From a virus: a DNA stretch of 38,379 nt. The translations under genes were made by a program, and so were the position numbers. Positions 1 through 38,379 of this stretch are shown piece after piece. The stretch's first letter is position 1. Every line of letters starts with the position of its first letter. The DNA lies in the IMG/VR virus record IMGVR_UViG_3300032829_000026, positions 1-38,379 of that record; one strand, written 5' to 3'. The notes beneath the pieces were generated by a model, which saw only the letters and a program-made list of their open reading frames with translations, made no database searches and was not told where the DNA came from.

Positions 1-22
1 ATTATATTTAACATATCCTATT

Positions 23-307
23 ATGGATTTGTTTCATACTTTAACAAAAAACTTAGTTGTTAAAATTGATGAAAAAGAATATCCAAATTTTATTTTCTTT
101 TTTAATGAAAATAATAATTGTATTTTTGAATACAATACAAAAAATGGATATTTTTGGTGTAATTATAAATTATATTGGTCAATTTTTTATGAAAAATTTG
201 GTTTTAATTATAATCAAATCAAATATTTAACAAAAGATATGGTAGAAAACCATTTCAAATTGGGTGGAATTACACCCCAGATGTCCACGTTAATTCACCT
301 TCATTAG
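23..307 (+). CDS. Hypothetical protein whose 3' end runs into the repeat array
   Basis: This 94-residue protein is not recognised. It is rich in aromatic residues and Asn, and the first 72 or so codons share the AT-rich composition of neighbouring genes. From about codon 73 the reading frame passes through the first repeat of the array at 241-276 and the following 30-nt segment, and it stops at TAG 305-307. The last 22 residues (ending MSTLIHLH) are therefore encoded by array DNA and probably are not an original part of the protein. The gene may have been truncated when the array was inserted. No motif, signal peptide or membrane segment is evident. The start is the first ATG in the window, and a longer upstream form outside the window cannot be excluded. 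Confidence 0.45.
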   Translation: MDLFHTLTKNLVVKIDEKEYPNFIFFFNENNNCIFEYNTKNGYFWCNYKLYWSIFYEKFGFNYNQIKYLTKDMVENHFKLGGITPQMSTLIHLH

Positions 308-408
308 GTAGAAGAACATTTCAAATTGGACAAAATTACACCGCAATGTAGTAGCCAAGTAAACTACTTATAGGTGGAAAACCATTTCAAATTGAAGGGA
401 ATTAGACC
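241..408. CRISPR. CRISPR-like mini-array: three 36-nt repeats, two 30-nt spacers
   Basis: Three related 36-nt blocks lie at 241-276, 307-342 and 373-408, separated by two unrelated segments of exactly 30 nt (277-306 and 343-372). All blocks start GGT, share the invariant core CATTTCAAATTG at block positions 11-22, and end AATTASACC. Pairwise differences are 6 (blocks 1 and 2), 5 (1 and 3) and 8 (2 and 3), clustered at block positions 23-27. The spacers are 40% and 33% GC, richer than the surrounding DNA. A 36/30 layout is typical of type II and type VI-B systems, and VI-B is largely a Bacteroidetes type. No cas gene is in the window, so host Cas proteins would be required. Repeat divergence is high for a live array, and the 66-nt period is a multiple of three, so coding-like repeats are an alternative. 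Orientation is unknown. Confidence 0.55.
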
Positions 409-467
409 TTGAAGTATTAATGGACGATATAAAAATAGTATAGAATATTATTTTAAAATAAAAAATT

Positions 468-860
468 ATGAAACAAAATAAAGAAATTATAATAAGATTT
501 TTAAATAAATGTATTGAAAAAAAATATATTGATAATTGGAATGAGCATGATATATATCTTTTGGAATTATTTTCAAAAGAAATATTAAATAAAAATATTG
601 AAAATATCGGAATTATTTGTTTAAATAGTAGTGATTTTAAAAATTTTATAATTAATAAAATTAATTTAATTAATGAAAATATTGATTTAATAGATAATAA
701 AAAAGCTATTTTAAATAATAAAAGATATATTAAAATTTCAAATGTATGTGATATATGTAGTTTTAGTTTTGATGAAATAATTGAAACAGATAATGCTAAA
801 GAAAATGAAAATTATAATAAAATAATAGAAGTTTCTAAGTTTAATTTAAATTATAAATAA
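468..860 (+). CDS. Hypothetical protein
   Basis: A 130-residue protein that I do not recognise. It is rich in Asn, Ile and Lys and looks soluble, with no membrane segment or signal peptide. The N-terminal half appears helical (RFLNKCIEKKYIDNW), and a C-terminal segment contains VCDICSF, too little for a metal-site call. It starts at an ATG after an A-rich stretch with no clear Shine-Dalgarno, as is usual in Bacteroidetes and their phages. The next gene follows after 4 nt, so the two are probably co-transcribed. Confidence 0.7.
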   Translation: MKQNKEIIIRFLNKCIEKKYIDNWNEHDIYLLELFSKEILNKNIENIGIICLNSSDFKNFIINKINLINENIDLIDNKKAILNNKRYIKISNVCDICSFSFDEIIETDNAKENENYNKIIEVSKFNLNYK

Positions 861-864
861 TATT

Positions 865-1173
865 ATGAAAATAAAAATTAATGGTATTAAATGTGATTGC
901 TGTGGTTGGGAAGATGATACTATAGTATTTGAAGAATATAAAAAATTTATTGATGCTGATTGTCCAAATTGTGGCTCAATATTATTAACAAAAGAAGAAT
1001 ATAATAAATATTTAAGAATATATAAATATGTTAAATATTATAATATATTATCAAATATGTTTAAATGGATTAGCCCAATATATTATTATAGATTAATATT
1101 TGGAGATAAAAGAAAAAGATATAAAACAATTATTGAATGGCCTAAAAGAAAAATATTTCATGAAAATAAATAA
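865..1173 (+). CDS. Small zinc-ribbon protein
   Basis: This 102-residue protein has two CxxC knuckles: C10-x-C12/C13 in KCDCCGWEDD near the N-terminus, and CPNCG at about residues 33-37. They are separated by about 20 residues containing the acidic segment EEYKKFIDAD. This is the layout of a zinc ribbon, and small phage proteins with a similar N-terminal ribbon are common. The C-terminal half is basic and aromatic, including an RYKTIIEWPKRK stretch, and could contact nucleic acid. It follows the previous gene by 4 nt. The function is unknown, and zinc binding is inferred from the cysteine spacing. Confidence 0.75.
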   Translation: MKIKINGIKCDCCGWEDDTIVFEEYKKFIDADCPNCGSILLTKEEYNKYLRIYKYVKYYNILSNMFKWISPIYYYRLIFGDKRKRYKTIIEWPKRKIFHENK

Positions 1174-1256
1174 AAAAACAATATTTTTCAATTATATATA
1201 AAAAATATATTGAAAAAAAGTTAATAGAAGAACAAGAAAAACAAGTAATGCTGGAT

Positions 1257-1287
1257 TTGTGGAATATTGCGATAAAAAATAAATTTG
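1257..1287 (+). promoter_or_regulatory. Bacteroidetes-type promoter, TTG-N20-TAAATTTG
   Basis: TTG at 1257-1259 and TAAATTTG at 1280-1287 are separated by 20 nt, matching the Bacteroidetes -33/-7 consensus (TTG, N17-23, TANNTTTG). Transcription would begin near 1294, just upstream of the ATG at 1306. It therefore supports that ATG over the TTG codon at 1285, which lies inside the -7 box. Confidence 0.6.
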
Positions 1288-1305
1288 TTATATTATATAT
1301 TAATA

Positions 1306-1929
1306 ATGTTAAAAATAGGTAATATTATATATTCGAATGAACTTGTTAATCATAATAAATTAGAATTTATTAATTATTATGATAAAAATAATATAAATAA
1401 CATTGATTATAATTTGCCTACATTAATTGTTGGATGGCAATATTTAAAACAAATTAATAATATATTGTCTAATTATAATAATTGTTCAATTCTTGAAAAG
1501 GAATTAATAAAAAATAAGTTATATTGGGAATTTTCATTTGAAGAAAATAAATCAAATCATATTGATGGAATTGAAACATATATATATAATTTACCATATT
1601 ATTATTTTGATGCAAATTATAATTATATATTAATAGATCCAATTTTTAAAGAAATTAAAGAAATTAATCAATTATTAAAATTTATTCCAAATAAAATTGA
1701 TAAAATTTATTCATATAAAAATGAAATGTTATATATTTTATCAAATAATAAAATATATGGCATAGATGTTAAAATGTTTAATTTTTTTAATTTTGATATT
1801 AATATATTAATTGAATTATTAAAGAAAAATAATAAATTTATTTATGATGATGGTAATATTTATGAAAAATATTACCAAAGCTTTTATTTTTATGTTAATT
1901 TAATGAGATTTTTAGTTTTATTTGTATAA
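1306..1929 (+). CDS. Hypothetical protein
   Basis: This protein of about 207 residues is not recognised. I take the ATG at 1306 (MLKIGNIIYSN) as the start, because the longer frame begins with TTG at 1285 inside a promoter -7 box. Visible segments are an N-terminal beta-rich part with LPTLIVGWQYLKQ, then LYWEFSFEEN, and an acidic and aromatic middle. The C-terminus is hydrophobic (LMRFLVLFV) but short for a membrane anchor. It appears to have its own promoter and is followed by a late-type motif, so it may be an early or middle gene. No catalytic motif was found. Confidence 0.65.
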   Translation: MLKIGNIIYSNELVNHNKLEFINYYDKNNINNIDYNLPTLIVGWQYLKQINNILSNYNNCSILEKELIKNKLYWEFSFEENKSNHIDGIETYIYNLPYYYFDANYNYILIDPIFKEIKEINQLLKFIPNKIDKIYSYKNEMLYILSNNKIYGIDVKMFNFFNFDINILIELLKKNNKFIYDDGNIYEKYYQSFYFYVNLMRFLVLFV

Positions 1930-1950
1930 TTATATTTTTATAAATTTAAA

Positions 1951-1967
1951 GTATTTATAATAAATTT
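1951..1967 (+). promoter_or_regulatory. Late-type promoter motif (GTATTTATAATAAATTT)
   Basis: TATTTATA at 1952-1959, followed by ATAAATTT, lies 10-16 nt before the start codons of the next gene. The same core stands before other putative late operons at 3648, 15511, 24060, 25049 and 31444, and on the minus strand at 24017-24040. Promoter function is inferred from this recurrence. Confidence 0.45.
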
Positions 1968-1975
1968 AAATGATT

Positions 1976-2161
1976 ATGAATACTAATAAAAATTTAGAAA
2001 ATGCTTTGGATAATTTTATAAATCCAGAAGAAGAAAATAATATTAAAAAAATAAAAGAACAAAAAAAGGTTATTCTTGATGATAGGCATGGCTTAATTGA
2101 GAGAGTAGATCGTATTTTTATTACAGACGATGGTCGTCAACTTTTGAGAGAAGTTTATTAA
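1976..2161 (+). CDS. Small hypothetical protein, probably late
   Basis: A protein of 61 or 63 residues, depending on whether translation starts at ATG 1976 or ATG 1970. The N-terminal half is acidic and Asn-rich. The C-terminal half is much better structured (DDRHGLIERVDRIF, then ITDDGRQLLREVY) and looks like the conserved part. It is the first gene behind a late-type motif and is followed after 24 nt by a coiled-coil protein, so a virion or morphogenesis role is plausible. I do not recognise the family. Confidence 0.65.
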   Translation: MNTNKNLENALDNFINPEEENNIKKIKEQKKVILDDRHGLIERVDRIFITDDGRQLLREVY

Positions 2162-2185
2162 TTTTTTATATTAAAATACTATAAA

Positions 2186-2839
2186 ATGTCTAAAAAAGAA
2201 AATAGCATCAATAAAGAAGTAAAAAAAATGATGCAACGTGTAAATTATGTTATTAATGAAACACCTATTTATCGACAAATAAAAGAAGATGATTTTGCTA
2301 ATGATGATACTATTCCGGTAACACAAGTAAAACAAGCTAATTTATTAAAAGATGACGATAAAAATATTATTGAAGACGATATTAATACAACAGGAAAAAC
2401 ACCCACAACTATAACAACTCCTGAAAGTCCTGATATTAATCAACCTGAAGAAGAATCTGTTGATAAAATTCAAAATGATATTATTAAACATAATATTGTT
2501 GCAATACATGGTATACATGATAAATTATCTGAATTAGAAAATTATGTAAAAAATTTAAATGATACTGTTATAAATTTAAGTAAAGATGTTGATGAAGTTA
2601 AAGAACCTACAACAACTGAAAAATTAATGAGTAAAAAAGATGTATCATATCCATTTTATTATAATTTAAATGATTATTGGAAAGGTAGTGCTTTTGAAGC
2701 ACAAAGAGAAATAGCAAATCAAAAGGGTATTAAAAAATTACCTGATGGTACTTTTATTGCAGATTTTGATGATTTACCTAAATATTCAAATAATGATTTA
2801 AATGATGCTTTTTATGATAGAAATACTTTTGTTTATTAA
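2186..2839 (+). CDS. Hypothetical protein with central coiled coil
   Basis: 217 residues. The N-terminal third is charged and low in complexity, including a Thr/Pro-rich stretch (GKTPTTITTPESPD). A heptad-like segment at about residues 110-145 (IHDKLSELENYVKNLND and onward) predicts a coiled coil. The C-terminal 70 residues look folded and aromatic (YPFYYNLNDYWKGSAFEAQ). It lies between two genes of the same apparent late operon, with 8 nt to the next gene. A structural or scaffold-associated role is possible, but this rests only on context and the coiled coil. Confidence 0.65.
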   Translation: MSKKENSINKEVKKMMQRVNYVINETPIYRQIKEDDFANDDTIPVTQVKQANLLKDDDKNIIEDDINTTGKTPTTITTPESPDINQPEEESVDKIQNDIIKHNIVAIHGIHDKLSELENYVKNLNDTVINLSKDVDEVKEPTTTEKLMSKKDVSYPFYYNLNDYWKGSAFEAQREIANQKGIKKLPDGTFIADFDDLPKYSNNDLNDAFYDRNTFVY

Positions 2840-2847
2840 TTAAAATT

Positions 2848-3579
2848 ATGACTTTTATTGAATTATTAAATAATTATAAACCTAAACAAACAGGTGGAAA
2901 AGGTGACGGAAGATCACCTTTTGAATTTGACAAAAATCAATTATTGGTTGGTTTATATGTTGAAAGAGAACACACTAATGATCCTTTTAAATCTTTAGGT
3001 ATTTCAATAGATCATTTAAGTGAAAAAGAATATTATTATACTGATTTAATTAAAAGTGGAGTTGTTGATGAACCAAAAGCATTAGAATATGCAAAAAAAT
3101 ATTTAAATGTATCACCTGAAAAAAGAGAAAATAATAAAAATAATGATGAAGAAACAAATATTTTATTAGGATTTAAACCAAATTATCCTGATCATTATAC
3201 AAATATGAATGAAGAAATTAAAATTGGAGATAGTGTTATAGTAAATGTTAATGTTAAACCAGTTAAATTAGGCGGTCAATATGAAAAAAGAAAAATAAAA
3301 ATTGTAAATATTGATATTAATGAAGATGGTGAAAAAATGTATTCTGGCTATGATGATAAAAATAAAATAAAACATTTTACTCAAAAAGATATTATTAATG
3401 AAAACTTTGATTTTGCAAATGCAGAATTAGAATATTTTAAAAATTCAGATTTAAAAAATAAATTATTAAAATTTGAAGAATATTATAAAAATTGGAAATC
3501 ATTATCCGATATAGATAAAAATGAAGCATATAAGTTATATAATGAACTTAGAATGTATAAATTCGATAAACAATGCTAA
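2848..3579 (+). CDS. DUF5661-like protein
   Basis: 243 residues. The N-terminal part has VGLYVEREHTNDP followed by SIDHLSEKEYYYTDL, which resembles the EHT...DHL.E...YY pattern I associate with DUF5661. That assignment is from memory and tentative. The middle (about residues 125-185) looks like a small beta barrel (IKIGDSVIVNVNVKP), and the C-terminus is helical and charged. It ends a short operon behind the late-type motif at 1951, and a hairpin terminator follows at 3611. The molecular role is unknown. Confidence 0.6.
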   Translation: MTFIELLNNYKPKQTGGKGDGRSPFEFDKNQLLVGLYVEREHTNDPFKSLGISIDHLSEKEYYYTDLIKSGVVDEPKALEYAKKYLNVSPEKRENNKNNDEETNILLGFKPNYPDHYTNMNEEIKIGDSVIVNVNVKPVKLGGQYEKRKIKIVNIDINEDGEKMYSGYDDKNKIKHFTQKDIINENFDFANAELEYFKNSDLKNKLLKFEEYYKNWKSLSDIDKNEAYKLYNELRMYKFDKQC

Positions 3580-3610
3580 ATTTATAATTTATAAAAAATA
3601 ATATTTATTT

Positions 3611-3640
3611 AAGGTTGTTAAAATTTTAGCAACCTTTTTT
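3611..3640 (+). terminator. Rho-independent terminator
   Basis: AAGGTTGT at 3611-3618 pairs with GCAACCTT at 3629-3636 (eight pairs including one G-T), with a ten-nt loop, running into a T6 tract at 3635-3640. It closes the operon 1976-3579 and directly precedes a late-type motif. Confidence 0.75.
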
Positions 3641-3647
3641 CTTATAA

Positions 3648-3665
3648 ACTATTTATAATAAAATT
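3648..3665 (+). promoter_or_regulatory. Late-type promoter motif (ACTATTTATAATAAAATT)
   Basis: TATTTATA at 3650-3657 within ACTATTTATAATAAAATT ends 13 nt before the ATG at 3671. It follows a terminator and precedes a structural-looking gene. The core and spacing are almost the same as those upstream of 31466 and, on the other strand, of 24003. Confidence 0.5.
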
Positions 3666-3670
3666 TATAA

Positions 3671-5086
3671 ATGTCATCAATATATAGATCATATTTTTTA
3701 AAAAATGCAACATTAATAAAAAATATTAAAGTTAATAACAGTCAAAATCCTGTTGGAGAATTAAGTTATGGGACAGAAAATAAACAAATTGGAAGATTTA
3801 TATTTGATTTTGATTTAGAACCATTAAAAAATAAAATATTAAATAATGAAATAAAACAAGGAAATATAAAAAAACATATACTTCATTTAACAAACACTAT
3901 AGCATATTATCCTGATTATATTGGAAAGCCATATAATAATGATGAAAGTATTAAAAGAGCAACAAGTTTTAAATTAGATTTATTTAATATTACTGAAAAT
4001 TGGGATGAAGGCTCAGGTTATGAAATAATATATGATAATACAATATTTCCTTTGTACCCAACTGGTGCAACAAATTGGTTTAAAAAAACAACTTTATTAG
4101 ATTGGACACAAGAAGGTGCATTTATAAGTGGTGGAACATCTGAAATAATAGATTCACAAAATTTTACATTGGGTAATGAAAATATTGATATTGATATTAC
4201 AGATTATATAAATTCATTATTATTTACTGGTACTACAGGTTTTACAGGTACTACTTTTGGATTAGGATTAAAATTTTCTAATGAATATGAACAATTATCA
4301 ACAGTTAATAGAAATGTTGTAGCATTTTTTGCAAAAGAAACAAATACATTTTTTGAACCATATGTTGAAACAATTATTGATGATGAAATTATTGATGATA
4401 GAAATTATTTTTATTTAGATAAAAATAATAATTTATATATATATTCTTATATAGGTAATCAATTACAAGATATTGTTGTTAATTATGTTACAATTTATGA
4501 TTATGAAGATAACGAAATATTAATTTTAAGTGGAAATACTGATATTATTAATATAAAAAAAGGAATATATAAAATAAATTTAAATTTAGATTCTGATACA
4601 TATCCTGATGCTGTAATATTTAGAGATGTATGGAATGTTACAATAAATGGAAAAAATAAAGATATTGAACAAGAATTTTATGTTATTTCAGATGAAAATT
4701 ATTATAATTTAAATAACAATAATCAATTTAAATTTAATCCTGAAAATTATTATTTTAATTTTTTTGGTATAAAAGAAAATGAAAAAATTAAAGCTAATGA
4801 TATAAAAAATGTTAAAATTTTAGTAAAAGAATTATATTCAAATCAAAATAATTTTATACCTTTGGATATTGAATATAGAATTTTTATAACTGCTGGAACA
4901 AATTATGAAATTGATGTTATACCTTTTACTAAAGTAAATAGAAATGATAATAATTATGAATTTAATATAGATACATTTTGGTTAATACCACAAGATTATT
5001 ATCTTGAAATAAGACTTGTAAATAATAATATATATTTTAATAAAAATAGATTGAAATTTAGTGTTATAAATGAAAAAATAATATAA
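3671..5086 (+). CDS. Putative virion protein, DNRLRE-like N-terminal domain
   Basis: 471 residues, predominantly beta. The N-terminal half has the flow of DNRLRE-type beta-sandwich proteins: RFIFDFDLEPL, a LDLFNITENWDEGSGYE segment, GATNW, an IDIDITDYI strand, and an FFAKETNTFFEPY closing segment before about residue 235. The C-terminal half looks like two or more further beta-sandwich modules (for example LVNNNIYFNKNRLKF near the end). No signal peptide or enzyme motif is seen. It has its own late-type motif and is followed after 2 nt by another gene. A surface-exposed virion role is an inference, and similarity to DNRLRE is by pattern only. Confidence 0.6.
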   Translation: MSSIYRSYFLKNATLIKNIKVNNSQNPVGELSYGTENKQIGRFIFDFDLEPLKNKILNNEIKQGNIKKHILHLTNTIAYYPDYIGKPYNNDESIKRATSFKLDLFNITENWDEGSGYEIIYDNTIFPLYPTGATNWFKKTTLLDWTQEGAFISGGTSEIIDSQNFTLGNENIDIDITDYINSLLFTGTTGFTGTTFGLGLKFSNEYEQLSTVNRNVVAFFAKETNTFFEPYVETIIDDEIIDDRNYFYLDKNNNLYIYSYIGNQLQDIVVNYVTIYDYEDNEILILSGNTDIINIKKGIYKINLNLDSDTYPDAVIFRDVWNVTINGKNKDIEQEFYVISDENYYNLNNNNQFKFNPENYYFNFFGIKENEKIKANDIKNVKILVKELYSNQNNFIPLDIEYRIFITAGTNYEIDVIPFTKVNRNDNNYEFNIDTFWLIPQDYYLEIRLVNNNIYFNKNRLKFSVINEKII

Positions 5087-5088
5087 AC

Positions 5089-5670
5089 ATGAAATTAGAT
5101 AAATTTGAAGTAATTAGAATAATAAAAGAAACCATTAATGAAGTAATGGATTTTGCTAATGTTGATAATTATGAATATGAAATACATAATTCAACTATTA
5201 GTAATAATTTATCATTAATAGGTTTATTTAAATTAGATGATGGTGCTATTGGTAATGTTTATGCTGAAAAAATAAAATCAGAAGAAATAGATATTCCGCC
5301 TATTTTTGATAAAAATAAACATGAAATAATTAATATTGTTTATTCAATTAATAATGTTACAAAACAATATCAAAAGAGTGAATTAAAGGTTTTAATTAGA
5401 GTACTTAAAACAGTTTCAACAATAGTTAAAGATTTTATTCAAAAACATGAAAAAGAAAATCCTATTTATATTCTACATGCAGAATCAAAAAATGATTTTG
5501 AATTATTTGATAGACAAAAACGAGAATTATATGGAATGATTTTAAGTAAACAATTACCATCATATTATAGATTATCAGATGGTAAATTTAATAATTATCC
5601 TGTTGTTGTTTTTCAAAAAGATACTATACTTGAAAAAAGATATTATAATAAATTGAAAAAAATAATTTAA
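5089..5670 (+). CDS. Hypothetical phage protein
   Basis: 193 residues, alpha/beta. An N-terminal helix (KFEVIRIIKETINEVM) is followed by strands with NLSLIGLFKLDDG, a predicted helical core (VLIRVLKTVSTIVKDFIQK), a YILHAESKND strand and ELYGMILSKQLPSYYRL. I cannot assign a family confidently. The gene starts 2 nt after the upstream virion gene, so it is translated from the same message and is probably late. A hairpin overlapping its stop codon (5662-5698) likely terminates the operon. Confidence 0.65.
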   Translation: MKLDKFEVIRIIKETINEVMDFANVDNYEYEIHNSTISNNLSLIGLFKLDDGAIGNVYAEKIKSEEIDIPPIFDKNKHEIINIVYSINNVTKQYQKSELKVLIRVLKTVSTIVKDFIQKHEKENPIYILHAESKNDFELFDRQKRELYGMILSKQLPSYYRLSDGKFNNYPVVVFQKDTILEKRYYNKLKKII

Positions 5671-5698
5671 AAAATTTACTTGACATTTTTTAAATTAT
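5662..5698 (+). terminator. Hairpin terminator overlapping a promoter
   Basis: A perfect 14-bp inverted repeat: left arm 5662-5675 (ATAATTTAAAAAAT), right arm 5685-5698, nine-nt loop. A T6 run lies in the right arm. The stop codon of the upstream gene is in the left arm and the -33 TTG of the next promoter is in the loop, so the element may also be an operator. Confidence 0.55.
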
Positions 5699-5710
5699 GT
5701 ATTATATTTG
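5680..5710 (+). promoter_or_regulatory. Bacteroidetes-type promoter for the ssDNA-binding protein gene
   Basis: TTG at 5680-5682 (as TTGACA) and TATATTTG at 5703-5710 with a 20-nt spacer match TTG-N17-23-TANNTTTG. The predicted transcription start near 5717 leaves a leader of about 23 nt to the ATG at 5740. Confidence 0.65.
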
Positions 5711-5739
5711 TTTGTTAAAATTTTTAAACTGTAAAATAA

Positions 5740-7017
5740 ATGAATGAAAATGATGTAAATGTTAATTCTTTACAAGGTGAAGAACTTGACGAATTGAAGA
5801 AAATGTTTGATGATTATCAAAAGGGTAATCAAAAAACAAAAAAAAGAACAAAAGAAGAATTATTAGCAAAATTCTTTGTACCTAGAAAAGATAAGGAAAT
5901 TTTTAGAGCTTTACCATCTAAATCTAAAGAAAAAATAAATGTAGCATTTTTTCACGTTGTAGCAACAAATAGTAAAGGTGGCCAAAAAAGAACAAGAAAA
6001 ATTTATTGTCCTGCTCATAATGATGCACCCGTTCCAAAATTGGATGATAATGGACAACCAATATTAGATCAAAATGGAAAACCTGTATTAGTTCCTGTAA
6101 AATGTCATCTTTGCGAAAAATATAAATATATTTTAAGCAAACAAAATCCAGCATTAAAAAATTTAAAGAAAGAAGATTTTAAAAATTTAACAGCTGAACA
6201 AGTTAAAATTAAAGAATTTAATGATAAAGTTTATAAAGAAGCTACTAAATGGCAAGCTAAAAAATTTTATATTCTTCGTGGTATAGATAAAGGTGCTGAA
6301 AAAGATGGTATTAAATTTTGGAGATTTAAACATAATTTTAAAAAACAAGGCGTTTTTGATAAATTAATACCTGTTTTAAATGATTTTATGGATCAACATA
6401 AAGTTGCTTATTATGATGTTAATAATGGTTGCGATTTAAATATTACTGTTATTGATGCTGAATTTATGGGTAGAACATATCGTGATGTTTCAGCAATTTC
6501 ATCAAGAGGTAAATCACCATTACATACTGATGCTCTTATAGCTAAACAATGGCTTGAAGATCCTATTACTTGGAGAGAAGTATTTAAGCCACCTACAGCT
6601 CCAATTATTTCAACATATGAATATTTAGAAATGATTGCTAAAGGTGAAGATCCTTATTGGGATGATAGTGATTCAAATAATAAACATTGGGTATTTCCAA
6701 ATCATCCAGATATTGAAGCAAAGGCAAATACAAGAGATATGAATCTTGATGCAACAGCAGCTTCATTTGAATATGCAAGTGATGTTGATGATGAATATGA
6801 TGGCGTTACAATATCTAATATTAAAAAAGAAGATGTTTCAACATTTACCGATAATGCTGTTAATGTTACAAAAGAAATTAATAATGTTGTGAAAGAAAAT
6901 GTACAAACAGATAAGCAAGTTTTAACACCTTCTGGTCCTGGTACAATATTATCATCAAATTCAAATGAATTAAATGTTGATTTTGATCCTGATAATATTG
7001 ATGATTTACCATTCTAA
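5740..7017 (+). CDS. gp32-like single-stranded DNA-binding protein
   Basis: 425 residues. It coats ssDNA during phage replication and recombination. The N-terminal region is charged and basic (KKRTKEELLAKFFVPRKDKE). Candidate zinc ligands fit the H-C-C-C pattern of T4 gp32: H72 in the FFH segment, C90 in IYCPAH, and C122/C125 in KCHLCEKYK. The core has KWQAKKFYILRG and RFKHNFKKQGVFDKL, as in gp32 cores. The tail after about residue 345 is acidic and flexible and ends DNIDDLPF, close to the acidic tip of bacterial SSB. The gene is transcribed from a host-type promoter and followed by a strong hairpin and the recombinase gene, the T4-like gp32/UvsX pairing. It is longer than T4 gp32 (301 residues), partly through the tail and the C90-C122 insert. 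Confidence 0.88.
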   Translation: MNENDVNVNSLQGEELDELKKMFDDYQKGNQKTKKRTKEELLAKFFVPRKDKEIFRALPSKSKEKINVAFFHVVATNSKGGQKRTRKIYCPAHNDAPVPKLDDNGQPILDQNGKPVLVPVKCHLCEKYKYILSKQNPALKNLKKEDFKNLTAEQVKIKEFNDKVYKEATKWQAKKFYILRGIDKGAEKDGIKFWRFKHNFKKQGVFDKLIPVLNDFMDQHKVAYYDVNNGCDLNITVIDAEFMGRTYRDVSAISSRGKSPLHTDALIAKQWLEDPITWREVFKPPTAPIISTYEYLEMIAKGEDPYWDDSDSNNKHWVFPNHPDIEAKANTRDMNLDATAASFEYASDVDDEYDGVTISNIKKEDVSTFTDNAVNVTKEINNVVKENVQTDKQVLTPSGPGTILSSNSNELNVDFDPDNIDDLPF

Positions 7018-7035
7018 TAATTAATAAATTATAAT

Positions 7036-7078
7036 AATATTTCGTCCGAAAAATAAACTAAAAATCGGACGAAATATT
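7036..7078 (+). terminator. Hairpin terminator after the ssDNA-binding protein gene
   Basis: A perfect 14-bp inverted repeat, AATATTTCGTCCGA (7036-7049) and its complement at 7065-7078, with a 15-nt A-rich loop. It has one of the few GC-rich cores in the window (CGTCCG). The T tract is weak, so partial readthrough into the recombinase gene, or an operator function, is possible. No host-type promoter is visible before 7121. Confidence 0.65.
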
Positions 7079-7120
7079 TAATTATATATAAAATATATTA
7101 AATATTTAATAATAAAAAAT

Positions 7121-8263
7121 ATGAGTGAAAATAATAATATACCTGTAAATACAAAAACAAGAAAACCTACGCCAAAAAAAGAGTTTTCATTGGATGATTT
7201 TAAGAAAAATACTGGTTTAGATAAAGGTGTTAAATTTAAGCCAAGAAAATGGTTACCAATAAAAAATATTTTAGGTAACACTGCTTTTATGGATGCTACT
7301 GGTCTTTCAAATGGTTTACCAGCAAATGAAGTTATAAATATTATTGGTCATACAAATACAGGTAAATCATGTTTAATCAATGAAATAGCTTATTCTGCTC
7401 AAAAAAATAATGTATTACCTGTTTTTATAATTACTGAATTAAAATTTTCATGGGAACATTTAAAAATTATGGGTATCGAATATACCGAAAATATTGATGA
7501 AAAAACTGGAGAAATATCATATGATGGTGATTTTCTTTTTATTGATAGATCTAAATTTAATACTATTGAAGAAATGGGAGATAGAATAAATGAAATTTTA
7601 GATTATCAAAAGGAAGGTAGATTGCCACGAGATTTGTGTTTTTTGGTTGATAGCATCGGAACGATTCAGTCTCAAATGAGTTATGAAAAAAGTACATCAA
7701 ATAATGAATGGGATGCGGGGGCAATATCTAAAGTATGGTCAAAATCGATTGTTCCACGTATAAATCTTTGTAAGAAAGATGGTTATCCTTATGATAATTA
7801 TATGGCTGTTATTTGTCAAGTTTGGGTTAGAAAACCTGAAGTTTTTAGAGGATTACCTAAATTAGCAGCAAAAGGCGGTGATACTATTCCATATAATAGT
7901 ACTATTCAAATTGTTTTTGGAAATGTCTCAAATTCAGGTGTTTCGCTTTTGAAAGTAAAGAAAGGCTCAAAAGAGATAGTCTATGCGACACGTACTCGTG
8001 TAAATTTAGCAAAAAATCATTTAACAGGAATATCTTTAATGACAAAAATTGTTGCAACACCTCATGGTTTTATATCTGATTCTCCAAATGATATAATAGC
8101 AAAACAATATTTTAAAGATCATGCTAAAGAATTTATGGAAATATTAGGCGGTGGAAGTATTAATGATGTAACCTTTATTGAAGATAATACTGAAGAAGAA
8201 GAAACAACATATAGAACTTTTGAAAGAACAGAAAATGGTATAGAACATGAAATTGAAGAATAA
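7121..8263 (+). CDS. UvsX/RecA-like recombinase
   Basis: 380 residues, similar in length to T4 UvsX. It forms ATP-dependent filaments on ssDNA and carries out strand exchange for recombination-dependent replication. The Walker A motif is GHTNTGKS at residues 76-83, and the Walker B strand is LCFLVDSIG with D177. An N-terminal linker rich in Lys/Pro precedes the ATPase core, and the C-terminal tail is very acidic (EDNTEEEETTYRTFE). The YMAVICQVWVRKP and LAAKGGDTIPYNSTIQIVF segments are typical of RecA core strands and the DNA-binding loop region. It follows the ssDNA-binding protein gene after a hairpin, and these two proteins cooperate in T4. Expression probably depends on readthrough from 5680. 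Confidence 0.92.
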   Translation: MSENNNIPVNTKTRKPTPKKEFSLDDFKKNTGLDKGVKFKPRKWLPIKNILGNTAFMDATGLSNGLPANEVINIIGHTNTGKSCLINEIAYSAQKNNVLPVFIITELKFSWEHLKIMGIEYTENIDEKTGEISYDGDFLFIDRSKFNTIEEMGDRINEILDYQKEGRLPRDLCFLVDSIGTIQSQMSYEKSTSNNEWDAGAISKVWSKSIVPRINLCKKDGYPYDNYMAVICQVWVRKPEVFRGLPKLAAKGGDTIPYNSTIQIVFGNVSNSGVSLLKVKKGSKEIVYATRTRVNLAKNHLTGISLMTKIVATPHGFISDSPNDIIAKQYFKDHAKEFMEILGGGSINDVTFIEDNTEEEETTYRTFERTENGIEHEIEE

Positions 8264-8275
8264 ATTAAATAATTA

Positions 8276-8326
8276 ATAAATTAAAATTATAATAATATAT
8301 TTCATATTATTATAATTTTAATTTAT
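8276..8326. repeat. Near-perfect 23-bp AT-only hairpin
   Basis: Arms 8276-8298 and 8304-8326 are exact complements around the five-nt loop ATTTC. The stem is entirely A/T. It lies between the recombinase gene and the endonuclease gene, ends 13 nt before the next ATG, and could act as a terminator, an RNA-stability hairpin or a boundary of the inserted endonuclease gene. Confidence 0.6.
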
Positions 8327-8339
8327 ATAAAAATATAAT

Positions 8340-9446
8340 ATGAAATATTATAGTAAAGAATATTGTCATTTAGAAGCATTAAAATATAAAACAAAAGGCG
8401 AATTTCAAAAAAATAGTTCTTATATATATCAAAAAGCATATAAAAATGACTGGTTAAATGAAATATGTTCGCATATGATTGAAATAAAAAAAATTAATGG
8501 ATATTGGACATTTGAAAAATGTAAAAATGAAGCAATTAAATATATTTTAAGAAGTGAATTTAAAAAAAATTCAAGTAGTGCATATAATGCAGCAAGAAAA
8601 AATAGCTGGTTAAATGAAATATGTTCGCATATGATTGAAATACATAAACCAATTGGATATTGGACATTTGAAAAATGTAAGGAAGAATGTTTAAAATATA
8701 ATAAAATAATAGATCTTATTAATAATTCGCCTAGTTGTTATAAAAGAATAAAAAATAAAAATTGGTTAGAACAATTAACGTCTCAATATATAAAAAGTAA
8801 TAGAAAATCTAATAATTATTGGACATTTGAAAAATGTAAGGAAGAAGCATTAAAATATAAAACAAAAAAAGAATTTGAAAAAAAATCTAAAAGTGCATAT
8901 TGTATTGCAATAAAAAATAATTGGTTATATGTAATATGCCAACATATGATTATAAAAAAAAGAATTAATGGTTATTGGAATAATTATGATAATTGTAAAA
9001 AAGCTGCATTAAATTGTAATAGTAGAGAAGATTTTAAAAAAAAATATGGTACTGCATATAGATGGGCACATAAAAATGGATGGCTGGAAGATATGTATAC
9101 GCATATGAAACCTATAGGTGATTTATATAGTAGATTAATATATGCGTATGAATTTTCTGATAAATCAGTTTATGTTGGATTAACATGTAATAGTGATAGA
9201 AGAAAAAATGAACATTTAAATTTATTATCAAAAAAATCAAAATCAACTACAGTTACAAAATATATATTAAAAACAGGATTACAACCAATATATAAAGAAT
9301 TAACTGAATATGTTAATGTAGAAGAAGCACAAAAATTAGAATCATTTTATATTAATTTTTATAAAAAAAATGGATGGATTATTTTAAATAAAATAATCGC
9401 AGGTGGTATTGGTAGATTTAAATTAAAAAATGATTTTATTAAATGA
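8340..9446 (+). CDS. GIY-YIG homing endonuclease with five N-terminal repeats
   Basis: 368 residues. The C-terminal domain from about residue 262 is a GIY-YIG nuclease: IYAYEF as the GIY strand, VYVGLT as the YIG strand, the RRKNEH helix with the catalytic Arg, and the catalytic Glu in KLESFYINF near residue 334. The first 260 residues are five repeats of about 52 residues with the pattern GYWTFEKCKEEA...F...S..AY..A..N.WL..IC.HM, probably helix-turn-helix-like units for target recognition. Repeats 1 and 2 share a 36-nt identical DNA stretch, pointing to recent duplication. Its TGA stop overlaps the ATG of the 5' nuclease gene (ATGA). The setting between recombination and replication genes is typical of a phage homing gene. 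Activity and target are unknown. Confidence 0.87.
   Translation: MKYYSKEYCHLEALKYKTKGEFQKNSSYIYQKAYKNDWLNEICSHMIEIKKINGYWTFEKCKNEAIKYILRSEFKKNSSSAYNAARKNSWLNEICSHMIEIHKPIGYWTFEKCKEECLKYNKIIDLINNSPSCYKRIKNKNWLEQLTSQYIKSNRKSNNYWTFEKCKEEALKYKTKKEFEKKSKSAYCIAIKNNWLYVICQHMIIKKRINGYWNNYDNCKKAALNCNSREDFKKKYGTAYRWAHKNGWLEDMYTHMKPIGDLYSRLIYAYEFSDKSVYVGLTCNSDRRKNEHLNLLSKKSKSTTVTKYILKTGLQPIYKELTEYVNVEEAQKLESFYINFYKKNGWIILNKIIAGGIGRFKLKNDFIK
8342..9110 (+). repeat. Five tandem protein-coding repeats of about 155 bp
   Basis: These encode the YWTFEKCK...WL..IC.HM units of the endonuclease. The DNA around GGATATTGGACATTTG recurs near 8498, 8655 and (variant) 8817. A 36-nt stretch ending ATGATTGAAAT is identical at about 8450 and 8609. 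Confidence 0.75.
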
Positions 9447-10492
9447 AAACACGTACTTTATTAATTGATGGCTCATATTTATTTAAACGTTCAATAAATG
9501 GAGCTAAAGATTTATATACTAATTCTTTTGGCCAAATTTCGGGATTATATCAATCACTTACAAAAATACGATCTTTGATTAAACAATTTTCTATTAACAT
9601 GATTATTATTGCATATGATGGAGAGCAATCTGGAAAATTACGTCATATGTTAGATCATAATTATAAAGCAAATAGAAAATCAAAATCTTGGTATAGTAAA
9701 ATTCAATTATCTGATGCTGAAATAAAAAGAGAACAAGAAAAAGAAGAATCTGCTCTTAAACAAAGAAAAAGATTTCAATCTTATTGTGAAGAACTTTTTA
9801 TAAGACAAATTGAAATTGATGAAATTGAAGGAGATGATGTTATTGCATCATATTGTCTTAAACATAATAATGACAGAGAACTTTATATATTTAGTAGAGA
9901 TTTTGATTATGCTCAATTATTAGATTTAAACATTAGTATAATTTTTCCAAATATTGATGAACCTGTTACAAAACAAAATTTTTATTTTAAATTTGGTTAT
10001 CATTATAGTAATGTATTAACAATGAAAATTATTTGTGGAGATACTTCAGATAATATTAAGGGTATTGAAGGATTAGGCGAAACATTATTATTAAAATATT
10101 TTCCTGAAATGGAATTTGAATATATGAGTGTAAGAGAAATATGTAAAAAGGCTAAAATAATTAATGAAGATAGAATTAAAGAAAAGAAGAAACCTTTAAA
10201 ATGTTTTGAAAATTTATTAAATAATATTGAAAGGTTAAAATTGAATTATAAATTAATAAATTTAAAAGAACCATTTTTAAATAATGAAGCAATTGATGCA
10301 TTAGAACAATTAGATATGCCATTATCACCGGAAAATAGAGGATCAAAAAATTTATATAAAATGATGATTGAAGATGAATTTTTAACTATATATAATGGAA
10401 CATTTGTTAATTATGTTGAGCCATTTTATACTGTTATTATGTACGAAAAGAAGTTATTAGAAAATTATTATAAAAATTTAAAAAATTCTTAA
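9443..10492 (+). CDS. T4 RNase H-like 5' to 3' nuclease (FEN family)
   Basis: 349 residues. Members of this family remove RNA primers and 5' flaps during lagging-strand synthesis. The metal-binding acidic residues are all in place: D9 in LLIDGSY, D59 in IAYDGEQS, E129 with D131/D132 in EGDDVIA, D153 and D155 in SRDFDY, and D200/D203 in CGDTSDN. A helix-3-turn-helix follows (IKGIEGLGETLLLKYF, about residues 205-220). A Lys/Glu-rich arch-like segment lies at about 75-115. The length is slightly greater than T4 RNase H (305). The start overlaps the upstream endonuclease stop, so translation is probably coupled. It fits with the neighbouring ssDNA-binding protein, recombinase and helicase as the replication core. 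Confidence 0.9.
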   Translation: MKTRTLLIDGSYLFKRSINGAKDLYTNSFGQISGLYQSLTKIRSLIKQFSINMIIIAYDGEQSGKLRHMLDHNYKANRKSKSWYSKIQLSDAEIKREQEKEESALKQRKRFQSYCEELFIRQIEIDEIEGDDVIASYCLKHNNDRELYIFSRDFDYAQLLDLNISIIFPNIDEPVTKQNFYFKFGYHYSNVLTMKIICGDTSDNIKGIEGLGETLLLKYFPEMEFEYMSVREICKKAKIINEDRIKEKKKPLKCFENLLNNIERLKLNYKLINLKEPFLNNEAIDALEQLDMPLSPENRGSKNLYKMMIEDEFLTIYNGTFVNYVEPFYTVIMYEKKLLENYYKNLKNS

Positions 10493-10501
10493 TAAAAACT
10501 C

Positions 10502-10532
10502 TTGCAAAATCGATAAATTTTATTTATTTTTG
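10502..10532 (+). promoter_or_regulatory. Bacteroidetes-type promoter
   Basis: TTG at 10502-10504 and TATTTTTG at 10525-10532 are spaced by 20 nt, matching TTG-N17-23-TANNTTTG. It begins 10 nt after the 5' nuclease gene and would drive the gene at 10609 with a leader of about 70 nt. Confidence 0.5.
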
Positions 10533-10608
10533 ATATGAAATTACTGCTATAAAATATAGATAGTTTATGTAATGAAATGTGTGATATTAATAATTTAAAA
10601 TTTTATTT

Positions 10609-11229
10609 ATGCAACAAAATAATAAGCAATCAGAGAATTTATTTAAAATTTGTCTTTTTCAAGAAACTAATTTAATTGCTGAAAGAATTTTTCCAGCAGA
10701 TATTATTAGCCCTTCTATTAGAACATCTATTGATGTTAGAAGTATTTTACCGTCTATAATCAGTAAATTACAAAAAACTTTATCAAAAAAAGAATATTAT
10801 TATGAATATGAAATTCAGAATCAAGATAAAGTTGTATATGATTTTCTTGATTATAGAAATAGAATGGTTGAATTGTATCCAAAAAGGATACAAGATATAA
10901 TAAATAAGCAACCTGAAATAAAAAAACAAGTTATTGAAGATAAAATTATAAAAGGTGTTGAATTTAAATTTGTATTTTATATTAATGATAATTTAATTGT
11001 TGAAAGAATTTTTTATGTTAATGGTTATAATAATACAATTAATTATTCAAATGACATAATTTATTTAATTAATGATATTGCTAATAAAATTTATAATTTT
11101 CTTAAAAAAAGTGATATTAATCATATGTGGGAAGATTATGATTTGATTAATAAATATAATTATACAATTCAACAGATTAGAGAATTGCCTAAAATGAAAC
11201 GTGATGATCTTTTAAGAAAGTTATATTAA
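10609..11229 (+). CDS. Hypothetical protein with internally duplicated domain
   Basis: 206 residues, not recognised. Residues 12-60 and 119-167 appear to be two copies of one module. FKICLFQETNLIAERIFPAD followed by a helical end (IISKLQKTLSKK) corresponds to FKFVFYINDNLIVERIFYVN followed by LINDIANKIYNFLKK. The copies are joined by a charged linker (about 61-118). The C-terminal tail contains YTIQQIRELPKMKRDDLLRKL, probably helical. No catalytic motif is seen. A host-type promoter lies upstream and a strong terminator downstream, so it may be a single-gene early or middle unit between two replication genes. Confidence 0.7.
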   Translation: MQQNNKQSENLFKICLFQETNLIAERIFPADIISPSIRTSIDVRSILPSIISKLQKTLSKKEYYYEYEIQNQDKVVYDFLDYRNRMVELYPKRIQDIINKQPEIKKQVIEDKIIKGVEFKFVFYINDNLIVERIFYVNGYNNTINYSNDIIYLINDIANKIYNFLKKSDINHMWEDYDLINKYNYTIQQIRELPKMKRDDLLRKLY

Positions 11230-11258
11230 ATTTTGCTTTTTATAATTTTGGTTTTTTT

Positions 11259-11297
11259 AAAATCTTGCTATGAAATTTAAGTAGCAAGATTTTTTTT
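11259..11297 (+). terminator. Rho-independent terminator
   Basis: AAAATCTTGCTA (11259-11270) pairs with TAGCAAGATTTT (11282-11293) across an 11-nt loop, followed by T8 at 11290-11297. It ends transcription of the gene at 10609, or attenuates the helicase gene starting 30 nt further on, before which I find no separate promoter. Confidence 0.8.
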
Positions 11298-11326
11298 AAA
11301 AATAATTTTTATTTTATATTAACATA

Positions 11327-12724
11327 ATGTCAGATATTAGTAATGAAACCATACATACCCTAACTGGTTATTTAGGCCCTGAATTTCAATTAAAATTAAT
11401 GTGGCAATTATTAATTGAACCAGAATTTGCGGAAAAAATAATTTCTTTATTATCTGTTGAATATTTTGATGATCCATCTATGAAAAAGATGTTTATTATA
11501 ATACTTCAATATTTTAAAGATAATGAAAAAGTACCAAACATCCCAAATCAAAGTATAAATCTTGCAATACAAAAATATAAATCTCATAATGATCCAATAG
11601 AAGAAGAATTATTATTAGCAATAATTAATAAAATTAAACTTTGGAATGAAAGAGTATTAAATAAAGATTTATTAAATGATGGTGATGTTATTCAAAGAGA
11701 AACATTTTTATTTATTAAACAACAAGAATATAGAAAATTTTCTGAATTTATTCAAGAAAAAGTAAAAACAGGTGGTATAAAATCAAAAAATATTATTGTT
11801 GAAGTTGAAGAAAAAATAAAAAAAATTGAAGATATTGGTAATGATGAAGATTTTGGTAGTCAAATATTAGAAGAAATTGATGATGTATTAAAAGATGAAT
11901 TTAGAGAAACAATTCCAACTGGTATTGGATTTTTAGATGAAATTACTGGAGGTGGTTTAGGTAAAGGTGAAACTGGTATTATATTGAGTCCCAGTGGGTT
12001 TGGTAAGTCTACAATGTTGACTAAGATTGCAAATACAGGTATTAATGAAGGAAAAAATATATTACAAATTATTTTTGAAGATACTGTTCCACAAGTTAAA
12101 AGAAAACATTATGCAATTTGGTCTAAAGTGCCATTAACACAATTTAAAGGAAAAAAAGAAGTTATTAAAGAAAAAATTACAACATATTTTAATGAAAATA
12201 AACCAGGACAATTAGTAATAAAAAGATTTATTGAAGATGAAACAACAATACCACAATTAAAACAATGGATAATTAGATATCAAAAGAAATTTGGAATTAA
12301 ATTTGATGAAATTATATTAGATTATTTAGATTGTATTGAATCACATAAAAAGACTAATGATGTAAATGAATCTGAAAAACTTATTATTAAATCATTTATG
12401 TCAATGGGAGCTGAACTAGATATTCCTTGTTGGACTGCTGTACAATCAGGTAGATGTGTTGAAATTAATACTATTATTAATTTAAAAAATATAGGAAATA
12501 CAAAAATAAAAAATATTAAAATTAATGATGAAATTTTAACAAATGTTGGTTATAAAAAAATCACTAATATTTTTCCTATAAAAAAGCAAGATGTATATAA
12601 AATTAAATTAAAAAGTGGCAAAGAAATTATATGTTCTGAAAATCATTTATTTCCATTAATTAATAATAAATTAAAATCATTGAAATTAGGATTAACAATT
12701 GGTGATAAACTTTTAACTAAATAA
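11327..12724 (+). CDS. Replicative helicase (gp41/DnaB-like), N-terminal half with N-intein
   Basis: 465 residues: about 376 of helicase and 89 of split intein. The helicase unwinds DNA at the phage fork. An N-terminal helical domain precedes an ATPase core with Walker A SPSGFGKST (residues 221-229) and Walker B FDEIILDYLD (D332). At TAVQSGR376 the helicase sequence stops and C377 begins an intein: block A CVEINTIINL, block B KEIICSENHLF. It ends DKLLTK and a stop, so the ORF alone cannot be a complete helicase. The rest is encoded from 13958 after an intervening endonuclease gene. The intein half closely resembles the gp41-1 split-intein N fragment (CSEEHLFP in that family, from memory). The product must trans-splice with the downstream part. 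Confidence 0.9.
   Translation: MSDISNETIHTLTGYLGPEFQLKLMWQLLIEPEFAEKIISLLSVEYFDDPSMKKMFIIILQYFKDNEKVPNIPNQSINLAIQKYKSHNDPIEEELLLAIINKIKLWNERVLNKDLLNDGDVIQRETFLFIKQQEYRKFSEFIQEKVKTGGIKSKNIIVEVEEKIKKIEDIGNDEDFGSQILEEIDDVLKDEFRETIPTGIGFLDEITGGGLGKGETGIILSPSGFGKSTMLTKIANTGINEGKNILQIIFEDTVPQVKRKHYAIWSKVPLTQFKGKKEVIKEKITTYFNENKPGQLVIKRFIEDETTIPQLKQWIIRYQKKFGIKFDEIILDYLDCIESHKKTNDVNESEKLIIKSFMSMGAELDIPCWTAVQSGRCVEINTIINLKNIGNTKIKNIKINDEILTNVGYKKITNIFPIKKQDVYKIKLKSGKEIICSENHLFPLINNKLKSLKLGLTIGDKLLTK
12455..12721 (+). other. Split intein, N-terminal fragment (89 residues)
   Basis: It begins with the nucleophile C377 right after QSGR and ends at the ORF stop. Block A (CVEINTIINL), the NDEILTNVGYKKITNIFP strand pair and block B (CSENHLFPL, with the conserved His) are visible. 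The length matches natural gp41-type N-inteins (about 88-90 residues). Confidence 0.9.
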
Positions 12725-12732
12725 TTTATATT

Positions 12733-13989
12733 ATGTATTATAAAAATATAAATGAATTATTAAAATTAAAAATTTATAAAGATTTAATTATTGATGAAAT
12801 AAATAAAGATTTTATATATTTAGAATTAAATAAAATAATAGAAAAATATTCATCCGAAGAATTACAAAATAGGCATATTAATATTTACACATTTATAAAA
12901 TATAATGTATCTAATAAAATAAGTTGGATAGATAGGCTTAAAATTATCGTTAATAAATTAAAACAGGATTCAAGTTCATTGTATAGTTTAGAAATAAGAT
13001 ATGGTAAAGAAAATGCTTTAAATGTTTTTAATGAAAAAAATAAAAAAACAGCTATTACTTTAGATTATTATATAAAAAAATATGGTGAAAAAGAAGGAAA
13101 GATAAAATGGAAAAAGAAAAATAAATATAATGGTTGTTCATTAAAAAATTATATTAAAAGATATGGTAAAGAATTAGGCGAACAAAAATGGAATAAATAT
13201 CTTAATAAAAGATCTGAAACATATAAAAATAATAAACTTAAAGGAAAAAAATATAAAACTGGTTTATCTTTAAAAAAATTTATTAATTTATATGGTAAAA
13301 AAGAAGGAAATGAAAGATGGAATAAAATGAAAAAGAAAACATATATAAAAAATGTATATAAAAATAGTGAAAAATATTTAATAAAAAAATATGGAAAAGA
13401 AGAAGGCATGAAAAAAAGAAAAGAATATTTAGAAGAAAAAGATCATAATTCATTATCATATTTTATTAAAAAATATGGTGAAGAAGAAGGAAATATAAAA
13501 TATAAAAATCATTGTAAAAAACTTTCATATTGTAATAGTTTAGAATATTATATAAAAAAATATGGCGAAAAGGGTAAAGAAAAATGGAATGAACGTAGAA
13601 ATAAAACAATTTTTAAAAAAAATAAATTATCAAAAGTATCACAAGAATTATTTTGGAGAATATATAAAAAAATACATTATAAATTAAGAAAATATTGTTA
13701 TTTTGGCGAATTAAATCATGAATATTTTTTTAAAACAAAAAATACTATATATTTTTGTGATTTTAATTTAAAAAATATTATTATAGAATTTGATGGAGAA
13801 TATTGGCATTCTAAATTAAAAATGATAGAAAGAGATAAATTAAAAAATAATTTATATGAAAATTTAAATTATAAAGTTTTAAGAATTTCTGAACGAGATT
13901 ATTATAATGATAATTATAATATTATTAATAAATGTTTAAATTTTATAAAAGAAAATTATGACAAAAAATGGATTAGAAAATTTAATTGA
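12733..13989 (+). CDS. Free-standing Vsr-like homing endonuclease within the fractured helicase gene
   Basis: 418 residues. The C-terminal domain (about 303-415) has a Vsr-like/PD-(D/E)XK signature: E330, D343 in CDFNLKN, IIIEFDGEYWH (E352, D354, H359), D368 in ERDKLKNNLY, and a KVLRISERDYY strand. This resembles the EDxHD homing endonucleases found between split-intein halves. Residues about 110-290 carry six copies of a YxIKKYGxxxGxxxWxxx unit, plus a weaker one near 86-99 (SLEIRYGKENALNVF). These are Lys-rich and probably contact DNA. The gene starts 8 nt after the N-intein stop, and its last 32 nt overlap the start of the C-intein ORF. It presumably cuts intein-free helicase alleles at the insertion site, which is inferred from the arrangement. 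Confidence 0.88.
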   Translation: MYYKNINELLKLKIYKDLIIDEINKDFIYLELNKIIEKYSSEELQNRHINIYTFIKYNVSNKISWIDRLKIIVNKLKQDSSSLYSLEIRYGKENALNVFNEKNKKTAITLDYYIKKYGEKEGKIKWKKKNKYNGCSLKNYIKRYGKELGEQKWNKYLNKRSETYKNNKLKGKKYKTGLSLKKFINLYGKKEGNERWNKMKKKTYIKNVYKNSEKYLIKKYGKEEGMKKRKEYLEEKDHNSLSYFIKKYGEEEGNIKYKNHCKKLSYCNSLEYYIKKYGEKGKEKWNERRNKTIFKKNKLSKVSQELFWRIYKKIHYKLRKYCYFGELNHEYFFKTKNTIYFCDFNLKNIIIEFDGEYWHSKLKMIERDKLKNNLYENLNYKVLRISERDYYNDNYNIINKCLNFIKENYDKKWIRKFN

Positions 13990-14092
13990 AGATGAAATAA
14001 TCTCAATTGAATATATTGGTAAAAGAAATACTATTGATATAACTGTTGAAGATAGTCATATGTATTTTGCTAATGATATATATACTCATAAT
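13958..14092 (+). other. Split intein, C-terminal fragment (45 residues)
   Basis: From MTKNGLENLIEDEI to THN at 14090-14092, with Ser (14093-14095) as the +1 residue. The length and the ...YFAND...THN ending match gp41-type C-inteins. Confidence 0.9.
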
Positions 14093-14641
14093 TCTGGTTT
14101 TTCTGCCGAATGGTTAGAAGCCGGGCATACTGGAGGCAGTATAAAAAGGGTACAAAAGACACATTTATTACTTTCAATAGCAAAAACTCAAGCGCAAAGA
14201 GAAAATGATTTAGCAAATATAAAAATTATCAAAGCACGTTTTGCTAAAGATGGACAACAAATTGAAGATTGTATATTTAATAATGATACATTAGAAATAA
14301 GAGCAACAAATAATAGTTGGCGATCAACAGTTAAGAAATATGATGAAAAAGATTTAGAAAGTATTGAAGATAAAACATTAAGATTACATGCTGAAGTTTC
14401 AAATTTTGATGAAGTATATAACATTACTGATAATAAAGAATCAATAATGTCAAATCTTAATTTTGATAATGAAAGTACTATTAATAGTAATATTGAAAAT
14501 AAAAAAGAAGAAATAATATTTCCAATAAAAAATACTGATTCTAAATATGGTGATGTTGATGATTTTATTAAAAATTTAATGGAAGGTAAATTAGATAATG
14601 AAGATAAAAATATAATTAATAATTTAATGGATAATAAATAA
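13958..14641 (+). CDS. Replicative helicase (gp41/DnaB-like), C-intein plus C-terminal half
   Basis: 227 residues: a 45-residue C-intein and 182 residues of helicase. The intein part ends SHMYFANDIYTHN, the classic C-terminal block with penultimate His and terminal Asn45, and the +1 extein residue is Ser46. The extein resumes SGFSAEWLEAGHTGGSIKR, then LLLSIAKTQAQREN and IKIIKARFAKDGQ, typical of the C-terminal RecA-fold strands of phage DnaB helicases. Joining R376 to S46 restores the motif TAVQSGRSGF, and the mature protein would be about 558 residues. The tail is acidic and Asn-rich. The ATG at 13958 lies inside the endonuclease gene in another frame. The next gene starts 1 nt after the stop. 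Confidence 0.9.
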   Translation: MTKNGLENLIEDEIISIEYIGKRNTIDITVEDSHMYFANDIYTHNSGFSAEWLEAGHTGGSIKRVQKTHLLLSIAKTQAQRENDLANIKIIKARFAKDGQQIEDCIFNNDTLEIRATNNSWRSTVKKYDEKDLESIEDKTLRLHAEVSNFDEVYNITDNKESIMSNLNFDNESTINSNIENKKEEIIFPIKNTDSKYGDVDDFIKNLMEGKLDNEDKNIINNLMDNK

Positions 14642-14642
14642 T

Positions 14643-15383
14643 ATGAATATTGAAATAAATAAAGTATATTTAGGCGATTGTTTAGAAATTATGAAATATA
14701 TACCTAATAAATTTATAGATCATATAATTTGCGATTTACCTTTTTATAAAATTGTTAAAGATGAATGGGATAATCAATGGAAAACAGAAAATGAATATAT
14801 TAATTGGTGTAATAAAATAATTATTGAATATAAAAGAATAATTAAAGATAATGGTAATATTTTTTTATTTACCGGAAGGCAATATAATAGAAAAATTGCT
14901 ACAATACTTGATAAATATTTTAATGAAAAAAGAATAATTATTTGGGCAAGAAAAAGAAATTTTAATAATACAAGAGGTAAAGCATTGGCGAGTGGATATG
15001 AACCAATTTGTTATTATTGTAATGGTGAAAATGGAATATTTAATAATATTAAAATAAAAATAAATAGTAAAAGAAAAGAATATGTTGATGGCTTTTTGAA
15101 AGATGGTATTACATTAAGTGATGTCTGGAATGATATATCTGCTATACCACATAATTCTAAAGAAAAACTAGATCATTCAACACAAAAACCACTTAAATTA
15201 ATTGAAAGAATTGTTGAAATAGGGACAAATACAAATGATTTAATTTTAGATAATTGTTGTGGCAGCGGTACATTAGGAGAAGCATGTATTAATTTAAAAC
15301 GTAATTTTATTATGATAGATAAAGAAGAAAAATCATATAATATTTCTTTTAATAGAATTAATAACTTGATAAATAATAAATAA
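14643..15383 (+). CDS. Site-specific DNA methyltransferase (beta-class order)
   Basis: 246 residues. It transfers a methyl group from SAM to DNA, probably adenine N6 or cytosine N4. Motif IV is DLPF at residues 31-34 (usual form [DNS]PP[YFW]), followed by YKIVKDEWDNQW. Motif X-like HSTQKP is at 178-183, and motif I LDNCCGSGT at 202-210, with acidic MIDKEEK in the next strand. The order IV...X-I is that of beta-class enzymes. No restriction endonuclease gene is adjacent. It starts 1 nt after the helicase C-half and is followed by a terminator, so it closes the replication operon. A role in protecting phage DNA from host restriction is likely. The recognition sequence is unknown. Confidence 0.87.
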   Translation: MNIEINKVYLGDCLEIMKYIPNKFIDHIICDLPFYKIVKDEWDNQWKTENEYINWCNKIIIEYKRIIKDNGNIFLFTGRQYNRKIATILDKYFNEKRIIIWARKRNFNNTRGKALASGYEPICYYCNGENGIFNNIKIKINSKRKEYVDGFLKDGITLSDVWNDISAIPHNSKEKLDHSTQKPLKLIERIVEIGTNTNDLILDNCCGSGTLGEACINLKRNFIMIDKEEKSYNISFNRINNLINNK

Positions 15384-15441
15384 AATTTTTATATAATGAT
15401 TATAGATATTTTAAATATATAAATATTTTAAATTTTATTTT

Positions 15442-15479
15442 AGCCTTGACTAAGAATTTTTTCTTTTTCAAGGTTTTTT
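15442..15479 (+). terminator. Rho-independent terminator
   Basis: AGCCTTGA (15442-15449) pairs with TCAAGGTT (15468-15475, with a G-T pair) across an 18-nt loop, followed by T6. It closes the replication block before the structural genes. Confidence 0.65.
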
Positions 15480-15510
15480 ATTATATAATGGTTTGCAAAA
15501 AGATTTTTTA

Positions 15511-15525
15511 GTATTTATATTAAAA
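15511..15525 (+). promoter_or_regulatory. Late-type promoter motif (GTATTTATATTAAAA)
   Basis: TATTTATA at 15512-15519 with the flanking TTAAAA resembles the motif before other virion operons. It ends about 20 nt before the ATG at 15540 and follows a terminator. Confidence 0.45.
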
Positions 15526-15539
15526 TTAATTTATTATAA

Positions 15540-16553
15540 ATGTCAAAATTTTTTGCAAGACCAAGATTAGATGATAATCAGTTTAGACAATTATCAGGTG
15601 ATACATTAAATTTATCAGGCACAACTAATTTTGATGGTACATTAAAATCAAAAAATGTTGAAATTAATGCATCATTAGATAATGCAACTGGTGGTACAAT
15701 AACATCAAAATATGTTTTAACACTTGATGTTGATAATATTATTAAATTAAAACCTAATGAAGGTGGCGGTGCTGATGTTTCTTTTGATAGTAATAGATAT
15801 ACAACAAGATCTGGTATACCATCTGTTTATGTTGGTGGAAATACATTAGGGCAATTTTTAGAAGGATATTTTTTCCCATCTGTTCCACCAGATGCATTAA
15901 TTAGTATTGCAACAGGTGGTTCTAGTAGACAATTTGGTGATGGAACATTAGGAAATTTAGCATGGACTGCAACAAGAAATACAAATCCATTAACACAAAT
16001 ACAATTAGATACAACAGGAAGTGCTGTATATAATTTAAATGTTGCAATAATTGATGGTAATACACAATCGGGAACAGCAGCGTATGGTTTAACATTAAGT
16101 GATTATATACCTGTTACCGGAACAACACAAAAAACAAGAACATATTTATTAAAAGTCACAGCAGGTAGTGAGATTGCAAATGCATCAGCTGCTATTAGTT
16201 GGAGACATAAAAGATTTTGGTTTAAAAGTAGTACTGTATATACAAGTAGTGATGCACTTACAATTCAGGCATTATTAAATGGCGGTTCACCATCAAGTGA
16301 ATTAACAACAAGTAAATCTAAAACATTTTCGCCGATTACATTTAATAATGAATATTTTTATTATGTATACCCAATGTTTTTTGGCGTTCCAGCATTTACT
16401 GTTAATGGCTTACCAAATAATGCATGGGGTAATTTATCTACAGATACATTGTTTGTTATTAGTTATACTAATACAAATGGATATACTGAAAGATTTTATG
16501 TTGCAAAATCTGATCAAAGTATGAGTAATACTTTTAACATTATATCAGCTTAA
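15540..16553 (+). CDS. Putative fibre or adhesin protein with LSGDTLNLSG N-terminus
   Basis: 337 residues, rich in Thr, Ser and Gly and predicted to be beta. The N-terminal segment RQLSGDTLNLSGTTNF (about residues 16-31) matches the N-termini of the proteins starting at 19013 and 31466 and probably anchors or trimerises the protein on the virion. A later part contains GTLGNLAWTATRNTNPLT and SWRHKRFWFKSSTVY, resembling Ig-like surface modules in phage adhesins. No enzyme motif is seen. It is the first gene behind the late-type motif at 15511 and starts a run of three fibre-like genes with gaps of only 12-15 nt. Confidence 0.65.
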   Translation: MSKFFARPRLDDNQFRQLSGDTLNLSGTTNFDGTLKSKNVEINASLDNATGGTITSKYVLTLDVDNIIKLKPNEGGGADVSFDSNRYTTRSGIPSVYVGGNTLGQFLEGYFFPSVPPDALISIATGGSSRQFGDGTLGNLAWTATRNTNPLTQIQLDTTGSAVYNLNVAIIDGNTQSGTAAYGLTLSDYIPVTGTTQKTRTYLLKVTAGSEIANASAAISWRHKRFWFKSSTVYTSSDALTIQALLNGGSPSSELTTSKSKTFSPITFNNEYFYYVYPMFFGVPAFTVNGLPNNAWGNLSTDTLFVISYTNTNGYTERFYVAKSDQSMSNTFNIISA

Positions 16554-16565
16554 ATAAAATAAAAA

Positions 16566-18998
16566 ATGTCAAATTATTATACAGGTACATTATTAGCTTC
16601 ACCAGTTGTAAATGGTTCATCGGGAGATACTTATGGAACACATCATTCTGTTTTAGGTATTGGTGGATATTTAGAAGTTAATACAATACAAGATAGAAAT
16701 AATATACCAGTTAATACTGTTATAGGATTAGAATTCGATGGTATTTCTTCTGGAAGAAGAAGATATGGTATGTTAGTTTATATTACTTCTGAAAATAAGA
16801 CATATAGATTATTACCAACATATTCTGTATGGATTACATTAAATAATTCTCAAAAGGTAACAGCACTTAGTGATAATAATAATTGGATTGAATTTAAAAA
16901 TGATTCAGCTAGTGGAGAAAGAATAAGTAAAATATTTTATCAAAATTCACATGGATTTTCAGTTGGAAATGTTTTAGGATATAATAACTCAACTAATTTA
17001 TTTATAAAAGTAACATCTGCAAAATCAAATACAATTGAACCTATTGGAATTATTAATAATGTTGTTGATAATGATAATTTTGAATTAACTTTTGCTGGAT
17101 ATATATCACCTATTACAGGTATGACAGATTCATCATCTCATACTTTAAGTGGTGGAACTGTATATTATTTATCACCATCAGTATCTGGAAAATTAACAGC
17201 AATTAAGCCAATATCAACAAGTGATTTAGTTAAACCAATGCTTGTTACATTAACTAATACTAATGCTATTGTATTACAATATCAATCAAATGAAACTGGT
17301 ATTTATAGTGCTGGACAAGGTATAAATATTAATGATTTAAATAATAATAGAAAAATTTCTGTTGATCTTAGTTCTTTTGTACAAAATAATAATATCAATG
17401 TTACATTAAGTGGTACATCAAATCAAGTTATTTTTCTTGATTTAAGTGGTAATGGATATGGTATACAATATGGTGATAATTATGATCCTACTTTTTTACC
17501 TAGTTCATTAGTTGATAAAAGATATGTTGATACAGTTGCAACAGGACTTTTTCCTAAAGCAGCAGCATTAGCAGCAGCTACTGGAAATACTGATTTAACT
17601 GGTGGAACTTTTAATGGTTTTATTGATGGTTTAGCTATAACTGATGGTGCAAGAATTTTATTTGCTAAACAAACTAATAAAATAGATAATGGCGTATATA
17701 ATTATTATGCTAGTGGCAATACTTTTTATAGATCATCAGATTTTAGTGGTTCAACAACAGGTATAACAAGATCAGGTACATTAGTTCCTGTTATTTCTGG
17801 AAATACATTGCATAATACTATATGGGTTGTAACAACTGAAAATCCTATTATTATAGGAACTACTCCAATCGATTTTACTTTATTTAGTCGAATGACTGAT
17901 TATATTCCAGGTGTTGGTATTTTAATTAATGCTAATATAATTAGTTTTAACGGTGCTAATATTGCAGGTAATTCAATGACATGGAGTGGTAATAAATTAA
18001 ATGTTGATCCTACAACAGGTAATTTAGCTAATGCATTATTTTTAAAATTATATACATCAGTATTTAATCTTTATACTGGAAATACACAATCAATACTTAA
18101 TTATCATCAAAATGAAATATTAGAATTATCTGCTAGAACATTTACTGTTACAGGAACAAGTTTAGGTACTGGTTCTAAAGTATTTATTCAAACAACTGGT
18201 AATACTAATATGTTATTTAGAACATTTATTCAAAGTGGCGGAACGCAAATAGTAACAAAGGGTAATAATATAATAATATATAGTGGTTTAATTCCAACAG
18301 GTAATACTTCAAATAATTCAGTTACTGCACAAAATATTAGTAAAAATATACATAAATTATTACATGGATTTGGATTGATGGATGTTGTTGCTTTTAGTGG
18401 TAATACATATATTAAAGCAATAGCAGATGGTTCAATGGATGGAGAAACTATTGGATTAGTAAGTAAAGTTACAGATGGTGATAATTTTACAGTAACTTTT
18501 GCTGGATATGTTAGTGGATTAACTGGATTAGCAACAAATTCTACATATTTTTTAAGTGATGTTACTCCAGGACAATTAACAACAATTGAACCAATTGATT
18601 ATGGTCATATTTCAAAGCCTGTTTTAGTTGCATTATCATCAACTGAAGGTATTGTTTTTAGCTATAGAGGTGATATTATATCAACTGGTTTTACAAATAA
18701 TACAGGTACTACTATAAATGTTATTATTGCTAAAACAACGCCATATAATACATCATCAGGATATAAATATATTGGATGTTCTGGAACTACAATAGTAAAT
18801 TTACCTGTAAATCCAACAATAAAAGATGAAATTATAATTTCAGATATTAAAGGAAATGCTTTAATTTTACCAATAACAATAAATGGTAATGGACATTTAA
18901 TTAATGGATATAGCTATGCTTTAATTAATACAAATTATGGTAGTATAACTTTATTTTATAATGGTATTAATTGGAGTATTATTGGTTTTACAAATTAA
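16566..18998 (+). CDS. Large tail-fibre-like protein with a duplicated domain
   Basis: 810 residues, beta-rich and low in charge. Residues about 120-245 and 596-705 are two copies of one domain: FELTFAGYISPITGMT...YYLSPSVSGKLT...KPMLV corresponds to FTVTFAGYVSGLTGLA...YFLSDVTPGQLT...KPVLV. The middle has VDKRYVDTVATGL and a DGARILFAKQTN...NGVYNYYASGNTFYRSSDF module typical of tail fibres. The last 75 residues (IISDIKGNALILPITINGNG...INTNYGSITLFYNG...IGFTN) are shared with the C-terminus of the fibre at 31466 and probably form the distal tip or a trimerisation unit. The receptor is unknown. It lies in the operon from 15540. Confidence 0.75.
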   Translation: MSNYYTGTLLASPVVNGSSGDTYGTHHSVLGIGGYLEVNTIQDRNNIPVNTVIGLEFDGISSGRRRYGMLVYITSENKTYRLLPTYSVWITLNNSQKVTALSDNNNWIEFKNDSASGERISKIFYQNSHGFSVGNVLGYNNSTNLFIKVTSAKSNTIEPIGIINNVVDNDNFELTFAGYISPITGMTDSSSHTLSGGTVYYLSPSVSGKLTAIKPISTSDLVKPMLVTLTNTNAIVLQYQSNETGIYSAGQGININDLNNNRKISVDLSSFVQNNNINVTLSGTSNQVIFLDLSGNGYGIQYGDNYDPTFLPSSLVDKRYVDTVATGLFPKAAALAAATGNTDLTGGTFNGFIDGLAITDGARILFAKQTNKIDNGVYNYYASGNTFYRSSDFSGSTTGITRSGTLVPVISGNTLHNTIWVVTTENPIIIGTTPIDFTLFSRMTDYIPGVGILINANIISFNGANIAGNSMTWSGNKLNVDPTTGNLANALFLKLYTSVFNLYTGNTQSILNYHQNEILELSARTFTVTGTSLGTGSKVFIQTTGNTNMLFRTFIQSGGTQIVTKGNNIIIYSGLIPTGNTSNNSVTAQNISKNIHKLLHGFGLMDVVAFSGNTYIKAIADGSMDGETIGLVSKVTDGDNFTVTFAGYVSGLTGLATNSTYFLSDVTPGQLTTIEPIDYGHISKPVLVALSSTEGIVFSYRGDIISTGFTNNTGTTINVIIAKTTPYNTSSGYKYIGCSGTTIVNLPVNPTIKDEIIISDIKGNALILPITINGNGHLINGYSYALINTNYGSITLFYNGINWSIIGFTN

Positions 18999-19012
18999 AT
19001 TTATTTTTTTAA

Positions 19013-20467
19013 ATGAAAGATACCAAAATAAATATTCAAGATGATAAAGTATATCAGTTAACAGGTGATACTTTAACATTATCTGGTAATACTTATATAA
19101 GTAATATTAATTATTTAAAAGATAATAGTTTAAATTATAATAAAAGATCATTACCAGATGTTAATTATTTGACTGGTAAAACAACTAATTTATTAAATAA
19201 AATAAATATAATTAGTGGAACAACTGGTTATTTATCTGCTGGCGTTATTGGTACATTTGATCCTGTTTTAACTGATAATAATAATGGAACTGCTACAATA
19301 AATGATATTGATGTATTATTATATAAAACAACAGATTATAATGGTTATTTATATTATTATCATATAACAGGCGGAACATTTACTTTTACTGATAATACTG
19401 AAGAATATATTGCTGTTAATTATAATAATGGTAGTCCTATATTATATAAAGAAACTAATATTAATAATATTAATAATAGTAATATTATATTAATTTTTAT
19501 ATGTTGGAGACAAGGAAATAAAATTTATTCATTAAATTTTGATAGAATTGGACTTGGATTGTCTAATAAATTACAAATATCAGAATATGATAAATTTATT
19601 TATACTAGATCAAATGATGGCGGTCTTATTATAACAGAATCTACTATTCCTTCAAATAGAACTGTTATTGTTTCAAGTGCAAAAATTTATACTGGTGCTA
19701 TTATTCAAAATATTTTAAGTTTTAATAGTAGTGGTGATACTTTAACTGAAGTAACTGTTACTAATGGTACTTGGACATATAATAATGTTTCTGTTTATAA
19801 TAATATAAATTATAATCCCCCAACAGGCCCTGTTGCAATGACAGATAATAAATATGGAATTGTTTGGTTTTATAGAGCTATTGGAAATTTAAAGCAAGTT
19901 TTTTATGTATTAGGTAATTCACAATATAATAATTTAGCTGATGCTGAATTAAGTATTGAAAGAACTGATTTACCTGTATTATTAAAAAAACATTGTATAC
20001 TTATAGGTAGATCAATAATATTAAAAAATGCTGCAACAGGTAATATAGAATCAGCATTTAATAAAGTATTTTTATCAAGTCAAGTTATTGATCATAATAG
20101 TACTGGAAATAAACAAGGCGGTAATTTAATAAGTAATCAATATTATCATTTAGATTTAAATATATTTAATAATGTTACTGGTGGTACAAGTAATTTTCAA
20201 CAGCAATTAAATAATAAACTTAATACAACTTTATTTAATACATTTACAGGAACAACATTACCAAATAATTATTATAATAAAACTCAGATTAATACTTATA
20301 CAGGTAATACTAATAATAAGATTAATTATATTAGTGGTGTTACAAATACTAAATTAAGTGCTGTTCCAAATGCTATTGAAAATAATGTTGTTGTATTTAA
20401 TAATATTGGTTCAATTAAAGATTCTGGTATAAATAAAGCATTAATTTATGCTGGATTGGTAATGTAA
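19013..20467 (+). CDS. Fibre-like protein with QLTGDTLTLSG N-terminal module
   Basis: 484 residues. The N-terminal 50 residues (DDKVYQLTGDTLTLSGNTYI, then YNKRSLPDVNYLTG) are nearly the same as in the fibre at 31466, including about 60 nt of very similar DNA (19043-19102 and 31505-31564). The rest is beta-rich, with Asn/Thr-rich repeats near the C-terminus (TFTGTTLPNNYYNKTQIN). The ATGNIESAFNKVFLSSQVID segment resembles phage fibre modules. It ends the plus-strand fibre operon and converges with the minus-strand gene ending at 20476, only 8 nt away. I see no terminator hairpin there. Confidence 0.7.
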   Translation: MKDTKINIQDDKVYQLTGDTLTLSGNTYISNINYLKDNSLNYNKRSLPDVNYLTGKTTNLLNKINIISGTTGYLSAGVIGTFDPVLTDNNNGTATINDIDVLLYKTTDYNGYLYYYHITGGTFTFTDNTEEYIAVNYNNGSPILYKETNINNINNSNIILIFICWRQGNKIYSLNFDRIGLGLSNKLQISEYDKFIYTRSNDGGLIITESTIPSNRTVIVSSAKIYTGAIIQNILSFNSSGDTLTEVTVTNGTWTYNNVSVYNNINYNPPTGPVAMTDNKYGIVWFYRAIGNLKQVFYVLGNSQYNNLADAELSIERTDLPVLLKKHCILIGRSIILKNAATGNIESAFNKVFLSSQVIDHNSTGNKQGGNLISNQYYHLDLNIFNNVTGGTSNFQQQLNNKLNTTLFNTFTGTTLPNNYYNKTQINTYTGNTNNKINYISGVTNTKLSAVPNAIENNVVVFNNIGSIKDSGINKALIYAGLVM

Positions 20468-20475
20468 TAATAAAA

Positions 20476-22143
20476 TTAAAGAATTATTCCTTTCGTTATT
20501 TTTAAATTTGCTATATAATCATTTGTTGTAAATGAACAATTTATAACATTACTTGATGTATATGTTGTATCTGTAAATGAAGTTATAAAAATATTATTAA
20601 TATATATATTAAATACTCCTGAAGTTATTCTTGTAATTTTAAAGTGATATAATCCTGTATTATAAATATTAGATGATGTATAAATATTAGTACCTGTTCT
20701 TGTAACATTTAAATGACTAGATGAATCAAATCCAAAACTATAATAATTAGTATTTTTTGTGCCTGAAATTATTCTAACTGCTTTATTATTTCCAATTGTT
20801 GCATGATTAAAATCCCATTCCCATGTACCATATGCTATTGTTGATAATTTTTCTATTGAAGAAGATGATGTTGATTTAAGAATTTTAGTTCCTTTTTTTA
20901 AATAAGAATTATTATTTATTAATTCATCTATAATCCAACTACCTGTTTTAATTTTCCAATTAGTTAAAAAATAAACACTGGAACTAATTGGATAATCACT
21001 AAAATCTTCTTTTAATGTTATTTGAGATGCAAATTTATTATGATATGTTCTTATTTCCGCATTACTTAAAAGTCTATTATACATTCGAAAATCATAAAAA
21101 TATCCCCAAGCGCCATAGTTTGTATCTCTGCCTAATTCTAAATAATTTTCAAATGATTGATAATATCCAGATTTAAGACCTTGACTAATTCCATCAATAA
21201 ATAATTCAACGGTTTTATTTGTTATAGAACATCTTAATGTTAACGTTACTTCTTTATTCGAAATTATAACAGGATTCCAAGCTATAGTACCTCCTGTTCC
21301 ATATATATAAATATCATTATTTTCTACAGTTATTCCAAAACCACTTCCAAAAGAATTTGTACTAAATAATGTACCTGTAATTGTAACTAAAAGTCGACAA
21401 TGTAAAGTATATTCTCCAGTTGTTTTTGTAATCGGAAATTTAACATAAGTGCCATTGTTTCTTATTAATATTCCATTTTTAACGGTTTGACACCTATAAA
21501 AAGCATTGCTATTATATTGTGCCGCATTATAATTATTTGCAGGATTATCAAAAGCAATATTAGGCAACATATTACCAACAGGTTTCATATTGTATGCCGC
21601 AATTAAGCCTAAATCAGATATTAATGATGGTTTGGGATATATAAAATTTGATTTTAGTTTTACAATAGATTTTTTATTTAAAAATGCTATATATAAATTA
21701 TTTTTATCAATCGTAGATAGTATATAATCATAACATTTAAAATCTGAAATATAAATATTATTACTGCTAGCAATTCTTAAATCTGTAAAATTAATAGCAT
21801 TATTAAATTCAACTATTATAAATTGCCATTTATTAAATATTATAGAAGATATATTTATATTATCTACATAAGCATTATCTTGACCAGATAAATTTCCAGC
21901 GGTTATTTGTAATTTAATTGTTGTATTATCTTTTATAATAGTTGAATCCCCTTTAGATTTAATTCCAAATATTATAGTTTTAACATTATTTAATGTTCCT
22001 AATGAAACATATTGAGTATTTTTGCAAAATAAACAATACCCTTTTTCTAATTTTAAAAATGTAGTATTAGAATTAATTCCTATTTGTCCAGTACTAGATA
22101 TATATGATCCTTTATTAAAATTTATGTCTAAAAGTTTTGTCAT
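20476..22143 (-). CDS. LamG/concanavalin-like multidomain protein
   Basis: 555 residues with three predicted jelly-roll modules. Residues 1-150 are a cysteine-containing beta module. Residues about 185-370 are a LamG-like lectin domain (TGEYTLHCRLLV, then VELFIDGISQGL, then LGRDTNYGAWGYFYDFRMYNR and a LSNAEIRTYH end typical of LamG_3). Residues about 375-555 are another concanavalin-like domain (GTWEWDFNHA, INNIFITSF). Such proteins usually bind glycans, here probably on the host surface. No signal peptide is seen. The start overlaps the stop of the upstream minus-strand gene by 1 nt (TAATG), implying coupled translation. Confidence 0.75.
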   Translation of the reverse strand: MTKLLDINFNKGSYISSTGQIGINSNTTFLKLEKGYCLFCKNTQYVSLGTLNNVKTIIFGIKSKGDSTIIKDNTTIKLQITAGNLSGQDNAYVDNINISSIIFNKWQFIIVEFNNAINFTDLRIASSNNIYISDFKCYDYILSTIDKNNLYIAFLNKKSIVKLKSNFIYPKPSLISDLGLIAAYNMKPVGNMLPNIAFDNPANNYNAAQYNSNAFYRCQTVKNGILIRNNGTYVKFPITKTTGEYTLHCRLLVTITGTLFSTNSFGSGFGITVENNDIYIYGTGGTIAWNPVIISNKEVTLTLRCSITNKTVELFIDGISQGLKSGYYQSFENYLELGRDTNYGAWGYFYDFRMYNRLLSNAEIRTYHNKFASQITLKEDFSDYPISSSVYFLTNWKIKTGSWIIDELINNNSYLKKGTKILKSTSSSSIEKLSTIAYGTWEWDFNHATIGNNKAVRIISGTKNTNYYSFGFDSSSHLNVTRTGTNIYTSSNIYNTGLYHFKITRITSGVFNIYINNIFITSFTDTTYTSSNVINCSFTTNDYIANLKITKGIIL

Positions 22144-23285
22144 TATAATCCTAATATTATTTTTTGACTATTATATAGTTGAGCAGCAAAATTATTTATA
22201 TTAGAAGGTATACCTTCATATACTTGCAATTTAGCAATATATCCTTTGAAAGCTTCATTACCTGCTAAATTATTTCCTATAAAAATATTAGTTATTCCGG
22301 TAGTTGGGGTTCCAGATGCTCCAAATGTAAGTGTATCATTATATCTTCCTAATGCGGAATTAATACCATTTCTGCATAGAATTATGAATTCAAAATAATT
22401 TTTGCTATATGTTGAAATTTGTAAATAACTTCCAGCATAATTATCTGATGTAAATTGTCCGCCATTATTGGTGAAAGCTCCAGCATCGGCCATCAAAAAT
22501 TGATTATTAGTTAAAATTCTAGAATGTGTGCCACTTCCATTACCTGCTCTTTTAAGCCATACCCCAACTGTAACATTTTTAGTCCCTATAAAATCACTTC
22601 CACAATCTATTTTTGCAGTTGCTCCATTAAAATAAGCAGAATACGTTTTGCCTATTTTTTTTATAGATACATTTGAAGCATTTAAAATATTTTTACCTGT
22701 TAAATCATTTAATACTCCTTGAGTTGAATCAAAATCAAGTAACAAAAGCAATTGATTATTCTGATTAGTATATAATTTACTTTGATATAGTAATAAAATT
22801 TCTGATGCATTTAAAGCTCGATTATAGATCTCAAATATATCTAATTGCCCATAATAATAGGTTGTATCAAATCCTAATTGTAAATCAGAACATTTAACTT
22901 TTGTTGTGGTTGTAATAACTATTTCATTCCAAGTATTTAATGTAATAGATTGTGTTTGTATACTATTAACATAATATATTGGTGAACTTAACCCGGTTGA
23001 TGTTATTTGATTTGAACTGTTTATAGAAATCGATTGAGTTGAAGATAAACGAAGTATTTTTTGATTGTTAATAGATGTTTTAAATTTAAAACGAAATGTA
23101 TAACAAGGGTTTATAGTTTTATAGGTGATTTTTGAAGAAGTTCCATTAAAACTTACAATACCATTATTTATACTAATATTAAAAGGAGATCCTTTTGTAT
23201 ATTTATTAGACATAATATTGTAAGCATTATTAAAAGTTTCTTTAAAAATTACAGAATTTGAAATACTACTTAAACTATCTGACAT
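22143..23285 (-). CDS. LamG-like protein with two jelly-roll domains
   Basis: 380 residues with two concanavalin/LamG-like modules. About 30-170 has CYTFRFKFKTS, LNTWNEIVITTTT and YYGQLDIFEIYNRALNASE. About 195-375 has LNDLTGKN, AYFNGATAKIDCGSDF, VTVGVWLKRAGNGSG and FKGYIAKLQVYEG. The order and the RALNASEILLLY ending are characteristic of the LamG_3 pattern. It is probably a glycan-binding virion protein. It is the middle gene of a minus-strand operon of three, overlapping the next gene by 1 nt. The two proteins are related in fold, suggesting duplication and divergence. Confidence 0.75.
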   Translation of the reverse strand: MSDSLSSISNSVIFKETFNNAYNIMSNKYTKGSPFNISINNGIVSFNGTSSKITYKTINPCYTFRFKFKTSINNQKILRLSSTQSISINSSNQITSTGLSSPIYYVNSIQTQSITLNTWNEIVITTTTKVKCSDLQLGFDTTYYYGQLDIFEIYNRALNASEILLLYQSKLYTNQNNQLLLLLDFDSTQGVLNDLTGKNILNASNVSIKKIGKTYSAYFNGATAKIDCGSDFIGTKNVTVGVWLKRAGNGSGTHSRILTNNQFLMADAGAFTNNGGQFTSDNYAGSYLQISTYSKNYFEFIILCRNGINSALGRYNDTLTFGASGTPTTGITNIFIGNNLAGNEAFKGYIAKLQVYEGIPSNINNFAAQLYNSQKIILGL

Positions 23286-23325
23286 AAAATTTCATTTATT
23301 TGAATTAATTAATATTATTTTAATT

Positions 23326-24003
23326 TTAAATTATATTAATAATAATATTAATTAATTCTTCATTTGTATAAATATTAATTTCATTATATTGATCAAGTCC
23401 ACTATCATCATAACTCCATTTAAGATATTGTGATTGATTATTACCATAAAATGAAATATTTGATGGAATCATATTTAAATTATGTCTAAATTTATTTTTG
23501 CCATTACTTAAATATTTAATATTAAAACTTTTAAATTTTGGTTTCCATTTTCCAATACCATTATTGTCTGTTGTTAAAATATAATCATTTTGTTGATTTC
23601 CATCTATTAATCTAAAACCATTAGTATTACCTGTTGCGAATATATCTATAATTGCGATTGGATTTTCAATACCTAATCCTATGTTATTATTTATAATAAT
23701 ATTTTTAAAATTATTATTACCTATTATTAATGATTTATTTTTATTAATATTTAAAAAAGATTTATTATTAATTAAATATTCTTTGTTAGAATTAATTGTT
23801 TCTCCAGATAAATTAATAAATTTATTTTCAATATAATTAAACCATAAATTATCTATTGTTTTATTATTATCTATTTTTAATTTTAATTTACCTGAAATAT
23901 TTATTCCACCTTTAATATTAGTATTTCCAGATAAATCTAAAATATCACTTTCTTTTTGTTGAAACCAAATATTATTTAAATTTTCTTTAGAATTAAAACG
24001 CAT
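23326..24003 (-). CDS. Small fibre-like protein with LSGNT repeats
   Basis: 225 residues. The N-terminal half has two related units, NLNNIWFQQKESDILDLSGN and TIDNLWFNYIENKFINLSGE. The first of these LSGNTNI units resembles the N-terminal module of the fibres at 19013 and 31466. Residues about 115-150 have the fibre signature IDIFATGNTNGFRLIDGNQ...ILTTDNNGIGKWKP, common before receptor-binding tips. The C-terminus is a compact beta segment (FRHNLNMIPSNISFYG). It is the first gene of the minus-strand operon and has two late-type motifs upstream on that strand. Confidence 0.65.
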   Translation of the reverse strand: MRFNSKENLNNIWFQQKESDILDLSGNTNIKGGINISGKLKLKIDNNKTIDNLWFNYIENKFINLSGETINSNKEYLINNKSFLNINKNKSLIIGNNNFKNIIINNNIGLGIENPIAIIDIFATGNTNGFRLIDGNQQNDYILTTDNNGIGKWKPKFKSFNIKYLSNGKNKFRHNLNMIPSNISFYGNNQSQYLKWSYDDSGLDQYNEINIYTNEELINIIINII

Positions 24004-24016
24004 ATAAATATTTTTT

Positions 24017-24040
24017 TATAAATAGTTTAAATTATAAATA
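24017..24040 (-). promoter_or_regulatory. Two late-type motifs on the minus strand
   Basis: Read on the minus strand, TATTTATA occurs at 24040-24033 (in CTATTTATAATTT) and at 24024-24017 (in ACTATTTATAA). The latter ends 13 nt from the start codon at 24003, as at 3671 and 31466. They are divergent from the plus-strand motif at 24060. Confidence 0.5.
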
Positions 24041-24059
24041 GAATTTTTTATTAAAATTT

Positions 24060-24076
24060 ACTATTTATAATAAATT
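24060..24076 (+). promoter_or_regulatory. Late-type promoter motif (ACTATTTATAATAAATT)
   Basis: TATTTATA at 24062-24069 precedes the glycosyltransferase gene (ATG 24092). It is the plus-strand member of a divergent promoter region (24004-24091). Confidence 0.5.
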
Positions 24077-24091
24077 ATAAAAATTTATAAC

Positions 24092-24982
24092 ATGAATAAA
24101 AACATAACATTTCTTGTTAATGGTGGTTTAGGTAAATCAATAATGTCTACAGCTGTTATTAGAGCAATAAAAAAACAATATTCTGAATATAATATAATTG
24201 TTATTAGTGGTTACGAACCACCATTTACTTTTAATAATAAAATATATAGAACTTATTTGTTTAATCAAACATCATATTTTTATGAAAATTATATAAAAAA
24301 TAATGATAATATAAAAATATTTGCACTTGAACCATATCAAACAGAGCCATATTTGTTAAGACAAAAGCATTTAACTGAAATATGGTGTGATTTATTAAAT
24401 ATAAAACATGATGGAATTTATCCAGAAATAATATTAAACCCAAGATTAACAGAAATTGTTAAAGATAAAATTAAGCCGTTTAATGGTAAACCCATATTTT
24501 TATTACAAAGTAATGGCGGAAGTATAGAACAAAATAGTAAAAAATCTTGGGCAAGAGATATTCCAATAGAACAAGCACAAAAAATAGTAAATTATTATAG
24601 TAAAGATTATAGAATTTTACATTTAAGACGTGAAGATCAGCCTAAATTAGATAATACAGAATGGTTAAGTTTACCTGTACTTGAATTATTTCATATTATT
24701 CCTTTTGTAAAAAAATCATTACTTATAGATAGTTTTATGCAACATGCATTTGCAGCATTAAATAAAAAATCAACAGTATGTTGGATAACAACATCTCCAA
24801 AAGTTTTTGGATATAATATACATGATAATATTTTACCAGATGCTAAAATAATTTATAATTATGAAGCAGCATCTTTTTTAGAAGAATATGATTTTACAGG
24901 AAATATTCCATGTCAATTTCCATATGACAATATTAATATATTTAATATTGAAAAAATAATAAACTCAATTAATAAGCAATAA
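24092..24982 (+). CDS. GT9-like (heptosyltransferase-type) glycosyltransferase
   Basis: 296 residues. The N-terminus NITFLVNGGLGKSIMSTAVI is the GT-B opening loop of GT9-type enzymes (nGGlGd.i..TpvirAlk), followed by IKKQYSEYNIIVISG. The C-terminal half has a second Rossmann-like part with FLLQSNGGS, KSWARDIP, YRILHLRRED, LPVLELFHIIPFVKK and LLIDSFMQHAFAALNKKS, the pattern in which GT9 enzymes bind the nucleotide sugar. The donor and acceptor are unknown. It may modify a virion protein or host surface sugar. It has its own late-type motif and lies among structural genes. No membrane segment is seen. Confidence 0.75.
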   Translation: MNKNITFLVNGGLGKSIMSTAVIRAIKKQYSEYNIIVISGYEPPFTFNNKIYRTYLFNQTSYFYENYIKNNDNIKIFALEPYQTEPYLLRQKHLTEIWCDLLNIKHDGIYPEIILNPRLTEIVKDKIKPFNGKPIFLLQSNGGSIEQNSKKSWARDIPIEQAQKIVNYYSKDYRILHLRREDQPKLDNTEWLSLPVLELFHIIPFVKKSLLIDSFMQHAFAALNKKSTVCWITTSPKVFGYNIHDNILPDAKIIYNYEAASFLEEYDFTGNIPCQFPYDNINIFNIEKIINSINKQ

Positions 24983-25048
24983 ATACACAATAATTTAATT
25001 TTATATTAATTATTTAAATTTATTACATAAATAGTTCTTATTTTTTAA

Positions 25049-25066
25049 CTATTTATAATAAAATTT
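25049..25066 (+). promoter_or_regulatory. Late-type promoter motif (ACTATTTATAATAAAATT)
   Basis: TATTTATA at 25050-25057. The 18-mer is identical to that at 3648-3665. It lies about 22 nt before the ATG at 25080. Confidence 0.5.
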
Positions 25067-25079
25067 AAAATAATTAATA

Positions 25080-27401
25080 ATGGCTCCAAAAAGATCAAAC
25101 ATAGATTTAACACTATTAGGCGTTCTTGGTGAAAATCTTGGAAATGGAAATGAAATTTTTAAAGAAATATATAATGGTACTACTATTAGGTTAAGAACAT
25201 TAATTGCAAGTGGTGGAACAAAAATAATAACTAATGGAGATAAAATAGTAATATCAGGTGCAACTGTTGGAGCAGGAACAGGTGATATTACAAATGGTTC
25301 AAATAGAGGAAGTGGAATAGGCATTTTTGATCAAAAATCGGGTACAACACTAACATTTAAATCAATATCATCATTAACTCCTACTTTATTAAAAATAACA
25401 AATACATCAAATACTATATTTTTATCTGGTGGTACATCAAATGCAAATCCTGCTGGCTTAAATAAACAAATACAATATAATAAAAATAATACATTTGGAG
25501 CTGATGGTAATTTTACTTATGATTATACTGGAAATACATTAACAATTGCTAGTGGTTTAACCCCAAGTATTGGAAAAAATAATTTAATAAATAAATCAGT
25601 TATTATTGGATGTAATAATATTGGATTCGGAAATAGTATTGTTTGTGGTAATAATAATATTTCGAATATAACATCAACATCAACAATTAATGGTAATTGT
25701 AATTTAATAATAGGATCTCCAAATACTTATTTAAATAGTTGTGGAAATGTTATTAATGGAAATGGTATTTTTTGTAATTCTTCTAATGGTATAATGATTG
25801 GATGTGGTAATAGTCTTACTTGTCAACAATATTATAATGTTATTGGAACTAATAATTTATTAACAACAAATTCTGCATTACCTACATATAATAGAATTTT
25901 AGGATATGGTAATACTATTTCTAGTTCACTTGGTTGTCATACTATAATAGGTAATACTAATTATATTGGACAATCAACAAATGATATTAAAATATTTGGA
26001 AATGGTAATAGTGTTTGTTGTGGTACATCTATGCTATTATTAAATAGTATAGGTAATAGTATAACTGGCTATTCAGGTTGTTTTAATTATGCTACTTTTA
26101 TTGGAATTACTAATTATAATACTTCATTGTGTTTACCAGTAAGTAATTATAGTACATATGCACTAATATCTAATTTAGGTATTATTTGTACTCCATTAAG
26201 TGGTTCAACTTCTAATGATTTATTACTAACTTGGAGCCCAACTGATAAAAAAGTTAAGAGAATAACATTTAGTAGTCTTGTTTTTAATGTAACACCAGCT
26301 GGCGGTAATGCTGAAATACAAATAAATAATTTAGGTGCATTTGGAACAAGTAATAAATTTAAATATGGCATTTCATGTGATACATTAGAAATAGGCAATG
26401 TATCAAATACATGTACTTGTTGTTCAATAATTGTTGGCGGTAGTAGCTTAAATAGTATTTGTTGTAGTAATTTAAATTTAACAATAGGAACTGGTAATAA
26501 AATAGAAAAAAATAATTATGGTCTTGTTGTTGGAACCTCTAATACAATTTGTAATACATCAACAACAACATCAAGTACAGAATTTATACTTGGAGCAAGT
26601 AATATACTTTGTCATTCAGCTGTTGCAGATTTAAATCATACTTTTAGAAGTGTATTTAATGGCTATAATAATATGATTGGATGTTCAAGTTATGCTAGTA
26701 TTATAAATAGTTGTAATTCATGTATTTGTTATTCATCAAATAGAACAATAATAAATTCAACAAATACATCATTATTTGATAATACACCTGGAGCACAAGG
26801 AACAAATATAACTTTAGCATCATTAAATAATTTTTGCTTAAATTCATTATCGTCATATAATTATGGTTGTCATTTAATAACTGGGAATTTAGCTATTGCT
26901 TGTACTCCATTAAGTGGTTCAACTAGTGATGATGTTATGGTTTGGAATAATACTGATAAAAAAGTAAAAAGAGTTGCTCAATCATCAATTGGTGGAACTA
27001 ATCTTGTACAAAAAGTAAGTGTAACATTAACCCCAACACAAATAATGAATAATACTTATGTACAAATATTATCATCACCAGGTATTAATAAAATAATAAT
27101 GCCTTTAAATGTTATATCAATGTTAAATTGGGTAAATGGAAATATAATATATAATGCAGCAAATGAATATCTTTTATCATTTAGTAATAATGGAATTGAT
27201 GAAATTGCTGAAGCTGGTGGGCCTGATGCTGATTTTTTAACAAGAAATTATAAATCAATAACAAACGTTGATTTTAATTATTTAGGTGTTGCATTAAGTG
27301 GAAATTTACCATTATATGTAGGTAATTTAACTAATATGTCTCCACCTTCTGGTAATAGTACTTTAACAATAACAATAACATATATAATTTTAGATATTTA
27401 A
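25080..27401 (+). CDS. Cysteine-rich beta-solenoid-like tail fibre
   Basis: 773 residues with about 28 Cys, mostly between residues 180 and 620, unusual for a phage structural protein. This region has short GN-rich repeats (IIGCNNIGFGNSIVCGNNN, IMIGCGNSLTC) like rungs of a beta-solenoid or YadA-type head. A module ending CTPLSGSTSNDLLLTW...TDKKVKRITFSSL (about 370-398) recurs as CTPLSGSTSDDVMVWNNTDKKVKRVAQSSI (about 608-637). The C-terminal 130 residues (VSVTLTPTQIMNNTYVQIL, SPGINKIIMPLNV) look like a receptor-binding beta-sandwich. It is expressed from a late-type motif and is followed by the lysis pair. The repeats suggest trimeric assembly. Confidence 0.75.
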   Translation: MAPKRSNIDLTLLGVLGENLGNGNEIFKEIYNGTTIRLRTLIASGGTKIITNGDKIVISGATVGAGTGDITNGSNRGSGIGIFDQKSGTTLTFKSISSLTPTLLKITNTSNTIFLSGGTSNANPAGLNKQIQYNKNNTFGADGNFTYDYTGNTLTIASGLTPSIGKNNLINKSVIIGCNNIGFGNSIVCGNNNISNITSTSTINGNCNLIIGSPNTYLNSCGNVINGNGIFCNSSNGIMIGCGNSLTCQQYYNVIGTNNLLTTNSALPTYNRILGYGNTISSSLGCHTIIGNTNYIGQSTNDIKIFGNGNSVCCGTSMLLLNSIGNSITGYSGCFNYATFIGITNYNTSLCLPVSNYSTYALISNLGIICTPLSGSTSNDLLLTWSPTDKKVKRITFSSLVFNVTPAGGNAEIQINNLGAFGTSNKFKYGISCDTLEIGNVSNTCTCCSIIVGGSSLNSICCSNLNLTIGTGNKIEKNNYGLVVGTSNTICNTSTTTSSTEFILGASNILCHSAVADLNHTFRSVFNGYNNMIGCSSYASIINSCNSCICYSSNRTIINSTNTSLFDNTPGAQGTNITLASLNNFCLNSLSSYNYGCHLITGNLAIACTPLSGSTSDDVMVWNNTDKKVKRVAQSSIGGTNLVQKVSVTLTPTQIMNNTYVQILSSPGINKIIMPLNVISMLNWVNGNIIYNAANEYLLSFSNNGIDEIAEAGGPDADFLTRNYKSITNVDFNYLGVALSGNLPLYVGNLTNMSPPSGNSTLTITITYIILDI

Positions 27402-27416
27402 TAAAAATAATAATTT

Positions 27417-27971
27417 ATGAAAGAAGAAGATATTAAAACAGGTGATGTTTATTTAGTAAACGGAAGAAATGAAAAGGGCAAACAAACTTTTTTATCCAAA
27501 GCTATTGATTGGTGGATGAAAGTTTATGCAAAAAAATATAACATAAAGTATGATTGGATTGGAAGTCATGCTGCAACTTTTTTATGGATTGGAAAAAATC
27601 TATATCTTGGGGAGAGCATAGATAATGGTTTTCATATTAGAAAATTTAAAGCACATTATGATTTTGAAAAAGATGATTTTTGTGTATTAAAACCAATAAA
27701 ACCATATACTGAAGAAGAACAAGAAAAAATTGTTGAATTAATAATTAGTTTACAAGTAGTAAACGTATTTTACAAATATACAAATTTTATATTTTGGCCA
27801 ATTTATATTGTTTTTGGTATAAATTTATTTGGTAAAACAAGAAAATTTACATATTGCTATGAATCAACAGATATGATAATGAAAGAAATGAATAGAAGTG
27901 TAGCAAAAGATATATATGTGTCAAGTTTTTTTGATTTATATAATAATGAAAATTATAAAAAAGAAAAATAA
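27417..27971 (+). CDS. Permuted papain-like (YiiX/NlpC-P60-type) hydrolase
   Basis: 184 residues. The order His-Glu-Cys fits the permuted NlpC/P60-like fold: H51 in GSHAATFLW, E66 in YLGESIDNGFHI, and C147 in FTYCYESTDMIM (like the CSE motif of that family). KTGDVYLVNGR opens the domain, as in YiiX-type proteins. A hydrophobic patch (NFIFWPIYIVFGINLFG, about 123-139) precedes the Cys strand and may be part of the fold or a membrane contact. The next gene, a muramidase, starts 2 nt after the stop, so the two may form a lysis or virion-penetration pair. Substrate (peptide, amide or ester) is unknown. Confidence 0.65.
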   Translation: MKEEDIKTGDVYLVNGRNEKGKQTFLSKAIDWWMKVYAKKYNIKYDWIGSHAATFLWIGKNLYLGESIDNGFHIRKFKAHYDFEKDDFCVLKPIKPYTEEEQEKIVELIISLQVVNVFYKYTNFIFWPIYIVFGINLFGKTRKFTYCYESTDMIMKEMNRSVAKDIYVSSFFDLYNNENYKKEK

Positions 27972-27973
27972 AT

Positions 27974-28558
27974 ATGGATAACTCAATAATAATTAAAGTT
28001 GCTAAAGAAAATAGCTTAGAACCAGCAGCAGTTAAAGCTGTTATAAGTGTCGAAAGTGGTGGTAATGGATTTTTAAGTAATAATTTACCGAAAATATTAT
28101 TTGAAGGACATATATTTTGGAAAGAATTATTAAATCATAATATAGATCCAAATAAATATATTAAAGGTAATGAAAATATATTGTATCAAAAATGGACAAC
28201 ACAATATTATTCAGAAGATCAATATAAAAGATTAGAAAAAGCTAAATTAATAAATCAAGAATGTGCATTATTATCTGCTAGTTGGGGATTATTTCAAATA
28301 ATGGGATTTAATTTTAAATCTTGTGGCTATAATAGTGTACTTGATTATGTTAATGATATGTATAAAAATGAAGATTTACAATTACAAGCATTTATTAATT
28401 TTATAAAAAATGATTCTAATGGAAATAAATATGATGCATTAAAAAATAAAAATTGGAAATTATTTGCAAGTTTATATAATGGCCCTAAATATTATGAAAA
28501 TAATTATGATATTAAACTTGAAAAATATTATAAAGAAAATATAAATTTAAATAGTTAA
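27974..28558 (+). CDS. PF11860-type N-acetylmuramidase (endolysin)
   Basis: 194 residues. The family pattern is clear: AAVKAVISVESGGNGF with E27 as the likely catalytic acid, NLPKILFEGHIFWKEL, and SASWGLFQIMGFN (about 103-115), then FINFIKND and YNGPKYYENNY. This matches the DUF3380/muramidase fold of phage endolysins, with no extra cell-wall-binding domain and no signal peptide, so release into the periplasm needs a holin or other partner. I saw no holin in the window. It is 2 nt from the upstream hydrolase and 1 nt from the downstream structural gene. Confidence 0.88.
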   Translation: MDNSIIIKVAKENSLEPAAVKAVISVESGGNGFLSNNLPKILFEGHIFWKELLNHNIDPNKYIKGNENILYQKWTTQYYSEDQYKRLEKAKLINQECALLSASWGLFQIMGFNFKSCGYNSVLDYVNDMYKNEDLQLQAFINFIKNDSNGNKYDALKNKNWKLFASLYNGPKYYENNYDIKLEKYYKENINLNS

Positions 28559-28559
28559 A

Positions 28560-29627
28560 ATGACAGATATTATTGTTGGTAATTATAAAACGACATCTTA
28601 TAGTATTGATAATAATTCAAAAAGAATTATTGTTAAAAATATGTTTGATAAATTTGATAAAACAACAATTAAATTAATTGCTAAACAAAATTATCCCGGT
28701 TTTATTATTGGAGCACCTAGTTCATGGTTGAGTGGTACAACAATAAATGATGCAACTAATAATAACACTGCACCAGGTGCATTAACAGCTGGTTCTCCAA
28801 CTACAGGAGGAAGTGTTAATCTTGGTGCACATAGTTATAAAGTTACTTTTGTTAATCAATATGGTGGACAAACAGCATTAGGAACAGTATCAAGTACTAT
28901 TATAGCAACTACAAATAATAAAACAGTACCATTAACAAATATTCCTACTGGTGCAACTGGTACTGGTACAGTTGGAAGATATATTTATAGAACAATAAGT
29001 GGAAATACTGGTAATTATAAATTATTAACAAAAATAAATGATAACATAACAACATCATATATAGATACAAAACCTGATAGTCAATTAGGTGTTGATGGTC
29101 CTCTACTAAATGATTCATCAATATATGCTATTGATATTGATAGTAGTTTACCATCATTATTAAGTGGTGATAGTATGTTTATTTATTATCAAGCATTAGA
29201 AAATGTTATAGATTATGATCTTGATGTTGAAAAAATTGTAAATCAATCACCTGAATGGTCGCATTATACTGATCAATCTGAACCAATAGATTATAGTAAT
29301 CAAGCATCTGGTACAACAAGAGATGTTTTATATGTATCAGGATATGAAAATTTTTTTATAGGACTTGTTGGAAGTGCAGGTGCTAGTAGTAGAATAACTG
29401 TAACATTTCAAATTCCATTAAAATCTTCATGTGTTGATACTGATGATGTTAATTGGAAAGATATTACAAAAGATTTAACAGGATTAGATAATATTTATGT
29501 AAATCCTAGTGGTTCTGTTACATTATATTGGATATGGAATATTTTTCCAACAGAAAGATTAATGATAAAATCTGTTTTTGGAGGTGCATCAACAAATACA
29601 TTAACAATATCAACTAAACTCGCATAA
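28560..29627 (+). CDS. Virion structural protein with Fn3-like domain
   Basis: 355 residues. Residues about 75-180 contain a Fn3-like module (HSYKVTFVNQYGGQTALG, GTVGRYIYRTISGNTGNYKL, NITTSYIDTKPDSQLG) of the type inserted in many phage structural proteins. The C-terminal part is beta-rich (VLYVSGYENFFIGLVGSAG, VTLYWIWNIFPTERL). It starts 1 nt after the endolysin gene and is followed after 1 nt by another gene. The location among tail genes suggests a tail or baseplate-associated surface protein, not proven. Confidence 0.65.
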   Translation: MTDIIVGNYKTTSYSIDNNSKRIIVKNMFDKFDKTTIKLIAKQNYPGFIIGAPSSWLSGTTINDATNNNTAPGALTAGSPTTGGSVNLGAHSYKVTFVNQYGGQTALGTVSSTIIATTNNKTVPLTNIPTGATGTGTVGRYIYRTISGNTGNYKLLTKINDNITTSYIDTKPDSQLGVDGPLLNDSSIYAIDIDSSLPSLLSGDSMFIYYQALENVIDYDLDVEKIVNQSPEWSHYTDQSEPIDYSNQASGTTRDVLYVSGYENFFIGLVGSAGASSRITVTFQIPLKSSCVDTDDVNWKDITKDLTGLDNIYVNPSGSVTLYWIWNIFPTERLMIKSVFGGASTNTLTISTKLA

Positions 29628-29628
29628 T

Positions 29629-30186
29629 ATGTTTATTAATTTAGGATTTGTACTAAATGGTCATCCAGCACAAAATAATGATTCAAGTGATTTAATATCT
29701 AAAGAATTAGCTAGAGAAATATTTCAATATATTGCTATAAATGGAAAAGATTATAATAATATTAATTCATTTGCTGAAATATTAAGACAAAAATTTTTTG
29801 TAAGTAATAGAGTAGGTAAAGAAATTATAATACAATCAATGGAACTTAGATTAGTATGTGCAAATTGGATGAATTGTAATGCAACAACAGGTGTTGATGA
29901 AAATAATGAAGATATATTAAATACTACAGAACCAAATTCATTAGATGAATTAAAACAAGATGCATTTTTTACTTGTAACAGAGATTTATCAAATTATGAT
30001 CCTATTTATACAGTTAATTCATTAGAAGAAGCAATAACAGAATTTAATTATGTTATTGATTTAATTGTTATTTGGTCTAAAATTGATGGTAGTGGTGATT
30101 GGGAATATTATAAAATTAAAGTTTTAGAAAATTATGATTTTGAAACTTTAAATAATCAAATTATACAAGCAAGATTAAATTTATAA
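29629..30186 (+). CDS. Hypothetical structural-region protein
   Basis: 185 residues, mainly helical in the N-terminal half (LISKELAREIFQYIA, SFAEILRQKFFVSNRVGKEII), with a C-terminal alpha/beta part (LEEAITEFNYVIDLIVIWSK). It is unrecognised. It sits 1 nt after the Fn3-type structural gene and 6 nt before another virion protein, all within one late transcription unit, so it may be a tail or baseplate component or a chaperone. Confidence 0.6.
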   Translation: MFINLGFVLNGHPAQNNDSSDLISKELAREIFQYIAINGKDYNNINSFAEILRQKFFVSNRVGKEIIIQSMELRLVCANWMNCNATTGVDENNEDILNTTEPNSLDELKQDAFFTCNRDLSNYDPIYTVNSLEEAITEFNYVIDLIVIWSKIDGSGDWEYYKIKVLENYDFETLNNQIIQARLNL

Positions 30187-30192
30187 TTAAAT

Positions 30193-31422
30193 ATGGCATT
30201 AATACAAACAAATTTAAATAAACAACCTATTATTTTAGGCGATTCAGCATCAAATGATAGTTTTGGAAGATTAAGAGTTTCAGAACCATATTCATTGATT
30301 GATACTGTTTTTCAATATGGTACTAATCCATTATTTTGGCAATCATATTTTCCTAGTGGAGGTAGTATTACTCATTTACCAAATGAATCTGCTATTCAAT
30401 TATCTGCAACTACTGTTAATGGATGTGTTTTAATTAGACAATCATTTGATTATTTTCGTTATCAACCAGGACGTTCTCAAACACTTCTTATGACTGGTGT
30501 TATGGGTGCAAAAAAAACAAATGTAACACAAAGATTAGGCTTATTTGATGATAGTAATGGTTTATTTTTTGAACAAGATGGTACTAATTTAAAAATAGTT
30601 GTTAGAACATATACATCTGGTTCTGTCGTAAATAATAGTATTAATCAATCATCATGGAATATTGATAAATTAGATGGAACTGGCCAATCTCAACTTCAAT
30701 TAGATATGTCTAAAGCACAAATATTTATTATTGATTTTGAATGGCTTGGGGTTGGGCGTATAAGATTTGGTTTTAATATTAATGGTATTACATATTATTG
30801 TCATCAAGTATTAAATGCTAATAGTATTAATACTGTTTATATGACAACAGCTAATTTACCTTTAAGATATGAATTAAGAAATACTGGTACTGTTGCTTCC
30901 ACAACAATAATGAAACAATTATGTTCTGTTGTAATGAGTGAAGGTGGAACTAAAGAATATGGCATTATGCATACTGCAAGTAATGGAGCAACAGCAATAG
31001 CTGTTACTACAAGACGAGCTATATTAAGTATAAGACCTAAAACAACTTTTAATAGTATTGTTAATAGAGGAATTATTTCGCCTGAACAATTTAATATTTT
31101 TTCAGATTCTGATATTTATTATGAAATTGTTCATAATGGTACATTAGGCGGTTCACCATCATTTACATCAGTTAGTACAAATTCTATTGTTGAATATGAC
31201 GTTGCTGGTACAACAGTTACAGGTGGTGAAGTTATTGATGCTGGATATTTACCGGCAAGTGCTGGTGGTATACAATATAGTTTTTTAAATAATATTTTTA
31301 TTAGATTGCCATTATCCTTAGATATAAATGGAGCAAACCCAAAAAATTTATCAGTTGTTATAACATCACTTAGTGGTACAGCAAATGTTCGTGCAACTTT
31401 AAAATTTAGAGAATTATATTAA
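30193..31422 (+). CDS. Conserved phage virion protein, SFGRLRVSEP type
   Basis: 409 residues, beta-rich. The N-terminal motif SFGRLRVSEPYSLIDTVFQYG and the QSFDYFRYQPGRSQTLLMTG, VTQRLGLFDDSNGLFFEQDG and FEWLGVGRIRFGFNING stretches are features of a structural protein family that I associate from memory with many phages, including marine ones. The fold may be a jelly roll with a host-surface role. It is the last gene of the transcription unit that contains the lysis pair. The function remains unspecified. Confidence 0.7.
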   Translation: MALIQTNLNKQPIILGDSASNDSFGRLRVSEPYSLIDTVFQYGTNPLFWQSYFPSGGSITHLPNESAIQLSATTVNGCVLIRQSFDYFRYQPGRSQTLLMTGVMGAKKTNVTQRLGLFDDSNGLFFEQDGTNLKIVVRTYTSGSVVNNSINQSSWNIDKLDGTGQSQLQLDMSKAQIFIIDFEWLGVGRIRFGFNINGITYYCHQVLNANSINTVYMTTANLPLRYELRNTGTVASTTIMKQLCSVVMSEGGTKEYGIMHTASNGATAIAVTTRRAILSIRPKTTFNSIVNRGIISPEQFNIFSDSDIYYEIVHNGTLGGSPSFTSVSTNSIVEYDVAGTTVTGGEVIDAGYLPASAGGIQYSFLNNIFIRLPLSLDINGANPKNLSVVITSLSGTANVRATLKFRELY

Positions 31423-31443
31423 TAATTTATAATTACTATTTAA

Positions 31444-31460
31444 CTATTTATATAAAAATT
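31444..31460 (+). promoter_or_regulatory. Late-type promoter motif (ACTATTTATATAAAAAT)
   Basis: TATTTATA at 31445-31452 ends 13 nt before the ATG at 31466, the same spacing as at 3671. Confidence 0.5.
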
Positions 31461-31465
31461 AAATA

Positions 31466-34213
31466 ATGTCATCAGTTTTTACAACAAAAATAAATTTAAT
31501 TAATGATAAAGTATATCAATTAACAGGTGATACATTAAGTTTATCTGGTAATACAAATATAAGAAAATTACAATATTTAGAAGATGATTCAGCTAATTAT
31601 AATAATAGATCTGTTATTGATAAAGGTTATTTAGATTATAGATTTAATAATTTTACAGGAAGTTCAAGCATTTTAGTTAGTGGAGCAACAAATGGTTTAA
31701 CATTAAATAATAAAAATGTTGAATTAGGTGGAAATTTAATAAAAAATACTGACATTGATATTAATAATTATAATTTTAGATTAGGCGAATTAAGTAGTTT
31801 TGGTGCTTATTTTTATATTAATTCATCATTAGTTGAATTATCAAATTATTATAATGGTGTTAATAATTCAAAAATCTTAATGTATTTTACTGGAACTACT
31901 AAATCTACATTAAAATTACAATCAACAACAAGTGGAAATACAGCAGGATATATAATTAATCAAAATGGATTACAAGCATTAAATAATTATTATTCTAATA
32001 ATATTAATAATCCTCGTTGGATACCTGATAAACAATATATTGATAGTTTAACAGGAAATACTGTTTTATTAGTTAATAAAACATATACTCAATTATATAA
32101 TATGCTAACAGGTGGAACATTAACTAAAGGGCAATATTATAGAATTACAGATTTTAAAACAATATATCAATTACAAAATACAAGTGAAATATTATCAGGA
32201 AATACAGAACCATTAATATTATATGCTTTAGAAACAAATAAAATTAGTAATTTAGTTAAATCTGAAAAATATCCTAATGATATTATTGAATATGATATTT
32301 ATGATAATTCTTGTGAAGATGGAACATGGGATCAATCATTACAAAGATATACAGGCGGTACATTTAGAAAAGGAAAAATTACATATAGAAAAGATACAAA
32401 TATAAATTTATCAACATATTATGATTGGCGTAATGTAAAATTTAGAAGATGGGCTGTTAATGCAACATTATGGAATGTTAGTTCAGCATATAATAAAAAT
32501 AATGTATCAAAGAGTCCTATTGATGGAAATTTATATGTAGCTAAATTTAATGTAACTGGTGGTACTGATCCTAGTATAAATTCTAATTGGAAATTATGGT
32601 TAAATATAACGACAAATACTCAATATTGGTCATGGACATCAGTTACTAATAATTTTGATATTGGAGGTATTTTAACAAATAATCTTATTATTAATAATTC
32701 AATACCTAATGTTGATTATAAAGATTTTTATACATTTACATTAATTGATGACTTAACAAATAGTAGTGGAATTATTACAGGTGGTACTTCTGGCGGAACA
32801 ATAGGATTAGGCTATAGAAATATTGAAATAGGAAAATTAAATAAAGATTATATTGAATATTATTATGATTTAACTGATTTACATAATAATATTATTTTTT
32901 ATTTATTTTTATTAGTATCTGGAAGTGAATTTAATATTATAAATGTTAAAATAAATAATAATTCTCTTTGGAATACAATAAATGCTGATTATTTTTTTAA
33001 TAATAATATTGATAGTGATTTTATAAAAAATTGTATTGTAGGTAATAAATTTAATAATAATACTATTAATAAAAAGTTTCAAAGAAATATTACATATAAT
33101 GAATTTAATGATAATAATATTAATATTTTATTTGATAGTAATATAATTAGTAATATTTTTCAAAGTAATTTTATTAATAATAATTTTAATCATAATAAAA
33201 TATCAAATAATTTTTATGATAATGAAATTAATGATTATTTTTATAATAATATAATTGATATTAATTTTTATAATAATAATTTAAATTTTGAATTTCAAAA
33301 TAATTTAATTGGAGCAAATTTTAATAATAATGTCGTTGGTAATTCTTTTGATACTAATATTATAACAGATTATTTTAACAATAATGAAATTGGAAATAAA
33401 TTTTATAGCAATATTATTGGAGATAATTTTTATTATAATACTGTAGGTAACTTTTTTAATAATAATACTATTAATTCTTTTAATAATAATACAATTGGTA
33501 ATTATTTTTATAATAATAATATTTATGATTTTTATTATAATACTGTAGGTAATAATTTTTATAACAATATATTAACTGGTACTAGTTTTGTATATAATTT
33601 TATAACTAATAATTTTTATAATAATAAAATTGGTAATAATTTTTATAGAAATGAAATTGGTATAGAATTTAATCACAATATAATTGGAAATGGATTTTTT
33701 TATAATAAAATTGATAATAATTTTTATAATAATATAATTGTTAATGATTCATTTCAACAAAATAGCATTGGAAATAATTTTCAAGAAAATAATATTAATA
33801 ACTCATTTCAACAAAATAGTATTGGAAATAATTTTCAAGAAAATATATTAAATAAAAATTTTGATAATAGTAATATAAATAATACATTTTATTCTAATAT
33901 AACAAATAAAGAAGTATCTTATAATATAATAATTGTAACAGGTAATACAACATTATTTGGTTCTGAACTTAAATTATTAATAAATCATACAACAGGTATT
34001 ACAATAACATTAAATTCAACTCCAATTAATAATACTACATTTAAAATAAAAGATATTTCTGGTAATGCTTTTACTTATAATATAATTATTGATGGTAATG
34101 GTAAAAATATTGATGGCAATTCAACAACATCAATAAATACAAATTATGGCGCAGTAGAATTAATGTTTAATGATACAACAAATTCATGGTATAGTACAGG
34201 ATTTGTAAATTAA
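31466..34213 (+). CDS. Giant fibre with nonapeptide-ladder beta-helix
   Basis: 915 residues. The N-terminal module (DKVYQLTGDTLSLSGNTNI, about 13-31) is shared with the protein at 19013. Residues about 205-250 have TYTQLYNMLTGGTLTKGQYY and YRITDF, another surface module, then CEDGTWDQSLQRY and related beta segments. From about 505 to 810 comes a ladder of roughly 33 nine-residue units with consensus [IVL]xxNFxxNx (IGNNFYRNE, IGNKFYSNI, VGNNFYNNI), probably a beta-helical shaft. The C-terminal 90 residues (FKIKDISGNAFTYNIII, INTNYGAVELMFND, STGFVN) are shared with the C-terminus of the protein at 16566. It is probably a long receptor-binding fibre. Confidence 0.8.
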   Translation: MSSVFTTKINLINDKVYQLTGDTLSLSGNTNIRKLQYLEDDSANYNNRSVIDKGYLDYRFNNFTGSSSILVSGATNGLTLNNKNVELGGNLIKNTDIDINNYNFRLGELSSFGAYFYINSSLVELSNYYNGVNNSKILMYFTGTTKSTLKLQSTTSGNTAGYIINQNGLQALNNYYSNNINNPRWIPDKQYIDSLTGNTVLLVNKTYTQLYNMLTGGTLTKGQYYRITDFKTIYQLQNTSEILSGNTEPLILYALETNKISNLVKSEKYPNDIIEYDIYDNSCEDGTWDQSLQRYTGGTFRKGKITYRKDTNINLSTYYDWRNVKFRRWAVNATLWNVSSAYNKNNVSKSPIDGNLYVAKFNVTGGTDPSINSNWKLWLNITTNTQYWSWTSVTNNFDIGGILTNNLIINNSIPNVDYKDFYTFTLIDDLTNSSGIITGGTSGGTIGLGYRNIEIGKLNKDYIEYYYDLTDLHNNIIFYLFLLVSGSEFNIINVKINNNSLWNTINADYFFNNNIDSDFIKNCIVGNKFNNNTINKKFQRNITYNEFNDNNINILFDSNIISNIFQSNFINNNFNHNKISNNFYDNEINDYFYNNIIDINFYNNNLNFEFQNNLIGANFNNNVVGNSFDTNIITDYFNNNEIGNKFYSNIIGDNFYYNTVGNFFNNNTINSFNNNTIGNYFYNNNIYDFYYNTVGNNFYNNILTGTSFVYNFITNNFYNNKIGNNFYRNEIGIEFNHNIIGNGFFYNKIDNNFYNNIIVNDSFQQNSIGNNFQENNINNSFQQNSIGNNFQENILNKNFDNSNINNTFYSNITNKEVSYNIIIVTGNTTLFGSELKLLINHTTGITITLNSTPINNTTFKIKDISGNAFTYNIIIDGNGKNIDGNSTTSINTNYGAVELMFNDTTNSWYSTGFVN
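32980..33897 (+). repeat. 27-bp coding repeat ladder (nine-residue units)
   Basis: About 33 imperfect 27-bp units encode [IVL]xxNFxxNx. The 42-nt stretch at 33749-33790 recurs at 33803-33844 with one mismatch, a 54-nt (two-unit) period, showing recent expansion. Confidence 0.8.
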
Positions 34214-34231
34214 TAAAATAAAAATATTAAT

Positions 34232-34624
34232 ATGATTTTTTTTATAAAAAAAAATAGTAGTTTACCTAAATTAGTTTTTGAAATTTCAGATTCTATAATA
34301 GAAAATTATAGTTTAACACAAGAAATGTTGGAAAATTGCGCTATAACTTTTTCTATGATTGATTCAGAAACAGGAAAATATAAAATAGCAAATGTTCCAG
34401 CAAAATTAAATGTTGAAACTCCAAATTTATCATTTACTGAATTTAAAAAATTTCATTTAATATATCAATTTAGATTAAAAGATACTAATAAAATTGGAAA
34501 TTATTTTGGTGAATTCAAGATTGATTTTTTAGAAAGCTGTACTGCTGGTAAGCTAACATTACCTGTTGATGATAGAATTATTATTGTTGTACATGATTCT
34601 ATAACTAAAACAGATGTTATTTAA
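34232..34624 (+). CDS. Hypothetical protein, beta-sandwich-like
   Basis: 130 residues. The pattern of strands (KLVFEISDSIIENY, CAITFSMIDSETGKYKI, FHLIYQFRLKDTNK, NYFGEFKIDFLES, RIIIVVHDSI) suggests an Ig-like or baseplate-type beta-sandwich. The family is not recognised. It follows the giant fibre by 18 nt and is the last gene of that late unit, with a hairpin 24 nt after its stop, so a fibre-attachment or capsid-decoration role is conceivable. Confidence 0.6.
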   Translation: MIFFIKKNSSLPKLVFEISDSIIENYSLTQEMLENCAITFSMIDSETGKYKIANVPAKLNVETPNLSFTEFKKFHLIYQFRLKDTNKIGNYFGEFKIDFLESCTAGKLTLPVDDRIIIVVHDSITKTDVI

Positions 34625-34644
34625 ATATTAATTATAAAAATCCT

Positions 34645-34674
34645 TTGAAATTTTAGATATATATTATATATTTG
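34645..34674 (+). promoter_or_regulatory. Bacteroidetes-type promoter for the SNF2 helicase gene
   Basis: TTG at 34645-34647 and TATATTTG at 34667-34674 with a 19-nt spacer. The expected start near 34681 gives a leader of about 23 nt before the ATG at 34704, like that of the ssDNA-binding protein gene. The -7 box starts inside the hairpin at 34648-34693. Confidence 0.6.
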
Positions 34675-34693
34675 TGTTTTATATCTAAAATTT
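34648..34693 (+). terminator. Hairpin overlapping the promoter, terminator or operator
   Basis: AAATTTTAGATATA at 34648-34661 is complementary to TATATCTAAAATTT at 34680-34693 (14 bp, 18-nt loop). T-rich DNA follows. It may end the late unit, but the -7 promoter element lies in its loop, so an operator function is also possible. Confidence 0.5.
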
Positions 34694-34703
34694 TTTATTT
34701 TTA

Positions 34704-36512
34704 ATGCTTAATTTTATTTTTAAAGTTACTTGCCAACGTCTTGGTAGAGCACAAAAATATGCTCTTAATTTTCCATATAATATTCAGTTGATTGAAAGAA
34801 TTAAAAATTTACCTTATGATATTAGAAAATTTGATAGTAATACTAGTTGTTGGATTTTAACAACAAAAGCATTATATTTACTCATTAAAATGTATAAAGG
34901 ATCAAATCTTATACATTTTGATTTTGTTGGTGTTAGTGGTAAAGAAATTTTTATCGAACAAGTAAAAAAAATTGATGCAGCTGAAAAAGAAAAACAAGCT
35001 AAAATTAATGAATTAGAAAAAAAGAAAGAAGAATGGCTTGCTTTTAAACAAGAATTAGATAATAATTGGGAACAATATAGTGAACAAGTTCATAAAAATC
35101 TTAAAGAAAATGTAAAATTACATAAACATCAAATAATAGCAAGTGCATTTACTTATAAAGTTAAAAATATATTAATTTCGCATGAAATGGGACTGGGAAA
35201 AAGTCTTTCTAGTTTAACATATATTGAAATGTGTAATTTTAATAAAGTTATTGTTATTACACCTAATAATTTAAAATTTAATTATTATAATGAAATAAAT
35301 AAATTTACAAATAGTAAAGCATATATTGTTGGATGGCCAAAGAAGAAAAATAAATATACAATTGACGAAAGTAAATATATTATTTTTAATTATAATTTTT
35401 TTAATTCTTCAAATAGTAAATATTGTATTGAAAAATTTAATAAATTAAATATTGGAAAAATTAATGCATTAATTTGTGATGAAGCACATGCTTTAAAAAA
35501 CAATAAATCAAATACTTATATTAATTATAAAAAAATTTTTACAGATAATATTTTTATCGATAATAAACCCTCTAAAGTTTTTCTTTCAGGAACGCCCTGT
35601 CCTTCTAAAGCTTTGGAAATGTACAATTTATTACATGAAATTTCGCCTTTAGATTTTCCAAATAGAACATTTTTTAAAGAATATTATTGTGGTATTAAAT
35701 ATAATCCTGAAATTGGTGGATATGATGAAAATTTAGATGAAAAAAAATTGGAAGAATTATATTATAATATTGCTCCATTTACACATAGAAAAAGAAAAAG
35801 TGAATGTCTTGATTTACCACCTAAAAATTATCAAAATATTAATTTTGAAATGACAGATGAAGAATATAATACTTATTATAAAATTGAAGAAGGCGAATTA
35901 GATGAATTATTAAATAAAAAAATAATCGATCCATTATCTATAATGATAAAATTAAGAAAATATTTATCAATGTTAAAAGTTAAAAATATTACTGAAATTA
36001 TTGATAATATTTTAGAAACAGGAGAAAAGGTTGTTATTGTTGATTTTTTTAAAGAGCCATTGAATATACTAAAAGAAAAATATGGCGAAATTGCGGTTCT
36101 TCATACTGGTGATGAAAAAGATTTAGAAGTAAGAAATAATATGGTTAAAGAATTTCAAGATCCAAATAGTAAAATAAAAATATTTTTAGGTAGTTTTGAA
36201 ACTACTAAGGAAGGATTAACACTTACTGCTTCATCAAAATTATTTTTATTGTTTCAACCCTATGTTCCTGGGTGGTTTGATCAAATTTCAGACCGTATAC
36301 ATCGTATTTCGCAGCAGTTTAGTGTAAATATATATTCTTTAATTTTTCAAAATAGTATTGATGAACATATATTTGAAATAATTGAAAATAAACGTCGGGA
36401 ACTTTCAATTGTAATGGATGGCGAATCATATATTAGTAAATTTTCAAATATAAGTACACATGAATTAATGAAAAATTTAATTAATAAATTAAGAGAAAAA
36501 CATAAAAAATAA
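34704..36512 (+). CDS. SNF2-family DNA helicase/translocase
   Basis: 602 residues. The SNF2 helicase core is clear: Walker A HEMGLGKSLS (about 160-169), motif II DEAH (259-262), motif III SGTP (295-298) and motif VI QISDRIHRISQ (527-537), with TTKEGLTLTASS as motif V. The N-terminal 130 residues begin with an RLGRAQKYALNF...NTSCWILTTKAL module like the HARP-type DNA-binding unit of SMARCAL1-like enzymes, then a charged coiled-coil stretch (about 95-135). The family remodels forks and branched DNA. T4 uses UvsW for a similar job, but UvsW is not an SNF2 protein. It has a host-type promoter and is followed after 7 nt by an endonuclease gene. Confidence 0.88.
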   Translation: MLNFIFKVTCQRLGRAQKYALNFPYNIQLIERIKNLPYDIRKFDSNTSCWILTTKALYLLIKMYKGSNLIHFDFVGVSGKEIFIEQVKKIDAAEKEKQAKINELEKKKEEWLAFKQELDNNWEQYSEQVHKNLKENVKLHKHQIIASAFTYKVKNILISHEMGLGKSLSSLTYIEMCNFNKVIVITPNNLKFNYYNEINKFTNSKAYIVGWPKKKNKYTIDESKYIIFNYNFFNSSNSKYCIEKFNKLNIGKINALICDEAHALKNNKSNTYINYKKIFTDNIFIDNKPSKVFLSGTPCPSKALEMYNLLHEISPLDFPNRTFFKEYYCGIKYNPEIGGYDENLDEKKLEELYYNIAPFTHRKRKSECLDLPPKNYQNINFEMTDEEYNTYYKIEEGELDELLNKKIIDPLSIMIKLRKYLSMLKVKNITEIIDNILETGEKVVIVDFFKEPLNILKEKYGEIAVLHTGDEKDLEVRNNMVKEFQDPNSKIKIFLGSFETTKEGLTLTASSKLFLLFQPYVPGWFDQISDRIHRISQQFSVNIYSLIFQNSIDEHIFEIIENKRRELSIVMDGESYISKFSNISTHELMKNLINKLREKHKK

Positions 36513-36519
36513 ATTTTAT

Positions 36520-37935
36520 ATGCCAAAAAAATTATTACAAGAATTTGTAGAACAAATAATAAAAGAAAAATGTAAAGAAAAAAATTATATTTTTTTAAAT
36601 AAAGATTTTATATATAAAAATAATTATATTAAAAATTTAAAGTTTAAATGTAATATTTGTAATTATGAATGGAATTGTTCATATTATTGTTTTATCAATA
36701 AAAATTCTGGTTGCCCTAAGTGTGGAAATGTTCTAAAATTAGCACAACAAAAGGTTAAAGAAAGAATATTAAAAAAATGTGAAGAAAAAAATTATGAATT
36801 AATTGAGCCTTTTGTATATAAAAATAATAAAGAAAAAAATATTCATTTAAGATGTTTAAATGATGGATATGAATGGTATGTTTGTTATAGTACTTTTATA
36901 AGTAATAATCATGGATGTGCTAAATGTTCAAAAACAGCTAAATTATCACAACAAGAAGCGTTGAATAATGTTTTACAAAAATGTAATGAAAAAAAATATA
37001 TTTTACTTGAATCATTTATACGTAAAAATTCTCATGAAAAAAACATTCATTTAAAATGTTTAAATGATGGATACGAATGGTATACAACATATAATAAATT
37101 TATTAATTCTAATAGAGGATGTCCTAAATGTTCTGGTAAATTAAAATTAACTCAAGAATTTGTAAAACAAAAAATTTTACAAAAATGTAAAGAAAAAAAT
37201 TATACATTAATAGAACCATTTATATATAAAAATTTTGATGAAAAAAATATATATTTAATATGTAATAATGATAATTATGAATGGTGTGTGTCATATGATA
37301 CATTTATTAATGATAATCAAGGATGTCCTAAATGTGCTGGTAATTTAAAAAAATCACAAAATGATGTAAATTTTAATATTTTACAAAGATGCAAAGTATT
37401 AAATTATGAATTAATAGAACCATTCATATATATGAATATTAAAGAAAAAAATATTCATTTAAAATGTAATATTTGTAATAAAGAATGGTATGTTAATTAT
37501 GAATGCTTTATAAATAATGAACATGGTTGTCCTAAATGTAGAGATAAAAAAATTGAAAAAACAACAATTGAAAGATATGGAGAAATATGGCTAAAACATA
37601 TTCCAAGATATAATCCAAATTCAATAATATATTTAGATTTAATTTCTGAAAAACTTAAATTACCAATTCAACACGCATTAAATGGTAAAGAAAGAAAATT
37701 TCAACGATATTATATAGATGGTTATATATCTGATTATAATATATGTTTAGAATGGAATGAACAATATCATAATTCTAAAAAGCAAAAAGAAAAAGATTTA
37801 AAAAAGAAGCAATTTCTTGAAGAAAATTTTAAATGTCATATAATATATATTTGGGAAAAAGAATTTTTAAATGATATAGATAATCAAATTAATCTTATTT
37901 GTAATAAAATAAATGAAATAATTAATAAAATTTAA
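36520..37935 (+). CDS. Vsr-like endonuclease with five zinc-finger-like repeats
   Basis: 471 residues. Residues 1-340 hold five repeats of about 68 residues with pattern KCxEKNYxLIEPFIYKNxxEKNIHLKCxxxxYEWYxxYxxFINxNxGCPKC. The closing CxxC pairs are at about 65-68, 133-136, 201-204, 269-272 and 337-340. Repeats 1 and 5 have the complete second knuckle (CNIC at 44-47 and 316-319). In repeats 2-4 it is CLND or CNND, so zinc binding there may be lost or use Asp. The C-terminus (about 395-470) has YIDGYISDYNICLEWNEQYH with D400, E411 and H417, then KEKDLKKKQF, a Vsr-like nuclease signature. The gene lies 7 nt after the SNF2 helicase, so it looks like a homing endonuclease. Confidence 0.75.
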   Translation: MPKKLLQEFVEQIIKEKCKEKNYIFLNKDFIYKNNYIKNLKFKCNICNYEWNCSYYCFINKNSGCPKCGNVLKLAQQKVKERILKKCEEKNYELIEPFVYKNNKEKNIHLRCLNDGYEWYVCYSTFISNNHGCAKCSKTAKLSQQEALNNVLQKCNEKKYILLESFIRKNSHEKNIHLKCLNDGYEWYTTYNKFINSNRGCPKCSGKLKLTQEFVKQKILQKCKEKNYTLIEPFIYKNFDEKNIYLICNNDNYEWCVSYDTFINDNQGCPKCAGNLKKSQNDVNFNILQRCKVLNYELIEPFIYMNIKEKNIHLKCNICNKEWYVNYECFINNEHGCPKCRDKKIEKTTIERYGEIWLKHIPRYNPNSIIYLDLISEKLKLPIQHALNGKERKFQRYYIDGYISDYNICLEWNEQYHNSKKQKEKDLKKKQFLEENFKCHIIYIWEKEFLNDIDNQINLICNKINEIINKI

Positions 37936-37947
37936 TATATTTGTAAT

Positions 37948-38337
37948 ATGATTTTATATAATGATGATAATAATTATAATATTTTGAATGAATATTTAAT
38001 TAATAAACTATTTTTGTCTAAACAAAAATGGAATGAAACTTTTTATGATGAATTAACAAAAGATTGTGTTAATATTATCATATCTGTTTATGATGCAATG
38101 GGAGTTAATATTGATGTTTATAAATTTTATAATATTTATTTTAAATTTGATGATTATGGAGACTTAGTAAAACTTGTTTGTGATAATATTATATGTGCAT
38201 TATGGTTTATTGGAATTTTTCCACAAGATCCTAATATGATATTATTAACAAATAAATTAGAATTTAATAATAAAATATATAGTTTTAATTATAAAACAAA
38301 AAAATTAAATATTAAAAATATTACAATAAATGAATAA
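37948..38337 (+). CDS. Hypothetical protein
   Basis: 129 residues, not recognised. It is mostly helical at the N-terminus (NEYLINKLFLSKQKWNETFYDELTK), with a hydrophobic middle (LVCDNIICALWFIGIFP), which may be a helix in the core and is too short to call a membrane segment with confidence. A TATATTTG element lies 5 nt upstream without a matching -33 box, so no promoter is called. The next gene's ATG overlaps its end by 8 nt. Confidence 0.6.
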   Translation: MILYNDDNNYNILNEYLINKLFLSKQKWNETFYDELTKDCVNIIISVYDAMGVNIDVYKFYNIYFKFDDYGDLVKLVCDNIICALWFIGIFPQDPNMILLTNKLEFNNKIYSFNYKTKKLNIKNITINE

Positions 38338-38379
38338 TAATTTTAATAAAATAGAAATTATTTCTGAAATTAAGAAATT
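38330..38379 (+). CDS. Start of an unidentified gene running off the window
   Basis: An ATG at 38330 opens a frame (MNNNFNKIEIISEIKK) that continues to the window edge. It overlaps the end of the previous gene by 8 nt, the kind of overlap seen between coupled genes. Too little is visible for a function. Confidence 0.45.
   Translation, partial: MNNNFNKIEIISEIKK

What the first reader, a model, noticed from the sequence alone, without database searches (positions are those of the whole stretch)
11327..14641. Fractured replicative helicase: split intein halves separated by an endonuclease gene
The helicase gene is cut at TAVQSGR/SGF. The first ORF ends with an 89-residue N-intein (C377...CSENHLFP), and a later ORF begins with a 45-residue C-intein ending THN before Ser. 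Between them sits an independent Vsr-like endonuclease gene. This matches the fractured-gene layout described for gp41-type split inteins, which includes the very fast gp41-1 intein. It is valuable as a complete locus within its replication operon.
Basis: partly seen in the sequence, partly recalled or inferred. Interest (0 to 1): 0.85.

Follow-up and report, generated by a model that had tools for sequence, protein, structure and literature searches.

The report
Phage helicase split by mobile intein
A virus of bacteria carries its DNA-unwinding enzyme as two separate gene pieces, each ending or beginning in half of a self-splicing protein tag and separated by a DNA-cutting gene; this is a known kind of arrangement, and comparison with relatives strongly suggests that the tag halves and the cutter move together between viruses as one selfish element.

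Summary
The DnaB/gp41-like helicase is cut between QSGR and SGF; ORF 11327-12724 ends in an 89-aa N-intein, ORF 13958-14641 begins with a 45-aa C-intein, and a free-standing 418-aa endonuclease gene (12733-13989) lies between. The joined halves match the gp41-1 intein (PDB 6qaz, E 1.8e-22); the endonuclease matches I-Bth0305I/Vsr (profile E 9.7e-6; model Z 11.2). This is a new member of the known 'fractured gene' kind. The insertion point lies three residues upstream of gp41-1's (gp41-1 junction partly recalled). Relatives (93 loci) add more than the window alone: a sister with a 93% identical helicase has no intein; the N-intein-endonuclease-C-intein block swaps as one unit between divergent helicases; the +1 residue is Ser in 35/35 carriers but only 14/21 empty alleles; endonucleases decay or vanish while the split persists; and within one lineage split and fused (contiguous) inteins sit in 93%-identical phages, so the two states interconvert. 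Trans-splicing and DNA cleavage themselves are inferred, not shown.

The parts
11327..12454 (+). helicase N-extein (376 aa; Walker A at codons ~220-228, Walker B, ends at motif Q-S-G-R)
   Evidence: 93% aa identical to the intact intein-free helicase of L002
12455..12724 (+). N-intein, 89 aa (Cys1 ... SENH block B) and stop TAA
   Evidence: Cys1 35/35 and block-B His64 36/36 in relatives
12733..13989 (+). free-standing homing endonuclease, 418 aa: helical N-part with 'KYG...G...W' repeats (about residues 107-290), catalytic EDxHD/Vsr-like domain (about 295-410)
13615..13962 (+). catalytic domain of the endonuclease (invariant E330, D343, E352, D354, H359, D368 in 20 relatives)
13958..14092 (+). 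C-intein, 45 aa (..FANDIYTHN); start codon inside the end of the endonuclease gene
   Evidence: an ATG start is kept in all split relatives examined
14093..14641 (+). helicase C-extein, 182 aa, beginning with the nucleophile Ser+1
   Evidence: dN/dS 0.11 against L002
12395..12454 (+). last 20 codons before the insertion point, DNA only 68% identical to L002 (rest of the N-extein, apart from codons 211-240, 91-98%): candidate co-conversion or footprint tract

Best explanation
The locus is a fractured gene carrying a mobile split intein. Two precursor proteins are made, helicase-N/IntN and IntC/helicase-C. The intein halves associate, Cys1 starts an N-to-S acyl shift, Ser+1 takes over the N-extein, Asn45 cyclises, and a continuous 558-aa DnaB-type replicative helicase is released (inferred from conserved chemistry and homology, not shown). 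The gene between them makes an EDxHD homing endonuclease that cuts intein-free helicase alleles of co-infecting phages near QSGR|SGF (inferred); repair copies IntN, endonuclease and IntC together, with some flanking extein DNA, into the empty allele. Movement of the three parts as one unit is supported directly by sequence comparison of relatives.
For: Anatomy. Joined halves match the gp41-1 intein, E 1.8e-22. Cys1, block-B His, THN and Ser+1 invariant in all carriers; Ser+1 in 35/35 carriers but 14/21 empty alleles, Fisher p 5e-4 (rows are related, so p is optimistic). Both helicase halves under purifying selection, dN/dS 0.11. No second DnaB in the record or in 16 relatives' records up to 349 kb. 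Endonuclease: profile hit to I-Bth0305I 3r3p 9.7e-6, model Z 11.2 to 3r3p and 10.3 to Vsr. Mobility as a unit: L041/L051 exteins 69% but cassette 92% identical (bootstrap range of the difference 0.19-0.27), boundaries at the insertion point; the reverse in L065/L094, exteins 94%, cassette 77%; the window's sister L002 is intein-free. A homologous endonuclease sits between split polB halves in Aeromonas phage Aes123.
Against: No splicing or cleavage was measured. The window's own endonuclease target is unknown. Its intein is 65% identical at best to any relative found, so no recent donor is seen for this very copy. The local divergence from L002 at the insertion point may come from either lineage.
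Confidence: 0.92

Rival explanations
1. The two helicase pieces work as a non-covalent two-subunit enzyme and the intein halves are inert leftovers.
For: Some split phage genes do work as separate subunits (general knowledge); splicing was not measured here.
Against: All splicing residues and Ser+1 are invariant in 35-36 distinct carriers while Ser+1 varies in empty alleles; the cut lies between motif Q..R and the rest of the ATPase core.
Confidence: 0.03
2. The helicase is a decaying pseudogene in a genome with another helicase.
For: The window is only a fragment of the genome.
Against: dN/dS 0.11 on both halves; 16 relatives' records, several over 150 kb, show one DnaB_C place at most (two records with very divergent helicases gave no hit, so sensitivity is limited).
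Confidence: 0.02
3. The endonuclease is an unrelated free-standing gene that happened to insert into the intein and plays no part in spreading it.
For: Split inteins without endonuclease persist in several lineages (L021, L023, L027, L040, L045, L080).
Against: Endonuclease and intein halves share the same low synonymous divergence against much higher divergence of the exteins in L041/L051 and L065/L059; the same endonuclease family sits inside fractured TerL, PolB, RNR and other DnaB genes.
Confidence: 0.05
4. Assembly or sequencing artefact.
For: Metagenomic record.
Against: Same three-ORF layout in 39 loci from many independent samples.
Confidence: 0.005

Closest known systems
gp41-1 split intein (fractured gp41 helicase gene; PDB 6qaz)
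   Same: DnaB-type phage helicase, motif H3 region, split after about 88-89 residues, Cys1, THN, Ser+1; homologous sequence
   Different: About 41% (IntN) and 43% (IntC) identity to recalled sequences; insertion point R|SGF, against SGY|SSS for gp41-1 (SSS from PMC7090010, SGY recalled), i.e. three residues apart when aligned to cyanophage gp41 QTTRSGY
gp41-8 split intein
   Same: Insertion point R|S by recall; IntC 52% identical to the recalled sequence
   Different: IntN only 37% identical; the native locus of gp41-8 could not be read here
Aeromonas phage Aes123 split polB (JN377899)
   Same: Host gene half with N-intein, homologous VSR endonuclease, half with C-intein, all overlapping
   Different: Host gene is DNA polymerase B; its intein is cysteine-less (PMC11923092), this one has Cys1
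I-Bth0305I, EDxHD homing endonuclease (PDB 3r3p)
   Same: Catalytic domain by profile (E 9.7e-6) and fold (Z 11.2)
   Different: 3r3p is deposited as a mobile intron protein; here the gene is free-standing between intein halves, with long helical repeats

Membership tests
Fractured gene (Dassa et al. 2009 arrangement) | Host gene in two ORFs, each fused to one intein half | tested here: met
Fractured gene (Dassa et al. 2009 arrangement) | Separate endonuclease gene between the halves, of the Vsr-like/EDxHD family | tested here: met
   the defining paper itself is not held, its content is recalled and cited through PMC11766414
Fractured gene (Dassa et al. 2009 arrangement) | Protein trans-splicing | not testable with these tools
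   residues conserved, activity unmeasured
Split intein, class 1 (Cys1, block-B His, HN, Ser/Thr/Cys+1) | Catalytic residues present | tested here: met
gp41-1 type intein | Sequence homology over both halves | tested here: met
   E 1.8e-22
gp41-1 type intein | Same insertion point in the helicase | tested here: not met
   three residues apart (gp41-1 C-junction SSS, N-junction recalled)
gp41-1 type intein | Ultra-fast splicing | not testable with these tools
   no kinetics
EDxHD homing endonuclease | Catalytic domain homologous to I-Bth0305I, Vsr-like fold | tested here: met
EDxHD homing endonuclease | Cuts the intein-free allele and drives copying | tested here: inconclusive
   cassette swapping is seen in relatives, cleavage unmeasured

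The most novel reading that the evidence does not exclude
In this phage helicase family split and contiguous inteins are interchangeable allelic states: the three-gene cassette homes as a unit and fractures or replaces alleles, and after loss of the endonuclease the split intein either stays split or re-fuses into a cis-splicing mini-intein, repeatedly. Split inteins would then be one phase of a homing cycle and not an evolutionary dead end.
Probability: 0.6. Interest if true: 0.65.

Novelty: new member of a known kind. Interest (0 to 1): 0.5.

Why it matters
Fast natural split inteins such as gp41-1 came from metagenomic data, with little locus context that I could read here. This locus has its neighbours, an intein-free sister and dozens of relatives in every stage: empty, split with endonuclease, with decayed endonuclease, without endonuclease, and fused. 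That makes two open questions testable: whether fractured-gene endonucleases drive homing of the whole cassette, and how split inteins arise and revert. The roughly 36 distinct intein pairs are also candidates for protein-ligation tools.

Tried and rejected
The defining papers (Dassa 2009; Taylor 2011) are not held, so their content rests on recall and citing papers. L079 first looked like an endonuclease fused to IntC; a stop codon lies between. L020's endonuclease likewise ends at a stop before the nominal end. Direct donor of the window's intein: none found; the nearest intein is L022, 65% identical. Polarising the dips between window and L002 with L003/L004 gave counts too small to assign them to one lineage. 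A single origin of the fused inteins was tested and rejected on the helicase tree (AU p 6.7e-10), but recombination at this locus weakens the use of any one tree, and the fused forms of L047-L093 share a linker length, so one fusion plus re-splitting inside that clade is not excluded. PF03796 missed two very divergent helicases (records of L080 and L092).

Full report
What is there. The window is a linear 38,379-base virus record; a structural gene at 30193-31422 has its best named relatives in Puniceispirillum phage HMO-2011 and cyanophages. Its replication region runs: UvsX-like gene (7121-8263), a repeat-rich probable endonuclease gene (8340-9446), 5'-3' exonuclease (9443-10492), unknown (10609-11229), helicase first half (11327-12724), endonuclease (12733-13989), helicase second half (13958-14641), N6/N4 DNA methylase (14643-15383).

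The first helicase ORF carries DnaB_C positions 2-183 and reaches motif Q-S-G-R, then 89 residues of N-intein. The last ORF starts with 45 residues of C-intein ending in THN, then Ser and the rest of the helicase. Joined, the 134 intein residues (searched with three extein residues) find gp41-1 in the PDB at 1.8e-22, ahead of every other intein. Pfam, NCBIfam and PHROGs agree on the domains.

Relatives. Two scans of IMG/VR gave 93 loci, 56 distinct beside the window. At this one site they show: no intein (31 loci); split with endonuclease or a remnant of one (39, among them L052, whose endonuclease has four in-frame stops, L056, a remnant, L022, with an internal deletion, and L092, without the catalytic domain); split without endonuclease (11, with spacers up to about 60 bases or short overlaps); fused, contiguous mini-inteins of 129-132 aa (11); one cut by the contig end. 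The split forms end IntN at residue 89-93 (103 in L023) and start IntC with an ATG.

Intein chemistry is under selection in nature. Cys1 (35/35), block-B His (36/36), THN (36/36) and Ser+1 (35/35) are kept in carriers; in intein-free alleles the +1 residue is Ser in 14 and Leu, Ala, Asp, Gln, Glu or Gly in 7 of 21. The window's sister L002 has Leu there. Both helicase halves of the window evolve at dN/dS 0.11 against L002. No record examined holds more than one DnaB_C place.

The endonuclease. A profile of 20 relatives finds the catalytic domain of I-Bth0305I (3r3p) at 9.7e-6 as its best solved match. The model's C-terminal domain (residues about 295-410) aligns with 3r3p at Z 11.2 (2.3 A over 94 residues) and with E. 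coli Vsr at 10.3; Foldseek ranks 3r3p first, with an E-value that alone would not count (0.16, probability 1.00). E330, D343, E352, D354, H359 and D368 are invariant. Aeromonas phages carry a homologue between their split polB halves, and a scan with the profile finds the family inside fractured terminase, polymerase B, ribonucleotide reductase and other DnaB genes.

The cassette moves as a unit. L041 and L051 have helicase exteins 69% identical but IntN-endonuclease-IntC 92% identical, with the step at the insertion point and a flank of about 100 bases at intermediate identity; synonymous divergence is 1.43 and 1.0 in the exteins against 0.26, 0.31 and 0.30 in the three cassette parts. L065 and L094 show the reverse, exteins 94% and cassette 77%. 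In the helicase tree the window sits with L002 (support 99) inside a clade whose two other members are also empty, which fits a gain in the window's lineage, though loss in the others is not excluded.

Split and fused forms. L093 (fused) and L065 (split with endonuclease) are 93% identical over 4.7 kb and differ at the intein by the presence of the endonuclease and the reading frame. L071 (fused) is sister to L076 (split) elsewhere in the tree. All outgroups are split, and the endonuclease tree follows the helicase clade, so loss of the endonuclease with re-fusion is the simpler direction; inside the L047-L093 clade the direction is open.

Footprints. The window and L002 are 91-98% identical along the N-extein except at codons 211-240 (73%) and 357-376 (68%). 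The first spot is the Walker A site, where other relatives carry a second insertion; the second is the present insertion point. L003 and L004, both empty, dip at the same two places (71%, 70%). Pairs with at least one empty allele show more such divergence at the second site than pairs with both occupied (Mann-Whitney p 0.009, seven against eight pairs, tested after the first two had been seen). Past homing events or escape by recoding would both explain it.

Verdict. A correct and well-read finding of a known kind. What is shown: anatomy, homology, conservation, cassette swapping in relatives, state changes. What is inferred: trans-splicing, cleavage of the empty allele, and that homing put this copy here.

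Noticed in passing
L093 5960-6040 and L065 4672-6040; L071 5935-6060; L072 3555-3640: Fused (contiguous) and split versions of the same helicase intein in phages 93% identical over 4.7 kb; at least two, probably more, switches.
   Followed up: partly
window 11957-12046 (codons 211-240); L003 and L004: Second local dip in DNA identity at the Walker A insertion site although the window and L002-L004 carry nothing there; possible footprint of past homing.
   Followed up: partly
L014 2034-3098, L017 2782-3855, L032, L034 and others: Relatives carry a second, roughly 1.07-kb insertion at the helicase Walker A codons (about codon 228), probably a full-size in-frame intein; in L147 the DnaB gene looks fractured near that site.
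   Followed up: no
L170, L172-L177 (terminase), L164 (polymerase B), L165 (ribonucleotide reductase), L163 and L147 (DnaB): The same endonuclease family sits between intein halves of other fractured genes; the terminase ones have a short N-intein and a long C-intein, and in L177 the C-half also holds a LAGLIDADG intein.
   Followed up: partly
window 8340-9446: Repeat-rich ORF of PHROG 20046 (unknown) between the UvsX-like and exonuclease genes; by eye its end looks GIY-YIG-like (VYVGLT), but Pfam does not confirm it. L003 and L004 match it several times over, as if it had several copies there.
   Followed up: no
L045 versus L046: Near-identical helicase exteins (dS 0.18) with very different N-inteins (dS 1.2) but similar C-inteins (dS 0.18), both without endonuclease: the N-half alone seems to have been exchanged.
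   Followed up: no
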